Position numbers and translations under genes: made by a program
The notes under the pieces: generated by a model
Databases searched by the model: none
Told to the model about the DNA's origin: nothing
What the model saw: the letters and a program-made list of their open reading frames with translations, nothing else
NCBI RefSeq assembly: GCF_900188035.1
Contig: NZ_FZNN01000017.1
Span: 1 to 64,000, forward strand
Source of the DNA: Puniceibacterium sediminis
GTDB taxonomy: Bacteria; Pseudomonadota; Alphaproteobacteria; Rhodobacterales; Rhodobacteraceae
Direction of reading: 5' to 3'
DNA: 64,000 nt
Shown here: piece after piece, positions 1 through 64,000 of the stretch
Layout: every line of letters begins with the position of its first letter
Position numbering within the stretch: the first letter of the stretch is position 1

Positions 1-367
1 GTCCTGACAACGGATATGCCGTTCTGGCGCATCAATCTGCCCGGCAGTGGTTTGCTTAGAAACCATGAGAGGGGATCTGCCCACACGCCCCCTCTTGTCT
101 TATGAACTGGCCAGCTTCCGTTGCATGATGGGAGCCACCACGCCGATCGCGCAAGTCGGCGGGGTTGCGGGGCTTAAGCAGCCATTTTCAGTGTCATTTC
201 GGGGTGAATGGCGGAAGGGAAATGGTTGCGTTAATCGTTTCAGCCCTGCGTGATCGTGCGTGGCAGGTCCTTCTGTTCGCAACTGGAACCCGGGCCGCGC
301 ATGGGTTATCCACATCCGCGAACCGGGGGACTGCCCTCAAATCATCACGATCAGGGAGACGAGTCCA
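1..367. other. Window edge and leader of the t6A cluster
   Basis: No gene can be named here. Bases 3-59 form an open frame on the + strand that ends in TAG and encodes PDNGYAVLAHQSARQWFA; it could be the tail of a gene truncated by the window edge, but 18 residues are too few to tell. A second frame stays open to the TGA at 103-105, so the choice is ambiguous. From about 106 to 367 I see no convincing start, codon pattern or RNA structure. This stretch probably holds the promoter of the downstream tsaE gene. Confidence 0.3.
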
Positions 368-895
368 ATGGCTCAGGGTCATGAGTGCGCCGCAGATAGG
401 GAAGACGGCAGCCTGTCGGTTGCCTGCAAGACCCTTGCCGAAACTGCTATACTCGCCGAAGTGATCGCGGAGGTGCTTACGCCCGGCGATGTCATCCTGC
501 TGGACGGGGCGCTGGCGGCGGGCAAGACCACCTTTGTCACCCTGATGTGTCAGGCGCTCGGGTGCGAGGATCAGCCATCCAGCCCGACCTATGCGATCTC
601 GAATATCTACACTTGCCCGGGATTCGAGGTGTTTCACATCGATGCGTACCGCCTGAGCGGTGTCCGGGAATTCTACAACCTCGGGATCGAGGAGTTTTTT
701 CCCGAAGCGGTTGCGCTGATCGAATGGGGCGAACGGGTAAGGGAGGCCTTTCCCGACCACCTGCAGACCAGCATTACCTTTCAGGACCCGGAGTCCGAGG
801 CGCGGGTCTATACTTTCAACGCTGAGGGCAGCCGCTGGGAGACGGGGATCACGGACCTTGCCCGGCGATTGTCCAAAAAGGGGCTGACCAAATGA
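368..895 (+). CDS. tsaE: tRNA t6A biosynthesis ATPase TsaE
   Basis: TsaE is the ATPase that resets the TsaB-TsaD complex during synthesis of N6-threonylcarbamoyladenosine on ANN-decoding tRNAs. The 175-residue product has the P-loop GALAAGKTT (residues 48-56), the family signature SPTYAISNIY (72-81), HIDAYRLS (90-97) and IEW (118-120), all in family order. I chose the ATG at 368 because GGGAGA lies about 8 bases upstream; the frame stays open further upstream but lacks family similarity. The stop overlaps the start of tsaB by 4 bases (ATGA), so the two are probably translationally coupled. The P-loop has Ala where most family members have Gly (LGAGKTT), a mild divergence. Confidence 0.9.
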   Translation: MAQGHECAADREDGSLSVACKTLAETAILAEVIAEVLTPGDVILLDGALAAGKTTFVTLMCQALGCEDQPSSPTYAISNIYTCPGFEVFHIDAYRLSGVREFYNLGIEEFFPEAVALIEWGERVREAFPDHLQTSITFQDPESEARVYTFNAEGSRWETGITDLARRLSKKGLTK

Positions 896-1539
896 GGCTG
901 ATCATTCAGACGTCTTCTGCCGCCTTTGGGCTGGGTCTTCTGTCAGAGGATGGCGCCCTCCTGCACGAGATCAACGCAAGCGACAGGAATACGCAGTCTA
1001 GGAACCTTGGCGATCTGTTTGAGAGGTTGATGGCGGCAGCTGGTTGCGAACTTGCCGACATCGGCGAGATCTGCGTTGATCTGGGCCCTGGCGGGCTGTC
1101 TTCGACCCGCGCAGGGGTGAGTTTCGCCAATGCTCTGGCCTTTGGCAGTGCGACCGGGCTGTCGGGCGTTTCGGCGCTTGAGCTGCTGATGCTAGAGGCG
1201 CGCAAGACCTGTGATCTGCCGATTTGCAGCATGCGCCCGGCGCAGGGCGGGCTCGTCTTTTGGGCGTTTTTCCGACAGGGGCAGCTTGAGCAATCCGGCT
1301 GCGATCAGCCCCAGGATGCCCTTGGGCCACTGATTGCGGGCCATGGAGAGATTGCAGTCGTGGGGCCGCTGGCGCGGCTTCGGCTTGATCCGCAGTTGGT
1401 AGACGGACTGCAGCTGCTGGACATCGACCCGCCTGCGCTTGACAACTTTGCGCGTGCCACGCGCCGCGCCCCGTCGCGTGTGGGCGGTGTTGCGGTGCTG
1501 GAACCGATCACTTCTGCCGAAGGTATCGCGCTGGTTTGA
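892..1539 (+). CDS. tsaB: TsaB-like t6A complex subunit (divergent)
   Basis: This ASKHA-fold protein of 215 residues resembles TsaB, the inactive partner that scaffolds TsaD and TsaE. IIQTSSAAFGLGLL at the N-terminus fits the family phosphate-binding start, and DLGPGGLSSTRAGVSFANAL (residues 64-83) matches the family segment GPGSFTGLR. A SALELL segment follows, as in other TsaB proteins. Overall sequence is divergent and the C-terminal half is weakly recognisable. Context supports the call: it overlaps tsaE by 4 bases and is followed by tsaC and tsaD. There is no RimI acetyltransferase gene next to it, unlike many tsaB loci. Confidence 0.78.
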   Translation: MRLIIQTSSAAFGLGLLSEDGALLHEINASDRNTQSRNLGDLFERLMAAAGCELADIGEICVDLGPGGLSSTRAGVSFANALAFGSATGLSGVSALELLMLEARKTCDLPICSMRPAQGGLVFWAFFRQGQLEQSGCDQPQDALGPLIAGHGEIAVVGPLARLRLDPQLVDGLQLLDIDPPALDNFARATRRAPSRVGGVAVLEPITSAEGIALV

Positions 1540-1685
1540 CTGGCACATGGGGGACGCAGGAATTGAGTTGCGTGGGTACCGGCGGGCCAGTACGACCCGG
1601 TCACCGTTTGCAACGGTTGCCCTATGTCCTGCGGATCCCTAATTCTCTCTGCGACGGGGCATGAGATGCTGAAGGATGAAATACC

Positions 1686-2309
1686 ATGACCGATGCGAGG
1701 GCCACAGCAGGATCGGCCCCCCTTGTGGGGCGCGCTGCCGACTGTCTTGAGGCGGGCGGTGTCGTGTTGCTGCCCACAGATACGGTCTTTGGTCTCGCGG
1801 CGCTGCCGGATAATGCCGCTGCCGTTGCGCGGATATTTACGCTCAAGGACAGGCCGGGACACAAGAACCTTGCGGTGATGGTGTCCAATATCGAACAGCT
1901 GGAGGCCATTGGCGCCAAGGTCACCGATCAGGCGCGCGCGCTGATCGATTCGCCTTTCTGCCCCGGGCCACTGACCCTTGCCGTTGGTCTGCACGAAACG
2001 GGCAGGGCGGATTGGCTGCGTGGACGGGAAGAACTGGCTTTCCGGATGCCTGATGATGCCTTTCTACTGGAGCTGATCGACCGCACTGGTCCGCTGCTCG
2101 TCACCAGCGCGAACCGATCCGGGATGGGGACGCTCGGCAATGCCGCCGCTGCCGCCGCGCAGCTTACCGGCCATCCAGACATGGTGATCGAGGGGCGCGA
2201 ATGTGGCGCGATGCCATCGACGCTGGTCAACTGTTGCCGGGTGCCGCCGGTCATCGAACGGGTTGGCGTGATCCCCCCGGACGCGCTTGCGGGATATCTG
2301 GGTTCATGA
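1686..2309 (+). CDS. tsaC: L-threonylcarbamoyladenylate synthase (TsaC/Sua5 family)
   Basis: TsaC/Sua5 makes threonylcarbamoyl-AMP from threonine, bicarbonate and ATP, the first step of t6A formation. The 207-residue protein is a single YrdC domain: GGVVLLPTDTVFGLAA (24-39), the basic signature IFTLKDRPGHKNLAVMV (50-66), CPGPLTL (91-97) and TSANRSG (140-146). It has the short TsaC length, without the C-terminal Sua5 domain. AAGGATGA lies about 8 bases before the ATG. A gap of 146 bases separates it from tsaB; I found no gene there, although a frame ending at 1689 could encode a peptide starting at 1624. Its stop overlaps the tsaD start (ATGA). Confidence 0.9.
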   Translation: MTDARATAGSAPLVGRAADCLEAGGVVLLPTDTVFGLAALPDNAAAVARIFTLKDRPGHKNLAVMVSNIEQLEAIGAKVTDQARALIDSPFCPGPLTLAVGLHETGRADWLRGREELAFRMPDDAFLLELIDRTGPLLVTSANRSGMGTLGNAAAAAAQLTGHPDMVIEGRECGAMPSTLVNCCRVPPVIERVGVIPPDALAGYLGS

Positions 2310-3304
2310 GCGGGGCTGACCTTATCCTCGGGATCGAGACGTCCTGCGATGACACTTCGGTTGCGCTGGTGGATCGCGGGGGGCGGGTGATTGCCTGCGA
2401 AACCGTGTCGCAATTCGACATCCATGCCGAATTCGGCGGGGTTTTTCCCGAACTCGCCAGCCGTGCCCACCTGGAGGCGGTGTTGCCTACGGTCGACAAG
2501 GTACTGAAAGCCATCGATTCCGACACGGGGCGACTGCGGGCTATTGGTGTCACACGCGGGCCGGGGCTGATCGGATCGCTGATCGTGGGGATGAACACGG
2601 CGCAGGCGCTGGGGCTGGCCTGGGGCAAGCCGGTGTTCGGCGTCAATCACCTGCGCGGCCATCTGCGCAGCCCTGATCTTGACGAAAAGCGGATCACCTA
2701 TCCGGCGCTGCTGCTGCTGGTATCGGGCGGGCATACATTGCTGTGCCATATGACAAGCACGACCGAGATTACGGTTCTGGGCACCACCCGTGACGATTCA
2801 GTGGGCGAGACCTATGACAAGGTGGCGCGGATGCTGGACCTTGGCATGCCGGGCGGTCCTGCGCTGGACCGGTTGGCGCGGGCAGGGCGGGCGGTACACC
2901 GCTTTCCACGCCCAATGATCCGCGAAGGGTATGAGTTTTCGTTCTCGGGGCTGAAATCCAGCGTGGCGCGGATGCTGGAAAAGGACCCGGATGTGGACCG
3001 CGCGGATGTGGCTGCGTCATTTGTGGCGGCCTGCCTTGATGTGCTGGGCACCAAGGTGCGCCGTGCGCTTGGGGAATATGAGGCAAAGTCACTGGTCGTG
3101 GTGGGCGGAGTCGCCGCCAGCCCACAGATCCGTGACCTTGTGGGTGAGATCTGTGCCAAAACCGGCGTACAGCCGTGTCTGCCGCCGCTGAAATGGGCGA
3201 CGGACAATGCCGCGATGATCGCACTGGCGACCTGGGACTATGTCGACCGATCAGAACCGACGGATATGCGGACGGTGCCCAGCATGTCGCTGGCGGCCTG
3301 GTAA
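2306..3304 (+). CDS. tsaD: tRNA threonylcarbamoyltransferase TsaD
   Basis: TsaD transfers the threonylcarbamoyl group to A37 of tRNA. The 332-residue protein is complete: GIETSCDDT (9-17), metal ligands H115 and H119 in NHLRGH, LVSGGHT (138-144), GETYDKVARML (167-177), FSFSGLKS (211-218), VVVGGVAAS (264-272), and TDNAAM with D300 as the third metal ligand. The ATG overlaps the tsaC stop by 4 bases. By eye, the wording around NHLRGH and ASRAHLEAVLPT is closer to actinobacterial TsaD than to E. coli TsaD, but this is an impression and not an alignment. A 10-bp stem follows the stop codon. Confidence 0.93.
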   Translation: MSGADLILGIETSCDDTSVALVDRGGRVIACETVSQFDIHAEFGGVFPELASRAHLEAVLPTVDKVLKAIDSDTGRLRAIGVTRGPGLIGSLIVGMNTAQALGLAWGKPVFGVNHLRGHLRSPDLDEKRITYPALLLLVSGGHTLLCHMTSTTEITVLGTTRDDSVGETYDKVARMLDLGMPGGPALDRLARAGRAVHRFPRPMIREGYEFSFSGLKSSVARMLEKDPDVDRADVAASFVAACLDVLGTKVRRALGEYEAKSLVVVGGVAASPQIRDLVGEICAKTGVQPCLPPLKWATDNAAMIALATWDYVDRSEPTDMRTVPSMSLAAW

Positions 3305-3309
3305 GTCGC

Positions 3310-3334
3310 ATTTTGGGGCCGGATGCCCCAAAAT
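3310..3334 (+). terminator. Hairpin after tsaD
   Basis: ATTTTGGGGC (3310-3319) and GCCCCAAAAT (3325-3334) form a perfect 10-bp stem with a 5-base loop, starting 5 bases after the tsaD stop. There is no long T run, so it is either a weak terminator or a 3'-end stabiliser. It closes the tsaE-tsaB-tsaC-tsaD cluster and separates it from the MetX-like gene. Confidence 0.55.
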
Positions 3335-3458
3335 CCCGCGTTGAAGGTGGGTACCGATCCCGCGGGGATCGCGGTCAACGCGCGCAGCGCCATGGCCGTT
3401 TGACCTGCGGCGCATCTGTGTCAGGTTCATTCTGTCGGACTGGACAGGAACACACCGC

Positions 3459-4484
3459 ATGACAGACACGCTTCCCCGATTACAAACCTACAAGATCGCG
3501 GACTTTCCCCTGCAGTCGGGCGATGTCCTGCCGGAGGCGACGCTTGCTTATCGAACCTACGGGACGCTGAATGCCGACCGTTCGAACGCCATCATCTATC
3601 CGACCTCTTACGGGGTCGTCGATGCGGATGTCGCGTGGTTGATCGGGGCGGGGCGGATCCTAGACCCGACGCGGTATTTTATCGTCGCCGTCAACATGTT
3701 CGGCAACGGGGCCTCGTCTTCGCCCAGCACCATGCAGCGGGACCCGGTGACGGGGCGGTTTGCGCGTTTCAGCCATGTGGATAACGTAACGGCCCAGCAT
3801 CGGCTGATCACCGACCACTTGGGGATTGATCGGCTGGCGCTGGCCTATGGCTGGTCCATGGGGGCGCAGCAGGCGCTGCACTGGGGCGCGCTGTTCCCCG
3901 ACGCGGTGGCGCGGATCTTTACCATCTGCGGTACTGCAAAGACGTCGGTACACAACTGGGTGTTTCTCGATTCCCTGCGGGCGACGCTGATCACGGACCC
4001 GGCGTGGGACGGGCAGAAATTCACCGCGCATCCGGAACGTGGGCTAAGTGCCTTTGGCCGGGTCTATGCCGGATGGGCGCTGTCGCAGGCGTTCTACCGC
4101 GAAAGGGTGTTCGAAAAACTCGGTTACAGCGATGTTGCCGCCTATCTGTCAGCCACTTGGGACAAGGCGTTTCTGCACCGCGATCCGCACAACCTGTTGT
4201 CGCTGATTGATACATGGCAGTGCAGCGATATCAGCGCCAATGATCGCTTTGGTGGTGATATGGACGCGGCCCTTGGGGCGATTACCGCGCGTGTGGTTCA
4301 TATGGCAGCCAGTACGGATCTTTATTTCCGCGCCCGCGACATCCGGGCCGAGGCCGCGCGCATCCTCAATGGCCATTACGCAGAGATGACCACCGTCTGG
4401 GGGCACCGCGGTGGCAATCCACAGCAAAGCCCCGCCGACGAGGTGTTCTTGCGTAAGGCCGTGGAAGGTCTGCTCGGCACTTGA
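3459..4484 (+). CDS. MetX-like alpha/beta hydrolase (homoserine O-acyltransferase family)
   Basis: This 341-residue protein has the MetX-family alpha/beta-hydrolase fold. The nucleophile elbow is GWSMGAQQ with S133; the other triad candidates are D287 (in AASTDLYF) and H316 (in WGHRGGNP). True MetX proteins usually carry GGSLGGMQ at the elbow and are somewhat longer, so this belongs to a side branch that may act on another acyl ester. The ATG is preceded by GGACAGGAA. A classical MetA gene lies at 42684-43625, so a role in methionine synthesis is not required. The substrate is unknown. It sits 154 bases after tsaD, beyond a hairpin, so it is probably transcribed separately. Confidence 0.75.
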   Translation: MTDTLPRLQTYKIADFPLQSGDVLPEATLAYRTYGTLNADRSNAIIYPTSYGVVDADVAWLIGAGRILDPTRYFIVAVNMFGNGASSSPSTMQRDPVTGRFARFSHVDNVTAQHRLITDHLGIDRLALAYGWSMGAQQALHWGALFPDAVARIFTICGTAKTSVHNWVFLDSLRATLITDPAWDGQKFTAHPERGLSAFGRVYAGWALSQAFYRERVFEKLGYSDVAAYLSATWDKAFLHRDPHNLLSLIDTWQCSDISANDRFGGDMDAALGAITARVVHMAASTDLYFRARDIRAEAARILNGHYAEMTTVWGHRGGNPQQSPADEVFLRKAVEGLLGT

Positions 4485-4804
4485 CATGCGGGGCAAGTTG
4501 AGGCGCTGTGGGCAGGCAACCAAATGGGTGCAGATCCGCGTCTGAGACTGAGGTGGGAGCATAAAAGAAGGCGAACATCGACAGTTTTGCGTAAAATTCA
4601 GGCGAGGTATGTATGGGTTGCCGTTAAGTTGCAGGAATATGGTTGGCCAAAGTTATAGGTCTGCCAAATAACTGTCGTCTCTGGGCTGCAGGTCCTGCCT
4701 GGCAGAATTCGCAAGCCGCTGAGACATAACAAAAATAGTCGCCGCATGGTTGGAGCCGCCCGGGGAGGGCGGTCTGCGGCAGACCAACAAGGAGGATACG
4801 ACCA
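4485..4804. other. Intergenic region and structured leader of the TRAP operon
   Basis: No gene is seen here. The last 50 bases form two mutually exclusive stems just before the dctP ribosome binding site: CCGCCC (4756-4761) with GGGCGG (4767-4772), and GGTCTGC (4771-4777) with GCAGACC (4779-4785). They share two bases and so could alternate. The strong AAGGAGG at about 4788-4794 follows at once. This could stabilise the leader or modulate translation of the highly expressed binding protein; no known riboswitch is recognised. Confidence 0.4.
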
Positions 4805-5890
4805 ATGGAAAGACGCAAGTTTCTGAAAGCTGCTGCTGGCGGTACAGTCGGTGCTGCGGCACTGGCGACACCGGCGCTGGCGCAAAGCCGGATGGATATG
4901 GTTATCGTTTCGACCTGGGGCCGCGATTTCCCCGGTCTGGGGACCAGCGCGCAGCGCCTGGCCGCACGGATCGAAGAACTGACTGAAGGCCGCATCGCGG
5001 TTCAGTATTTCGCCGCTGGCGAACGTGTCGGTGCCTTCGACAGCTTTGACGAAGTCGCTTCGGGCAACGCACAGGCCTACATCGGTGCCGACTACTATTG
5101 GAAAGGCAAGCACCCTGGTTGGGCACCTTTCACAGCCGTTCCCTTTGGTCTGACATATACCGAAATGGACGCCTGGATGAAGTTCGGCGGCGGTCAGGCA
5201 CTGCTGCACAAGCTGGGCGATGAATTTGGTATCGCGGGTTTCCCATGCGGCAACACCGGCGTGCAAATGGGCGGCTGGTTCAACAAGGAAATCAATTCGC
5301 CCGAGGACCTCAAAGGTCTCAAGATGCGTATTCCGGGCCTTGGCGGCGACGTCATGGCAAAGTGCGGCGCATCGCCTGTGTCGCTTCCCGGTGGTCAGAT
5401 CTACGAAAACCTCGTGTCCGGCGCGATCGACGCGACCGAATGGGTTGGCCCGTGGAACGACTATTTCCTCAAGCTTTATGAGGCGGCAAAGTATTATTAC
5501 TGGCCGGGTATGCACGAGCCGGGCTCGCAGCTCTCGATGGGGATAAATGCCGCGTGGCTGGCCACTGTTCCCGAAAACGACAAGGCGATCATCATTGCTG
5601 CATGTGCCGAAGAGAACGCAGCCCAGGCCGCCGAAACCAACTACAACAACGGCATCTACCTGAACAAGCTGGTCGATGAATACGGTGTCGAGCTGCGTGA
5701 ATTCAACGACGACGTCTATGAGGCATTCGGCGAAGCCTCTACTGAGGTCATCGAGGAAGCGCGCGAGCACAGCCCGCTTTCTGCCGAGATCTACGATAGT
5801 TTCCTTGATGCGCGTAAGAACGTAGGTCTCTGGACCAACTATTCTGATGCGCCCTACGTGACCAAGCGGAACCGTTACCTCGATCTCTGA
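4805..5890 (+). CDS. dctP: TRAP transporter substrate-binding protein (DctP/TakP type)
   Basis: This is the periplasmic solute receptor of a TRAP transporter. The 361-residue precursor starts with a twin-arginine-like signal (RRKFLKAAAG, cleavage after ALAQ near residue 27). The mature protein resembles the 2-oxo-acid receptor TakP of Rhodobacter: GNTGVQMGGWF, the conserved arginine region LKGLKMRIPGLGG, GGQIYENL, IDATEWVGPW and YYYWPGMHEPG occur in the same order. The ligand is therefore probably a monocarboxylic or 2-oxo acid, but it cannot be read from sequence. A strong AAGGAGG lies about 10 bases before the ATG. The two membrane subunits follow in the same direction. Confidence 0.92.
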   Translation: MERRKFLKAAAGGTVGAAALATPALAQSRMDMVIVSTWGRDFPGLGTSAQRLAARIEELTEGRIAVQYFAAGERVGAFDSFDEVASGNAQAYIGADYYWKGKHPGWAPFTAVPFGLTYTEMDAWMKFGGGQALLHKLGDEFGIAGFPCGNTGVQMGGWFNKEINSPEDLKGLKMRIPGLGGDVMAKCGASPVSLPGGQIYENLVSGAIDATEWVGPWNDYFLKLYEAAKYYYWPGMHEPGSQLSMGINAAWLATVPENDKAIIIAACAEENAAQAAETNYNNGIYLNKLVDEYGVELREFNDDVYEAFGEASTEVIEEAREHSPLSAEIYDSFLDARKNVGLWTNYSDAPYVTKRNRYLDL

Positions 5891-5987
5891 GGCTTGATAT
5901 GTGTCCGGTCAACAATTGGCCGGACACCACCGGGGCGGTTCCGCCGCCCCGGTGACCAAAAAAAACGGCACTTCAGGGGGAAACCGC

Positions 5988-6956
5988 ATGAGCGAAGCAA
6001 TCGCAGGGCGCGCCATTATTGCGCGCTCATTTGGCTGGATGATACTGGCCCTTTTGGCGGCCTTTCTCGCCAATTCCATATTAACGTTCTGGTTTGGTCT
6101 GCCGGGCGCCGCTGCGGTTATGACGGGTGGCGGTGGTTTGGCTGCGGTGCAGGTCGTCTTGTATTTTGTTGCCGCCATTATCGCTTTCCTCTTGGTGCTG
6201 CGCACCCCGGACACACCGCTGCGCGATGACGCTGCGCGGATCACTGCATTCAACACATTCCTTATCCGCGCTGCCTTTTGGGTGGTTGTTCTGGTCGGCG
6301 TCGGGGATGCGCTGGTATCGATGCTGAGGGTAACCGACACGCTGGATCAGCTGGTTGGGTCGGAAATCGCCGGCAATCTGGTCAGGTCGCAATACCGTGG
6401 CATGTATTTCCATGTACCGCTGATCCTGCTGGGCATCGCCATTGCCGCTGTAACGCGCGGCATCGCCTTCACATGGCTCGCCTTGCTGGTTGTGATGGCC
6501 GAGCTGCTGATCGTCCTGAGCCGGTTCGTGTTTTCCTATGAACAGGCATTCATGTCCGACCTGGTCCGGTTCTGGTACGGCGCTTTGTTCCTGTTCGCCT
6601 CGGCCTATACACTGCTTGAGGACGGGCATGTGCGGGTTGATCTGCTTTATGCTGGCATGACGCGGCGCAAACAGGGGCGCACCAACGCCTTTGGCGCGGT
6701 GCTGCTGGGCATGACGATGTGCTGGACCATCCTGATCATCGGTTTCGGGTCATCGTCCAGCATCATTGTCGGGCCGATCCTGGTGTTCGAGGTCACACAA
6801 TCCGGCTTTGGCATGTATGTGAAATACTTCATGGCCGGCTTTCTGGCCGTTTTTGCGGTGACGATGATGTTTCAATTCGTCGCCCAGTTTTTTGAGGCCG
6901 TCGCAGACCGACGCGGCGAACCCGGCGGGCGCGAAACGCACGCCGAAATGATGTAA
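5988..6956 (+). CDS. dctQ: TRAP transporter small permease (DctQ type, long form)
   Basis: This is the small membrane subunit of the TRAP transporter. At 322 residues it is longer than the usual 160-200. Hydrophobic segments begin after about residue 15, and two further segments precede the DctQ-like C-terminal half (about 170-300), which holds LVRFWYGALFLFASAYTLLE and a conserved HVRVDLLY motif. I chose the ATG at 5988 with AGGGGG upstream; an upstream in-frame start at 5901 lacks a binding site. The gene lies between dctP and dctM, 97 and 18 bases away. Long DctQ forms are typical of the TakP and mannitol/chloroaromatic class of TRAP systems. Confidence 0.85.
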   Translation: MSEAIAGRAIIARSFGWMILALLAAFLANSILTFWFGLPGAAAVMTGGGGLAAVQVVLYFVAAIIAFLLVLRTPDTPLRDDAARITAFNTFLIRAAFWVVVLVGVGDALVSMLRVTDTLDQLVGSEIAGNLVRSQYRGMYFHVPLILLGIAIAAVTRGIAFTWLALLVVMAELLIVLSRFVFSYEQAFMSDLVRFWYGALFLFASAYTLLEDGHVRVDLLYAGMTRRKQGRTNAFGAVLLGMTMCWTILIIGFGSSSSIIVGPILVFEVTQSGFGMYVKYFMAGFLAVFAVTMMFQFVAQFFEAVADRRGEPGGRETHAEMM

Positions 6957-6974
6957 GTCAGGCAGGACCCCCAT

Positions 6975-9617
6975 ATGGAACTTTTCTTTCTTCTCCTGCT
7001 GATCCTCATCATGGCGACAGCACTTGGCTCTGGCTATCCGGTGGCATTCGCCCTGCCGGGATCGGCCATCATCACGGTCCTGCTGGCAGCGGGATCCGGT
7101 TACCTGTTCACGGGCAGCACCGATGCGTTTTTTGAATCCGGCGGCCCGTCGCAATGGCTGAGCGCGGGGGTGACAAACCTTCGGGGAGTCTATTGGGAAC
7201 CTGAACGCGATACGCTGATCGCCATTCCTCTGTTCATTTTCATGGGGATCATGCTGCAGCGGTCGAAGATCGCCGAAGACCTTCTGGTCACCATGGCGCA
7301 ACTTTTCGGTCCAATTCCGGGCGGCCTTGGCATTTCGGTCGTCGTTGTGGGCGCCTTGCTGGCCGCCACCACCGGGATCGTTGGGGCGACCGTGGTCGCC
7401 ATGGGCCTGATTTCCCTGCCCGCGATGATGCGCAACGGCTATGCCAACCCGCTTTCGTCGGGGATCATCGCCGCCTCTGGCACGCTGGGGCAGATCATCC
7501 CGCCCTCCATCGTTCTGATCATCCTCGCCGACCAGCTTGCTTCGGCGACGGATCAGGCGGGGCAGGCCCGTCAGTCGCTGTACAAGGCAGTCACGGGCGA
7601 GATCGTGATGCCGTCGGAATTCGCGGTCGTGTCGACCAGTGCCGGTAACATGTTCCTGGGCGCATTGGTGCCGGGTATGCTGTTGGTGGGGCTCTACATT
7701 CTGTTCATTTTGGGTGTTGCCATCCTGCGGCCGAAATATGCGCCTGCAGTGCCTTATGAGGGCAAGTATGACTTCCGCTTTGCCGGTCAGGTGTTCCTTG
7801 CCATGGTGCCGCCGCTGGCGCTGATCATTCTTGTGCTTGGCTCGATCATCGCCGGTATCGCTACGGTGAACCAGGCCGGTGCCATTGGTGCCGTTGGCGC
7901 GATGGTCATGGCCGGCTACCGGCTGCATCCGGGTGGCAGGCTGCGCTATCTTCCTGCTGCGCTGGCGCTGCTGGGTTTGTTGATGCTCACCTTCGTGCTG
8001 GCCAATTTCAACACCAACATCCAGAATGTCCAGTCAGACCGCGATGTCCTGGGCATTCAATTGGCAAGCTTCGGTGTGATCCTGATCGTCGTTTCCATCG
8101 CCTGGAGCGGATACCGCGCCTACAAGACTGAGGACGCCCTGACCGGTGTCATGGTCGAGACGGCCAAGACGACCAGCCTTGTCTTTATCATCCTTCTGGG
8201 TGCGGCGATGCTGACCGCTGCCTTTCGTGCCTTTGGGGGCGAAGAACTGGTAAAGCATTTCCTCGAAGGGTTGCCCGGCGGCTTCTGGACCAAGTTCATC
8301 ATCGTCATGGGCGTTATCTTTGTCCTCGGCTTTTTTCTCGACTTTATCGAGATCGCCGTGGTCGTCGTTCCCATCGTTGCGCCAATCCTGCTGGCCGACC
8401 CCGAGGCAAACGTGAGCGCCGTCTGGCTGGGCGTGATGGTTGGTTTGAACATCCAGACGTCATTCCTCACTCCGCCGTTTGGATTCGCGCTGTTCTATCT
8501 ACGTGGTGTGGCCCCGGCGGCTGTGCGTACAATCCAGATCTACAAGGGCGTGGTTGCTTTCATTGGCCTGCAGTTGCTCGCGCTGGTCATCGTCGCGGCC
8601 TATCCGCCGCTGGTGAACTATCTGCCCACGCGTTCGTCGCTGACCTCAGAAACTGCGCCGCCACCGATCAATCCGGCGCTGCAGTTCTGTGTCGAGAACT
8701 ACGTCGCGCAACAATTCGACCAGAACGGCGATGCAATCCGCGACGCAATCGACCGTGCCGCCGCGTTGGATATTTCCTATCTGCCCAAGGGACTGGCCAA
8801 AGACTTTGCCGGCGGCATCGAAAAGGCGCAGGAGGCGATCCCGCTGATGCAAGAGATCGAGGCGTTGAAGGTACGCCTGGAGGAAGGTGCCGTTGAGTAT
8901 CGGCCCGAGCATACGGTCGTGCGCGGATTGGAGAGCGATGCCAGACGGATTGATTCCACGCTTGAGGAGTTGAAGCTTCGCATCACTCGGGGTTTTGGCG
9001 ATACCGAAGCACTGAAGGCGCGCGTCGAAAAGCTTGAGGCACGCAAGGCGGCGCTGATGGCGCAGATCCCCGAAAGCTGGGCTGACAATCAGGCAGCCTA
9101 CGGCAAGATCACCGCTGATGACCGGAAAACGCGCAACATCTACCGCCGCACTGTCGATCAGGCCTATGAGCCGGTTGTGGAGCTGAGGCAGATCATCGCT
9201 GCGGCTGGTGCATTGAGCGATCTGAAAGCGCCGATTGATGCGTTGGCGGCTGATGTCATGTCCATGGATGGCGATACCGCGGATGAACGGTTCAAGGAGG
9301 TCGAGCGTATGGTGGGCGATGTGGCAGGTGCGGGCGATATTCGTAGTCTGCTGTCTGACGCGCGGCGCGAGATCGACAGTCGCTCGCCTGATCCCCAGGA
9401 GGCGGCCAATCTGGTCGCCGAGGCGCAGGCGCTGCTTGTCAGCGAAATGGAATGGCGCAGCCGCGCCGAGCGCGAACTATTGCCGGAAATTCGCAAGTAT
9501 GACCTTGCGATCCAGGGGACCATCGGCCTGCGCCAGCAACCGCGCCTGCCGCGTGAACAGGCGCTGTTCGTCGCCTCGTGTAGTTCGGTCCACCGCGATA
9601 TTTCGCTGAACTTCTGA
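6975..9617 (+). CDS. dctM: TRAP transporter large permease with long C-terminal extension
   Basis: This is the transport subunit of the TRAP system. Residues 1 to about 555 are hydrophobic and carry DctM family segments such as LIAIPLFIFMGIMLQ, GATVVAMGLISLPAMM, GIIAASGTLGQIIPPSI and FFLDFIEIAVVVVPI. DctM usually has about 430 residues; this protein has 880. After the last membrane segment, about residue 560 to the end is soluble, charged and helical, with heptad-like stretches around 625-700 that suggest coiled coil, and several Arg/Glu-rich blocks. The frame is open throughout with no sign of frameshift. The extension presumably lies at the cytoplasmic or periplasmic face; its role is unknown. 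Confidence 0.88.
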   Translation: MELFFLLLLILIMATALGSGYPVAFALPGSAIITVLLAAGSGYLFTGSTDAFFESGGPSQWLSAGVTNLRGVYWEPERDTLIAIPLFIFMGIMLQRSKIAEDLLVTMAQLFGPIPGGLGISVVVVGALLAATTGIVGATVVAMGLISLPAMMRNGYANPLSSGIIAASGTLGQIIPPSIVLIILADQLASATDQAGQARQSLYKAVTGEIVMPSEFAVVSTSAGNMFLGALVPGMLLVGLYILFILGVAILRPKYAPAVPYEGKYDFRFAGQVFLAMVPPLALIILVLGSIIAGIATVNQAGAIGAVGAMVMAGYRLHPGGRLRYLPAALALLGLLMLTFVLANFNTNIQNVQSDRDVLGIQLASFGVILIVVSIAWSGYRAYKTEDALTGVMVETAKTTSLVFIILLGAAMLTAAFRAFGGEELVKHFLEGLPGGFWTKFIIVMGVIFVLGFFLDFIEIAVVVVPIVAPILLADPEANVSAVWLGVMVGLNIQTSFLTPPFGFALFYLRGVAPAAVRTIQIYKGVVAFIGLQLLALVIVAAYPPLVNYLPTRSSLTSETAPPPINPALQFCVENYVAQQFDQNGDAIRDAIDRAAALDISYLPKGLAKDFAGGIEKAQEAIPLMQEIEALKVRLEEGAVEYRPEHTVVRGLESDARRIDSTLEELKLRITRGFGDTEALKARVEKLEARKAALMAQIPESWADNQAAYGKITADDRKTRNIYRRTVDQAYEPVVELRQIIAAAGALSDLKAPIDALAADVMSMDGDTADERFKEVERMVGDVAGAGDIRSLLSDARREIDSRSPDPQEAANLVAEAQALLVSEMEWRSRAERELLPEIRKYDLAIQGTIGLRQQPRLPREQALFVASCSSVHRDISLNF

Positions 9618-9621
9618 CGCC

Positions 9622-9652
9622 TGTGGGGCGGCCTTTTGCGGGCCGCCCCACA
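9622..9652 (+). terminator. Terminator of the TRAP operon
   Basis: TGTGGGGCGGCC (9622-9633) pairs perfectly with GGCCGCCCCACA (9641-9652) around a 7-base loop, starting 5 bases after the dctM stop. It has no long T run after it. It is the first of two strong stems between the convergent dctM and molybdenum hydroxylase genes. Confidence 0.7.
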
Positions 9653-9663
9653 CCTAGACTTTG

Positions 9664-9701
9664 ACCGGCCCCGCTGCCTAACGTGCAGCGGGGCCGGTTT
9701 T
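9664..9701. terminator. Second, bidirectional terminator
   Basis: ACCGGCCCCGCTGC (9664-9677) pairs with GCAGCGGGGCCGGT (9685-9698), a perfect 14-bp stem with a 7-base loop, followed by TTTT on the + strand. It ends a few bases before the stop of the convergent molybdenum hydroxylase gene and can serve both directions. Confidence 0.75.
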
Positions 9702-9704
9702 CGT

Positions 9705-11954
9705 TTACGCGCCGGTCAGCAGATCCGGGATGCGGATCGGAAAGTGGCGGACACGCGTGCCGGTGGCATGCCAGATGGCATTGCCGATTGCGCCCACTGT
9801 GCCGGTGATGCCGATTTCGCCTACACCTTTGATGCCGAGCGGGTTCACATGGGGATCATCCTCGTGCACCGTGATCACCTCAAGCCCGCTGACGTCGGCA
9901 TTGACCGGGATGTGATAGCCCGCCAAATCGGCATTCATGATCCGGCCGGTGCGCTGATCGAACCGGGCCTCTTCGTGCAGGGCAAAGGAAATGCCCCAGA
10001 TCATCCCGCCCATAAGCTGACTTTCGGTGAGTTTGGGGTTGATGATCCGCCCGGCGGCAAAGGCACCGACCAGGCGTGTCACGCGGATCTGGAACAGGTC
10101 CGGGTCGACCTTTACCTCGGCAAAGACGGCACCGTGCGAATACATGGCGTGCGCGGCCGAAGCTTCGGCGGTGCGGGATGCGCTGCCCTTGCCTTCGACT
10201 TCGGCACCGCCCGCCCGGGTGATGATGTCGGCAAAGCTTTCGCTGCGAGTGTCGTCGTCGCGGGCATGTAAACGCCCATCCCGCGCGATGACCCCGGCGT
10301 TACCGGCGCCATAAAGCGGTGAATCGGGATCGCCGGTGGCGAGTTCCGCAAGTCGGCGGATCGCATCCGTGCCGGCCGCATGTAATGCGCCCCCTGCGGT
10401 GGCCGTATGGGCCGATCCGCCGGCAATCCCGGCATCCGGCAGATCCGAAGTGCCAGAGCGGAATTCGATCCGGTCCATCGGCAGGCCAAGGCTGTCGGCC
10501 GCGATCTGGGCAAGGGCGGTCCAGGCACCCTGTCCCATGTCGCTTGCGGCGGTTTCCACCAGTCCGGTGCCGTCGGGGCGCAGCACGGCGCGGGCCTGGG
10601 CGGCGAACATGGGTGCTGCAAAAAGTGCCGTGCCCATGCCCCAACCGACCAGCATGCCGTTTTCGTCCGTCATCTGGCGCGGGGCAAGGGGCCGTCCGGC
10701 CCAGCCGAACCGGGCCGCACCTTGGGCGTAACAGTCGCGCAGAGCCTTGGATGAATAGGGCTTTCCGGTCCCGGGTTCGGTTTCGGCATAGTTCTTCAGC
10801 CGGAACTCCAGCGGGTCGATCCCCGCCTTGTAGGCCATTTCGTCCATGGCGCATTCCAGCGCTGCTGATCCCGGCGCCTCGCCCGGCGCGCGCACTGGTC
10901 CGGGTGTCCCTGCGTCGATCCGCACACCCTGATGGGCCGACCGCAGCGCCCCGGCGGCATAGAGCCCTTGCGAGGCGTTCGCTGCGCTTTCCACGAAGGT
11001 ATCAAAAGTCGATGTGGTGGCCAGCGAATTATGGTCGAGCACGGTCATCCTGTGGTCAGTATCAATGCCGATGCGCAGCCGCTGGCGTGTGGCGCCGCGA
11101 TGCCCCGAGGGGCCGAACATCTGGTCGCGACTCAGCATCAGCTTGACCGGCCGTCCGGTCATCCGGGCCGCAAGGATCGCCAGTATCTGCGGCCCGTTGA
11201 TGATTGCCTTGGATCCGAAGCCACCGCCCAGATAGGGGCTGCGGATCGTCACATTCTCTGGCGGGATGCCAAAGTAGTAACCGAAGGCCCCGCGCTGCAT
11301 GACGATGGCCTGACTGGGAATATCGAGCGTCACATGGTCGCCGTTCCATTGGGCGACAACGGCATGGGTTTCCATGGCATTGTGATATTGTTCCGGCGTC
11401 TCATAGGTCACGTCAATGTCCTGCGCGGAGGCGGCATGCCCCGCGTCGATGTCACCGTGTACCGTGGTTCCCGGCAGGCCCAGCCCGCCGGATTCGGGGG
11501 TAAAGGGCGCATCGCCGTCCAACCCCATCCGAGGCTGCTGTGCATCATATAGCGGATTCAGCAATCGCGCGCCTTCTGTTGCGGCCTCGAAGGTTTCGGC
11601 CAGCACCAGCGCGATGGGCTGGTTGGCATAGCGGACGGTATTGTTCTGCAGCGCCTCAAAGCGAAAGGCGAACATGAAGGGTTTGGAATCTGGATCGCCT
11701 GCCAGCGGCGGACGGTTCTCGGGGGTGATGACCTCGACCACGCCGGGGTGGGCCTTGGCTGCGGCCACATCAAGATGCGTGACGGTGCCACGGGCGATCG
11801 TGGCCGGAACATAGACCGCATAAAGCAGACCGTCGGGGTGGTTATCCGCAGCAAAGGTGGCAGTTCCGGTGACTTTGGCGACACCGTCGCGGCGGGTGAG
11901 CGATTGGCCCGAGTTCGAACCAAAGCGGGGGGCGAGGGCAAGGATATCAGACAT
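9705..11954 (-). CDS. Molybdenum hydroxylase large subunit (PaoC/xanthine oxidase family)
   Basis: This is the molybdopterin-binding catalytic subunit of a three-subunit aldehyde or N-heterocycle oxidoreductase. The 749-residue length matches PaoC (YagR). The N-terminal domain begins RRDGVAKVTGTATFAAD, followed by the Mo-binding repeats SPYLGGGFGSK and SDMGQGAWTALAQIAAD. GIKGVGEIGITGTVGAIG near the C-terminus contains the catalytic glutamate motif GxGE. I chose the ATG at 11954, where the product starts MSDILAL; the frame runs further but without family similarity. It overlaps the FAD subunit gene by 8 bases. The substrate cannot be read from sequence. No MocA/XdhC-type insertion chaperone is in view. 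Confidence 0.9.
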   Translation of the reverse strand: MSDILALAPRFGSNSGQSLTRRDGVAKVTGTATFAADNHPDGLLYAVYVPATIARGTVTHLDVAAAKAHPGVVEVITPENRPPLAGDPDSKPFMFAFRFEALQNNTVRYANQPIALVLAETFEAATEGARLLNPLYDAQQPRMGLDGDAPFTPESGGLGLPGTTVHGDIDAGHAASAQDIDVTYETPEQYHNAMETHAVVAQWNGDHVTLDIPSQAIVMQRGAFGYYFGIPPENVTIRSPYLGGGFGSKAIINGPQILAILAARMTGRPVKLMLSRDQMFGPSGHRGATRQRLRIGIDTDHRMTVLDHNSLATTSTFDTFVESAANASQGLYAAGALRSAHQGVRIDAGTPGPVRAPGEAPGSAALECAMDEMAYKAGIDPLEFRLKNYAETEPGTGKPYSSKALRDCYAQGAARFGWAGRPLAPRQMTDENGMLVGWGMGTALFAAPMFAAQARAVLRPDGTGLVETAASDMGQGAWTALAQIAADSLGLPMDRIEFRSGTSDLPDAGIAGGSAHTATAGGALHAAGTDAIRRLAELATGDPDSPLYGAGNAGVIARDGRLHARDDDTRSESFADIITRAGGAEVEGKGSASRTAEASAAHAMYSHGAVFAEVKVDPDLFQIRVTRLVGAFAAGRIINPKLTESQLMGGMIWGISFALHEEARFDQRTGRIMNADLAGYHIPVNADVSGLEVITVHEDDPHVNPLGIKGVGEIGITGTVGAIGNAIWHATGTRVRHFPIRIPDLLTGA

Positions 11955-12990
11955 GAGCGGACTCTCCGAATACAGAGGCGGGAAGCGCCGGCATTCGCGT
12001 AGGCGTTCCGGCGGCGGCCAACGCGAGGGAACGCGCGGCAATGCGGCGGGCGAGGTCGATCTTGTAGCCGTTGTTGCCGGAAGGTGTGGCATCCTCCAGC
12101 GCGACGGCGGCGGCGCGGCGGAAGAGATCGGTGTCGGGGGGCTGACCCAACATTAGCGCCTCGGCAGCGGGTACGCGCCAGGGTTTGGCGGCGACGCCGC
12201 CTATGGCAAGGCGCGCCTCGGTTATGCGGCCATCCTTCAGTTGTAGAGCAGCCGCAGCCGAGACGAGGGCAAAGGCAAATGAGGTCCGTTCCCGTAGCTT
12301 GAGGTAGCGACTGTTCTGGTATGATGCAGCGGCGTTGGATGACAGGCGGACGGCAAGGATGAGTTCACCCGGTTCCAGTGCGGTTTCACGTTCGGGAGTA
12401 TCCCCGGGCAGGCGGTGAAAATCCGCAAAGGCGATGTCGCGCCGACCGTTCGGCCCCTGCGTTTCGACCACGGCGTCAAGCGCGGCAAGTGGCACGCAAA
12501 GATCCGACGGATTGGTTGCGATGCAGGCGTCATTCCAGCCTAGGACGGCATGGTTCTGTGTGTCCCCGCCAAGTGCGCCGCAGCCATTACCGGATTCACG
12601 GCGGTTGCAGGCACTGTGCGGGTCCTGGAAATAGACGCAGCGCGTGCGCTGCATCAGGTTACCGCCCAGGGTAGCGGCGTTGCGCAGCTGACCAGAGGCA
12701 CCGGATGCCAGCGCCTCTGCAATCATCGGGAAGGCGGCGGCAAAGTCCGGATCACCAGCCAGAACAGAGTTCTTGACCAGCGCGCCGATCCGGGTGCCGC
12801 CATCCGGCAGGCTTTCGATCCGGTCAAGGCCGGGCAGGCGGGCGATGTCGATCACCTTGCCCGGTTGCAGGGCACCGGTTTTCATCAGATCGACAAGATT
12901 GGTGCCCCCGCCCAGATAGGCGGCTCCGGGCTGCCATGCGGCGATGGCGTCGGACACTGAGGCGGGACGGAGGTAATCAAACAGGTTCAT
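11947..12990 (-). CDS. Molybdenum hydroxylase FAD subunit with extra Fe-S motif
   Basis: This is the FAD-binding middle subunit (347 residues) of the molybdenum hydroxylase. The flavin-binding segment is YLGGGTNLVDLMK (25-37), and NAATLGGNLMQ (104-114) is the second conserved flavin contact. The loop after it has cysteines at 118, 128, 137 and 156 (TRCVYF, SACNRR, NGCGAL), the pattern seen in PaoB and 4-hydroxybenzoyl-CoA reductase, which carry an additional 4Fe-4S cluster. The ATG at 12990 is chosen because MNLFDYLRPA is a typical family start. Its 3' end overlaps the large-subunit start, and its start overlaps the 2Fe-2S subunit end. Confidence 0.9.
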   Translation of the reverse strand: MNLFDYLRPASVSDAIAAWQPGAAYLGGGTNLVDLMKTGALQPGKVIDIARLPGLDRIESLPDGGTRIGALVKNSVLAGDPDFAAAFPMIAEALASGASGQLRNAATLGGNLMQRTRCVYFQDPHSACNRRESGNGCGALGGDTQNHAVLGWNDACIATNPSDLCVPLAALDAVVETQGPNGRRDIAFADFHRLPGDTPERETALEPGELILAVRLSSNAAASYQNSRYLKLRERTSFAFALVSAAAALQLKDGRITEARLAIGGVAAKPWRVPAAEALMLGQPPDTDLFRRAAAVALEDATPSGNNGYKIDLARRIAARSLALAAAGTPTRMPALPASVFGESAHV

Positions 12991-13484
12991 GCGGATTTCC
13001 TTGTCTTGTCGTCTGTCATGCGGCGGGCGGCGTCCAGAACGGCTTCGGTTATTCCGTGATAGGCGGCGCAGCGGCACAGGTTGCCGCTCATGCCCTCGCG
13101 GATGCGTTCGGGGTCGGTGCCGACGTCGCCTTCGGCGATCAACCCGACCGCGCTCATGATCTGGCCGGGTGTGCAGTAGCCGCACTGAAACCCATCATGT
13201 TCGACAAAGGACGCCTGTACCGGGTGCAGCACATCGCCCCTGGCAAGGCCTTCGATTGTTGTCACGTCTGCTCCGTCCAGAGTGACGGCGAGCGTGAGGC
13301 AGGAATTGATACGCCGCCCGTCGACTAGAACCGTGCAGGCACCGCACTGGCCACGATCGCAGCCTTTTTTGGTGCCGGGCAGGGCCAGTCGTTCGCGCAG
13401 CAGATCGAGCAGTGTGACTCGCGCGTCTTCGAACGTCACATCACGGCGATCGCCGTTGACGGTCAGGCTGATGGTATAGGACAT
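12987..13484 (-). CDS. Molybdenum hydroxylase 2Fe-2S subunit
   Basis: This is the electron-transfer subunit with two 2Fe-2S clusters (165 residues). The plant-type cluster uses C42, C47, C50 and C62 (GCDRGQCGAC). The second cluster uses C101, C104, C137 and C139 (CGYC and CRC). GGAGG lies 7 bases upstream of the ATG at 13484. Unlike E. coli PaoA there is no Tat signal, so this enzyme is probably cytoplasmic. It is the first gene of the three-gene operon and is divergent from a TetR gene. The operator-like palindromes lie between them. Confidence 0.92.
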   Translation of the reverse strand: MSYTISLTVNGDRRDVTFEDARVTLLDLLRERLALPGTKKGCDRGQCGACTVLVDGRRINSCLTLAVTLDGADVTTIEGLARGDVLHPVQASFVEHDGFQCGYCTPGQIMSAVGLIAEGDVGTDPERIREGMSGNLCRCAAYHGITEAVLDAARRMTDDKTRKSA

Positions 13485-13586
13485 GAATCCTCCATTGGCT
13501 TGGGAAACAGGGAACTGGAATTTACGGGAGCGACGGAGCCAGTAGTCTGTGCAACCGTTCGGGTGTAGGTGGGGACTGTGAAAAGT

Positions 13587-13635
13587 GGACCTTCGGTCCG
13601 TTTTACTAAAAGTAATATACGGAGGATGCCTCCGT
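13587..13635. promoter_or_regulatory. Candidate TetR operators in the divergent promoter
   Basis: Two dyads lie between the 2Fe-2S gene and the tetR gene: GGACC-TTC-GGTCC (13587-13599) and CGGAGG-ATG-CCTCCG (13620-13634). Each is followed by a similar CCGTTT run. TTACTAAAAGTAA between them is a third short dyad. TetR-family repressors commonly bind such elements in their own divergent promoters. This is inferred from position and symmetry. Confidence 0.55.
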
Positions 13636-13660
13636 TTATCAAGGAAAGATTTTCCGAACG

Positions 13661-14251
13661 ATGGATTCTGCCCGACGCAAACCCCGCGCTGACGCATTGC
13701 GCAACCGTAACCGGCTGATTGAGGCCGCTAAGGAAATCCTAGGGCGGGGCGGACCTGAGGCAAGCCTAGAGGCTGTTGCACGCAGTGCCGGGGTCGGCAT
13801 CGGAACGCTCTATAGGCATTTTCCGACGCGTGAGGCGCTGTTTCAGGCGGTCTATCGGCACGAGGTCGAACAATTGATCGAACTGGCGGCTGAATTGAAC
13901 GTAACCAGCCAGGGCGGACCAGCAGTGCGCGCATGGATGCATGCCGTAGTTGGACTTGTGGCCACCAAAAGGGGGTTGCTTGGTGCATTGGCGGTGGTGG
14001 CGACGGATGAGTCAAAGGCCATGTTCGCCGACGTGACTGCCCGGATGAAGGAGGCGCTGGAACAGTTGCTGTCGCGTGCCATCGCTGAGGAAGCCATGCG
14101 CAGCGACATAACGGCCGAGGATCTGATCACCATGGTGTATTCATTGTGCTATGGACGCCCGCCCGAACCCGACTGGGAGGCGCAGGTGCTGCGCCTGCTC
14201 GATATCTTTATCGACGGTCTTGTCGCAGCGCCGGAAGGCAGGCCCACCTGA
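13661..14251 (+). CDS. TetR/AcrR family regulator of the molybdenum hydroxylase
   Basis: This is a 196-residue TetR-type repressor. The N-terminal HTH is clear: NRLIEAAKEILGRGGPEASL followed by AVARSAGVGIGTLYRHFPTR (residues about 19-58). The C-terminal ligand domain is all-helical and not assignable to a ligand. The gene lies 176 bases from the divergent molybdenum hydroxylase operon with palindromes between them, so it most likely controls that operon and itself, responding to the hydroxylase substrate or product. The DNA downstream to 14428 holds no gene I can support. Confidence 0.88.
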   Translation: MDSARRKPRADALRNRNRLIEAAKEILGRGGPEASLEAVARSAGVGIGTLYRHFPTREALFQAVYRHEVEQLIELAAELNVTSQGGPAVRAWMHAVVGLVATKRGLLGALAVVATDESKAMFADVTARMKEALEQLLSRAIAEEAMRSDITAEDLITMVYSLCYGRPPEPDWEAQVLRLLDIFIDGLVAAPEGRPT

Positions 14252-14428
14252 AGGCAAGGACGGCGCAGGGCCTGACGGTCGGCGAAGTATGCGCCTCTCG
14301 TAGAATAGCCGTTGCTCTCAGCGCGAACCGGCCAATCGAAAAAATTGTCACGACATTTTGGCTTGCGCTCTGGCCTGAACTGACCACCTTGACGTCAATA
14401 ACAATACGCCGGGCAGAGGCAGAGCAAC

Positions 14429-14575
14429 ATGAATTGGAAACGCTATTTGAAGCGGACAAATCTCATTTGGCTCGAAATCGGGCTGGCTGTCTTGCTGGGC
14501 GCGATTGCTGCTTCTCAAGCCCTTGCTGATCTTGCTGCTACCTTCGCGATTGCAGGGATGATCCACCGACTCTGA
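14429..14575 (+). CDS. Possible small membrane protein (48 aa)
   Basis: An ATG at 14429, preceded by GCAGAGGCAGAG, opens a 48-residue frame starting MNWKRYLKRTNLIW. A basic N-terminus is followed by one hydrophobic segment (about residues 15-46, rich in Ala, Leu and Ile), so it would be a single-span membrane peptide. No family is recognised. It lies between tetR and the convergent LytTR gene. The coding claim rests only on the start context and amphipathic layout; it could equally be a chance frame. Confidence 0.35.
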   Translation: MNWKRYLKRTNLIWLEIGLAVLLGAIAASQALADLAATFAIAGMIHRL

Positions 14576-14606
14576 GATGAGATGATCTTCTGACGAAGGC
14601 TCTGGA

Positions 14607-15518
14607 TCAACCCTTGGCTTCGGCAGATTCCTGATCAGTCGGATCTGGCACATGCCGTTCGACCCATCGCTGCACATCCAGCAGTCGGGTGCGGGCAACG
14701 GGAATACGTATATCGTCGCGCATCTTTAGAACATGACGGTTGCCCTCACGCTCGATTCCGATGGTTTCGCTGCGGGCCACCCACCAGGAACGATGCGGCT
14801 GGCATCCGTCCTCGGGCTGGGTCTGGGCGACAATATCACTAAGCCGGGCGCGACGTGTGATGATTGACCCGTCCAACGTTACCCGGACATGGTGTTCGCG
14901 GGCCTCGATGTGCCGGACACCGGCCACCGGCACCTTCTGATCGCCGATCAGCAGGTGGCGTGCACTGCTGATCGGTAGTTCGCGCTTTGTATCGGCTTTT
15001 GTCTCGTTCCCGTCTGAAACGTGCTGCGTGACAACTGACGCAACTTCAGGGCGCATGGTCGGCAGGACAAAACGATAGAACACTGCCTCGAACACTTGAA
15101 CAGTGGGCACAAACACAATCAGCCGCGCGAGAATGTCGGGCTCAACGGATGAGCCCGCGAGGTACAGCCCTAAGTGTTCGCAGACTGTAGCCGCCGGCAC
15201 GACGGCGATAGCGCTTGAAAGGGGCAGGGGCCAGACCATGGTCGGGAATCTCGGCTGAATGAGGCCGTAAAGCATCAGGACAAAGAATGCCGACGCCAGA
15301 TAGATGACCAGCGCTATCGGCCAGAGCAGCACCATAGTCCATGTTGCAACGTGCGAGTGAAGCCCGGGCGTGTCCGTAGTGAACATTACCGTCAAGGCAA
15401 GGCAGATAAAGATAAGCGTTCTGCGGTCTCTGAGAAGCGAGACGAGATCGCTTACGCTCATCTCGAACCTGTCACCAAAAATGGAACAGAGATTCAGTTT
15501 GCGGGTGTATAGTTTCAT
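14607..15518 (-). CDS. Membrane-anchored LytTR-domain regulator
   Basis: This 303-residue protein joins an N-terminal membrane domain to a C-terminal LytTR DNA-binding domain. Four hydrophobic segments lie at about residues 34-50, 57-85, 93-120 and 130-152. The LytTR domain spans about 185-295: VAGVRHIEAREHHVRVTLD, a RARLSDIV segment and the characteristic end RIPVARTRLLDVQRW. Such proteins are one-component membrane sensors; the signal is unknown. The upstream region to 15847 is AT-rich, with a GTGATGTCAC dyad at 15620-15629. I see no partner histidine kinase. Confidence 0.82.
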   Translation of the reverse strand: MKLYTRKLNLCSIFGDRFEMSVSDLVSLLRDRRTLIFICLALTVMFTTDTPGLHSHVATWTMVLLWPIALVIYLASAFFVLMLYGLIQPRFPTMVWPLPLSSAIAVVPAATVCEHLGLYLAGSSVEPDILARLIVFVPTVQVFEAVFYRFVLPTMRPEVASVVTQHVSDGNETKADTKRELPISSARHLLIGDQKVPVAGVRHIEAREHHVRVTLDGSIITRRARLSDIVAQTQPEDGCQPHRSWWVARSETIGIEREGNRHVLKMRDDIRIPVARTRLLDVQRWVERHVPDPTDQESAEAKG

Positions 15519-15847
15519 GGGTGCAAGGCGCAGACTCGTTTCAAGTTGACGCGGATTAGCGACACCCTTGCAAATATGTACCCGTTTTCAAAGGTTTGCG
15601 AGTGTTAAATCTTGATGATGTGATGTCACTTTTTCGTGTAAAATGTGACGCAATTGAATGAAGCCAATTGTGGCATGCGGCGCGCTTCTGCAGATGTGCA
15701 TCCCTTGGGGGCCAGATTGCACAGTTTTTGGGCTATCGTTCTGGCAAGATTTTCACCTTTAGACCTTCAGAAAGAGAATGAGCGCCATGGGTTGGGATCC
15801 AGCCTTGGACCCCCCATTGACCGACATGAAACGAGGGTGACGCAATA

Positions 15848-16612
15848 GAGAGCCTGATCGTTCCCCGTGCACGGGATCTGCGCGGATTCGAAGTGCGGCA
15901 TGCGGCCTGGCGAACATCCGTTATCTTTACTGCGGGCGCATCCATCACCGGGATTCGCTGGGCTCCGATGCCTGAATCGCACCGGCAGCCGTGAATTGGA
16001 CGTTGGCCGGAGTGGACATTACCTGTTCCAAGCGGACGAAGGATGCGACCCAGACAGAGCAGGTGCCCTTATTCCGTATTCAGACTTCGGTTTCACCGCC
16101 CAAAATCACCAGAGCCGCCCCTCGGATTTCATGCGTGTGGGAAGGCATGAACCGCCGATTCTAGAAAGCGCCGACAAGCAGGTTCGGGTGATCGTTGATG
16201 GCGCTTACGGCGAGCGCGCGCCGGAAAAAGCGTCCGAAATGCTCTACGCCAACGCGATGCGTGAGGCAGGTTCTGTACTGCCAAGGCTGCATGATCACGA
16301 GGAGCGCGCGGTGTCTATGTGGTCGTGGGTGCTGGGCGGCTTGGACGCAGAGCGTCATGAGGCCAGCCTGATGATGGTCTTTTGTTTCCGAGGCAGAATT
16401 AGCCTGACTACCGCAGAGCGGGGTGCCCGGATCATGCTACCGGGTGGCGAGGCGTTGGAAGGGCCGCGTTATATCTGGTGCATTTTGTAGCCTCGCCAAA
16501 AGAGCGGATCGAAGAGGCTAAAGAGGCCGGGCGGAGGGCGGACTGGGCGAATGGCCGATTCCATCTGCCGCCTGGGGACGACAGCGAATTCATCTCGCTA
16601 CCGGATCACTGA
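15848..16612 (+). pseudogene. Decayed pirin-family gene
   Basis: Conceptual translation in shifting frames recovers a pirin protein. ESLIVPRARDLRGFEVRHA (from 15848) matches the pirin N-terminus. IHHRDSLGS, then a stop, then APAAVNWTLAG follow in another frame. A third frame gives VRVIVDGAYGERAP, HDHEERAVS and RGARIMLPGGEALEGPRYIW up to a stop at 16490. After one more shift, the tail FVASPKERIEEAKEAG to LPDH ends at TGA 16610-16612. The N-terminal half also lacks the middle of the first cupin domain. Several independent lesions mean the gene is dead and was never a short functional protein. Confidence 0.85.
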
Positions 16613-16687
16613 GACGCAGAATGTGCAGCTCAGGGGGTAGGGATTTACGATGCTTTGCCGAGGTGCGATTTTTCTGAAATTCCTCGC

Positions 16688-16716
16688 TTGACGGGGCAGG
16701 ATGCTCACCCTATTAC
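16688..16716 (+). promoter_or_regulatory. Promoter of the tRNA-Asp pair
   Basis: TTGACG (16688-16693) and TATTAC (16711-16716) are separated by 17 bases and end 32 bases before the first tRNA. This is a good sigma-70-type promoter for the two tRNA genes. Confidence 0.6.
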
Positions 16717-16748
16717 CCCCTCACGCTTGGGAGACCATGCGGCAGTGA

Positions 16749-16825
16749 GCGGTTGTAGCTCAGTTGGTTAGAGTACCGGCCTGTCACGCCGGGGGTCGCG
16801 GGTTCGAGTCCCGTCAACCGCGCCA
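16749..16825 (+). tRNA. tRNA-Asp (GTC), copy 1
   Basis: The 77-base gene folds as a cloverleaf: acceptor GCGGTTG with CAACCGC, D-loop AGCTCAGTTGGTTAGAGT, anticodon loop CTGTCAC with anticodon GTC, T arm GCGGG-TTCGAGT-CCCGT, and an encoded CCA end (16823-16825). It reads GAY codons. A second identical gene follows 29 bases later. Confidence 0.97.
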
Positions 16826-16854
16826 TCACTGCCCTTGTTCTGCCGTTGCGTTGC

Positions 16855-16931
16855 GCGGTTGTAGCTCAGTTGGTTAGAGTACCGGCCTGTCACGCCGGGG
16901 GTCGCGGGTTCGAGTCCCGTCAACCGCGCCA
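16855..16931 (+). tRNA. tRNA-Asp (GTC), copy 2
   Basis: This copy is identical to the first tRNA-Asp over all 77 bases, including the encoded CCA. The two are surely co-transcribed from the promoter at 16688-16716. The 29-base spacer is unrelated to either copy, so it is a gene duplication and not part of a longer repeat. Confidence 0.97.
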
Positions 16932-16975
16932 TTTTTCCCTTGAGAAATAAAATCTTCAGTGAATGCAGAATAATT

Positions 16976-16994
16976 GGAACCGCACCGCGGTTCC
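16976..16994 (+). terminator. Hairpin after the tRNA pair
   Basis: GGAACCGC (16976-16983) and GCGGTTCC (16987-16994) form an 8-bp stem with a 3-base loop, 45 bases after the second tRNA. No strong T run follows. Confidence 0.4.
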
Positions 16995-17059
16995 GGCGTT
17001 TGTAGACTGAGAAAAGTGATATCCCCGTCGCGCGCCTGCTTCACGTTCCGGAGATGAAG

Positions 17060-17079
17060 AAGGCGCCCGGAGGCGCCTT
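17060..17079 (-). terminator. Terminator of the YcbK-type gene
   Basis: AAGGCGCC (17060-17067) and GGCGCCTT (17072-17079) form an 8-bp stem with a 4-base loop downstream of the minus-strand gene ending at 17117. On the minus strand it is followed by CTTCTTC, a weak pyrimidine tail. Confidence 0.6.
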
Positions 17080-17116
17080 GATAACATTGCGATTGTGTCT
17101 GCCGACGATTCGAACG

Positions 17117-17686
17117 TCAGCTTCCCCAGGTTCGGATCGGACCACAATCCATATGGACGAAGTTCGAACCGGTGTATCGCCCTACGCCGCCCGCATGGCA
17201 GGCAGAGGCCGCGCGAGCCATTTGATTGACTGAACGAGAGGCCAGACGAAGGTCGGCGGCTTCGCCGCGAAGGTGGCGAGAATTCTGGGCAACACCCGAA
17301 GACCGGGCGCGCAGCATGGCGTTTGTCGCCGGGCTGCGATAACCTGAGATGAGCATATAGGGTTCGCTCACATCCATCATGTTGTGCGCCGCCGCCATTA
17401 TATCGACCGTGCGTAAATCTATAGATTTGATCTGATCATTTCGCCAATCACGCATGAAGTAGGTGATTTCCTTAACTGCGTCTGCGATATAGTCGCCTTC
17501 GACCCAGTAGATCATATCAAGACGCTCGCCTGTTCGGCCGTTGTACATCTTGACCCGGCGAATATCGCCGCCGCCACGTAGAAATCCTGCTGCACTGGCG
17601 TAGGTTGGTGCCGCTGTAATCAAGGTGGCCGCGAACGCGCCAAGAAGGCCGCGCCGCGAGATGCCACCAGCGTTTGAATTGGTCAT
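17117..17686 (-). CDS. YcbK-type DUF882 peptidase, Tat-exported
   Basis: This protein belongs to the DUF882/YcbK branch of peptidase M15 and probably cleaves peptidoglycan peptides in the periplasm. The 189-residue product starts with a twin-arginine signal (ISRRGLLGAFAATL, cleavage after YASA). The zinc-site motifs are HLRGEAADLR (His and Asp) and FVHMDCG (His-x-Asp) near the C-terminus, with SGYRSPATNAML between signal and site. I chose the ATG at 17686 because the upstream extension lacks family similarity and would displace the signal peptide. It is divergent from an L,D-transpeptidase gene, a pairing that suggests joint work in cell-wall remodelling. Confidence 0.88.
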   Translation of the reverse strand: MTNSNAGGISRRGLLGAFAATLITAAPTYASAAGFLRGGGDIRRVKMYNGRTGERLDMIYWVEGDYIADAVKEITYFMRDWRNDQIKSIDLRTVDIMAAAHNMMDVSEPYMLISGYRSPATNAMLRARSSGVAQNSRHLRGEAADLRLASRSVNQMARAASACHAGGVGRYTGSNFVHMDCGPIRTWGS

Positions 17687-18033
17687 GGTAAAGAGCCTGT
17701 CCCGTGTCTGTACCTGTTCATCCGCGACGTTGCGCGGATACTGCCATCTCATCCCCAGATGCCTAGTTTGGTATGCCATATTGGTAAATTTTCTGTAACC
17801 CGGAAATATTGGCTTTCCGAATTATCAACCACTTTCGGCAAGATTCTGCTTAAAACCGCATCGCTGTGGCGGAAACGCACAAGGAACCAATCATGGACCG
17901 GTGCCGTTGGGCACCATAGAGTTGGCGCTTGCGCGATCACGACAATTGTGAGTGGACAGTGCTCAACCCGCTCTGAGACAACGATAAACTAATTACAGCC
18001 GCACCGTTACAGCCGCACCGGGGACTTGCCTAT
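17687..18033. promoter_or_regulatory. Divergent promoter region between peptidase and transpeptidase
   Basis: No gene is seen in these 347 bases. Notable elements are GTAA-N7-GTAA at 17784-17798, a weak match to the CtrA motif; CGGAAA (17801-17806) with TTTCCG (17814-17819), a spaced dyad; and an exact tandem duplication of TTACAGCCGCACCG at 17993-18006 and 18007-18020, just upstream of the transpeptidase start. The duplication lies where a ribosome binding site is expected, and no good purine-rich site is visible there. Confidence 0.45.
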
Positions 18034-19647
18034 ATGCTTCATCTGTCAACTCTGAACCGCAGGGCTTTGTTTGCCGCCCTGATCGCCGCATCCTTTGTTG
18101 TGGCGTTGCCTCAGGTCGGGCAGGCACAGGTCGTGGCGTTCAAGCAGGCTGTTGCCGAAGCGGCATCCCGGGACGACGGCATCGCCGCCTTTTATCGCGG
18201 GCGGAACTTCGAGCCGATCTGGACCGGTGACTCGCCACAGGATCTGGCGCGTCGTGAGATTCTGCTTGAGGCTTTGACCATGGCCGGGGCACATGGCCTG
18301 CCTGTTGCACGCTATAATGCCGATGTTCTGGTCGCGATGATGGGCAATGCCCGCACATCGCGCGAACGCGGCGAAGTAGAGGTGGCCCTGAGCCGCGCCT
18401 TCATAGCTTATGCCCATGATATCCAAAGCGGAATTCTGACGCCGGGCAAGATTGTGTCGGGCATAAAGCGCGAGGTGCCGTTGCGTGACCCGGTCGTGAC
18501 CCTGACATCAATCACGCGCGGCGATCCGCGGACCGTGATGCGCGCGCTGGCGCCTACGTCGCAGGAATACGTGCGGTTGATGAAGGAAAAGTTGTTGCTC
18601 GAACGCAAGGCCGGGCAGGGCGGCTGGGGGCCGGAAGTCATCGCCGACAAGCTCGAACAGGGGCAAAGCGGCGCTGCCGTGGTTGCCCTGCGCAACCGGT
18701 TGATTTCCATGGGCTACATAAGCCGCAGTGCGTCCGCGAGTTTCGATGCGGAACTGCGGACGGCCGTCATGCAGTTCCAGACCGATCACGGGCTAACCGC
18801 AGACGGGGTCGCTGGTCAGAATACCTTGGGCGAGGTCAACGTGAGCGTCGTAGAACGTCTTCAGTCGATCCTTGTGGCGATGGAGCGGGAACGCTGGATG
18901 AACCTCCCCGAAGGTCTGGGCAAGCGGCACATCAACGTAAATCTGACGGACTTTACTGCGCAGATCATCGATGACGGCAAGGTGACTTTTGAAACGCGCG
19001 CTGTGGTAGGAGCCGTTCCTGAGGATCGCGAAACACCCGAGTTTTCCGACGTCATGGAATTCATGATGGTCAATCCCAGTTGGTATGTCCCGCGTTCCAT
19101 CGTGGTGAAAGAATACCTCCCGAAACTGCGCAACGACCCCGGCGCCGTAGGGCATCTGCAGATCACCGACAGCAGCGGGCGGCAGGTGGATCGGGCGACT
19201 GGCTTCGCTCAGTACAGCGCGTCGAGCTTTCCGTTTTCGATGCGTCAGCCGCCGGGGCCGAGCAACGCGCTGGGGGAAGTGAAATTCATGTTCCCCAACA
19301 AGTACAACATCTATCTGCACGACACGCCCTCGAAGAGCCTTTTTGAAAGGGAGGTGCGGGCCTTCAGTCATGGATGCATCCGTCTTGCGGATCCCAGGGA
19401 TTTTGCCGTCGCACTTCTCGCTGCGCAGACCAGCGACCCTGAGGGGCTGTTCCTTTCGCGCCTGCGTACAGGAAAGGAATCGCGCATCAATCTGGAAACG
19501 CCTGTGCCGGTGCATCTGATTTACCGCACCGCTTTCACCTCGGCCAAGGGCAAGACCAGCTATCGCCGCGACATCTATGGACGCGACGCGCGGATCTGGT
19601 CGGCGCTGAGCGAAGCAGGGGTAGCCCTGCCGACGCAAGGCAGCTAA
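18034..19647 (+). CDS. L,D-transpeptidase (YcbB/LdtD type)
   Basis: This periplasmic enzyme forms 3-3 cross-links in peptidoglycan. The 537-residue protein has an N-terminal signal (about 1-31, ending GQAQ), a scaffold domain, a peptidoglycan-binding domain at about 208-265 (LEQGQSGAAVVALRNRL, MQFQTDHGLTADG) and a catalytic YkuD domain. The catalytic cysteine is C448 in SHGCIRL, and YLHDTPSKSLF precedes it. Length is slightly below E. coli LdtD (about 615). It is divergent from a YcbK-type peptidase; in E. coli ycbB and ycbK are also neighbours, which supports both calls. Confidence 0.92.
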   Translation: MLHLSTLNRRALFAALIAASFVVALPQVGQAQVVAFKQAVAEAASRDDGIAAFYRGRNFEPIWTGDSPQDLARREILLEALTMAGAHGLPVARYNADVLVAMMGNARTSRERGEVEVALSRAFIAYAHDIQSGILTPGKIVSGIKREVPLRDPVVTLTSITRGDPRTVMRALAPTSQEYVRLMKEKLLLERKAGQGGWGPEVIADKLEQGQSGAAVVALRNRLISMGYISRSASASFDAELRTAVMQFQTDHGLTADGVAGQNTLGEVNVSVVERLQSILVAMERERWMNLPEGLGKRHINVNLTDFTAQIIDDGKVTFETRAVVGAVPEDRETPEFSDVMEFMMVNPSWYVPRSIVVKEYLPKLRNDPGAVGHLQITDSSGRQVDRATGFAQYSASSFPFSMRQPPGPSNALGEVKFMFPNKYNIYLHDTPSKSLFEREVRAFSHGCIRLADPRDFAVALLAAQTSDPEGLFLSRLRTGKESRINLETPVPVHLIYRTAFTSAKGKTSYRRDIYGRDARIWSALSEAGVALPTQGS

Positions 19648-19675
19648 AACCTCCCGGTGATCCCGGGAGCCTGCC

Positions 19676-20767
19676 ATGAGCCACAGCATCAAAGATATCG
19701 CGTCTTCACTTGGCCTAGTGGCCGAGGGGGATACCGATCTGATCGTCATTGGCGTGGCCGAGCCCGCCTCGGCGACCGCAGACCAACTGGCCCTGGCCAT
19801 GCGACCGGAATATGCCGAGGCGCTGGGGCGGGGGCAAGCACGGGTGGCCATGCTTTGGGCCGATGCTGATTGGCGCAGCTATGGGCTACAGGCGGCGATC
19901 CTGTCGAAACGTCCGCGCTATGCGATGGCCGGGCTGTCGGCGATCATGGACCCCGGCCAGGGTTATTCGAGCGGTGTCCACCCAGCAGCGCTGGTGGATC
20001 CGACTGCGGTGCTGGGGCAGGGGGTGTCGGTTGGTCCTTACAGTATCATTTCGGCAGGCGCGCGGATTGGCGCGGGGGCGGTCATCGGCCCACAATGCCA
20101 CATCGGTTGGGATGCTCATATTGGCGACGATGCGCTGCTCCATTCGGGCGTGCGTATTGGCGCCCGCGTCCGAATCGGCGCGCGGTTCATCGCCCAGCCC
20201 GGCGCGGTCGTCGGCGCAGACGGCTTTTCCTTTGTCACACCCGAAGTGTCAGGGGTTGAGCGTGCCCGTGATACGCTGGGCGAGACGGGTACCGACACGG
20301 CACAATCCTGGGCCCGCATCCATTCGCTGGGGTCCGTGACGCTTGGTGATGATGTTGAGCTGGGTGCAAATACCTGCATCGACCGTGGCAGCGTGCGTGA
20401 CACCTCTGTCGGTGATGGCTGCAAGTTCGACAACCTTGTGCAGGTCGGTCACAACGTCATAATCGGACAGGATTGCCTGATCTGTTCGCAAGTCGGCATC
20501 GCCGGGTCCACTGTCATCGGACGAAACGTGGTGCTGGGTGGTCAGACCGGAGTCAGCGACAATCTGCGCATCGGTGACAACGTGATCACCGGCGGCGGTA
20601 CCAAGGTTCTTTCCAGCGTACCAGCGGGCCGCGTGATGCTGGGCTACCCGGCTGTCAAAATGGAGACACATATAGAGAGCTACAAGGCGCTGCGTCGGCT
20701 GCCGCGTCTGTTGCGCGACATCGCCAAATCGCAGAAAGCGGTTTCCAAGCCGGATGAGACTGACTAG
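19676..20767 (+). CDS. lpxD: UDP-3-O-acylglucosamine N-acyltransferase
   Basis: LpxD adds the second acyl chain in lipid A synthesis. The 363-residue protein has an N-terminal uridine-binding domain followed by many left-handed beta-helix hexapeptides from about residue 105 (VDPTAVLGQGVSVGPYSII and onward). IGADGFSF-like GADGFSF and QVGHNVIIG carry the catalytic-site signature, with His in VGHN. It follows the transpeptidase gene by 28 bases and precedes an acyl carrier protein and ketoacyl synthase, which may supply its acyl donor. It is not in the usual bamA-lpxD-fabZ-lpxA block, so a second lpxD may exist elsewhere. Confidence 0.9.
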   Translation: MSHSIKDIASSLGLVAEGDTDLIVIGVAEPASATADQLALAMRPEYAEALGRGQARVAMLWADADWRSYGLQAAILSKRPRYAMAGLSAIMDPGQGYSSGVHPAALVDPTAVLGQGVSVGPYSIISAGARIGAGAVIGPQCHIGWDAHIGDDALLHSGVRIGARVRIGARFIAQPGAVVGADGFSFVTPEVSGVERARDTLGETGTDTAQSWARIHSLGSVTLGDDVELGANTCIDRGSVRDTSVGDGCKFDNLVQVGHNVIIGQDCLICSQVGIAGSTVIGRNVVLGGQTGVSDNLRIGDNVITGGGTKVLSSVPAGRVMLGYPAVKMETHIESYKALRRLPRLLRDIAKSQKAVSKPDETD

Positions 20768-20803
20768 ATCGTCGCAGCAAAGCGCGTTAAAGGATCCTTT
20801 ACC

Positions 20804-21064
20804 ATGGACGTAGAAACCAAAGTACGCGAGATCATCGCCGAACAGGCCTTGCTCGATGTGGAAGAGGTGCAGGCGGACAGCACTCTGGAAAGCCTTGGCG
20901 TAGACAGTCTGGGGCTTGTCGAATGCATTTTTGCCATAGAAGAAGCATTTGACATCAACATTCCCTTCAATGCCAACAACCCGGAAGAGAGCGATTTTGA
21001 TATCTCTTCGGTCAAGACCATTGTGCAGGGAATCCAGCGACTGGTGGACGAGAAAACGTCGTGA
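20804..21064 (+). CDS. Dedicated acyl carrier protein
   Basis: This 86-residue acidic protein is an acyl carrier protein. The 4'-phosphopantetheine attachment site is S35 in GVDSLGLVE. It is more divergent than housekeeping AcpP and has an insert-like segment FNANNPEESDFDISS before the last helix. AAGGAT precedes the ATG. Its stop overlaps the GTG start of the ketoacyl synthase, so the two are coupled. Placement after lpxD suggests a role in building or delivering special fatty acids for lipid A, comparable to AcpXL of rhizobia; that link is inferred. Confidence 0.88.
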   Translation: MDVETKVREIIAEQALLDVEEVQADSTLESLGVDSLGLVECIFAIEEAFDINIPFNANNPEESDFDISSVKTIVQGIQRLVDEKTS

Positions 21065-22269
21065 AGCGTGTCGTCATCACGGGTGCGGGTACGATTAACG
21101 CGCTCGGGCAGTCCGTTCCTGAAACGCTTGAGGCGATGCGTGAAGGCCGCTGTGGCATTACCGACCTCGAATTCCGTGATGTGGACCGTCTGTCGATCAA
21201 GATCGGCGGACAGGTCAAGGGGTTCGAGCCAGAGGCGATTTTCAACCGTCAGCAGTTGACGCTATATGACCGGTTCACCCAGTTCACCCTGATGGCTGCG
21301 CAAGAGGCAATCACCCAGTCAGGTCTGGTTTTCAGCGGGGAACTTGCGGCCACAACTGGCGTGGTACTTGGCACCGCCGGGGGCGGGGTCAGCACATGGG
21401 ACGACAACTACCGCTCTGTTTATGAAGACGGCAAGAACCGCGTGCATCCTTTTGTGGTGCCCAAGCTCATGAACAACGCCGCTGCCAGCCATGTGTCGAT
21501 GCAATACAACCTCAAGGGCCCCAGTTTTACGGTCTCCACTGCCTGTGCCTCGTCCAATCACGCAATGTCTCAGGCCTTTGCAATGGTCCGTTCGGGCATG
21601 TCAAAGGCGATGGTTACGGGCGGATCGGAATCCATGCTGTGCTTTGGCGGCGTAAAGGCCTGGGAAGGCCTACGCGTGATGAGCCGCGATGCCTGTCGGC
21701 CCTTCAGCGCCAACCGAAACGGCATGGTTCAGGGTGAAGGTGCGGGCATCTTCGTCTTTGAGGAGTACGAGCACGCCCGCGCTCGAGGTGCCGATATCAT
21801 GGCCGAAGTGGTCGGCTTTGCCATGACGTCGGATGCGTCGGATATCGTGATGCCGTCCAAGCAAGGGGCGGCCCGGGCCATCTCGGGTGCCTTGACTGAT
21901 GCACGTATCTCACGTGAAAAGGTGGGCTATATCAATGCGCATGGCACAGGGACGGCCGCCAATGACAAGACGGAATGCGCGGCAGTGGCGGATGTCTTCG
22001 GCACTCATGCGGACGCGCTGATGATCTCGTCCACCAAGTCCATGCACGGCCATCTGATTGGCGGTACCGGCGCGGTTGAGCTTTTGGCCTGCATCATGGC
22101 GCTGCGCGATGGTGTGATCGCGCCGACGATCGGGTACGAAGAGCCAGACCCGGAATGTGCCCTGGATGTCGTGCCGAACGAGGCTCGCGAAGTTAAGGTG
22201 GAATACGTGCTTTCAAACGCCTTTGCGTTTGGCGGGTTGAACGCCGTTCTGGCATTGCGGCGCGTCTGA
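21061..22269 (+). CDS. Beta-ketoacyl-ACP synthase (FabF type)
   Basis: This 402-residue condensing enzyme has the FabB/FabF thiolase fold. The active-site cysteine is C162 in STACASSNHA; the histidines are in NAHGTGTAAND and KSMHGHLIGGTGAVE; FAFGGLNAVLAL closes the C-terminus. It begins with GTG overlapping the ACP stop codon. Together with lpxD and the dedicated ACP it forms a three-gene set, likely for specialised acyl chains of lipid A. I cannot tell whether it elongates long chains or a polyketide-like chain. DNA from 22270 to 22485 is AT-rich and empty. Confidence 0.9.
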   Translation: MKRVVITGAGTINALGQSVPETLEAMREGRCGITDLEFRDVDRLSIKIGGQVKGFEPEAIFNRQQLTLYDRFTQFTLMAAQEAITQSGLVFSGELAATTGVVLGTAGGGVSTWDDNYRSVYEDGKNRVHPFVVPKLMNNAAASHVSMQYNLKGPSFTVSTACASSNHAMSQAFAMVRSGMSKAMVTGGSESMLCFGGVKAWEGLRVMSRDACRPFSANRNGMVQGEGAGIFVFEEYEHARARGADIMAEVVGFAMTSDASDIVMPSKQGAARAISGALTDARISREKVGYINAHGTGTAANDKTECAAVADVFGTHADALMISSTKSMHGHLIGGTGAVELLACIMALRDGVIAPTIGYEEPDPECALDVVPNEAREVKVEYVLSNAFAFGGLNAVLALRRV

Positions 22270-22485
22270 CGCACCGATAGCCGCCGCTCGATCCTCGGGG
22301 GACCGTTACTTGGGCGGGCGCCCTGCCGAAGACAAGCGCATTCCCAAGATTATTCGTTCGGGATGGATAAAGACGAAAGAAGTGGCCTTCTGTGGAAGCT
22401 AAAGGCTATTTTTGTAGTATTTTCTTCAATTTGTCTGAATAAATACCGAAGAGCATTCGGAGGCTGCCCGTTGCGTAAGGTCGTT

Positions 22486-22511
22486 CATGGCCGTCGCGAT
22501 GAACGGCCATG
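22486..22511 (-). terminator. Hairpin downstream of mnmA
   Basis: CATGGCCGT (22486-22494) and ACGGCCATG (22503-22511) form a 9-bp stem with an 8-base loop, directly after the mnmA stop on the minus strand. No T run follows, so termination strength is uncertain. Confidence 0.45.
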
Positions 22512-22515
22512 ACAA

Positions 22516-23658
22516 CTAATGTCCGCGCCAGATCCAGCCACCGCCCAGAATACGCGTGCTATCAGGATCGTAAAAGACACAGGCCTGCCCAGGTGATACG
22601 CCTTCCTCGGGTGTGATTAACTCGACCTCGGCTTCCGTTGCTGACAGCGGGCGCAGGATCGCCTCGCGCGGCGGGCGGGTTGATCGGACCTTGACGGAAA
22701 CAGTCCATTCGGACCGGCTGTCGAAAGGTTCGTCGCCCAGCCAGTTGATTTCGCGGACAGGTACGATCCGTGTCGAAAGCAGCTCTTTCGGTCCGACGAT
22801 CACGCGCTTTGCATCAACATCCAACTTCACCACATAAAGCGGATCCACCAGACCTCCGATGCCAAGCCCCCGGCGCTGACCAACGGTGTAATGGAGGACC
22901 CCATTGTGCGTGCCAAGAACCTTGCCGTCGGTATCGACGATTTCGCCGGGCTCTGCGGCACCGGGGCGCAGTTTCTCGATCACGCTCGCGTAGTTGCCAT
23001 TGGGCACGAAACAGATGTCCTGGCTGTCGGGCTTGTCGGCCACGCTCAGCCCGTATTTTGCAGCCAGTGCACGCGTTTCCGCCTTGGATGAAAGGTGGCC
23101 CAAGGGAAAGCGCAGATAATCCAGCTGCTCGGGGGTGGTCGAAAACAGGAAATAGCTCTGGTCGCGGTTGGCATCCGCCGCGCTGTGCAACTCGGGCCCC
23201 TGGGCACCCATCTTGCGCTGAATATAATGGCCGGTCGCCATGCAGTCGGCATCCAGATCCTTCGCGGTCTGCAGCAGATCCTTGAACTTCACCCGCTCAT
23301 TACAGCGGATGCACGGGACAGGGGTCGCGCCGCCCAGATAGCTTTCTGCGAATTCGTCTATCACCGCCTCGCGGAAGACATTCTCGTAATCCAGAACGTA
23401 ATGGGGAAAGCCCATGGTTTCGGCCACACGGCGGGCATCGTGGATATCGAGTCCTGCACAGCAGGCACCCTTTTTCGCCAGCGCGGCACCATGGTCGTAA
23501 AGCTGCAGCGTCACGCCAATAACGTCATAACCTTCCTCTGCCAGTTGGGCGGCCACAACAGAACTGTCCACCCCGCCGGACATGGCGACGACGACACGAG
23601 TTTGCGAAACGGGCTTTGGCAGGCCAAGCGAATTAAGCTTGGGCAGGTCGAGGGGCAT
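22516..23658 (-). CDS. mnmA: tRNA-specific 2-thiouridylase MnmA
   Basis: MnmA adds sulfur to U34 of tRNA-Glu, -Lys and -Gln. The 380-residue protein has the PP-loop AMSGGVDSS (25-33), the first catalytic cysteine in TPVPCIRCN, the second in [23 protein letters not shown] and a C-terminal beta-barrel ending ILGGGWI. AGGAGA lies 7 bases before the ATG at 23658. Length and motifs are normal. It is divergent from sciP. Confidence 0.96.
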
Positions 23659-23776
23659 GGTGATCTCCTGATGATCGACAGGAATATAGGAAAATCCTAG
23701 GCATTCTCAAGGGGCTGTTTCATCAGCCGTTAAACGCGTTCCCCTCAGATAGAGAGAGCCACGATTGGAATGCGAG

Positions 23777-24049
23777 ATGTACCTGAAAAAAATAGACGGT
23801 CCAAGGGCCGTGAATTTGCCGGATGGCTCGGTCATGACCCGCGCTGATCTGCCTCCGCCTGATACAAAACGCTGGGTTGCGTCGCGTAAAGCGAACGTAG
23901 TTCGTGCGGTTTTGTATGGAATGCTTACCGAGGAACAGGCATTGGATCGTTACAATTTAAGTGAAGATGAACTGCATGAATGGGTGAGGGCGGTCGCTAC
24001 GCATGGCGAAGATGCCTTAAAAGCAACGTCAATTCAGAAATACCGGTAG
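23777..24049 (+). CDS. sciP: CtrA inhibitor SciP (DUF1153)
   Basis: SciP is a small helix-turn-helix protein that in Caulobacter binds CtrA or its promoters and represses CtrA-activated genes. The 90-residue product contains the family core LPPPDTKRWVASRKANVVRA and ends LKATSIQKYR. I chose the ATG at 23777 (start MYLKKIDGPR) because family members begin there and GGAATGCGAG precedes it; a TTG at 23765 is also in frame. It lies just upstream of ctrA in the same direction, so regulator and inhibitor sit together. Confidence 0.9.
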   Translation: MYLKKIDGPRAVNLPDGSVMTRADLPPPDTKRWVASRKANVVRAVLYGMLTEEQALDRYNLSEDELHEWVRAVATHGEDALKATSIQKYR

Positions 24050-24101
24050 TGCTGAAAAGCCTTTTTTACTTGCTGCATCCTTAGGTTGCGTTCATGATAA
24101 A

Positions 24102-24116
24102 GTAACCAAGCATTAA
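24102..24116 (+). promoter_or_regulatory. CtrA-type box upstream of ctrA
   Basis: GTAA-N7-TTAA (24102-24116) matches 7 of 8 positions of the CtrA consensus TTAA-N7-TTAA and is followed by CC, as in many CtrA half sites. It lies 52 bases before the ctrA start, where autoregulation is expected from Caulobacter. Confidence 0.6.
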
Positions 24117-24167
24117 CCTATTTTGTACAGTTTCGAACATGTACTTTTTTATGAACGGAGACAGCCT

Positions 24168-24884
24168 ATGCGAGTGCTGCTGGTTGAAGACGATCCGACG
24201 ACGTCAAAAAGCATCGAGTTGATGCTGACCCACGCCAATTTGAATGTCTATGCGACTGATCTTGGGGAGGAAGGCATCGATCTGGCTAAGCTTTATGAAT
24301 ATGATTTGATTTTACTTGATCTGAATCTTCCGGACATTAACGGCCATGAAGTGCTGCGTCAGCTGCGTCTTGCGCGGATCGATACGCCGATTTTAATCCT
24401 CTCAGGCGCCGACGATACCGAGAACAAGATCAAGGGATTCGGTTTTGGAGCGGACGATTATCTGACGAAACCATTCCATCGGGACGAGCTGATTGCCCGG
24501 ATTCATGCGATCATCCGCAGATCGAAGGGGCATTCGCAGTCGATCATCAACACTGGCAAGATCGCGGTTAACCTCGATGCGAAGACAGTGGATGTGAATG
24601 GATCATCGGTGCATCTGACCGGCAAGGAATACCAGATGCTTGAGCTTCTGAGCCTGCGCAAGGGGACGACGCTGACAAAAGAGATGTTCCTGAACCATCT
24701 TTACGGCGGCATGGATGAACCCGAGCTCAAGATCATCGACGTTTTCATCTGCAAGCTGCGCAAGAAGCTGTCAGAGGCGACCGGCGACGCAAGCTATATC
24801 GAGACTGTCTGGGGGCGCGGCTATGTGCTCCGCGACCCTGATGGCGGTAAAGAGCGTGCGCAACCTCTGGCTATCGGCGCCTGA
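24168..24884 (+). CDS. ctrA: Cell-cycle response regulator CtrA
   Basis: CtrA is an OmpR-family response regulator that controls the cell cycle, motility and gene transfer agents in alphaproteobacteria. The 238-residue protein has a receiver domain with phosphoacceptor D51 ([10 protein letters not shown]), [12 protein letters not shown], and a winged-helix domain with [12 protein letters not shown] and [11 protein letters not shown]. The ATG at 24168 begins [10 protein letters not shown], the usual start, with GGAG about 9 bases upstream. It follows sciP by 118 bases with a CtrA-type box between them. Confidence 0.97.
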
Positions 24885-24946
24885 TCCTTCCACAGTCCGC
24901 GGCGACACAACCTCTGGACCTGCGCCGGTCCGCCGCATATCACTGA

Positions 24947-29184
<4,238 letters not shown>

Positions 29185-29260
29185 TTTCGCCCTAACAACA
29201 CAAGGTCGTTTTGTCAGATCGGTTGGGGATGAATGCCGCCTGACCACTTTTTGTTTCATA

Positions 29261-29308
29261 TTTGTTCTCATAAAGTTCTTTACACAACGTAAAGTGTATG
29301 AGAACAAA
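29261..29308. repeat. Nested double palindrome around the LexA box
   Basis: Outer arms TTTGTTCTCATA (29261-29272) and TATGAGAACAAA (29297-29308) are perfect 12-bp inverted repeats. Inner arms CTTTAC (29278-29283) and GTAAAG (29289-29294) are nested inside. The LexA-type box overlaps the left outer arm and a third GTTC-type half site (GAAC) lies in the right arm. The structure could be a multi-site operator or a cruciform or RNA hairpin. Confidence 0.75.
29264..29278 (+). promoter_or_regulatory. LexA-type SOS box
   Basis: GTTCTCATAAAGTTC (29264-29278) is an exact match to the alphaproteobacterial LexA operator GTTC-N7-GTTC. It lies 65 bases upstream of a 40-residue membrane peptide gene on the same strand and 80 bases after recG. 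No other gene start is near on either strand. Confidence 0.7.
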
Positions 29309-29343
29309 GGGGCAACAGATAGATGCTCAACGGAGGTGACAAG

Positions 29344-29466
29344 ATGTTGGATCAGATCAGAACAGCCATCCATCGCTCGCAGGAGACGCTCCTGCCGGAT
29401 GCCATTGGTGCGCTAAGTCTTATTGTCATGCTTGTTGTGGGGCTTCATCTGCCTGCTTTCACCTGA
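29344..29466 (+). CDS. Small membrane peptide (40 aa) behind a LexA-type box
   Basis: A 40-residue frame starts at the ATG at 29344, preceded by a perfect GGAGGTGA 5 bases away; an in-frame ATG at 29323 has no such site. The N-terminus MLDQIRTAIHRSQETLLPD is charged and residues about 20-37 (AIGALSLIVMLVVGLHL) form one membrane span. Similar short proteins with LLPDALGA-like wording are familiar to me from other Rhodobacteraceae, which supports a real gene, but no function is known. Position behind a LexA box suggests SOS induction; compare TisB of E. coli, a LexA-controlled membrane toxin. That comparison is by layout and not by homology. Confidence 0.72.
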   Translation: MLDQIRTAIHRSQETLLPDAIGALSLIVMLVVGLHLPAFT

Positions 29467-29618
29467 TTTCAGTTTCCTGCCAGCGTGAACTGTGCCGGGC
29501 GTTTTCGCATCCTGTCCCAAATTAGATGCGCGCGACTGACACTGCCTGTCCTGTCCCGAACGGGGGTGCCTTACCCCCAAGCCAAAGCTGACCCGGGTCC
29601 CGACAGTTTGCGCCCCTT
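29467..29618. other. Non-coding stretch with RNA-like structure
   Basis: No frame here looks coding. The segment 29550-29610 contains the hairpin GGGGGTGCCTTACCCCC, flanked by CTGTCCCG on the left and CCCGACAG on the right, which could form an outer stem. CTGTCCC recurs several times. Just downstream is a strong terminator. The layout would suit a small RNA or a structured 3' UTR of the small peptide gene, but I recognise no RNA family. Confidence 0.35.
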
Positions 29619-29656
29619 GCCGCCGCCTTCATCCCCGAAGTGCGGCGGCTTTTTTT
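29619..29656 (+). terminator. Strong rho-independent terminator
   Basis: GCCGCCGC-CTTC (29619-29630) pairs with GAAG-T-GCGGCGGC (29637-29649) apart from one bulged T, followed by seven T residues. It points to transcription on the + strand, ending a transcript that starts after recG, probably the small peptide or a small RNA. Confidence 0.85.
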
Positions 29657-29784
29657 GCCTGTAAACTTGTTTGAGGGACCTACGCTCGTGTTCAATCATG
29701 CCGGAACATGGTTGATAATTGGTGAAAATCGCGCGGAATTCCTGCGCGGCAGTAGCACTTCGCGTGGGATTGGCGGATGTTTTG

Positions 29785-30237
29785 TTATGCGCAGTCTTCC
29801 GAGAGCGCCTTTTCCACCGCTTCGGCCGAGGCTTCGAGTGTGAGCAGAATCGAGGCATGACGGTTCTTGTAGTCCACCGCCGGGCGCAGAACTTCCAATC
29901 CGTCGAAGGGCGCCGCGGGGGCGGGGCCACCGGATTTCAGCATGGCGCGCAGCGAATCGCGCGCGGCCACGATTTCTTCGGGGGTGCAGCCCACGATCGC
30001 CGCGCCCACCACCGAGGCCGCGGCCTGACCGAGGGCACAGGCTTTTACATCCTGACCAAAGGCACTGACCTTGCCGTCCGCCATGTTCAGATCCACGGTT
30101 ACGGTAGATCCGCAGAGCGGCGAACGCTTCTTGACCGTGGCATCGGGCGCATCAAGGCGCCGGGTGTTCGGGATATCTGCCGCGAGCGCCAGGATGCGGG
30201 TGGAGTAGAGCTTGATAAGATCGTTTTCGCCGGACAT
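29785..30237 (-). CDS. IscU-like Fe-S scaffold lacking the third cysteine
   Basis: This 150-residue protein belongs to the IscU/NifU N-terminal family, whose members assemble Fe-S clusters on three cysteines. C42 (SPLCGSTVTVD) and C68 (VKACALGQAAAS) are present, but the third position, normally in an R.HCS-like motif, reads KNRHASI (residues 125-131). The family aspartate is replaced by Ser or Thr near C42. Such degenerate scaffolds occur in Rhodobacteraceae and may act as carriers or have another function. The ATG at 30237 is chosen as MSGENDLIKLY; an upstream start exists without family similarity. It is divergent from hisI (68 bases). Confidence 0.8.
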   Translation of the reverse strand: MSGENDLIKLYSTRILALAADIPNTRRLDAPDATVKKRSPLCGSTVTVDLNMADGKVSAFGQDVKACALGQAAASVVGAAIVGCTPEEIVAARDSLRAMLKSGGPAPAAPFDGLEVLRPAVDYKNRHASILLTLEASAEAVEKALSEDCA

Positions 30238-30305
30238 GGCTTTCCCTCTGGCTGCCTGCGACATAAATAGGGGTCATCTCTGCCGATGCAAAAAGGTTTT
30301 TGCCT

Positions 30306-30665
30306 ATGTCCTTCGATCCTTCGACTTTGGTCTATGATGCGCGCGGTCTGATTCCCGCAATTGCGCAGGACGCCGACAGCGGCGAGGTCCTGATGATGGC
30401 CTGGATGAACGCCGAATCCGTGGCGCGAACCCTTTCTGAGCGGCGGGTAACCTATTGGTCACGCTCGCGCGGGGCCTTTTGGGTCAAGGGAGAGACTTCG
30501 GGCCATGTGCAGGAGTTGGTGGATTTGCGTATCGATTGTGATCGGGATTGCCTGCTGGTTGTCGTGCGCCAGACCGGTCCGGCCTGCCATACCAACCGGC
30601 GCAGCTGTTTTTATTCAGCGGTGCGCGAGGGGGAAGAAGTGGAACTGATGGCGCCGATGACCTGA
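30306..30665 (+). CDS. hisI: Phosphoribosyl-AMP cyclohydrolase
   Basis: HisI opens the adenine ring of phosphoribosyl-AMP in histidine synthesis. The 119-residue protein has AWMNAESV, YWSRSRGAFWVKGETSGH, DCDRDCLLV with metal ligands, and the cysteine motif ACHTNRRSCFY. It is the stand-alone HisI of alphaproteobacteria and not a HisIE fusion. The ATG at 30306 fits the family start; a TTG two codons earlier is also possible. Confidence 0.95.
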   Translation: MSFDPSTLVYDARGLIPAIAQDADSGEVLMMAWMNAESVARTLSERRVTYWSRSRGAFWVKGETSGHVQELVDLRIDCDRDCLLVVVRQTGPACHTNRRSCFYSAVREGEEVELMAPMT

Positions 30666-30700
30666 GGCCAACGTCAGCTGTTGCCGTCGTTTTTTGCGTA

Positions 30701-31603
30701 TTATTGAAGAGAAGAAGCCGGGGTCGGCTCCATTCCCACCATGGCGCGGATATCGTCGGGCGTGCATCCTTCGGCGCGGTATTTCGCCAGAGCCCGCGCG
30801 TCGTCACGTTTGGCAAGCCGTTTTCCCGCCTCGTCGCGGATGAGCCTGTGGTGGTGGTACTCAGGTGAGGCAAGTCCAAGAAGCCTTTGCAGAACCACAT
30901 GAATCTGGGTTGCCTTAAACAGGTCCGCGCCCCGGATGACGTGGCTGATATTCTGGGCGGCATCATCGACAACCACCGAGAGGTGATAGGATGTGCCCAT
31001 GTCGCGGCGCGCCAGAACGACATCGCCTACAAGGTGCAGCAGATCGTCTGGCGTGATCAGTATTTCCCCGGTTTCACCCTGCGGTCCGGAGCCGGTTTCG
31101 GTGAAACAAAGCGGCGGATTTTGTTCCGATTCCAGGGAGTTGAGCGCGGCGGCCATGTCGAGGCGCAGGGCGGTGTCCGTGGGGCGCTTCGTCGGTCTGG
31201 GCCGGTTGCGACACGTGCCGGGATAGACCACACCGTCGGGGCCGCTGACAGGATCTCCGCCTTCCTGCGGCGCGCTGGCGGCCTCGGCAATATCGCGACG
31301 GGTGCAGGTGCAGGGATAGACGAGGCCGCGGACCCAAAGCGACTCCAGTGCGGCGTCATAGGCACCGAGGCGATCCGACTGGCGCATGGGGGGGGCGTCC
31401 CAGCGCAGGCCAAGCCATGTGAGGTCGTCATAGATCTGACGCTCCCATTCGGGCTTGCTGCGGGTGCGGTCTATATCCTCGATCCGGAGCAGGAAACAGC
31501 CCCCACAGGCGCGGGCCATGTCATGGGCAAGAAGCGCGGAATAGGCATGGCCAAGATGCAGAGGGCCAGTGGGTGACGGCGCGAATCTTGTGATAAAAGT
31601 CAT
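30701..31603 (-). CDS. gluQRS: Glutamyl-Q tRNA(Asp) synthetase
   Basis: GluQRS attaches glutamate to queuosine in the anticodon of tRNA-Asp. The 300-residue protein is a truncated GluRS: class I signature APSPTGPLHLGHAYSA (8-23), zinc-binding cysteines in YPCTCTRRDI, and KRLAKRDDARAL in place of KMSKS. It lacks the anticodon-binding domain, as expected. Its substrate tRNA-Asp is encoded twice in this window (16.7-16.9 kb). It converges with hisI. Confidence 0.93.
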   Translation of the reverse strand: MTFITRFAPSPTGPLHLGHAYSALLAHDMARACGGCFLLRIEDIDRTRSKPEWERQIYDDLTWLGLRWDAPPMRQSDRLGAYDAALESLWVRGLVYPCTCTRRDIAEAASAPQEGGDPVSGPDGVVYPGTCRNRPRPTKRPTDTALRLDMAAALNSLESEQNPPLCFTETGSGPQGETGEILITPDDLLHLVGDVVLARRDMGTSYHLSVVVDDAAQNISHVIRGADLFKATQIHVVLQRLLGLASPEYHHHRLIRDEAGKRLAKRDDARALAKYRAEGCTPDDIRAMVGMEPTPASSLQ

Positions 31604-31724
31604 TTACTTTCAGATGTATAGGTGTTGAAGCTAATGTTATTTATCAGGTGGTTTGAGCCGCTTCTGCCTCGCAAGAAACCGCGTTTCTGGTATCGAAAGG
31701 TAAATTGCCTGTCACCCTGTGTCA

Positions 31725-31763
31725 CCGTGCCCATGTCCAGAAATGTCTCGGTCATGGGCACGG
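31725..31763 (-). terminator. Inverted repeat after trmFO
   Basis: CCGTGCCCATG (31725-31735) and CATGGGCACGG (31753-31763) are perfect 11-bp inverted repeats with a 17-base loop, ending 5 bases before the trmFO stop codon on the minus strand. No T run follows; it may act as a terminator or 3'-end stabiliser. Confidence 0.5.
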
Positions 31764-31767
31764 TCAA

Positions 31768-33141
31768 TCACTCTGCCGCGTCGGCGTCTGGTTTCTGAGT
31801 ATCGAGCCAGCCGGTCCAGGCGGCCTTGGCGCGGTCGGTATAGCCCTTGTACCGGGTCACGCGGCCACGGCGGCCCCCCTTGACGCCGTCAAGCGGGCGG
31901 AAAAGGCCGAAGTTGACGTTCATCGGCTGGAAGGTCTTTGCCTCGGCCCCGCCGGTGATGTGATGCACAAGCGCGCCATGGGCGCTGTCCTGCGGTACCT
32001 GCGGCAGATCAAGGCCAAGGATTTCGGCCGTAGCGAGCCGCCCGGCTAGCAGGCCCATCGCGGCGGATTCAACATAGCCCTCGACCCCGGTGATCTGACC
32101 GGCAAAACGGATATTCGGCTTTGATTTCAGGCGCATCTGATGATCAAGCAGGGTGGGCGAATTCAGGAAGGTATTGCGGTGAATGCCACCAAGGCGCGCG
32201 AACTGAGCGTTTTCCAGTCCCGGAATCATGCGCAGAACGTCCTTCTGCGCGCCATATTTCATTTTGGTCTGGAAGCCGACGATGTTGTACAGCGTGCCAA
32301 GCGCATTGTCCCGGCGCAGCTGTACTACTGCATATGCCTTAATATCCGGTTGATGCGGGTTGGTCAGGCCGACCGGTTTCATCGGACCAAAGCGCAATGT
32401 CTCGCGGCCGCGTTCGGCCATGACTTCGATCGGCAGGCAGCCATCGAAATATCCGGCCGTCTCGCCTTCGTGGAATTCGGTCTTGTCGGCGGCCAGAAGC
32501 GCGTCGATGAATGCCTCGTAAGTCTGTTTATCCATTGGACAATTGAGGTAGGCGCGCTGCTCTTCCTCGGTCTCGCCCTTGTCATAGCGGGACTGCATCC
32601 AGGCCTTGGACATGTCGATGGAGTCGGCATAGAGGATCGGGGCGATGGCGTCGAAAAAGGCCAGTGCTTCGCTGCCGGTTTCGGCCTGAATTGCCTTGCC
32701 CAGACCTTCGGAGGTCAGTGGGCCGGTGGCGATGATCCAGTGCCCGTCGGAGGGTAATTTCGATATTTCATCGTGTGAAATCTGAATGTTGGGGTGCGAT
32801 CTTAATCTGGCGGTGATGGTTTCGGCAAAGGCGTCGCGGTCCACGGCCAGTGCGCCGCCGGCGGGCAGGCGGTGTTCATGCGCCGTCGAGATGATCAGCC
32901 CACCTGCGGCGCGCATTTCCCAGTGCAGCAGTCCCACCGCATTCTGTTCGGAATCGTCCGAACGGAAGGAGTTGGAGCAGACCATTTCCCCAAGGTTTTC
33001 AGTCTTGTGCGCGAAGGTCTTAACCTTCGGGCGCATCTCGTGAATAACCACCTGGATGCCGCGGTTTGCGGCCTGCCAGGCGGCCTCGGATCCGGCCATT
33101 CCGCCGCCGACGATGTGTAGCTGTTTTGTCATGGACGCCAT
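31768..33141 (-). CDS. trmFO: Folate-dependent tRNA m5U54 methyltransferase TrmFO
   Basis: TrmFO methylates U54 of tRNA using methylenetetrahydrofolate and FAD. The 457-residue protein has the FAD motif [14 protein letters not shown] (11-24), [12 protein letters not shown] with the conserved cysteine, and [20 protein letters not shown] near the C-terminus. Length is typical. The start is either 33141 (MASMTKQ) or 33132 (MTKQ); neither has a good binding site. The region upstream carries a repeat described separately. Confidence 0.95.
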
Positions 33142-33183
33142 TTAGGCGCTTTGGCGACGCTTGTCACGGGGTTGCGAAACGGC

Positions 33184-33227
33184 GGTATGGCAAGCGTATG
33201 GAAACCGTATGGTTTTCGTATGGCTGG
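33184..33227. repeat. CGTATGG-rich repeat, copy 1
   Basis: This 44-base element contains GTATGG four times at 9- to 11-base spacing. The reverse complement of 57109-57154 matches it with only a few differences, including a swapped C and G in the AAGCG and AACCG steps. It lies between the echA stop and the trmFO start and has no coding role that I can see. Confidence 0.75.
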
Positions 33228-33236
33228 GGGTATGGC

Positions 33237-34025
33237 TCAGTCTTGGGGCCAGTCGGGCGCGCGTTTTTCGAGGAAGGCGGCGATGCCCTCGGCGGTGTCG
33301 CGGTCAAGCATGTTCTTGACCATCACCTCGCCTGTATAGGCATAGGCGCGGTCCAGCGGCATCTGGATCTGTTCGTAGAACGCCTGTTTGCCGATGGTGA
33401 CGGCGGATGCCAGTTTGGCCGCGATCGCGTCGGCGAGGGTCCGGGTTTCAACGGTCAGATCTTCGGGCGGGACGGCGCGGTTGATCAGGCCCAGATCGGC
33501 GGCGCGGGCGGCGTTGATGAACTGGCCGGTGGTCAGCATCTCGAACGCCTGCTTGCGGGGGATGTTGCGCGACAGGGCCACCATGGGGGTCGAACAGAAC
33601 AGCCCGATGTTCACGCCGTTGACGCCAAACCGGGTGTCCGTCGCGGCAACGGCCAGATCGCAGGTGGCGACCAGCTGACATCCGGCGGCGGTGGCGATGC
33701 CGTGCACCTGCGCGATCACCGGCTGGGGCAGGCGCGGGATGGTCTGCATCAGGGTGGCGCAGCGGTCGAACAGATCCTTGAAATACGCCCCGCCACCGTC
33801 GGGGTTCTGTCGCCCGGCGGTCATCTCCTTGAGGTCATGTCCGGCACAGAACGCCTTGCCCGCGCCCGACAGGATCACGGCGCGAATGGTGCGGTCGTGC
33901 ATCAGGGCGTCGAATTCGGCCTGAAGGGCGGCGAGCATGGCATCGGACAGGGCATTCAGCCGGTCGGGCGCGTTCAGCTGAAGATGGCGGATGGCGCCGG
34001 TGTCAGTGCGGATTACGATTGGCAT
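33237..34025 (-). CDS. Enoyl-CoA hydratase/isomerase family protein (ECHDC3-like)
   Basis: This crotonase-fold protein has 262 residues. LSGAGKAFCAGHDLKEM forms the CoA-binding oxyanion loop, and IAQVHGIATAAGCQLVATCD the second. GVNIGLFCSTPMVALSR is typical of the ECHDC3 branch, in which the usual catalytic glutamates are not both kept, so real hydratase activity is uncertain. GAGGACA lies just before the ATG at 34025. It is divergent from a thioesterase gene (57 bases). Confidence 0.85.
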   Translation of the reverse strand: MPIVIRTDTGAIRHLQLNAPDRLNALSDAMLAALQAEFDALMHDRTIRAVILSGAGKAFCAGHDLKEMTAGRQNPDGGGAYFKDLFDRCATLMQTIPRLPQPVIAQVHGIATAAGCQLVATCDLAVAATDTRFGVNGVNIGLFCSTPMVALSRNIPRKQAFEMLTTGQFINAARAADLGLINRAVPPEDLTVETRTLADAIAAKLASAVTIGKQAFYEQIQMPLDRAYAYTGEVMVKNMLDRDTAEGIAAFLEKRAPDWPQD

Positions 34026-34082
34026 CTTGTCCTCCCCCTCGGATGGCGGCAGCCTAGCCGGGCAGGTCAGGGGAGAACAAGC

Positions 34083-34505
34083 ATGGCGTTGAAGGTCACA
34101 GCCGAGGAGATGGGCCCGTTTCTGGACGAGGTGTTTCCGCAGGTGCGGGGCATGTTCGGGATTGACCGGCTGGACGAGGATCTGCTGGTGATGCGGCTTT
34201 TCGTGAAGGACGAGCATCTGCGCCCCGGCGGGACGGTGTCGGGGCCGTCGATGTTCGCGCTGGCGGATGTGGCGGCATATGTGGCGACGATGGCCCGGAT
34301 CGGGCAAGAGGCGCTGGCGGTCACCACCAACTGTTCCATCGACTTCATGCGCAAACCCGAGGCGGGCGCGGATTTGCTGGCGCAGTGCCGGGTGTTGAAG
34401 CTGGGGCGGGCGTTGTCGGTCTGTGACGTGCAGATGTTTTCCGAAGGCGGGACAGAGCCTGTGGCGCGCGCCTCACTGACCTATTCGCTGCCGCCGAGGC
34501 GTTAG
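34083..34505 (+). CDS. PaaI-family thioesterase
   Basis: This 140-residue hotdog-fold protein probably hydrolyses acyl-CoA. LRPGGTVSGPSMFALADVAA carries the hotdog helix and its catalytic acidic residue, and NCSIDFMRKPEAG the second strand. GGGGAGAA precedes the ATG at 34083. The frame extends far upstream but without similarity. It is divergent from the enoyl-CoA hydratase-like gene, and the two may share a degradative pathway. It ends 20 bases before a block of tandem repeats. Confidence 0.87.
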   Translation: MALKVTAEEMGPFLDEVFPQVRGMFGIDRLDEDLLVMRLFVKDEHLRPGGTVSGPSMFALADVAAYVATMARIGQEALAVTTNCSIDFMRKPEAGADLLAQCRVLKLGRALSVCDVQMFSEGGTEPVARASLTYSLPPRR

Positions 34506-34525
34506 AGGGACGGGCGGTGACGGCG

Positions 34526-34651
34526 AAAAAAGGGCGCGGATGAACCGCGGCTGCCGAGAAAAAAGGGCGCGGATGAACCGCGGCTGCTGTGAAAAAAAGG
34601 GCGCGGATGAACCGCGGCTGCTGTAAAAAAGGGCGCGGATGAACCGCGCCC
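34526..34651 (-). repeat. Four tandem terminator-like repeats (about 33 bp)
   Basis: Four direct repeats start at 34526, 34559, 34592 and 34625. Each is an A run followed by GGGCGCGGATGAACCGCG. On the minus strand each unit reads as a stem CGCGG-TTCAT-CCGCG with a tail of CCC and six or more T, which is a rho-independent terminator. The unit nearest the DUF1127 gene has the longest stem (GGGCGCGG with CCGCGCCC) and the other three carry CCGCGGCTGC instead. The block therefore looks like a terminator duplicated three times behind the DUF1127 gene. Confidence 0.85.
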
Positions 34652-34677
34652 AGGGAAGAGGTCTGACAGGTCAGGGA

Positions 34678-34905
34678 TCAGCCCTGCCAGAACATGCGGC
34701 TGGCCTCGTGCCGTGCGGTTTGCGAGTCCAGGCCGATGTCTTTGAGCAAGTGCGGCTCGAGCCGGGCAAGCGCCTTGCGGGTTCGGTGGCGGGAGCTCCA
34801 TTTCGTCAGCACCACCGCCGCGAACAACGCAAAGGCCGGCAGCGGGGCGAGATGGGACTCGGCGCTGAGAAAGGCGATATGCGGGGCGTGCGATGCCGGT
34901 GTCAT
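34678..34905 (-). CDS. DUF1127 protein
   Basis: This 75-residue protein ends in the DUF1127 (YjiS-like) motif: RKALARLEPHLLKDIGLD, with the usual Arg and Leu pattern. Residues 25-35 are hydrophobic. DUF1127 proteins are small, often stress- or phosphate-regulated; in some alphaproteobacteria they affect RNA turnover. The gene is divergent from a MocR regulator, so that protein may control it. Four terminator-like repeats follow. Confidence 0.82.
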   Translation of the reverse strand: MTPASHAPHIAFLSAESHLAPLPAFALFAAVVLTKWSSRHRTRKALARLEPHLLKDIGLDSQTARHEASRMFWQG

Positions 34906-34921
34906 GGGATAACTCCTTGAA

Positions 34922-35013
34922 ATTGTATTGACACAATGTAGCGATATTGCTACAAGAAAATTGATACAATGCCGATTGTGCGGCGTCGAGAGAAAGATTG
35001 TAATGGATACAAT
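34922..35013. promoter_or_regulatory. Candidate MocR operator region
   Basis: The divergent promoter contains ATTGTAT (34922-34928), the dyad TGTAGC-N6-GCTACA (34937-34954), ATACAAT (34964-34970) and a further ATACAAT (35007-35013) inside codons 2-4 of mocR. ATTGTAT and ATACAAT are inverse to each other. Repeated short half sites next to a mocR gene are typical of MocR autoregulation. Confidence 0.55.
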
Positions 35014-36403
35014 TCTGGATCGTTATGAGTCCGGCGGGACGGGTCCCAAGTATCGCGCGGTTGCCGGGGCAATCCGGGCGGCTGTGGCGGATGGGATGAT
35101 GAGCGTTGGCGACAGGTTGCCGCCGGTGCGGGAGTTGGCCTGGTCGCTGGGCATCACACCCGGCACGGTGGCGCGCGCCTATACCATTCTGACGGACGAG
35201 GGCGCCCTGCGGGCAGAGGTCGGGCGGGGGACATTTGTGGCCGATCCCGTGTCGCGGGACCTGCAGCGCGACATCAAATGGCAGCAGCACAATGCGCCCG
35301 AAGACACCGATCAGGTCAGCCTGTTTTCGCCCAAATTGCCCGATATGGGGCAGGTGGACATGATCCGCGATGCCTTTGGGCGGTTGGCAGATCGGCCTGC
35401 GTCCAGCCTGTTGAACTATCCGTCGCGCGAGGGGTTCGAGCCTGCGCGCAGCGCGGTGATCGGCTGGCTGAAGGGGACGCCCCTTGGATCGCTTGATCAA
35501 GAGGATATCGTGCTGAGCCATGGCGGGCAGAATGGCATTTCGCTGGTCATGCAGGCGGTGCTGCGCGGGCGGCGTCCTGTGGTGCTGCTGGAAGAGCTGA
35601 CCTATGTCGGGTTCCGCCGGGCTGCGGAATTGCTGCGGGCCGAGGTGGTCGGCGTGCCGATGGATGAACATGGGATTGTACCAGAGGCGCTTGAGGCATT
35701 GGTACGCAAACATGATGCGCAGCTGCTTTGTACCTCTCCGGAAATGCACAATCCGACGGGGCTGTTCACGCCGCTGGAACGTCGCCGCGAGATTGCAGAG
35801 GTGGCGCGCCGCACCGGGCTGCAGATCCTCGAGGATGACTGTTACCGGGTCGGGCGGTCGCGCGAACTGGCCTACCGTGCGCTGTTGCCGGAGCAGAGTT
35901 GGTATGTCTCGTCCATTTCCAAGACCATCACCCCGGCGCTGCGCATCGGTTTTGCCGTGGCGCCACGGGGGCGGCGGTCGGATTTGCGGCGGGTGGCCGA
36001 GCATGGCTTTTTCGGGCTGGCGCGGCCCTTGGCGGATCTGGCCGAAGATATCCTGACACGGCCCGAAACACCCGAGATCATGACGCGGGTGCGCGAAGAG
36101 CTGGAGCGGTATATCCGGGCGGCGGTGAATATTCTGGGCGGGCATGACCTTGTCTGGCGGGCGGACATGCCGTTTTTGTGGCTGCATCTGCCGGCCGGAT
36201 GGCGGGCCGGGGCGTTCTGTCAGGCGGCCGAGGCGCGGGGCGTGCAGGTGCGGGCGGCGGACGAATTCGGCCTGCGCGACGGTTTTGCGCCCCATGCGGT
36301 GCGGATCGGGATCAATGCGCAGGTAACCATGGCAAGTTTCGAGGCCGCGATGGGGCGGCTGCGGGGGCTTCTGGACAATCCGCCCGAGCAGATTTCCGTC
36401 TGA
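35003..36403 (+). CDS. MocR-family regulator (GntR HTH plus aminotransferase domain)
   Basis: This 466-residue regulator fuses a GntR-type winged helix (about 10-75: MMSVGDRLPPVRELAWSLGI, TPGTVARAYTILTDEG) to a class I aminotransferase domain. The PLP lysine is in SSISKTITPALRIGF. HNPTGLFTPLERR and VLSHGGQNGI are other conserved cofactor contacts. MocR proteins sense PLP adducts of amines or amino acids. The ATG at 35003 is chosen because family similarity starts there. Divergence from a DUF1127 gene suggests that gene as a target; no metabolic operon follows. Confidence 0.9.
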   Translation: MDTILDRYESGGTGPKYRAVAGAIRAAVADGMMSVGDRLPPVRELAWSLGITPGTVARAYTILTDEGALRAEVGRGTFVADPVSRDLQRDIKWQQHNAPEDTDQVSLFSPKLPDMGQVDMIRDAFGRLADRPASSLLNYPSREGFEPARSAVIGWLKGTPLGSLDQEDIVLSHGGQNGISLVMQAVLRGRRPVVLLEELTYVGFRRAAELLRAEVVGVPMDEHGIVPEALEALVRKHDAQLLCTSPEMHNPTGLFTPLERRREIAEVARRTGLQILEDDCYRVGRSRELAYRALLPEQSWYVSSISKTITPALRIGFAVAPRGRRSDLRRVAEHGFFGLARPLADLAEDILTRPETPEIMTRVREELERYIRAAVNILGGHDLVWRADMPFLWLHLPAGWRAGAFCQAAEARGVQVRAADEFGLRDGFAPHAVRIGINAQVTMASFEAAMGRLRGLLDNPPEQISV

Positions 36404-36582
36404 CCGGACCTGATCCGGCGGAGCGCGTCTGCGCCGCGCGCTGGTTTCTGGTGCGGGTTGAGAGGCGAGCCCCGGAGGGGATGGGGCGGTGAGAGGCTGT
36501 GCCGGGCGGGCAAATAGTGGGGTATTCAGATACCTTATTTTTAAGTTATTGATTTGGCTTCTTTAAATTGGGTAAGGCGCGC

Positions 36583-36610
36583 TTGACTGTGCGCGTGCAG
36601 GCCGTATAAC
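36583..36610 (+). promoter_or_regulatory. Promoter of rplM-rpsI
   Basis: TTGACT (36583-36588) and TATAAC (36605-36610) have a 16-base spacer and lie 73 bases before the rplM start. The leader between them and the gene is GC-rich and could fold, but no known L13 leader is recognised. Confidence 0.6.
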
Positions 36611-36683
36611 CCGGCAATCGGATTTCGCGGGCCTGTGCGCCAAGCATCGGTCCGGGACACGTCAAACCAAGGGTAACCCCATT

Positions 36684-37148
36684 ATGAAAACCTTCTCTGC
36701 AACACCTGCAGACATCGAGAAGAAATGGATCATCATCGACGCCGAAGGCGTGGTGCTGGGCCGTCTTGCCTCGATTGTCGCCATGCGTCTGCGTGGCAAG
36801 CACAAGCCGACCTTCACACCGCACATGGATATGGGCGACAACGTGATCATCATCAACGCTGAAAAAGTGCAGATGACCGGCAACAAGCGTCAGGAACACT
36901 TTTACTGGCACACCGGACACCCGGGCGGCATCAAGTCCCGCACCAAGCAGCAGATCCTTGAAGGCGCGCACCCCGAGCGGGTTGTCGTCCAGGCGATCAA
37001 GCGCATGCTTCCGGGCAACCGTCTGAGCCGGTCCGTGATGACCAACCTGCGCGTCTATGCAGGCGGCGAGCATCCGCACGAGGCGCAAAGCCCCGAAGTG
37101 CTGGATGTGAAGTCGATGAACTCCAAGAACACCCGGGTGGCACAATAA
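36684..37148 (+). CDS. rplM: 50S ribosomal protein L13
   Basis: L13 is an early-assembling large-subunit protein. The 154-residue product has the family start [36 protein letters not shown] and the [13 protein letters not shown] end. It is the first gene of the usual rplM-rpsI operon; the stop TAA shares a base with the rpsI start codon. Confidence 0.98.
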
Positions 37149-37633
37149 TGGCTGAGCAAATCAACTCCCTCGAAGAGCTGGGCACCGCTGCCAACGTTGA
37201 AGCCGTTGTCGAAATGGCTGCTCCGCGTGAGCCGCAGCGTGATGCGCTGGGTCGTGCCTATGCAACCGGCAAGCGTAAGGATGCGGTCGCCCGCGTCTGG
37301 ATCAAGCCGGGCTCCGGCAAGGTCATCGTGAACGGCAAGCCGATCAACGATTACTTTGCACGCCCCGTGCTGCAGATGATCCTGAAGCAGCCGTTCACCG
37401 TTTCCGGTACCGAAGACCATTTCGACGTTGTCGCAACGGTCAAGGGCGGCGGTCTGTCTGGTCAGGCCGGCGCTGTGAAGCACGGTGTTTCCAAGGCACT
37501 GCAGCTGTACGATCCGTCGCTGCGCGCAGCCCTGAAGGCCGCCGGTTTCCTGACCCGCGACAGCCGCGTCGTGGAACGGAAAAAGTTCGGTCGCGCCAAG
37601 GCCCGGAAGAGCTTCCAGTTCTCCAAGCGCTGA
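37148..37633 (+). CDS. rpsI: 30S ribosomal protein S9
   Basis: S9 contacts P-site tRNA with its C-terminal tail. The 161-residue product has an N-terminal extension of about 35 residues (acidic then AAPRE), the family core [20 protein letters not shown], and the conserved end SFQFSKR. N-terminally extended S9 is common in alphaproteobacteria. It is followed by a strong terminator. Confidence 0.98.
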
Positions 37634-37656
37634 TCTTGTCGCTTGTACGTTTTTGC

Positions 37657-37684
37657 AAAGGGCGGTCTTCGGACCGCCCTTTCG
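37657..37684. terminator. Bidirectional terminator after rpsI
   Basis: AAAGGGCGGTC (37657-37667), a TTCG loop and GACCGCCCTTT (37672-37682) form a perfect stem with UUCG-type loop. It lies between the convergent rpsI and sulfotransferase genes and can serve both. Confidence 0.85.
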
Positions 37685-37694
37685 CGTTTGGACC

Positions 37695-38552
37695 TTAGCC
37701 TGCCAGATGGGCGTGTGGCCATACAGCGCGGGCCTGCGGGAAATGGGTCAGGCAATAGGCATAGTCAGCGGCGAAGGCGGGAAACACTTCGCGCGCGAGG
37801 TCGGGGTTCACGCCCGAGCGATCGCCTGAGTCGTTCACCCGTTGGGTGCTGGCGGCAGGGTCGGACGCAACGCCGGCAAAGTCGCTAAGCCGCTGCACGG
37901 ATTCTGCGGTGAACATCGTTTCAAACAGGCCGATATAGGGGCGATCGGTGCCAAAGGCGGCATAAATGTTGCGCAGGGATGTTTCATATGTGACGCCAAG
38001 CCCGCTGCTGATGGCCTCGCGAAAGCGGTCCTCAAAGCTTTGCTGCTGGCTCGATTCGCCGGGGACACGCCCCTTGCGGCGGCGCATCTTGAGGATGGAC
38101 CAGGCGCGTTCGATCGGGTCGCGCATGACAAAGACGGGTTTGACCGTGATGCCGCGGGCCGCAAAGGTCTGGTCTATGTCCTGCAGTACAGCGACAGGCA
38201 GGCCCGCATATCCCGGAGTGATATCGCCGGTGATGTGGATTCCGGGCTGGGCCAGACGCTGTTGGAAATAGTCGAAATAGCGTTCCGGGTTTTGCTGAAG
38301 ATCGTAGCGAAAGGCCGACGATTTGATCGGCAGGCCAAGGCGCGCCGCCAGCGCCGCCTCGAACCGCGTCCAAACGCCGGGCCGGGCCACGCGGTAGCGG
38401 CTGTTGGCGGGCAGGTGCAGCGCATCCCAGATCTGGTATTCGCCCAACCGCCCCATATCGACGCCTTCCGAGCGGTGCAGGTAGGTCTGAATCCATGTGG
38501 TGCCGGACTTTGACGCCCCAAGCCCGAGTATGAATGTCTTTTCGGTTTTCAT
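37695..38552 (-). CDS. Sulfotransferase family protein
   Basis: This 285-residue protein has the PAPS-binding P-loop GLGASKSGTTWIQ (9-21) near its N-terminus and the 3'-phosphate motif VFVMRDPIERAWS around residue 140. It is a sulfotransferase of the NST/Gal type; the acceptor, perhaps a surface glycan, is unknown. AAGGAA lies 12 bases before the ATG at 38552. No glycan gene cluster surrounds it. Confidence 0.83.
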   Translation of the reverse strand: MKTEKTFILGLGASKSGTTWIQTYLHRSEGVDMGRLGEYQIWDALHLPANSRYRVARPGVWTRFEAALAARLGLPIKSSAFRYDLQQNPERYFDYFQQRLAQPGIHITGDITPGYAGLPVAVLQDIDQTFAARGITVKPVFVMRDPIERAWSILKMRRRKGRVPGESSQQQSFEDRFREAISSGLGVTYETSLRNIYAAFGTDRPYIGLFETMFTAESVQRLSDFAGVASDPAASTQRVNDSGDRSGVNPDLAREVFPAFAADYAYCLTHFPQARAVWPHAHLAG

Positions 38553-38650
38553 GGCTTTCGCTATTCCTTGTCTTCTCCGGGGCCTGAATATCGCCGCCGG
38601 AGGCATGAAATCTGTTCTTGTGGCTCGCCAAGGCCGGTAAGGTGGCTGGA

Positions 38651-39268
38651 TCAGCCGTCTGGTGGTAGTAACCCCAACCCGCGCAAATAGATCCCGATGC
38701 CGGATTCAAGCAGATCCTCGGGTGGGTAGGGGCTTTGGGTGCCGGGGGAATTGCGGGCGTAAAGTTCGACCACCCCGTGGCTGAGCGCCCAGATATGCGC
38801 CGAGACCATCGCCGCCGGCGGGCGTTTTGCCGGGGGTATGTGTCGCGACAGACCGGCGGCCGCGCGTTCCTGTACGCCGCGGGCGCGGGCCGACACTTCG
38901 GCCAGAGCGGGAGAGTGATTGACCGAGATACCGCTTTCGAACATCGCGATGTAATGGCCGGGATATTTGCGCGCAAAGGCAAGGTAGGCGCGGCCCGTCG
39001 CCTCGAACGCCGCAAGGGCCGAGGGTTGGCCGCTGTCATAGGCGTATTGCATCAGATCGGCGAAGATTTCATAGCCCTGAAGGGCGGCTTCGGCGATCAG
39101 ATCCTCGCGGCCGGAAAAGTGCCGGTAGACTGCCGCGGGCGTGACGCCTGCCTGTTTCGCCGCTTCTGACAGGGTGAAACCGGTCGGGCCCTTCGCCTCG
39201 ATCAGGGTCAGGGCGGCATCGACCAGCGCCTGCGCCAGATTGCCGTGATGGTAGCCGCGTTTAGGCAT
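38651..39268 (-). CDS. TetR family regulator linked to ppk2
   Basis: This 205-residue TetR-type regulator begins [20 protein letters not shown] and has the HTH segment [20 protein letters not shown]. The C-terminal ligand domain is of the TetR_C_33/WHG type by layout. Its start codon lies inside the 3' end of ppk2 (8-base overlap), so both are translated from one mRNA. The target genes are unknown; autoregulation of the ppk2 transcript is possible. Confidence 0.85.
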
Positions 39269-40130
39269 CCCAAAGCTCGGGGCCGCCGCAGATCTTGTCG
39301 TCGATCTTGCCAAGCGCCTTGTGGTCCTTGTCCTTGTAGTCCAGCCCCGACAGCACCGTGCGGATCGCATTCAGCCGGGCACGGCGTTTGTCGTCCGAAC
39401 GGATCACCGTCCATGGTGCGGCCTGGGTGTGGGTGATGGTCAGGGTTTCGGGGATCGCCTTGGAATAGGCATCCCAGCGTTTCAGCCCCTCGACATCGAT
39501 CCAGCTGAGTTTCCACTGTTTCAGCGGATCGCTTTCGCGTTCCATGAAGCGGCGCAGTTGTTCTGCCTGTCCGACGTTCAGCCAAAGTTTGAACAGGTGC
39601 AGGCCGTCCCCGACCAGCATCTTTTCCAGATCCGGCACCTGGGCAAAGAAATGTTCACGCTGTGTGGGGGTGCAGAAGTCAAAAACATGTTCGACCACGC
39701 CACGGTTGTACCACGACCGGTCGTAGAACACGATTTCGCCCGCGGCGGGAAGGTGCTGGATGTAGCGCTGGAAATACCATTGCGTTGCCTCGGTGTCCGA
39801 GGGTTTGGGCAGGGCCACCAGACGCGCACCGCGCGGGTTCAGGTTTTCGCGGAATCGCTTGATCGTGCCGCCCTTGCCGGCGGCATCGCGGCCCTCGAAC
39901 AGGATGGCGATACGTGCGCCGGTTTCCCGGGCCCAGGCCTGCATCTTGCCCAACTCGATCTGCAGGCTGTGCAATTCCTTTTCATAGGCTTTTTTTGGCA
40001 TCTGTTCAGAATAGGGGTGATTGGGATTCAGGACGTCGTCCTTTTCCGCCCGCTGGATGGCTTCGCGCACTTCCTTCGGGGCGTCATTTTCGAAAAACGC
40101 ACTGATGGCGCCGTCATAGGGAAGATCCAT
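39261..40130 (-). CDS. ppk2: Polyphosphate kinase 2
   Basis: PPK2 phosphorylates nucleoside diphosphates or monophosphates with polyphosphate. The 289-residue protein has Walker [11 protein letters not shown] (79-88), lid residues [16 protein letters not shown], and Walker [15 protein letters not shown]. This length is that of class I (NDP kinase) enzymes. The ATG at 40130 is chosen with AGGACA upstream; a TTG at 40157 is also in frame. It is the first gene of a two-gene unit with tetR. Confidence 0.92.
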
Positions 40131-40189
40131 GAGAGTTGTCCTGTCTTTTGAAGACAATATGGGATGTTAAGCGGGTTAACGCAATGCAA

Positions 40190-41632
40190 TCAAAGCGGGC
40201 AGGAGGCCGGACCCATCCAGCAGGCGATATGTTCCAGCCAGTTCAGGTACCAGGCGAGCGGGTAGGGATACCAGTGCGCGATCAGTTGGTAGAACGCATA
40301 TGCGATGAGACAGGGGATCAGCAGACAGGTGGTCCAGTAAAGCCCGATGAGCAGCGGGGCAGCCGTCGCGGCAAGCGCGTCTTTGTCGGTGATCATCCCC
40401 TGTAGCGTGCGGCGGAATGCCTTGGGCAGCAGGGCGCCGAGGCTGAACATGCCGACTCCGGCGTGCAGCACAGTGGGTAACAGGGTGGAAAAGAGCATCA
40501 CATAAAGCCAGAGATAGTCTGTGGGGGTGTCCCGGATGCCGTGAAAAAGGTCGGCCAGCGGATAGAGTTCAACCCCGGACAGGGTATTGGCCCCCGCCAC
40601 CGCGATGACCATCCCCGCGCCGGAAATCAGAAAAAGCCCGCAGGCGGCAGCAAGGTCGAAGATGCCAAGGACAACAGCGCGGCGCGGGCGGAGGACGCCT
40701 GCGCGCAACAGCGTCCAGGTCAGGGCATATGAGGCATAGTCAAATATCGCGTTGAGAAGGGGGAGAATGCCAACAAAGAGGAAAGTTACACGGTTGCCTG
40801 TTTGGCTGTCGGCCCAGTTGGCAATGGGTAGGGTTGCGAAAAGACCTGACAACAGCAGAACTGTGTAAAGGAAATAGGCGGCGCGCCCGAACCCTTTCTC
40901 CGAATATCTGTCCACTATGATTGCGCCTGCGATTGGGACTAGGCTTGCGCTTCCAACTTCGCCTACGCCTGCGACAGCGAATGCAAATCCGAATGCGAGT
41001 GCGACCGGGAGTACGCCTGCGAATGCACCTGCGGCTGTGGCTCCCAATGCGACTCCCAATGCGACTGCTAATGCCAATACAAATGTGCCTAAGCTAGAGA
41101 ATGCGGCGGCGACTGCGACTGCCAATACGAGTGAGCCTGCGCCTGCGATCAGCCGTCCCCAAAATTTCCAAAAGATTTTGGGGACGGCTGATGCCAATTT
41201 CGTTAAAGAAAAAATATATGTGGCAATTGCGCAAAACATCACAATCCGTTGCCACGTAGCGCCGGGGGCTGCTATGAACTCTATTCCACCCAGCGCCGCG
41301 CGCCATCCCGGATAGATCCACAGCACTAGCGGAATGCCGATTGGATAGATCACCGCAAACCGCAATGCCCAATTGTACATACGCCAGTCGCGCGGCCAGC
41401 GGGCAACCCGGATCAGGGCGCGTCGATAAAGGCTGCCTGCGCGACCCGGCGCAAAAAGACGCCGCAGACGGGGACGGTAAGTGTCAGATTCGATCAGGAC
41501 GGCGGCTAGGATTGTTATCGCGAGGCTCAGCCAGGGCAGTATCGCCCAGACCCAACCACAGACATTGCCTACGACGGCGCCGAGCGGACCGAGCGTTAAG
41601 CCGTAGATCGTTACTTTCGCCCGAATATCCAT
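40190..41632 (-). CDS. Multi-span membrane protein of unknown function
   Basis: This 480-residue protein has about ten hydrophobic segments, starting with TIYGLTLGPLGAVVGNV. No family is recognised. Residues about 165-235 are an alanine/valine-rich stretch (LALAVALGVALGA and similar) encoded by a GC-rich DNA tract with a short irregular period. Just before it, residues in LASAVPKIFWKFWGRLIAGA are encoded by a perfect 18-bp inverted repeat that looks inserted. The frame is intact. The gene lies between ppk2 and a lipoprotein gene; no partner suggests a function. Confidence 0.75.
   Translation of the reverse strand: MDIRAKVTIYGLTLGPLGAVVGNVCGWVWAILPWLSLAITILAAVLIESDTYRPRLRRLFAPGRAGSLYRRALIRVARWPRDWRMYNWALRFAVIYPIGIPLVLWIYPGWRAALGGIEFIAAPGATWQRIVMFCAIATYIFSLTKLASAVPKIFWKFWGRLIAGAGSLVLAVAVAAAFSSLGTFVLALAVALGVALGATAAGAFAGVLPVALAFGFAFAVAGVGEVGSASLVPIAGAIIVDRYSEKGFGRAAYFLYTVLLLSGLFATLPIANWADSQTGNRVTFLFVGILPLLNAIFDYASYALTWTLLRAGVLRPRRAVVLGIFDLAAACGLFLISGAGMVIAVAGANTLSGVELYPLADLFHGIRDTPTDYLWLYVMLFSTLLPTVLHAGVGMFSLGALLPKAFRRTLQGMITDKDALAATAAPLLIGLYWTTCLLIPCLIAYAFYQLIAHWYPYPLAWYLNWLEHIACWMGPASCPL
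41148..41192. repeat. Perfect 18-bp palindrome inside a coding gene
   Basis: ATCAGCCGTCCCCAAAAT (41148-41165) and ATTTTGGGGACGGCTGAT (41175-41192) are perfect inverted repeats around a 9-base loop. The element is 45 bases long, so it adds 15 codons without a frame change. Its core CCCCAAAAT is shared with the hairpin after tsaD (3310-3334). Confidence 0.85.
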
Positions 41633-41690
41633 GCCGTGCGCACCCCTGACCGCTGGTCAGAGTGGCGGCCCGATCTGCCTGCGTCAAGCT

Positions 41691-42668
41691 TCAGAGCAAC
41701 CCTGCCTTTTGTGCCGCGCGGTCGATGGCATCGACAATTGCCTGGGGTTGCGCATGGTGTGGCATGTGTCCGACGCCGGGCAGGATGGTCAGGCGGCTGT
41801 TGGGCAGCAGCGCATGCAGCGGGCGCGAATGAATGTCGGGACCCACGGTGGTGTCGGCGCCGCCATGCACCAGTTCGACCGGCAGAGTGATGGTGGGGTA
41901 GCGTTTCGACATCGTGACCACGTGCGGGCGCAGGTTGTTCACCTGGCGGCTGTTGGCGCGCAGGGACGCGCGGCGCAGCGTCAGGCGGGGGCCGACGTAT
42001 TGTGCATAACCCGCAGGCACCGGGTTGGGCGCAAAGATATCGGCGACCACGGCGTTGACCTGCTCATTTCCGGCAAAGGCGGTGATGACGGGGGGCACGA
42101 CCGCCCCGCCGATGGCAGAGCCCAGCAGGGTGTAGGAAAATTCCAGATCCCCGGGCCATGGCATGGTCGCGCCCGAAACAATCACCAGCGCCGACGCCGG
42201 GTGGTCCAGCCCCCAGGCCATGGCGACCGCGCCGCCATAGGAGTGCCCCAACACGATGGGCCGCTTCACGCCCAGTTTCTGCGCTGCGGCCCAAAGCATG
42301 TCGGCCTGTTCTGCGGGGCTTTCGGCTGTCGCGTTGAACGCACCACCGTAGGCGTCCGATGCCCGGTCGGTATAGCCAAGGCCGGGGCGATCAAAGGCGA
42401 TGACCCGGTAGCGGTCTTTGACCCGGTCGACAAAATCAAAGGTGAAATCACGCAGATTTCCGGACGCGCCGTGGATCAGCACCAGATCCGGCCCGGACCC
42501 GGTCACATAGGCATGTACCCGGCGCCCGTCACCCAGATCGAAAAACTGCCCGATGGGCGGCCAATTGCGCAGCGCCTCTGCCTCGCGCGTGGCGTTGCGC
42601 TGGCTGACCAGCGCAGAGCAGCCCGCCAGAAGGACCAGCGACAGAAAGATCAGGATACGGATACTCAT
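41691..42668 (-). CDS. Lipoprotein-type alpha/beta hydrolase
   Basis: This 325-residue alpha/beta hydrolase has a lipoprotein signal (LVLLAGC, lipobox cysteine at 17). The nucleophile elbow is GHSYGG, with LIHGASGN as oxyanion loop and GVGHMPHH carrying the catalytic histidine. It is probably anchored to a membrane and acts on an ester, but the substrate cannot be named. It lies 15 bases downstream of metA in the same direction and may be co-transcribed. Confidence 0.82.
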   Translation of the reverse strand: MSIRILIFLSLVLLAGCSALVSQRNATREAEALRNWPPIGQFFDLGDGRRVHAYVTGSGPDLVLIHGASGNLRDFTFDFVDRVKDRYRVIAFDRPGLGYTDRASDAYGGAFNATAESPAEQADMLWAAAQKLGVKRPIVLGHSYGGAVAMAWGLDHPASALVIVSGATMPWPGDLEFSYTLLGSAIGGAVVPPVITAFAGNEQVNAVVADIFAPNPVPAGYAQYVGPRLTLRRASLRANSRQVNNLRPHVVTMSKRYPTITLPVELVHGGADTTVGPDIHSRPLHALLPNSRLTILPGVGHMPHHAQPQAIVDAIDRAAQKAGLL

Positions 42669-42683
42669 ACAGGCACCTTTGCG

Positions 42684-43625
42684 CTACTTGCGCAAATCGG
42701 TGCTTGCCTGGCCAATCTGCGTCATGTCGAAGGGAGTCGTCAGGTAGAGCTCGGAGACCCAGTTGCCATAGAGAAGATGCGCATGGCTGCGCCAGCGGTT
42801 CAGGGGCTTCTGGCTGGGATCGTCCGAGGGGTAGTAATTGGCGGGTACGTTGATCGGATTACCGGCTGCTACGTCGCGGTCGTATTCCTGTTTCAGCGTG
42901 TCGCTGTCGTATTCCAGGTGGTTGAAGATATAGAGTGCGCGGTGGTCGGTATCCTCGACCAGACAGGGGCCGGTGTCGTGGCTGTCGATCAGCACCGGCA
43001 GGCCTGCGGCCTCGATCTCGTCCCGGCGCAGTTCGGTCCAGCGGCTGACGGGGATCACCATGTCGTCGGAAAAGCCGCGCAGATAGGGTGAGGCGGCCGC
43101 AAGGTTCTGGTGACGTGCGCAGCCAAAGGCCTTGTGCGGCAGCAGGTGTTTGGGCACGCCGTGGAAATAGTTGATCATCGCCATGCCGCCCCAGCAGACG
43201 CCGAATGTCGAATGCACATGGGTCTGGGTCCAGTCGAACACCCGGGTGAGTTCATCCCAGTAGGTGACATCGGTATAATCCAGATGTTCGATCGGGGCGC
43301 CGGTGATGATCAGGCCATCGAACTTCTCTCCGCTCGCCTCGACTTCGGAGAAGGGGCGGTAGAAGGCCTCCATGTGTTCGGCGGCGGTATTCTTGGTCTC
43401 GTGTTCGGACATGCGGATCAGGCTGAATTCGATCTGCAGCGGGTTCGCGCCGATGAGCCGGGCGAACTGGGTTTCCGTCTGGATCTTCTTGGGCATGAGG
43501 TTGAGCAGGCCGATGCGGATGGGCCGGATGTCCTGATGGGATGCGGCATCCTCGGGCATGACCATGACACCTTCGCGCGACAGAACGGCGTAGGCGGGCA
43601 GGTCGGAGGGCAGCTTGATCGGCAT
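42684..43625 (-). CDS. metA: Homoserine O-acyltransferase MetA, probably acetyl type
   Basis: MetA acylates homoserine in methionine synthesis. The 313-residue protein has the catalytic cysteine C144 in [11 protein letters not shown]113 in [11 protein letters not shown] aligns with position 111 of E. coli MetA, where glutamate marks acetyl-CoA use and glycine succinyl-CoA use; this enzyme is therefore likely an acetyltransferase despite the usual succinyltransferase name. Upstream, GCGGCT and AGCCGC form a small stem before TCTGACC repeats (43640-43690), but no SAM riboswitch is recognised. Confidence 0.93.
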
Positions 43626-43759
43626 CTTGGGATCCTTGCATATCGGCGGGTCAGAGATAGGTCAGAGCGGCGGCTATCACAAGCCGCGGGCGTATTGGGT
43701 GGTTGACGGGAGGTAAGTAAGCGCCGCGCCAGATGCTACGTCCGACCGCCGGGCGCTGG

Positions 43760-44623
43760 TCAGCCTTGCCGGGAAAGCGCCTGAGCGATCACCGCCTCGA
43801 ATCCCTGCTGGGTGCTGACATCGGCCAGATCGGACGCCTCGACCGTGATGCCCCAGTTGCGCGCCATGGCTTCGTAGCGCGGCTGGCGGTGGGCGAGGGC
43901 CTGAGCGTAGGTCCAGCGGATAAAGGCATCGGGGTCCACATCCGTTTCGGCGCAGTTGTTCAGCGCCAGGTATTCCGTCCAGACCCGCATCAGGAATTCC
44001 GGCTGATAGGCCATCGGCTTGGGCGCGCGGTCGAACCGGCGGATCAATTCTTCGGTATGTGCCTCGGTGCCACGGATCCAGACCATCAGGCAGTGGCGCG
44101 ACAGTTCCGACAGGATCGGATCGGCGGGATCGTCGGCATCGACCCATTCACAGATCGACCCACCGGTGTCGCAGACGAAATGCGGATAGCCATAGAGTTC
44201 TTCGGCCCGGTCGATGAAATAGCCGGTGTCCAGCAGCGCCTGCTTTTCGGCGCGGGCGAACTGATCCTGTCGGCGCTGATAGGAGCTGATCGGCAGGCCG
44301 CCCCGGGCCTCATCCCCCGGTTTGCCCAGATAGGCCGACACGGCGGCAAGGTTGTCAAAGGTGATGTTCGATCCGATGTGGATCGAATCGCTCATCAGCA
44401 GGTCGCGCAGGAAGGGCACCTTCATCGCCTGCAGCTTGGCGTTGTCGGCGATATATTCGCCCATGTAGCGGGTGCCGATGCGGTAATCGATCGAGTAGTG
44501 AAACCAGTCGCCGCGTTTGCGCAGCATGTCGGATACATGCGTCTTGCCCAGACCCGACATGGCAAACAGAAGAACGCGCTTGCGGGGCGCGGAAAGCCAG
44601 GCATCGGCAGAGTCATAGAGCAT
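43760..44623 (-). CDS. Rhodobacteraceae P-loop ATPase of unknown function
   Basis: This 287-residue protein has a Walker A motif in LLFAMSGLGKTHVSDML (about 17-33) and several conserved-looking segments (WFHYSIDYRIGTRYMGEY, HFVCDTGGSICEW). It resembles a protein that I associate with metA-linked loci in roseobacters, but no function is known. The ATG at 44623 has GGCGCGCC upstream and no clear binding site. It follows the exporter gene and precedes metA by 134 bases, on the same strand. Confidence 0.75.
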   Translation of the reverse strand: MLYDSADAWLSAPRKRVLLFAMSGLGKTHVSDMLRKRGDWFHYSIDYRIGTRYMGEYIADNAKLQAMKVPFLRDLLMSDSIHIGSNITFDNLAAVSAYLGKPGDEARGGLPISSYQRRQDQFARAEKQALLDTGYFIDRAEELYGYPHFVCDTGGSICEWVDADDPADPILSELSRHCLMVWIRGTEAHTEELIRRFDRAPKPMAYQPEFLMRVWTEYLALNNCAETDVDPDAFIRWTYAQALAHRQPRYEAMARNWGITVEASDLADVSTQQGFEAVIAQALSRQG

Positions 44624-44682
44624 TGGAGGCGCGCCTTTGGTCAGAGTGTGTGACCTGTTGGTAGCCAGAGCGCGCGGTGGCG

Positions 44683-45606
44683 TCAAACGTTCCGCTTGGC
44701 CCTGTGCCTGATCCTTTGGAAGATTCGCCCGTCGATCACCAGCAACCCCAGCACGAGCAGGGCAAACCCGCCGTAGGCGGCGTGCGACAGTGCCTCGCCC
44801 CTTACAAGCGCGCCGAGGGTGATGGCAACCGGCGGGATCAGCAGTGTCACCAGCATGAGGTTGCCGCTGCCCGCCATGGCCAGCACGCGGTAGTAGAGAA
44901 GATAGGCCAGCGCCGTGGCGATGCCGGCGTAATAGCCGATGGAAACCCATGTTTCGGGGAGCAGGGACAGGCTGGGCACACCTTCGAACCAGAGTGTGAG
45001 GGGTGCCATGATCAGGGTCGAAGCGGTCAGCATCCCGGCTGCGGCTATTTGGGGGCGCACGCCGCGCAGGGTGCTGCGCGCCCACGCCCCGGCGCAGGCA
45101 TAGGACAGGGTGCCCGCCAGCACGGCCAACTGCGCAAGCGAGGTGATGTCGAAAGAGTGCAGCGCGCCGGGGCCGATGGCGATGGCCACCCCGGCAAAGC
45201 CGATCATGACGCCGGTGGCCTTGCGCGCGCTCAGCCGTTCATCGGCAAAGACCAGCGCCGCGACCAGCACGCCAAAGATCGCCGTGGCGGCATTGAAGAT
45301 GGACGTCAGCCCGCTGGGGATATGCAACTGCCCCCAGGCCATCAGGGAAAACGGGATGGCGTTGTTGAGCAGCCCCATGATCAGGAAAGCGCCCCAGATC
45401 CGGGGATCGCGGGGCAGGGACATCCGGCGCAGGGCGATAAAGATCCAGAGCACGGCCATGGCCCAGAAGGTACGGTGCAGCACGGATGTCAGCGGCCCGA
45501 TTTCGTCCAGGGCCGTGCGAATGGACAGGAACGAGCCGCCCCAGATCAGGGCCAGAAGGGCGAGTTCAGCCCAGGCGCGGGCAGAGAGCGAGGTTTGCTG
45601 TGTCAT
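44683..45606 (-). CDS. DMT-superfamily exporter (EamA)
   Basis: This 307-residue protein has about ten membrane spans in two EamA repeats, starting LALIWGGSFLSIRTAL. ATAIFGVLVAALVFADERLS and TLLIPPVAITLGALVRGEAL mark the two halves. Such carriers export amino acids, nucleosides or other small molecules. A second, unrelated EamA gene lies at 46984-47853. It is upstream of the ATPase gene and not clearly in an operon with metA. Confidence 0.87.
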   Translation of the reverse strand: MTQQTSLSARAWAELALLALIWGGSFLSIRTALDEIGPLTSVLHRTFWAMAVLWIFIALRRMSLPRDPRIWGAFLIMGLLNNAIPFSLMAWGQLHIPSGLTSIFNAATAIFGVLVAALVFADERLSARKATGVMIGFAGVAIAIGPGALHSFDITSLAQLAVLAGTLSYACAGAWARSTLRGVRPQIAAAGMLTASTLIMAPLTLWFEGVPSLSLLPETWVSIGYYAGIATALAYLLYYRVLAMAGSGNLMLVTLLIPPVAITLGALVRGEALSHAAYGGFALLVLGLLVIDGRIFQRIRHRAKRNV

Positions 45607-45671
45607 TCCCGGGTTCTATGCCAAACCGGTTGATCTGTGCGACCCGGATCTTGCGGCAATAGTGTTGGCGC

Positions 45672-45706
45672 AAAAAAAGACCGCCCGGCACGAGGGCTGG
45701 GCGGTC
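45672..45706 (-). terminator. Terminator of the FadL-type porin gene
   Basis: GACCGCCC (45679-45686) and GGGCGGTC (45699-45706) form the stem; on the minus strand it is followed by seven T residues (45672-45678). It lies 24 bases after the porin stop codon. Confidence 0.85.
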
Positions 45707-45729
45707 CATTTGTTCATCTCAGAATTGTA

Positions 45730-46875
45730 TCAGAACTTGTAAGCGATCTTGACGCCAAGGCCGACGGCCGAGTTGTTTTCGAAATCGGCGCGGGCCACAT
45801 CGGGGGTGCCGGTTTCAGGCTGCGCATCGCCCAGCCAGATATAGCTGATCCCGCTCGACAGGGTCAGGCTGTCTGTCACGCTGTAGGATCCGCCCAGTGT
45901 CACGCTGGTATAGCCGGTGGACGGGGCCAGCGGTGATACCAGCTTGTCGCCAGCGGCTTCGTAGGCGACGGCGATCGAACCAGAGAACTGGTCGTTGAAC
46001 CGGCGACCGACGCCAACACGGTAAGTGGTGGTATCTTCAAGGTCGATCAGGCCGCTGCCGACCACGGTCACGAACTGCTCTGAATCAAGCTTGAACTGCG
46101 AATGCTTGACGTAACGCACCGAACCGAAAAGCAGCGTGTCAGCGGCGATACCGGTCTGGAATTCGAGGTTCCAGCTTTCGGGCAGATCGACGTCTGTCGT
46201 GGAAGAGCCGTTCAGCAGGGGCATCGCGGGCGCGGGGCCGGGGCCGTCGGGATCGACCAGCGGGCCGCTTTCCGTCGTCTTGAAGTCATGGGTGATTTTC
46301 GAATTGTAGGTCAGTGCCACGCGCAGCGCGATATCGGGACGCTCATAGGCACCGCCGAGCACATAGCCATAGGCGCCGTTGCTCTTGAGGTTCAGATCGT
46401 AGCCGTTGACTGCGCCATAAGCGGCGCCGCGCAGCTGGATATCACCGTCGGCCTGGGAATGACGTAGGCCGCCGAAAGCGCTGAAATTCGGGTTGAACTG
46501 ATATTTCAGCAGGGCAGTGATCGCGGTGTTGGAGGCTTCCGCAGTGGTTCCGCCCAGCATCGGATTGCCGTCTTCATAGGCAATGTCCGCGCCATAAGGA
46601 CGGTCGATGATCAGCGCCGCCGACAGCGTGTCGCTGAACTGCATCTTGATCGCGGCGCTGGGTAGCCAGAAAGAACTGGCGACGTTGTCGATGTCCGCCA
46701 CAAGGGTCCGGCTGGTGCCAGTGACCGATGGCGAAACAAAGCCGAACGAAAGTTCAGCATGGTTGCCTTTTTCATAAAGCACCATCGCGGATTGCGTCGT
46801 GCGTTCGATGCCGCCCGCCGAAGCGGTCCCCGCAGCAAGGGCAAGCGCGGAAGCGCCAACCAGTATTTTATTCAT
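45730..46875 (-). CDS. FadL/OmpP1-family outer-membrane protein
   Basis: This 381-residue precursor has a signal peptide (about 1-20, ending TASA). The mature protein alternates polar and hydrophobic residues as a beta barrel and ends in KIAYKF, with the C-terminal aromatic needed for outer-membrane insertion. FadL-type features include SGISYIWLGDA and conserved glycine turns. FadL proteins import hydrophobic compounds, here perhaps fatty acids or hydrocarbons. A second member lies at 51136-52410. Confidence 0.85.
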   Translation of the reverse strand: MNKILVGASALALAAGTASAGGIERTTQSAMVLYEKGNHAELSFGFVSPSVTGTSRTLVADIDNVASSFWLPSAAIKMQFSDTLSAALIIDRPYGADIAYEDGNPMLGGTTAEASNTAITALLKYQFNPNFSAFGGLRHSQADGDIQLRGAAYGAVNGYDLNLKSNGAYGYVLGGAYERPDIALRVALTYNSKITHDFKTTESGPLVDPDGPGPAPAMPLLNGSSTTDVDLPESWNLEFQTGIAADTLLFGSVRYVKHSQFKLDSEQFVTVVGSGLIDLEDTTTYRVGVGRRFNDQFSGSIAVAYEAAGDKLVSPLAPSTGYTSVTLGGSYSVTDSLTLSSGISYIWLGDAQPETGTPDVARADFENNSAVGLGVKIAYKF

Positions 46876-46983
46876 GTTGTCCTCATCCCTGAAAAAAGTC
46901 TCTCCTCAGCCCGGACGCTACATCGGTTCGGTCACCATTCAATCTTTGACTTAGCGTCACATCGGCGACAGGGACGCGTGACG

Positions 46984-47853
46984 TTACGTTCCAGCCACAC
47001 CTCGCGTTTCATGCAGGATGTTGAAGTAGTTCGCGGCGAAAATAATTGCTGCACCCAGAAAGACATAAGGGTCCAACGGTTCGGCATAGATCAGCATCGC
47101 CAGGATCGCGATCACTGGCAGGCGCACGAAATCAATGGGCATCACAACCGTGGCGGGGGCGATGCGCAGTGCCGTCGTCAGGCAGAAATGCGCCACCAGC
47201 CCGGCACAGCCGATCACCACGATCCAGGGCCAGTTCGCGGCACTGGGCAAGGCGATATCGCCGTCAAAACCCGCACAGATCAGACCAAAGGCTGCCTGCA
47301 TGACGGTTAGGTAAAAAAGGATGCAGGTGATCGTTTCGGTCCGTGTCAGGCGGCGGGTGAATACCGCTGACAGGGCAAATGCGACGGCAGCGCCGGCGGC
47401 GGCCAGCAGCCCGGTATCAATGGTTTCCGGGCTGGGGCGCGCGACGATCAGGATGCCGATAAAGCCGAACACTGCGGATATGGCCCGTGTCCGCGTCAGC
47501 CGTTCGCCCAGCACCAGCGGTGACAGGACCATGACCCAGAGTGGTGCGGTGAACTCGAGCGCAAAGACCTGTGCCAGGGGAATCACCGTGATGGCGAAGA
47601 ACCACAGGTTTTGCCCGGTGAAATGGCTGATGTTGCGGATCAGGTGCAGGCCAAGGCTGCGGGTGGTGATCTGGCTGCGCGTGCCCGCCAGGGTCGCAAC
47701 CGTCAGCACCAGCGTCAGGCCGATCAGGCTGCGGTACATCATGATCTCGAATGTATCGAGATCGAGGCTGACCGCGCGGCCCGCCACCGCCATTGAGGTA
47801 AAGGACAGGATCGCCCCGATCATCCAGAGGCTGGCGCGCAGGGTGTCGCTCAT
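46984..47853 (-). CDS. DMT-superfamily exporter (EamA)
   Basis: This 289-residue protein has ten membrane spans in two EamA repeats. It starts MSDTLRASLWMIGAILSF; conserved segments are FTAPLWVMVLSPLVLGERL and APATVVMPIDFVRLPVIAIL. The start at 47853 is chosen on family length. Some relatives are S-adenosylmethionine carriers or riboflavin exporters; the substrate here is unknown. Confidence 0.85.
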   Translation of the reverse strand: MSDTLRASLWMIGAILSFTSMAVAGRAVSLDLDTFEIMMYRSLIGLTLVLTVATLAGTRSQITTRSLGLHLIRNISHFTGQNLWFFAITVIPLAQVFALEFTAPLWVMVLSPLVLGERLTRTRAISAVFGFIGILIVARPSPETIDTGLLAAAGAAVAFALSAVFTRRLTRTETITCILFYLTVMQAAFGLICAGFDGDIALPSAANWPWIVVIGCAGLVAHFCLTTALRIAPATVVMPIDFVRLPVIAILAMLIYAEPLDPYVFLGAAIIFAANYFNILHETRGVAGT

Positions 47854-47935
47854 GTGTTCGAATTCAGGGACATTTCGGGGGCTCCTACTCCTGCCAAGCA
47901 TCTGCCGTTAACCAGCAGGGATTGGCAAGACGGGA

Positions 47936-48208
47936 TCAGGCCTCGGTGATCTTGTAATCGCGCGTTATGCCATTGGTCACGCCGAACCATGCGCTGGCAC
48001 GGGTGCGGGCCTGATGGGCGTCGAACGCCGCCTGATTGATGAAGAGTTCCGACACTGCAAAGGTGCCCGGCTGCGTTTCGACCACTTCGAATTCCAGACA
48101 GCCGGGCTCTGCGCGGGTCAGAGCAATGTGGTCGGGCAGGGCGTCGCGTACCTTTTGCTGCTGGTCGGGGGCGCAGGTCAGGGTGCCGGTCAGATGGATC
48201 ATGGACAT
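47936..48208 (-). CDS. ABM-domain protein (antibiotic biosynthesis monooxygenase fold)
   Basis: This 90-residue dimeric alpha-beta barrel protein has the ABM features TGTLTCAPDQQQKV, EPGCLEFEV and FAVSELFINQAAFDAH. Many such proteins act on reactive carbonyls or haem, or have no known activity. The start may be at 48208 or 48202. It lies between an exporter gene and guaA, on the same strand. Confidence 0.8.
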   Translation of the reverse strand: MSMIHLTGTLTCAPDQQQKVRDALPDHIALTRAEPGCLEFEVVETQPGTFAVSELFINQAAFDAHQARTRASAWFGVTNGITRDYKITEA

Positions 48209-48263
48209 ATCTGATTGCTCAACTCTGGATCGGAAGAATGGTCCACCAAGCGCGTTCGAGGGA

Positions 48264-48292
48264 GGTTTTCGCAAGCTGTCAGTCCGAAAACC
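48264..48292 (-). terminator. Hairpin after guaA
   Basis: GGTTTTCG (48264-48271) and CGAAAACC (48285-48292) form an 8-bp stem with a 13-base loop, just downstream of the guaA stop on the minus strand. No T run follows. Confidence 0.45.
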
Positions 48293-48306
48293 CCCTTAGC
48301 TCTTGC

Positions 48307-49869
48307 TCATTCCCACTCGATCGTGCCGGGAGGCTTGGAGGTCACGTCATAGGTGACACGGTTGATGCCTTTGACCTCGTTTATGATGCGGGTCGCGGTT
48401 TCGCCCAGGAATTCATGGGTGAAGGGATAATAATCCGCCGTCATGCCATCGACGCTGTTCACGGCGCGCAGGGCACAGGCGAAATCATAGGTCCGCCCGT
48501 CGCCCATCACGCCGACTGTGCGCACCGGGAGAATCGCGACAAAGGCCTGCCAGATTTCGTCATAAAGCCCGTGCTTGCGGATCTGGTCGATATAGACCGC
48601 GTCCGCCTTGCGCAGGATTTCCAGCTTTTCGCGCGTGATCTCTCCGGGGCAGCGGATGGCCAGACCCGGTCCGGGGAAGGGGTGACGTCCGATGAAGCTG
48701 TCGGGCAGGCCAAGTTCGCGACCCAATGCGCGCACTTCGTCCTTGAACAGTTCGCGCAGGGGTTCGACCAGCTTGAGGCCCATCTTTTCCGGCAGGCCGC
48801 CGACATTGTGGTGGCTCTTGATCGTGACGGAGGGGCCGCCGCTGAAGGAGACCGATTCGATCACGTCGGGATAAAGCGTGCCCTGAGCGAGGAATTCCGC
48901 GCCTTCGATCTGGTTGGCGTACTTCTGGAAGACGTCGATGAACAATCCACCGATGATCTTGCGCTTGGTCTCGGGGTCGCTGACGCCGTCAAGCTTGCCA
49001 AGGAACAGCTCGGATTCATCGGCGTGGATCAGGGGCAGGTTGTAATGTTCGCGGAACATGGTGACGACTTCGGTCGCCTCGTTCAGACGCAGCAACCCGT
49101 GGTCGACAAAGACGCAGGTAAGTTGATCGCCGATCGCCTCGTGCAGGAGGATTGCGGCGACAGAGCTGTCGACGCCGCCGGACAGCGCGCAGATTACCTT
49201 TTTGTTGCCGACCTGATCGCGGATCTTGCGGATCGCCTCTTCGCGGTAGGCTTCCATCGTCCAGTCGCCGGTGAACCCGGCATCCTTTACGAAGTTTTCG
49301 TATAATGTGCGGCCGTTCGGGGTGTGATGCACCTCGGGGTGGAACTGCACGGCGTAGAACCGGCGGTCGAGGTCAGCGGTGATGGCGAAAGGCGCGTTGG
49401 GGGAGGTGCCATAGACCTTGAACCCGGGTGCGATTTTCGACACGTGGTCGCCGTGGCTCATCCAGACCTGTTCGCGCTGTTCGAGGAACCATCCGTTGAG
49501 CAGGTCAATCCTGTCTTCGGTCGGGGTCACATAGGCGCGGCCGAATTCGGCGGTGCCGTGGCCACGTTCAACATGCCCGCCAAGCATGTGCATCATGACC
49601 TGCTGGCCATAACAGATGCCCAGAACCGGAACGCCGAGTTCGAAAACTTCGGCCGGGGGCTGTGGTGCGCCGTCGTCAAAGACCGAGGACGGCCCCCCGG
49701 ACAGGATCACCGCCTTGGGTGCGAAGTCGGCCAGAAAGGCGGGCGTCACGGCGTTGAAAGGGTGAATTTCGCAATAGACATTGAGTTCACGCAGGCGGCG
49801 CGCGATGAGCTGCGTCACCTGACTGCCAAAGTCTATGATTAACAGGCGGTCATGCTGGGTTTGGGTCAT
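48307..49869 (-). CDS. guaA: GMP synthase (glutamine-hydrolysing)
   Basis: GuaA converts XMP to GMP. The 520-residue protein has a class I amidotransferase domain (GICYGQQVM with the nucleophile cysteine, and a GHG-type segment), the PP-loop [13 protein letters not shown] and the dimerisation domain ending PPGTIEWE. Length is typical. No purine operon surrounds it, as usual for guaA. Confidence 0.97.
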
Positions 49870-50115
49870 ATCTGCCCATTAGGGCCAAGCGGGACGCGGC
49901 GCAAGAGGACTGTGGTCATTGCAGTGAATCCAGCAGAGGCGTTGCGCCGTAGCATGCGCGCTGTGGACAGGATCAAAACGCCACTGGCGGGCATGGTTCA
50001 GGGAAAATGAAAACGGACCTTCGCCAGTCTTCATCTGCCCAAAAATACACCGGGGGTGACGGCGCAGGCGGTAGGGGCGGCGCCCCATGCCGCCCGCGCC
50101 GTTTGGCGGGTCGTT
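49870..50115. other. Intergenic region with a roseobacter-type signature
   Basis: No gene is seen. The stretch around 50028-50060 contains CTTCATCTGCCCAAAAATAC followed by a GGGGG run, a short signature that I know as a frequent intergenic sequence in Rhodobacteraceae, and then GGGGCGGCGCCCC. It could act as a processing or termination element for the carbonic anhydrase-like gene. Confidence 0.4.
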
Positions 50116-50910
50116 TTAGTTGATCGGCGATAGCAGTTCTGGCGCTGTCACCAGCTGGCGAACACCATGGCTGTGCTCTTCTTCAAAGACATTGCCCTCT
50201 GCCGCCCAGCGATTGAGAGAGGAGATGTCCAGACGCGCGCAGGTCGGGCGGACGTTCCAGGTGACTTGCATCGGCGAACAGATCGCCTCGGTATAGCTTG
50301 GCCCGGTGGTCGAACCCGCAAACAGAACCGGAGTGCCGGTGTCCGAGGGCAGGGCCGCGGGCTGGAACCGGCCGTTCGCGCCAACGGTGACTTTGGCGTA
50401 ATCGCCGAAATCCAGAGCGCCGGGATCGTTCACGACAAGAAAGACCTGCGATTCGACGCGCAGCTGCGGATTGGCGCAGGCGGCCGAGGAGCATGACCCA
50501 AGGCCCGGTCCGGGGGATACGTCACAGGAGGTGTAGACCCAGTGCACCTCGATCGTGTCACCCGGTTTAACGCCGTGAAAGCTCGTGTGGCCAGTTTCGG
50601 GCTCGGCAAGGTCGCTCGGGCTTAGCGTCGCGGTTTCGTTGCACTGAAAGCCGCCGTTTTCGCCGTCACCGGCTGAGAGCGAAAAGCCCGGACCCTTGTG
50701 TTCGGCATTGGTATGGGTGTGCAGGTTGCACAGGTTCATCGCCTCTGGCCCGGGCGCGGGGGAAAAGCTGCGCGGGTTGCTACCGATGTGCATGCCGATG
50801 TCGCGCGGTGTCTGCGGGCCAAAGCCCAGGCACAGGTCTTCGGCATAGGACGGGGCGGCGGCGCAAAATGTCGTGGCAAAAAGGGAGAGGGCAAGGGCAT
50901 GTCGGTTCAT
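50116..50910 (-). CDS. Delta-class carbonic anhydrase-like protein, exported
   Basis: This 264-residue precursor has a signal peptide (about 1-23, ending SYAE). NLCNLHTHTNAEHKGPGF (59-77) carries three histidines, H64, H66 and H71, that match the metal site of delta-class carbonic anhydrases known first from diatoms and dinoflagellates. Several cysteines (C27, C61, those in GLGSCSSAACANP) suit a periplasmic or secreted protein. It would interconvert CO2 and bicarbonate outside the cytoplasm. Activity is inferred from the motif alone. Confidence 0.68.
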   Translation of the reverse strand: MNRHALALSLFATTFCAAAPSYAEDLCLGFGPQTPRDIGMHIGSNPRSFSPAPGPEAMNLCNLHTHTNAEHKGPGFSLSAGDGENGGFQCNETATLSPSDLAEPETGHTSFHGVKPGDTIEVHWVYTSCDVSPGPGLGSCSSAACANPQLRVESQVFLVVNDPGALDFGDYAKVTVGANGRFQPAALPSDTGTPVLFAGSTTGPSYTEAICSPMQVTWNVRPTCARLDISSLNRWAAEGNVFEEEHSHGVRQLVTAPELLSPIN

Positions 50911-51135
50911 GGCGGATCCATCGCGTTGAGGTGACTCTAACCGCGCCTGTCAGACGCGAGATGACGCTGTTCTGAGGTCCAATCCCTGAATACTATCTTA
51001 AAGCGCGCATTTTCGCAAAAATCAGTCGTGCCCGGACACGCCGCGGCAGGCGCGCCGGTAAAAGTCACTTTGGCCCCGGATGCGACGCAATTCTTATCCG
51101 GTGCCCGGGCCCGGTCTTTCGCAATAGAAACTGTT

Positions 51136-52410
51136 CTACCAGCGATAGCTCGCGCCGATTGCGAATTCATTCTGCTCCATGCGCAGCGTGATCGGCTGTG
51201 CTGGCGACAGCGCCGGGTTGATGCCGGAGATCTCGTTGCTGAAGGCATGGGTGAAAGAAGAGGTGATGCTCCACTTGTCGTTGACCTTATAGGTCCCACC
51301 CACGGAAAGGTGCCACTGCGGCGTTGCAGGCGCCACGATGTTGAGCAACGCCTCTTCCTTCTCGGCGAACTGGGTGGCGTAGGACACGCCGCCGCGCAAC
51401 ATCAACCGGTCGGTGCTGCGAAAGATCGCAGCCACGCGGATCACGTCCATGTTGTCCCAGCCAAAGCCGGGGCCGTCGTCCGCACCAAAGGGGGCGGTGA
51501 TCGCGGTTCCGGTGTTTGCCAGGGATTTCACGTCCCCGTAAAAGATTCGCTGGTATTCTGCCGTCAGCGTCAGGCGTGGTTGCTGCGGCAGGGTATAGGC
51601 GAGGCCGACGGTGGCGACGGCGGGGATATCGAAATCGCCCTGTTCGGCGAACAGGCCCTTGTACTTATGGAACTCCTCCATGTTGATGCGGCTCCGGTAG
51701 GATGCCCCCAGCGTCAGGCCGGGAGATGCCTCATAAGCCACACCAAGGTTCAGGCCGAATCCGGTGGACCAGTCGTCACCGTTGTTGGTCATGTCACCGG
51801 GGCTGGAGGAATAGGATGCGTTGTCGAAATTTTCGAGTCCGGTCGCGCTGAAGCGTTGAATGGCTAGGATCGGCGCGACGCCAAAGCTCAAGCGTTCGTT
51901 CACGTCATAGGCAAGGCTGGCAGACAGGAATAACTGTTCCAGGTTCACGCCCAGCGGCGCTGTGGCCGACGGTCCATAACCCGGCGTAAAGGGGTTTGTG
52001 GCGTATTGCGTGTTCATGCCGCCGTTGCCAAAGGCGAACAATGCCAGTGATGTGCGGTCGTTCAGCTGGAAATTCACCCCGCCGCAGGGGATGAGAAAGG
52101 CGTCGTTCACACTGGTCTGCGATCCGGTGGTGATCGGTCCGGCCCCCGAAACGGAATAGCCGCGCTTGGGCGCAAACCCGGTCAGGCAGAACCCGGCCAC
52201 GTTTCCGATCCGCGTCCCGAATGCCGGGTTCTGCGCAAGCCCGAGAACGCCCGCTTCCACGGCGACGCCGGCCCCCGCCATACCCTTTGCCCCGCCGCCG
52301 TAACCATTGGCCATGTAACCGTTGGTGGCCGCAGCCGGTCCAGCCCCGAACAGGCAGGTTGCCGCAATCCCTCCGGCCGCGCATTTGCGGCGGAAATCCG
52401 AATAATTCAT
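51136..52410 (-). CDS. FadL/OmpP1-family outer-membrane protein
   Basis: This 424-residue precursor has a signal peptide (about 1-28, ending PAAA) and the FadL N-terminal hatch NGYMANGYGGGAKGMAGAG, with GLAQNPAF. It ends IGASYRW, a typical beta-barrel C-terminus. AGGGAGGAA lies 6 bases before the ATG. It belongs to the same broad family as the porin at 45730-46875, but the two are not close copies. It imports hydrophobic compounds. Confidence 0.9.
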   Translation of the reverse strand: MNYSDFRRKCAAGGIAATCLFGAGPAAATNGYMANGYGGGAKGMAGAGVAVEAGVLGLAQNPAFGTRIGNVAGFCLTGFAPKRGYSVSGAGPITTGSQTSVNDAFLIPCGGVNFQLNDRTSLALFAFGNGGMNTQYATNPFTPGYGPSATAPLGVNLEQLFLSASLAYDVNERLSFGVAPILAIQRFSATGLENFDNASYSSSPGDMTNNGDDWSTGFGLNLGVAYEASPGLTLGASYRSRINMEEFHKYKGLFAEQGDFDIPAVATVGLAYTLPQQPRLTLTAEYQRIFYGDVKSLANTGTAITAPFGADDGPGFGWDNMDVIRVAAIFRSTDRLMLRGGVSYATQFAEKEEALLNIVAPATPQWHLSVGGTYKVNDKWSITSSFTHAFSNEISGINPALSPAQPITLRMEQNEFAIGASYRW

Positions 52411-52663
52411 ACTGTTCCTCCCTGACCTGACGTGTTCCGGCAGGTCAATGTTGTTTTGTCAGCCTCTGAAGCGGGCCTTGTCCCCGGAAACACATTCCCA
52501 GTATCAAATATCTAAACGTGAGAATGTATTGTGTCACCACTTTTTGCAGGATGTCGCTTTTGCCCCTGAAGTGGCGCAAACACTCCTCAGCCGGAGGACA
52601 CCGCGGGGTAACACCGGAAAAACTCTGGGGGCCCGTGTGGCCCACTTGCCGAAGGATGGGCGT

Positions 52664-54208
52664 ATGACTGAAGCAGCAACCGGTAGACGCACCCGCGGCG
52701 GCGGCGGGGCAGCCCGGCGGGCCGAACGCACAGCCATCAGCCTTGAGACGGCGAAGTATATCGAGCGTAACATCCCCAATTTCGAAGTGCTGACCGAAGA
52801 GGCGCTGGAGATCATCGAGGCCAACGCCGAAACGGTGCTGGCCGAGATTGGCGTGAATTTCGTCAATAATCCCGCCGCACTTGATCGCTGGCGTGCCGCT
52901 GGCGCCGAGGTCGAGGGCGAGCGCGTCCGCATCCCGCGCGGTCTGGCGCGTCAACTGTGCAGCACCGCGCCCGCGCAGTACACCCAGCACGCCCGCAATC
53001 CTGCACGCAACGTCGTCGTCGGTGGGAAAAACCTTGTTCTGGCGCCGGTTTATGGCCCGCCCTTCGTGCATGACGCCGAAAAGGGCCGCCGCTATGCCAC
53101 GATAGAGGATTTCCGCAATTTCGTGAAGCTCGGCTACATGTCGAAATGGCTGCACCATTCAGGCGGCACGGTATGCGAGCCGACGGATGTGCCGGTGAAC
53201 AAACGGCATCTTGATATGCTGCACGCCCATATGACCCTGTCGGACAAGCCCTTCATGGGGTCGGTGACCGAGCCGAGCCGGGCGCAGGATTCGGTCGACA
53301 TGTGCGAGATCCTGTTCGGCAAGCAGTTCGTGCAGGACAACACGGTGATGACGAGCCTGATCAACATCAACTCGCCGATGACATTTGACGACACGATGAT
53401 GGGCGCGCTTGAAATCTATGCGGCCAACAATCAGGCTTGTGTCATCAGCCCCTTTATCGTCGGGGGGGCGATGGCCCCGGTGTCCGTCGCCGGAACGCTG
53501 ACGCAGGTCCTGGCCGAGGTTCTGGCGGGCATCGCCTATTCGCAGCTTGTGCGCGCTGGCGCGCCAGTGATCTTTGGCGCATTCGTGACCTCGATCGACA
53601 TGAATTCGGGTGCGCCCACCTTTGGCACGCCCGAGGCGTCGCTGATCACCTATGGTGCCGGGCAACTGGCGCGGCGGATGGGACTGCCCTACCGGTCGGC
53701 GGGGTCTTTCTGCGGGTCGAAATTGCCCGATGCGCAGGCCGCCTACGAGACCTCCAACTCCTTGAATATGGGGCTTTTGTCCGGCGTGAACTTTATGTTG
53801 CACGCCTGTGGCTGGCTTGAAGGCGGGCTGGTGTCATCCTACGAGAAATTCGTGATGGATGCGGACCAGCTCGGAGCACTTCACCATCTCGCAAAGGGCG
53901 TTCAGATCGACGAAAATGCCCAGGCGATGGATGCCATCGCCGAGGTCGGACCGGGCGGGCATTACCTTGGCTGTGCCCATACACAGGCGAATTTCAAGAC
54001 GGCCTTCTGGCGCTCGGATCTGTTCGACTACAAGCCATTCGAGACCTGGAGCGAAGAGGGTGCACGCGACACGATGGCTCTGGCCACACAGCGCGTGAAA
54101 CGGCAGCTGGACACCTATCAGAAACCCCCGCTTGACCCGGCCATCGCAGAGGCGCTCGAGGCCTTTGTCGCGCAGAAAAAGGCCTCTGTCCCGGACGCGT
54201 TTCTCTAG
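52664..54208 (+). CDS. MttB-family methyltransferase (non-pyrrolysine)
   Basis: This 514-residue protein belongs to the trimethylamine methyltransferase (MttB) superfamily. It is open without an in-frame amber codon, so it is a non-pyrrolysine member, like the glycine betaine methyltransferase MtgB. Segments such as NPARNVVVGGKNLVLAPVYG and GAGQLARRMGLPYRSAG fit the family TIM barrel. The first 30 residues are a basic, glycine-rich tail. GAAGGATGG precedes the ATG at 52664. No corrinoid protein gene is adjacent, so its methyl acceptor must be encoded elsewhere. It converges with the DUF6477 gene. Confidence 0.87.
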   Translation: MTEAATGRRTRGGGGAARRAERTAISLETAKYIERNIPNFEVLTEEALEIIEANAETVLAEIGVNFVNNPAALDRWRAAGAEVEGERVRIPRGLARQLCSTAPAQYTQHARNPARNVVVGGKNLVLAPVYGPPFVHDAEKGRRYATIEDFRNFVKLGYMSKWLHHSGGTVCEPTDVPVNKRHLDMLHAHMTLSDKPFMGSVTEPSRAQDSVDMCEILFGKQFVQDNTVMTSLININSPMTFDDTMMGALEIYAANNQACVISPFIVGGAMAPVSVAGTLTQVLAEVLAGIAYSQLVRAGAPVIFGAFVTSIDMNSGAPTFGTPEASLITYGAGQLARRMGLPYRSAGSFCGSKLPDAQAAYETSNSLNMGLLSGVNFMLHACGWLEGGLVSSYEKFVMDADQLGALHHLAKGVQIDENAQAMDAIAEVGPGGHYLGCAHTQANFKTAFWRSDLFDYKPFETWSEEGARDTMALATQRVKRQLDTYQKPPLDPAIAEALEAFVAQKKASVPDAFL

Positions 54209-54220
54209 GCTGTTTCCGCG

Positions 54221-54526
54221 TCAGCCAGCGACCAGAACCGGGGTGTATGAGGCGCGCAGCAGCTGCGCCTCTCCCATCATTGCGACCAGCACCTCGATGT
54301 GGCGGCTCACGGAATAGGACGCTGCACAATCCGTGCGGCGCTGTTCCAGGTCCTTTTCAATCTCGATCAACCTCTCCAGCGCCGTGCCGTGGGCAGGTAG
54401 GCTGGAGGCCCCCAGCAGGCGATGCAGCTGCGTGCTGCGTCGGTAGTCAGCCACGCCGATCCGGGCAGTACGGATCAGCAGGCGGGGGCGGCGAATCGAT
54501 TCGAAAATTCTAAGAGCGTTGGACAT
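54221..54526 (-). CDS. DUF6477 family protein
   Basis: This 101-residue basic, helical protein starts MSNALRIFESIRRPRLLIR and matches a small family that I know only from Rhodobacteraceae (DUF6477). No function is known. GAGGGAGA lies 9 bases before the ATG at 54526. It stands 12 bases from the convergent MttB-type gene. Confidence 0.65.
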   Translation of the reverse strand: MSNALRIFESIRRPRLLIRTARIGVADYRRSTQLHRLLGASSLPAHGTALERLIEIEKDLEQRRTDCAASYSVSRHIEVLVAMMGEAQLLRASYTPVLVAG

Positions 54527-54658
54527 GGGTATCTCCCTCATGGTTCGGGACACTGATGCCACGAGTCACGAGGGCGTTGCGTAGTGCTGCCAGAAACCGC
54601 CCGCGGTGTTCACAACTGTTTATAAATTCGCAACAATCCTTACGCATGTGTAAATTTG

Positions 54659-54673
54659 TTAACCAGCAAGTAA
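54659..54673 (+). promoter_or_regulatory. CtrA-type box upstream of the DUF6456 gene
   Basis: TTAA-N7-GTAA (54659-54673) matches 7 of 8 positions of the CtrA consensus. It lies 78 bases before the gene at 54752. GGATATCTC is repeated directly at 54706-54714 and 54718-54726, 12 bases apart, between the box and the start. Confidence 0.5.
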
Positions 54674-54751
54674 CGATAAACCGCAAATGTTCCGAAAACT
54701 GTTGGGGATATCTCTGTGGATATCTCAGCCGCCTAAAAAGGAAGCCGGACT

Positions 54752-55888
54752 ATGATCCGCACGCCGCGTGACTTGATCGAAGATGCCCTGCCTGGCTGGG
54801 TACCTGAAGCCGCGCGGAATTACCTCGTTCACATCGAAACCGGGTTGCCGATCCGAGCCCTGGCCAGACAGGCGGGCTGCCATGCCTCGACCGTCCTGCG
54901 CCAGGTGCGCAAACTGGAAAACCGACGCGACGATCCACTTGTTGACGCGGCGCTGCGCCGATTGGGTCAACAGCTCTCACAAACGGACGTCGGACAGCAT
55001 CAAAAGGAAACTGCCAAGATGAATGCCTCAGTCTCTTCAAACCCCGCAAACGTCGACCAGAAAACGCTGGCTCGCGAGGCCCGGCGCATCCTGCGCCGTC
55101 TCAGCGAAACCGGCGCGATGCTGGCCGTGGCGGCGGAAATGGAAAAGGCCGTTGTCGTTCGCGATACGGCCGATGGCGGCACGACCCGCACGGCCGTTGT
55201 CGACAGCACGATCGCCCAGGCCATGGCCCTCAAGGATTGGATCGCCTGCGTGACGCCCGGCCGTATTGCGCGCTACCGGATCACTGCGGCGGGGCGCGCC
55301 GCGCTCAGCATGCTGATGGCCGAACAGGAAAGCCGTCTGCGTGGCTTCGCCGAAGCTCAGTCCAGCTTTGCCGCAGGGCAGCTGTCGGGGCGCGCGGCAG
55401 AGGACGAGATGGAGCGTCAGGAGCTTGACCCGCGCGGGGCGCGCACGCGCTATTCGGTCGGCGACAGCCCTCTGGCGGCCCTTGCCCGGCGGCGTGAAAG
55501 GGACGGCTCGCCGTTTCTGGGCGACGATCTGGTAAGCGCCGGCGAACGCCTGCGCGAGGATTTCGAGCTGAGCCAGATGAACGCCCGCGTCGGGCAGAAT
55601 TGGGATCAGTTCCTGACAACCGGCGGCGAGACCAGCCGGTGCGGCACCGAAGTCCCGCGTGGTGCCGAAGCGGCGCGCACCCGGGTTGCAGCGGCGCTCA
55701 GAGAGCTGGGACCGGGACTCGCCGATGTGGCAATGCGCTGCTGTTGCCACCTTGAGGGGCTGGAAACTGCGGAAAAGCGAATGGGCTGGTCAGCGCGTTC
55801 CGGAAAGATCGTGTTGCGCATCGCGCTGCAGCGGTTGCACCGCCATTACGATGCAACCATCGGCGCAGGCGGCGGGCTGATCGGCTAG
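54752..55888 (+). CDS. DUF6456 helix-turn-helix protein
   Basis: This 378-residue protein has an N-terminal HTH (LPIRALARQAGCHASTVLRQ, about 32-51) and a C-terminal DUF6456 domain (LGPGLADVAMRCCCHLEGLE, then RSGKIVLRIALQRLHRHY). The layout suggests a DNA-binding regulator common in alphaproteobacteria, with no established target. A CtrA-type box lies upstream, so it may belong to the CtrA regulon. It has its own promoter region and no co-transcribed gene. Confidence 0.78.
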   Translation: MIRTPRDLIEDALPGWVPEAARNYLVHIETGLPIRALARQAGCHASTVLRQVRKLENRRDDPLVDAALRRLGQQLSQTDVGQHQKETAKMNASVSSNPANVDQKTLAREARRILRRLSETGAMLAVAAEMEKAVVVRDTADGGTTRTAVVDSTIAQAMALKDWIACVTPGRIARYRITAAGRAALSMLMAEQESRLRGFAEAQSSFAAGQLSGRAAEDEMERQELDPRGARTRYSVGDSPLAALARRRERDGSPFLGDDLVSAGERLREDFELSQMNARVGQNWDQFLTTGGETSRCGTEVPRGAEAARTRVAAALRELGPGLADVAMRCCCHLEGLETAEKRMGWSARSGKIVLRIALQRLHRHYDATIGAGGGLIG

Positions 55889-56061
55889 GGGGGAATGTGC
55901 AGCGCCCGTGGGGTCAAGCAAGCTGCCTCAGATGGCTGCTGGGGCACTCGCTAAAATTGGGGATGCTCAGTGCTGCATGACGGCTATGCAGCACTGGTAC
56001 TGCCCACTGCAGTCCCTTATGCTATAGGGCATGTGTCAGGAATTTGCGGGGGGAAGACCAA

Positions 56062-57015
56062 GTGCGAGATCTCAAGATACCCGAGCAGCGCCACCCCGAA
56101 AAGGCGAAGCGCAAGGATAATCCCCAACCCAAGAAACCCGACTGGATTCGTGTGCGTGCACCGGGCGGTCAGGGTTATGCCGATACGCGCAAAATCATGC
56201 GGGAACACAAGCTTGTGACCGTCTGTGAAGAAGCGAGCTGTCCGAACGTTGGCGAATGCTGGTCGCAGGGCCATGCCACGATGATGATCATGGGCGAGGT
56301 TTGTACCCGCGCCTGTTCCTTTTGCAATATCGCCACAGGCAAACCACCCGAGGCGCTTGATGCGTTTGAGCCGGGCCGGGTGGCCGATGCGGTTCAGAAA
56401 CTAGGTCTGAACCACGTTGTGATCACCAGCGTTGATCGCGATGACGTAGAGGACGGCGGGGCCGAGCATTTTGCCCAGACCATCCGCGCCATCCGCCACC
56501 GCAGCCCCGGCACAACGATTGAAATCCTGACGCCCGATTTCATCAGATGTGGCCCGGAAGCGCTGGAAAAGGTCGTGGCCGCGCGGCCCGATGTGTTCAA
56601 TCACAACCTGGAAACAGTGCCCGGCCTTTACCCCGAGGTGCGGCCCGGGGCGCGATATTTCCATTCACTGCGCCTGCTGCAGCGGGTCAAGGAAATGGAT
56701 CCGTCGATGTTCACCAAATCCGGAATCATGGTCGGATTGGGCGAGGACCGGCAGGCCGTCATGCAGGTGATGGAAGATATGCGCGCCGCCGATATCGATT
56801 TCCTGACCATCGGCCAGTATCTGCAACCAACCCCCAAACACCATGCCGTCGACCGTTTCGTCCATCCGGACGAATTCGCCGGTTACGAAAAGGCCGCGCT
56901 GGGTAAGGGCTTCCTGATGGTGTCGGCGACCCCGCTGACGCGGTCATCCTATCATGCGGGCGATGACTTTGCCCGGCTGCGTGCGGCGCGTGAGGCGAAA
57001 CTGGCGCGCGCCTGA
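56062..57015 (+). CDS. lipA: Lipoyl synthase LipA
   Basis: LipA inserts two sulfur atoms into octanoyl groups on 2-oxoacid dehydrogenases. The 317-residue protein has the auxiliary cluster motif [12 protein letters not shown] and the radical SAM motif CTRACSFC, and the conserved serine in [10 protein letters not shown] near the C-terminus. It starts at GTG 56062 ([10 protein letters not shown]) with GGGGGGAAGA upstream; a TTG at 56044 is in frame but lacks such a site. Confidence 0.96.
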
Positions 57016-57108
57016 CCTGCGGTGGTGCTGACTGCGCCGCCGGATTTGCGTATCTTGAAACAGAATAAGCGCAATGCCGGCGGCCCGGGCCACCGGAGCA
57101 GCAATACG

Positions 57109-57154
57109 CCAGCCATACGAAAACCATACGCTTTCCATACGGTTGCCATATGCC
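57109..57154. repeat. CGTATGG-rich repeat, copy 2
   Basis: In reverse complement this element is nearly the same as 33184-33227: it contains TATGG four times at the same spacing and the shared core GTATGGTTTTCGTATGGC. It lies between lipA and the convergent cytochrome gene. The two copies are 24 kb apart and in opposite orientation. Confidence 0.75.
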
Positions 57155-57161
57155 GGAATCG

Positions 57162-58058
57162 CTAGTTTTTCGCCGGTTCGGGTAGGGCCTTGAGATAGGC
57201 CGCAACCGCCGCACGGTCAGATGCGGGCAGTTTGCCAAAGTTTTCCACCACCTCGACCATATGCCCGCCGACGCTGTCGAAATCCGGGGTAAATCCGGTT
57301 TCGAGGTAGTAGGCGATATCGGTTTCCGACCAGGTCAGTTTGTCCGGTGTCAGCGCCGGAATACGCCCCGGCCCGTCTGGGTTTTCGGCACCACTCAGCC
57401 AGGCATTCCGTTGCAATCCGCCCAGAACATTGCGCGGCGTGTGGCACTCGCCGCAGTGCGCCAGCGCCTCGACCAGATAGCGCCCACGGGTCAGGGATTC
57501 GTCATCGGTGTCGGCCACAACCCATTGATCCGACATGAAAAGCATCTTCCAGAGACCAAGGCCAAGGCGGATATTGAAGGGAAATCCGACCTCGTGTGGT
57601 TGGCTCTGCACGTCGCTGGCGGGAAGCGTGCGCAGATAGGCCCAAAGGTCAGCAACGTCCTGTGGCACCATGTGCGTGTAGGCGCTGTAGGGAAAGGCGG
57701 GATAGAGGTGCTGACCCTCGGGCGACACGCCCCGCGTCACTGCGCTGGCGAAATCGGTCAGTGTCCAGCCACCGATCCCGGCCTGCGGATCGGGAGAGAT
57801 GTTGGGCGCAACAAACGTACCGAAATCCGACACGAAACGCTGCCCACCCGCCAGTACCAACTTTGCCTCTCCCTTGGCATCGGGGGCGTGATGGCAGGAT
57901 GCGCAACCTGCGGCAATGAACACCAATTCGCCCTGCGTGTCGCTGCCGGTCAGGTTGGAAAACGCGGCCTCGTTCACGGGCGTGGGCCTGGTCACGAACA
58001 GCACGGCGCCGACCGCCACAAGGGCCGCGAGCGCCACAAATGTCAGGGCCTTACGCAT
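57162..58058 (-). CDS. Diheme c-type cytochrome
   Basis: This 298-residue protein has an N-terminal membrane anchor or signal (about 5-24) and two haem motifs, CASCH and CGECH, each in a cytochrome c domain with a later methionine ligand region. It resembles the cytochrome subunit of periplasmic alcohol/gluconate or molybdenum hydroxylase complexes. It lies 8 bases downstream of a cytochrome c' gene in the same direction, so the two form an operon. Confidence 0.87.
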   Translation of the reverse strand: MRKALTFVALAALVAVGAVLFVTRPTPVNEAAFSNLTGSDTQGELVFIAAGCASCHHAPDAKGEAKLVLAGGQRFVSDFGTFVAPNISPDPQAGIGGWTLTDFASAVTRGVSPEGQHLYPAFPYSAYTHMVPQDVADLWAYLRTLPASDVQSQPHEVGFPFNIRLGLGLWKMLFMSDQWVVADTDDESLTRGRYLVEALAHCGECHTPRNVLGGLQRNAWLSGAENPDGPGRIPALTPDKLTWSETDIAYYLETGFTPDFDSVGGHMVEVVENFGKLPASDRAAVAAYLKALPEPAKN

Positions 58059-58066
58059 CCCTGTTG

Positions 58067-58531
58067 TCAGTTGTTGGGCGCGCGGTGTTTGTCATGGCAG
58101 GCCTTGCAGGCACCACCAACCTTGCCCATTGCCGGGCCGATGGCCGCCTGACCGGTGGCCGCGACCTCTTGCATACCGGCGACCGCGACGCCCAGTGCAT
58201 CCCATTTGGACAGGAAATCATCGCGCTCGTCCCAGATCGACGGCAGGGCACGGGTGCCATCGATGCTCATGTTGTCGGACCCTTCGGGCCAGAGCGGTGG
58301 TTCATAGATATGCGAAACAGCCACCAGCGAATCCGCCGCATGCTGTGCCATCTCGGCGTTATAGGGCGTTTCGCCCTTGGCCATGCCGCCCAGTATGCCA
58401 AGGTTGATCGCCAGAATACGAAACTGACCCTGACGGGCCTTTACGTGACCGGAAAAATCGTCCTGGGCAAAAGCGGGGGCGGTTGCGAAAACGGCCAGAC
58501 CGGCCAGCAGAGCAAATGTCTTTTTCATCAT
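58067..58531 (-). CDS. Cytochrome c' family protein
   Basis: This 154-residue precursor has a signal peptide (ending PAFA) and a C-terminal haem motif CKACH, as in cytochrome c' four-helix proteins (CytC'/cytochrome c556). ARQGQFRILAINLGILGGMA forms the first helix. Such proteins bind NO or transfer electrons in the periplasm. It is the first gene of a pair with the diheme cytochrome. Confidence 0.87.
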   Translation of the reverse strand: MMKKTFALLAGLAVFATAPAFAQDDFSGHVKARQGQFRILAINLGILGGMAKGETPYNAEMAQHAADSLVAVSHIYEPPLWPEGSDNMSIDGTRALPSIWDERDDFLSKWDALGVAVAGMQEVAATGQAAIGPAMGKVGGACKACHDKHRAPNN

Positions 58532-58651
58532 GATCTCCCTAATGCATGACCAAAGGTAACGTTAAATCACGCATTTGGTGCAACTAAAGTTATCGTGACC
58601 CCCTGTCGGGTGATCGCACGCGTCGCGGCACGTGAAAAACATGCCGCCAGT

Positions 58652-59203
58652 TTATGTCTCAGGACTATCCGGAAAGCGGACCTTGCCGATATAGGGCAGG
58701 TTGCGATTGCGTTGGGCGTAATCAATGCCGTAGCCGACGACGAATTCGTCCGGAATTTCGAATCCTGTCCAGTTGGCCTTGAAATCCACTTCGCGGCGCG
58801 ACGGTTTGTCCAGCAGGGCAATGGTGCGCAGCCGTGCGGGATTACGCGAATTGAGCAGGTTTGTGACATGGCTGAGTGTATAGCCCGTGTCGACGATATC
58901 CTCGACAACCAGCACATCGCGGCCTTCAATCTGGCCGCGCAGGTCCTTGAGGATGCGCACTTCGCGGCTGCTTTGCATGGCATCGCCGTAGGACGACACC
59001 TCAAGGAAATCGACCTCGACCGGAAGGGTCAGTTCCCGCACAAGGTCGGCAATGAAGACAAAAGAGCCGCGCAGAAGGCCCACCACCACCAGCTTGTCGG
59101 TGCCTTCGAATTCTGTGTGAATTTTTTGACACAGCACCTCGATCCTGGCCGCAATGGCCTTGGCCGAAATCAACTCGTCGATAACGTAGGGACGTTGTGT
59201 CAT
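58652..59203 (-). CDS. hpt: Hypoxanthine phosphoribosyltransferase
   Basis: This 183-residue enzyme salvages hypoxanthine (and perhaps guanine) to nucleotides. The PRPP-binding motif is [15 protein letters not shown], and [17 protein letters not shown] forms the flexible-loop region. It is divergent from a RatA/Coq10-type gene. Confidence 0.94.
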
Positions 59204-59321
59204 GAAGCTCTCTTGCTGGTTGCCCTTGATTTTCCGGGCGCAGCATACGACTTACTCGGCCAATGTCACGGCGCAAACGGGTCGCGGCGATCCACGGGAC
59301 GCAACACAGACACGAGGCCCC

Positions 59322-59765
59322 ATGACCACCCATTCAGAGACCAGAAATTTACCCTACACCGCCCGGCAGATGTACGATCTGGTGGCCGATGTGGAGGATT
59401 ATCCGAAATTCCTGCCCTGGTGTGCGGCTGCACGTATCCGTTCGGTCACGCCCGAAGGCGACTCCAGCGTGATGCTCGCCGACCTTGTGATCAGTTTCAA
59501 GGTATTCCGCGAACGCTTTGGCAGCCGGGTGACGCTGCACCCGAATGACATGCAGATCGACACTGAATATCTGGACGGTCCGTTCCGCTATCTCAAATCG
59601 AACTGGGCCTTCCGGGACGTTAAAGGCGGCTGCGAGGTGGCGTTTTTCGTCGACTTCGAGTTCAAGAACGCGATGCTTCAGCGCATCATCGGCCTTGTGT
59701 TCAACGAGGCGATGCAGCGCGTCGTGCGGGCATTCGAACGCCGCGCGGCAGAGCTTTACGGCTGA
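59322..59765 (+). CDS. RatA/Coq10-type START-domain protein
   Basis: This 147-residue protein of the SRPBCC fold starts MTTHSETRNLPYTARQMYDL and contains YPKFLPWCAAARI and FVDFEFKNAMLQRIIG, typical of the RatA/Coq10 family, which binds ubiquinone-like lipids in mitochondria and is annotated as toxin RatA in E. coli. The ATG at 59322 is chosen since family similarity begins there. Toxin activity should not be assumed. It is followed 42 bases later by an MmgE/PrpD gene. Confidence 0.87.
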   Translation: MTTHSETRNLPYTARQMYDLVADVEDYPKFLPWCAAARIRSVTPEGDSSVMLADLVISFKVFRERFGSRVTLHPNDMQIDTEYLDGPFRYLKSNWAFRDVKGGCEVAFFVDFEFKNAMLQRIIGLVFNEAMQRVVRAFERRAAELYG

Positions 59766-59807
59766 GCACCCGATGATATGCTCCGCCGGTAACCGGAGGG
59801 GCACGCG

Positions 59808-61127
59808 ATGAAGGATCAGGCAACAAGGGCGGCGGTAACCCCGGCGCTGGCGGAATTCGCGGCTGGGTTTGATGCCGGTGACATTCCCGCGTCGGTGCGT
59901 GCGGTCATGCGTCTTTCGATCCTTGACTGGCTTGCGGTCGGCATTGCCGGGCGCGACGAACCGGTGGCCAAGGCTGTGCGCGCATTGGCAAACGAAGAGG
60001 GCGGCGACGAACAGGCCCATGCGCTGGCGATGGCGCAGCGTGTTCCCGCGCGAATGGCGGCACTGATCAACGGATCAGTCAGCCATGCGCTGGATTACGA
60101 CGACACCCATTTCGCACATATCGGGCATCCCTCAGTTGCCGTTGTCTCTGCCGCGCTGGCGGTGGCGGAACGTGTGGGCGCGTCCGGTGCGGCGTTCCAG
60201 ACGGCCTGCCTGATCGGTTGCGAGGCATCGGTGCGCACCGGCCTTTGGCTGGGACGCGGGCACTACCAGATCGGCTTTCACCAGACCGCGACGGCGGGGG
60301 CCTTTGGTGCCGGTCTTGCGGCGGGGCGGTTGCTGGGTCTGGGTCCGGATGGGATGGCTGATGTGCTGGGCCTTCTGGCGACGCGCGCCTCGGGGCTGAA
60401 GGCGCAGTTCGGCAGTATGGGCAAGCCGTTCAACGCCGGGATCGCAGCCGCCAACGGGGTCGAGGCCGCGCTGCTGGTCAGCCACGGCTTTGTCCCGCGC
60501 CGCGATGCGATGGACTGCGCGCAGGGGTTCGGGGCGACGCATCACGGCGAATCCGATCCATCCGCGCTGGATCGGCTGGGGGTGGACTGGCATTTCACCG
60601 ATGTGAGTCACAAATTCCACGCCTGCTGCCACGGTCTTCACGCCGCTCTCGAAGCGCTTGTCGCGATTGGTGGGGTGACGCCTGACGATGTCGCACAGAT
60701 CCGGGTGTCTACCCATCCGCGCTGGCTGACTGTGTGCAACATTGCTACGCCGCAAACCGGACTTCAGGCCAAGTTTTCTTATACTCAGGTGCTGGCGATG
60801 CGGCTTCTGGGCCAGGATACCGCGCGGCTCGACAGCTATACCGACGCGCTGTGTGCGGATGCGCGCATCACGGCACTGCGCGACCGGGTCGTTGTTATCG
60901 GTAACGAGGATGTGGCCGAAACGGCCAGCCAGATCACCCTAGTGATGAAGGACGGAACCGAACGGCTCGCCCGGCATGATCTGACCGGCGCAATCCCGTT
61001 GGAGCAGAGGCGGGCAAAGGTGCAGGCCAAGGCGGAAAGCCTGATTGGGGCGGAGCGCGTGTCGCTGCTTGTGTCTCTGGTAGATGAAGAGGCTGCACCG
61101 GCGGATATCGGCGCGGCGTTGATCTGA
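59808..61127 (+). CDS. MmgE/PrpD family protein
   Basis: This 439-residue protein belongs to the 2-methylcitrate dehydratase-like MmgE/PrpD family. Segments such as NGSVSHALDYDDTHFAHIGHP and FGSMGKPFNAGIAAANGVEA match it; NIATPQTGLQAKFSYTQVLA is near the C-terminal half. The substrate is not certain: family members include itaconate, cis-aconitate and methylcitrate enzymes. No prpB or prpC lies nearby, so a methylcitrate role is not supported here. Confidence 0.88.
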   Translation: MKDQATRAAVTPALAEFAAGFDAGDIPASVRAVMRLSILDWLAVGIAGRDEPVAKAVRALANEEGGDEQAHALAMAQRVPARMAALINGSVSHALDYDDTHFAHIGHPSVAVVSAALAVAERVGASGAAFQTACLIGCEASVRTGLWLGRGHYQIGFHQTATAGAFGAGLAAGRLLGLGPDGMADVLGLLATRASGLKAQFGSMGKPFNAGIAAANGVEAALLVSHGFVPRRDAMDCAQGFGATHHGESDPSALDRLGVDWHFTDVSHKFHACCHGLHAALEALVAIGGVTPDDVAQIRVSTHPRWLTVCNIATPQTGLQAKFSYTQVLAMRLLGQDTARLDSYTDALCADARITALRDRVVVIGNEDVAETASQITLVMKDGTERLARHDLTGAIPLEQRRAKVQAKAESLIGAERVSLLVSLVDEEAAPADIGAALI

Positions 61128-61144
61128 GGCGGGGCTAATCGCCC

Positions 61145-61624
61145 TCAGGTGCGTTTCAGCGCCGCGAGGATCAGTTCCAGCGCATGCCGTGTCGCCGCGG
61201 CCCGCACCTGCGCCCGGCCCAAGGCACCAAATTCGATGGTTTCGCAACGCACTCCCGAAGCGTCCGCCAGACCAAAGCACACCCGCCCCTCGGGTTTGAA
61301 TTCTGACCCGCCCGGACCGGCGATACCGCTGATCGAAACCGCCACATCTGCCCCGGCTGCGGCCCGTGCGCCCACCGCCATTTCTGCGCAGACTTCTTCG
61401 GACACGGCACCGTACGTTTCCAGCGTCGCGGCAGTGACGCCCAGCATTTCCTGCTTGGCGCGGTTGGAATAGGTGACAAAGCCGCGCTCGAAGATATCGG
61501 ACGATCCGGCGACATCCGTCAGGGCCGCCGCGACCATGCCACCGGTGCAGCTTTCGGCGCAGGTCACTGTCCGGCCCTGCGCCATGGCCTTTGCCAGGAT
61601 GGCTTGTGCCAGCGTCTGGCTCAC
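61145..61624 (-). CDS. CinA-family nicotinamide-nucleotide amidase (PncC type)
   Basis: This 159-residue protein is the short CinA C-terminal domain form: TCAESCTGGMVAAALTDVAG, FVTYSNRAKQEMLGV and SISGIAGPGGSEFKPEG. It deamidates NMN in pyridine nucleotide recycling. It starts at GTG 61624, which overlaps the pgpA stop. It is the third gene of ispDF-pgpA-cinA. Confidence 0.9.
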   Translation of the reverse strand: MSQTLAQAILAKAMAQGRTVTCAESCTGGMVAAALTDVAGSSDIFERGFVTYSNRAKQEMLGVTAATLETYGAVSEEVCAEMAVGARAAAGADVAVSISGIAGPGGSEFKPEGRVCFGLADASGVRCETIEFGALGRAQVRAAATRHALELILAALKRT

Positions 61625-62109
61625 ATCAGAAACCCGTGTGCTACGCCCGCCAGCACGATGGCGACCAGCGCCGCGAATACGCCGGCAATAACATCGTCCA
61701 GCATCACGCCAAATGCACCGCCACGCCGGTCGGCCATGCCGACAAGCCAGGGCTTCCAGATGTCGAACAGACGGAACAGCAGGAAACCCGCGACCCAGCC
61801 GGGCCAGAGCCTGAGCACGTCCACCCCCATCATGCCTGCGCCAAAGGAGACCGGCAAAAGCGCGATCCACTGGCCCACGACCTCGTCGATGACGATCTCT
61901 GACGGGTCCTGATTTGCCTTGCCCGCGATTTCCTGCTGTGTCGCCCACCAGCCAAGCGCAAGCATTACGACCACTGCAATCAGCGCCAGCCAGAAGCCAC
62001 CCAGCACATGCAAGACCCAGAACAGCGGCAATGCCGCGAGCGAACCCCAGGTGCCCGGCGCGGGGCGCAGATAGCCGACCCCCAGAACGGTTGTGACAAG
62101 CTTGCTCAT
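61621..62109 (-). CDS. pgpA: Phosphatidylglycerophosphatase A
   Basis: PgpA removes the phosphate from phosphatidylglycerophosphate to give phosphatidylglycerol. The 162-residue protein has [16 protein letters not shown], the acidic motif [10 protein letters not shown] and [12 protein letters not shown], with several membrane spans. Its start overlaps the ispDF stop by 4 bases and its end overlaps cinA. Confidence 0.94.
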
Positions 62110-63236
62110 GCCCGCACCAGCGCTGCGGTGGCAAGCGCCGCGATACCTTCGCCGCGCCCGGTAAAGCCCAGCCTTTCAGATGTGGTCGCCTTGACCGAAA
62201 CCTGATCCATCCTCAACTCCATGATCTGTGCCATCTTTTCCATCATAATACCCGCATGCGGGCCGATCTTGGGGAATTCGCAGATCAGCGTCACGTCGAT
62301 ATTGCTGATCTCGTACCCCTTTTCCCGGGCAAGACCCACCGCGTGACGCAGGAAGATGTGGCTTTCTGCACCCTTCCATTGCGGGTCAGAGGGCGGGAAA
62401 TGCCGTCCGATATCGCCCTCTGCCAGCGCGCCATAAAGCGCATCCGTCACCGAATGCATGCCCACATCGGCATCCGAATGCCCGTCAAGGCCGTGGTCAT
62501 GCGCGACCCTGACGCCACACAGCATGACGTGGTCCCCGTCGCAAAAGCGGTGCACGTCGAACCCGTTGCCAAGGCGAATATCCATTCCAGTCTCCAGTAA
62601 GGCTGCGGCCCGGGCGAAATCGTCGGGACCGGTAATCTTGAGGTTGCGTTCATCGCCTTGGGTGATGAGCACAGCAATACCAGCGGCGCGCGCTACCTCA
62701 ACGTCATCCGCCGCGCCGCCGGGGTGCGCGCGATGGGCGGCAAGTATCGCGTCATAGCGAAAGCCCTGCGGTGTCTGTGCTCGGTAAAGGCCGCTCCGAT
62801 CCCGGGTGCCGCTGACCTGATTTTGCGCACCGGTCCAGAGGGCATCCGTCACCGCCAGGGCAGGGGCGGCGGCATCGGCGCCTGCCAGCGCATCGATCAC
62901 CGTATCGATCACCCGACGTTCGACACAGGGCCGCGCCACATCATGGATCAGGACCAGATCCGGCGCCGAATCTACCAGAGCCTCAAGCCCCGCGCGCACC
63001 GAACCCGCCCGATCCGCGCCCCCCGCGACCAGTGTCACAGGCAGACCCTTGCAAACCGCTTCGGCCCGACCCATGTCATCCGGGTTCACGACGAGTACAA
63101 GATGATCGAGGTGTGCGAACCGTTCCAGCGTCCAGCGCGCCACCGGTTTGCCGCCAAGCTGTTGCCATTGCTTGGGAACCGCGCCGCCCGCGCGGGTGCC
63201 ACGGCCAGCGGCGACGATCAAAGCGGCGATGGTCAT
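62106..63236 (-). CDS. ispDF: Bifunctional IspD/IspF of the MEP pathway
   Basis: This 376-residue fusion carries two MEP-pathway enzymes. Residues 1-220 are 2-C-methyl-D-erythritol 4-phosphate cytidylyltransferase ([27 protein letters not shown]). Residues about 225-376 are the cyclodiphosphate synthase ([28 protein letters not shown]). Such fusions are typical of alphaproteobacteria. The ATG at 63236 begins [11 protein letters not shown]. It is divergent from dusB and starts an operon with pgpA and cinA. Confidence 0.96.
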
Positions 63237-63413
63237 GGCGCATCCTCTTTCCCGCTCCCCGTTTAGGCGTTGCGGCAAGGCGGTGCAATCGCTGGCGGGA
63301 TTATGCCTAAGAATTAAGCAACCAATAATTCTGCGGCTGCGAAATCCTTTGGGATCATTGTATGCTACGCGCTGTCACGCTACCTGCTGATCAACTGCAC
63401 AAGGAATAGGCGC

Positions 63414-64000
63414 TTGACGATCAAGCTTGCCCAGACACAGCTTTCTGTACCGGTCCTGCTGGCTCCGCTGGCGGGAATCACCGACCTGCCGTTCCGCAGC
63501 CTCGTGTCGCGCTTTGGCGCGGGCCTTGTGGTAAGCGAGATGGTCGCCAGTCAGGAGATGGTTCAGGCCCGGCGCGGCACCCGTGAGCGTGCGGAACTGG
63601 GGTTGGACGCGGCGCAGACTTCTGTCCAGCTGGCCGGTCGGGATGCCTATTGGATGGCAGAGGCCGCCCGTATGGTCGCGGCCAACGGTGCCCGCGTGAT
63701 TGACATCAACATGGGTTGCCCGGCGAAAAAAGTCGTGGGCGGCTATTCCGGTTCGGCGCTGATGCGCAATCCGGATCACGCGCTGACCCTGATCGAAGCG
63801 GTTGTGGGGGCGGTCGATGTGCCCGTAACGCTCAAGATGCGGCTGGGTTGGGATTCGGATTGCCTAAATGCGGCAGACATGGCGCGCCGCGCCGAAGGTG
63901 CAGGGGTGCAGATGGTGGTGATCCATGGGCGCACGCGCTGCCAGTTTTACAAAGGCAGTGCCGATTGGGCTGCGATCCGCGCGGTCAAGGAATCTGTATC
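63414..64000 (+). CDS. dusB: tRNA-dihydrouridine synthase DusB (NifR3), partial
   Basis: DusB reduces uridines in the tRNA D-loop with FMN. The frame starts at TTG 63414 with AAGGAA 7 bases upstream and runs off the window after 195 codons. It has VLLAPLAGITDLPFRSL, the catalytic cysteine C102 in NMGCPAKKVVGG, and LKMRLGWD and VVIHGRTRCQFY. In alphaproteobacteria this gene (nifR3) typically heads the ntrBC nitrogen-regulation operon, which is probably just outside the window. It is divergent from ispDF. Confidence 0.94.
   Translation, partial: MTIKLAQTQLSVPVLLAPLAGITDLPFRSLVSRFGAGLVVSEMVASQEMVQARRGTRERAELGLDAAQTSVQLAGRDAYWMAEAARMVAANGARVIDINMGCPAKKVVGGYSGSALMRNPDHALTLIEAVVGAVDVPVTLKMRLGWDSDCLNAADMARRAEGAGVQMVVIHGRTRCQFYKGSADWAAIRAVKESV

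Follow-up and report, generated by a model that had tools for sequence, protein, structure and literature searches.

The only pathway for threonylcarbamoyladenosine (t6A) synthesis in Puniceibacterium sediminis very probably arrived by horizontal transfer as a single tsaE-tsaB-tsaC-tsaD operon, displacing the scattered native genes. The operon occupies positions 368-3304 on the forward strand of the window, the 64,000-nt stretch of DNA that we analysed as a whole, and its layout bears out the first-pass annotation, which had described four genes on one strand with two 4-base overlaps. The ATPase subunit of the t6A transferase complex, TsaE (368..895, 175 aa), and the dimerisation subunit, TsaB (892..1539, 215 aa), are encoded with an ATGA overlap at 892-895; a 146-bp spacer (1540..1685) precedes tsaC (1686..2309), which encodes a short single-domain threonylcarbamoyl-AMP synthase of 207 aa and overlaps tsaD (2306..3304), encoding the threonylcarbamoyl transferase (332 aa), by a second ATGA at 2306-2309. 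Loci of relatives were collected by a contig scan with the patterns TRDDSVGE and W[AS]TDN[AG]AM and are the best 80 of 150 relatives; because these patterns favour the TsaD clade of the window, wider relatives are undercounted. In 28 of 69 loci of other lineages within this set, tsaB and tsaC overlap by 4 bp, as against the spacer in the window.

Pfam searches identified TsaE (PF02367, 4.6e-32), TsaC (PF01300, Sua5_yciO_yrdC, 3.8e-39) and TsaD (1.1e-80), with TsaB a match to PF00814 (2.1e-11), and each protein passed the cut-off of its NCBIfam equivalog: 93 against 60.1 bits for TsaE (TIGR00150), 77.1 against 69.3 for TsaB (TIGR03725), a narrow 124 against 123.2 for TsaC (TIGR00057) and 364.2 against 296.1 for TsaD (TIGR03723). 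TsaB is strongly diverged, as had been noticed at the outset, with a median identity of 24% to other operon TsaBs; its AF2 model has a pLDDT of 92, and the best PDB matches of the model are YeaZ/TsaB chains (top match 2gem, E 1.6e-14, TM 0.71). The catalytic motifs of TsaC, TsaD and TsaE, said in the first-pass annotation to be kept, are conserved across aligned operon copies. H115, H119 and D300 of TsaD are invariant, as are its metal and nucleotide motifs, in all 81 copies (the window plus the best 80 of 150 relatives); we take the HxxxH motif to be the metal site and the conserved Asp to be in the active site. The Walker A motif of TsaE (G....GKT) is present in 71/71 copies, and the K.R and SAN motifs of TsaC are present in 77-78 of 78. 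The native TsaC-type protein is a long Sua5 of 315-365 aa, whereas the operon TsaC is short and lacks the SUA5 domain. Operon TsaCs have Thr before SAN in 78/78 copies by aligned column (76/78 by a regex for the first SAN), and native long Sua5 proteins have Pro there in 6/6; by our reading of the motif, this column probably corresponds to the published Thr138/Pro143 signature position. Judging from the protein families, TsaC would convert threonine, bicarbonate and ATP to threonylcarbamoyl-AMP, and TsaD, with TsaB and TsaE, would transfer the threonylcarbamoyl group to A37 of ANN-decoding tRNAs. Our best reading is that the operon runs canonical t6A chemistry and is probably self-contained.

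Genome-wide family searches of the P. sediminis assembly, which is 99.83% complete, returned one TsaD plus TsaB, one TsaC and one TsaE, all from the operon; its tsaE and tsaC are the sole PF02367 and PF01300 matches, and its tsaD is the sole full TsaD. One of the possibilities raised earlier, that this is the sole set of the lineage, thus holds for the genome of the window. None of the 54 carrier genomes yielded a second TsaD, the seven further carriers of the family Rhodobacteraceae among them. All seven of the latter have exactly one PF01300 match and six have one full PF02367 match, the other (G247, 75% complete, contig cut) having none. A census of carriers spanning many phyla, for which 50 of the 80 loci were chosen and L091 was left out, likewise gave no second TsaD above the cut-off in 49/49 genomes. 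In one carrier the operon is split (L165), and another has no tsaC beside the operon (L148).

Within the genus, two genomes (G001 and G004) carry the operon, with TsaDs 90% and 80% identical to that of the window, and in two others (G002 and G003) the alphaproteobacterial set is still in place, its genes scattered, with TsaDs only 40-42% identical and a long Sua5 instead of the short TsaC. An alphaproteobacterial TsaD-GpsA-YciI-EVE operon is described in the cited portion of PMC7641849; the family's native tsaD lies in this locus, which is intact in G002, G003 and G007. Since hemC is not adjacent to native tsaD in this family, gpsA was taken as the anchor of the site. Native tsaD is gone from between hemD and gpsA in five of the seven carriers searched, including the window's genome, and no gpsA orthologue was found in the other two (G001 and G221). 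All five (G000, G004, G073, G287 and G233) retain HemY-HemX-HemD on one side and GpsA-(YciI)-EVE on the other without tsaD; in contrast to the described operon, only GpsA and EVE stay in every case, with YciI in 4/5, since the 932-bp site of G233 has no YciI match. Upstream of gpsA in G000, a stretch that might have been left over from the tsaD 3' end did not reach significance, with 187 of 1000 shuffles attaining its score. Native tsaE is similarly absent from between a PAS gene and an APH kinase in both carriers with a readable neighbourhood (G287, 40 bp; G004, 122 bp; G073 and G233 were unreadable), and is in place in G002, G003 and G007. Among the four native genes, the vacant-site evidence covers tsaD and tsaE.

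Trees were built for three of the four proteins, TsaD, TsaC and TsaE. In the TsaD tree, the 45 operon rows (the window plus 44 of the 80 loci from the best 80 of 150 relatives) form a single clade with support of 100/100 and a stem of 0.95, and all 31 sampled native TsaDs lie outside it. Operon TsaCs are separated from native alphaproteobacterial versions at 100/99, with few outgroups. With the Collinsella TsaE included, operon TsaEs were not kept on one side of a branch; because the Collinsella branch is 4.47 long, the tree was rerun without it, and the operon clade was then recovered at 100/100, again with few outgroups. Pairwise distances of the four proteins are correlated across the 68 of 81 loci that had all four genes scored (r 0.75-0.90; best of 999 permutations, 0.14). 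The operon TsaD clade has three main sub-clades, which partly follow phyla: one of Actinomycetota, a Bacteroidota-rich group and an alphaproteobacterial group. In neither of the two draws is any of them the majority type for its phylum. Nonetheless, the TsaD of Roseibium denhamense (Stappiaceae) falls within the Puniceibacterium/Pararhodobacter group (100/99), and that of Caulobacter ginsengisoli groups with the Bacteroidota-rich group (96/92). The actinobacterial look that had been attributed to the window's TsaD does not stand up: the protein is about equally distant from native TsaDs of Actinomycetota (42-47% identity, n=3), Bacteroidota (42-50%, n=10) and Alphaproteobacteria (40-46%, n=15, including two Sphingomonadales). 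Nor is an actinobacterial source supported, the actinobacterial copies being one sub-clade among several.

The operon is rare: it occurs in 6 of 394 Rhodobacteraceae genomes and in 1 of 395 in a draw of Bacteroidota, that one being the search centre itself. Its hosts are Alphaproteobacteria, Bacteroidota and Actinomycetota, together with single MAGs labelled Chromatiaceae and Anaerolineales. We found no operon-type copy on plasmid, phage or viral records, from which records near the window's genome may have been left out: plasmid records gave no TsaB match and 64 records with TsaD, all below 60% identity; phage records gave 23 with TsaD, all below 60%; and viral contigs gave five loci at 42-46%. 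We therefore rejected the idea of a plasmid- or phage-borne module. Two Sphingomonadales plasmid TsaDs (46% and 42%) considered as operon relatives are of the native type, adjoining hemC and gpsA. Among 28 flanking ORFs of seven loci, a small sample, Pfam found neither transposase nor integrase but only ordinary genes, giving no sign of a link to defence or a biosynthetic cluster as a driver; PADLOC, run on 10 of these ORFs, returned just weak ZorB matches of one OmpA-domain protein. A MetX-like gene adjoins the operon. No flanking gene is common to all loci, the largest shared flank family being lineage-bound and present in 13 of the 80 (best 80 of 150 relatives). Operon GC is near that of the flanks in most of 24 loci measured (in P. 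antarcticum, 0.64 against 0.66 and 0.60), and no element edge is visible, nor any transfer recent enough to show one.

We propose that the four-gene operon would enter by horizontal transfer with all subunits on one transcript; because they come together, the incoming machine may be independent of native partners. The native tsaB, tsaD, tsaE and sua5 would thereby become redundant and could then be deleted. Both halves of this displacement have a counterpart in the data: the incoming TsaD, TsaC and TsaE fall outside the recipients' native clade (TsaE after one long branch was dropped), and native copies are absent, with loci vacant for tsaD (5/7 searched, with no gpsA orthologue found in the other two) and tsaE (2/2 assessable). 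A bolder version, which we consider rather doubtful, casts the operon as a self-sufficient t6A module of an invasive kind that repeatedly enters several phyla and is unable to coexist with the resident machine, such that each entry leads to clean native deletion. Coexistence might be barred by poisonous mixed TsaB/TsaD/TsaE complexes, or the operon might escape an attacker of the resident enzymes; if true, such a module would show that the rule by which essential multi-subunit machines resist transfer has an exception, already tested in nature.

The depth of the operon TsaD clade (stem 0.95), with sub-clades that partly follow phyla, would also fit an old ancestor that had both t6A sets, each lineage keeping one vertically, but none of the 54 carriers has both sets, the operon is rare, and patchy down to the level of a single genus, and Roseibium denhamense and Caulobacter ginsengisoli are placed as described above; we regard this ancient paralogy with differential loss as improbable. 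The first-pass annotation had raised the possibility of a second, acquired set with a special job on a modified tRNA pool or another molecule. TsaC/TsaD-like folds do serve in other carbamoylations, as in TobZ and HypF, the operon TsaB is diverged, and such a compact operon is unusual. Both TobZ and HypF are named in the cited portion of PMC10321239. The invariance of the TsaD, TsaE and TsaC motifs (81/81, 71/71 and 77-78/78) and the ordinary flanking genes speak against specialisation, as does the lack of any further tsaD, tsaC or tsaE in the genome, t6A being universal. The set is acquired, as the TsaD, TsaC and TsaE trees indicate, but it is not a second one, so the special job loses its ground and is very improbable. 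Least credible of all is that these are ordinary vertical alphaproteobacterial genes clustered by chance: all four are bona fide Tsa proteins and operon GC is near that of the flanks in most loci measured, but the TsaD, TsaC and TsaE clades are separate from the genus's own native versions and the native tsaD site is vacant in the window's own genome. The absence of other tsa genes and a grouping with alphaproteobacterial orthologues had been set out jointly as grounds for refuting an acquired second set; the former is true and the latter false, a combination that points to displacement, an outcome not listed there.

Gram-positive bacteria have tsaE-tsaB-rimI-tsaD operons, with which the present operon shares the order tsaE-tsaB...tsaD. 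It differs in having tsaC in the place of rimI, and its TsaD is 42-47% identical to three actinobacterial native TsaDs. The Gram-positive operons also appear in Figure 6 of the 2013 SyntTax paper (PMC3571937), the cited portion of which describes a four-gene ygjD-yeaZ-yjeE-rimN cluster in Verrucosispora maris and Microlunatus phosphovorus, suggests horizontal transfer, notes two or three rimN (tsaC) paralogues in these genomes, and calls operon or fused arrangements restricted to Gram-positives. As in that account, all four t6A genes lie together, highly conserved in variable surroundings with horizontal transfer proposed, and actinobacterial loci in our set have an extra TsaC beside the operon, like the rimN paralogues. 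Unlike the two actinobacteria treated there, many of our carriers are Gram-negative, the operon is the sole set, and tsaD and tsaE are gone from their native sites. According to the cited part of PMC10321239, Sua5 and TsaC have been exchanged across large distances and rarely co-occur in one organism, and their transfers are read as a sign that they need no particular partners. The patchy horizontal exchange of TsaC/Sua5 is seen here too, but whereas that text concerns TsaC/Sua5 alone, the multi-protein TsaB, TsaD and TsaE part moves and is replaced as well. The V. maris and M. phosphovorus clusters may belong to the TsaD clade described here.

Swapping an essential multi-protein machine is generally considered difficult, which is why a rare foreign operon that serves as the only set across several phyla matters. 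To our knowledge, t6A occurs universally, and the enzymes that make it belong to the small group of proteins common to nearly all life, so one would not expect the whole pathway to be swapped within a single genus. The proposed link of TsaD with GpsA-YciI-EVE is also affected, since those genes stay when tsaD leaves. Sister species with the native or the foreign machine, and with long Sua5 or short TsaC, are natural experiments in which one could ask what causes the mutual exclusion of TsaC and Sua5, whether TsaB, TsaD and TsaE of the two types are cross-compatible, and whether bundling in one operon lets an essential complex cross phyla.

The four genes lie on the forward strand in the order tsaE (368-895), tsaB (892-1539), tsaC (1686-2309) and tsaD (2306-3304), each assigned by both Pfam and NCBIfam, with ATGA overlaps at the tsaE/tsaB and tsaC/tsaD junctions and a spacer of 146 bp between tsaB and tsaC; the one-strand cluster with two 4-base overlaps described in the first-pass annotation is confirmed by the coordinates and by both family databases. 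All four proteins pass their NCBIfam equivalog cut-offs, TsaC by a narrow margin. TsaB is the most diverged of the four, in keeping with the strong divergence first noticed, yet the best structural matches of its AlphaFold2 model (pLDDT 92) are YeaZ/TsaB crystal structures. The window opens a 105-kb contig of a 4.64 Mb genome (69 contigs, 99.83% complete, 0.05% contaminated), and because the operon lies near the contig start, only 367 bp are visible upstream. On the other side, the operon is adjoined by a gene for a MetX-like hydrolase (3459-4484; PRK07581 subfamily, 441.6 bits), as it is in two related loci, L035 and L036; the operon neighbours in Puniceibacterium confluentis (L091), scanned with Pfam, differ from this hydrolase. 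Elsewhere in the window, a single 880-aa ORF (6975-9617) reads as a putative TRAP-transporter large permease with an unusually long C-terminal extension, and a tandem pair of tRNA-Asp(gtc) genes (16749-16931) comprises the only tRNAs that ARAGORN detects in the window.

The first-pass annotation offered two options, a second, acquired set with a special job or the sole set of the lineage. Genome-wide searches of P. sediminis speak against a second set: a single full TsaD, TsaB as the other match to that Pfam family, one TsaC/Sua5 match and one TsaE match were found, all of them the operon's own. The same holds for TsaD in related carriers, since no second copy was found in P. antarcticum (G001), Puniceibacterium sp. 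LH_M47 (G004) or five other carriers in the family. Each of these seven genomes has exactly one PF01300 match, and six have one full PF02367 match, with none in G247 (75% complete, contig cut). Carriers are rare: in a family sample of 394 genomes, about one per genus, six match the window TsaD at E <= 1e-90, including the window's own genome. P. confluentis is a further carrier.

The genus itself is divided. Among 60 relatives compared, tsaB adjoins tsaD in P. antarcticum and strain LH_M47, as in the window, and their TsaDs are 90% and 80% identical to that of the window, respectively; the two genes are far apart in the congeneric genomes G002 and G003, whose native TsaDs are 40 and 42% identical, and in the other genomes with both matches, the nearest pair listed among non-clustered relatives being ~47 kb apart. 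Five relatives in this comparison (G024, G026, G032, G046 and G054) lack a full TsaD, which may reflect assembly gaps or another replacement of this protein; the listed completeness of G024 is 95%. In each of the six non-carriers searched alongside the family carriers, the corresponding protein is of the Sua5 type and longer (315-365 aa), and its SAN motif is preceded by Pro, a position occupied by Thr in the operon TsaC. Thus, the swap also replaces a Sua5-type enzyme with a TsaC-type one.

Alphaproteobacterial tsaD has been described as commonly lying in a TsaD-GpsA-YciI-EVE arrangement beside haem genes (PMC7641849). This site is intact, as HemY-HemX-HemD / TsaD-GpsA-YciI-EVE, in three native-set genomes (G002, G003 and G007). 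In P. sediminis, LH_M47, G073 and G287, HemY-HemX-HemD and GpsA-YciI-EVE are present without tsaD, and in P. sediminis hemD and gpsA are now ~158 bp apart; the site in G233 likewise lacks tsaD, but the gap is 932 bp and there is no YciI match. No trace of a native TsaD was detected in any of these five by tblastn at E <= 0.1. The gpsA orthologue of this locus was not found in P. antarcticum, which has only a 42% paralogue, or in G221, making the site unreadable there; these genomes may have lost a larger part of the locus. In the three native-set genomes, tsaE is flanked by a PAS-domain gene on one side and a gene for an APH-family kinase on the other. Among carriers, this site was read in G287 and LH_M47, where 40 bp and 122 bp, respectively, separate the two neighbours and neither tsaE nor a trace of it is present; the stretches from G073 and G233 do not include the neighbourhood. 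GpsA-YciI-EVE is still present after the departure of tsaD (L223:7660-9316; L224-L226), which weakens the idea of an obligatory EVE-TsaD coupling.

The first-pass annotation named trees that place the set outside alphaproteobacteria as support for its acquisition, and the trees of TsaD, TsaC and, once one very long row is left out, TsaE set the operon proteins apart from native alphaproteobacterial versions. In the TsaD tree (76 rows, 339 columns), a branch with 100/100 support and a stem of 0.95 separates all 45 operon rows from the native rows, of which 13 are alphaproteobacterial, 10 are from Bacteroidota and 8 are from other groups. The operon clade contains an actinobacterial group (98/87), a Bacteroidota-rich group (96/92), at the base of which lies Caulobacter ginsengisoli, and a weak alphaproteobacterial group (85/73); Roseibium denhamense, of the Stappiaceae, is nested with Puniceibacterium and Pararhodobacter (100/99). 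Operon TsaC is split at 100/99 from native Sua5 and from a second actinobacterial TsaC, itself a separate clade (100/99). No single branch separates operon TsaE from the other rows if a very long Collinsella row is included; without that row, one does, with 100/100 support. Pairwise distances of TsaE, TsaB and TsaC correlate with those of TsaD (r 0.82, 0.90 and 0.75; highest of 999 permutations, 0.14), indicating that the four genes travel together.

Using an alignment of eight operon TsaDs as the query, we scanned 84,980 species genomes and kept the best 80 of 150 relatives, which include many MAGs and isolates of Puniceibacterium, Roseibium, Yoonia, Celeribacter, Pacificibacter, Caulobacter, Lewinella, Micromonospora, Labedaea and Actinomycetospora. 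In 67 of these 80 loci, tsaE, tsaB, tsaC and tsaD were all scored, in that order and on the same strand. Of the remaining 13, eight are truncated by or close to a contig end, and two (L142, L169) reflect ORF calling; apparently real exceptions are L148 (no tsaC), L165 (tsaB on a different contig) and L140 (no tsaE or tsaB within 2.8 kb upstream). Four-base overlaps occur at E/B in 42/68 loci, B/C in 28/69 and C/D in 34/77. Some Bacteroidota operons include an additional TsaC/YrdC-like gene, placed after tsaB and before tsaC (L124:1407-2162, PF01300 1e-20; L166:1464-2252; L130:4621-5346); in L124 and L166 the gene that comes next encodes a small, seemingly membrane-bound protein. A second TsaC paralogue lies near actinobacterial operons (L137:3361-4146, L155:3545-4213, L169:3031-3675, L142:3300-4193). 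No second TsaD passed the cut-off in 49 carrier genomes, one of which contains a weak match in a different frame, below threshold at 20.3 bits; judged by coordinates, three of the 49 repeat earlier genomes, giving 54 distinct carriers checked in total, many of them drafts or MAGs in which an unassembled native copy is possible in individual cases. The single MAGs representing Anaerolineales and Chromatiaceae may be binning errors. A search centred on Lewinella cohaerens and covering 395 genomes of its phylum recovered the operon type once, in the centre genome itself; the next best matches had E 1.8e-79 or worse and <=52% identity.

No flanking gene family is common to different lineages, the largest occurring in 13/80 loci, mainly Celeribacter and Pacificibacter. 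The flanking genes sampled are of ordinary kinds, none of the 28 ORFs encoding a transposase or integrase, and searches of plasmids, phages and viral contigs revealed no copy of the operon type. Hence, the transferred unit looks like the operon alone. Operon GC is close to flank GC in most of 24 loci (range 0.34 to 0.76), with offsets up to ~0.1 in both directions in some (L120, L128).

Catalytic motifs of TsaC, TsaD and TsaE, recorded as kept in the first-pass annotation, are near-invariant across copies: TsaD H115, H119 and D300 in 81/81, the TsaE Walker A in 71/71, and the lysine, the arginine and SAN of TsaC in 77-78 of 78. With no other set in these genomes, any t6A that the cells make would have to come from the operon, by what appears from sequence to be ordinary chemistry. 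TsaC/Sua5 alone is described as patchy and as having moved over large distances (PMC10321239); titles and abstracts of the openly licensed literature yielded no paper on displacement of the whole t6A pathway, and terms for horizontal transfer, operons, clusters, displacement, fusion and gene order gave no match in PMC9654439 outside its reference list. Together, these data make a solid case for xenologous displacement, in which a transferable operon has taken the place of an entire essential tRNA-modification pathway; the interest of this operon lies in its evolutionary behaviour rather than in its chemistry.
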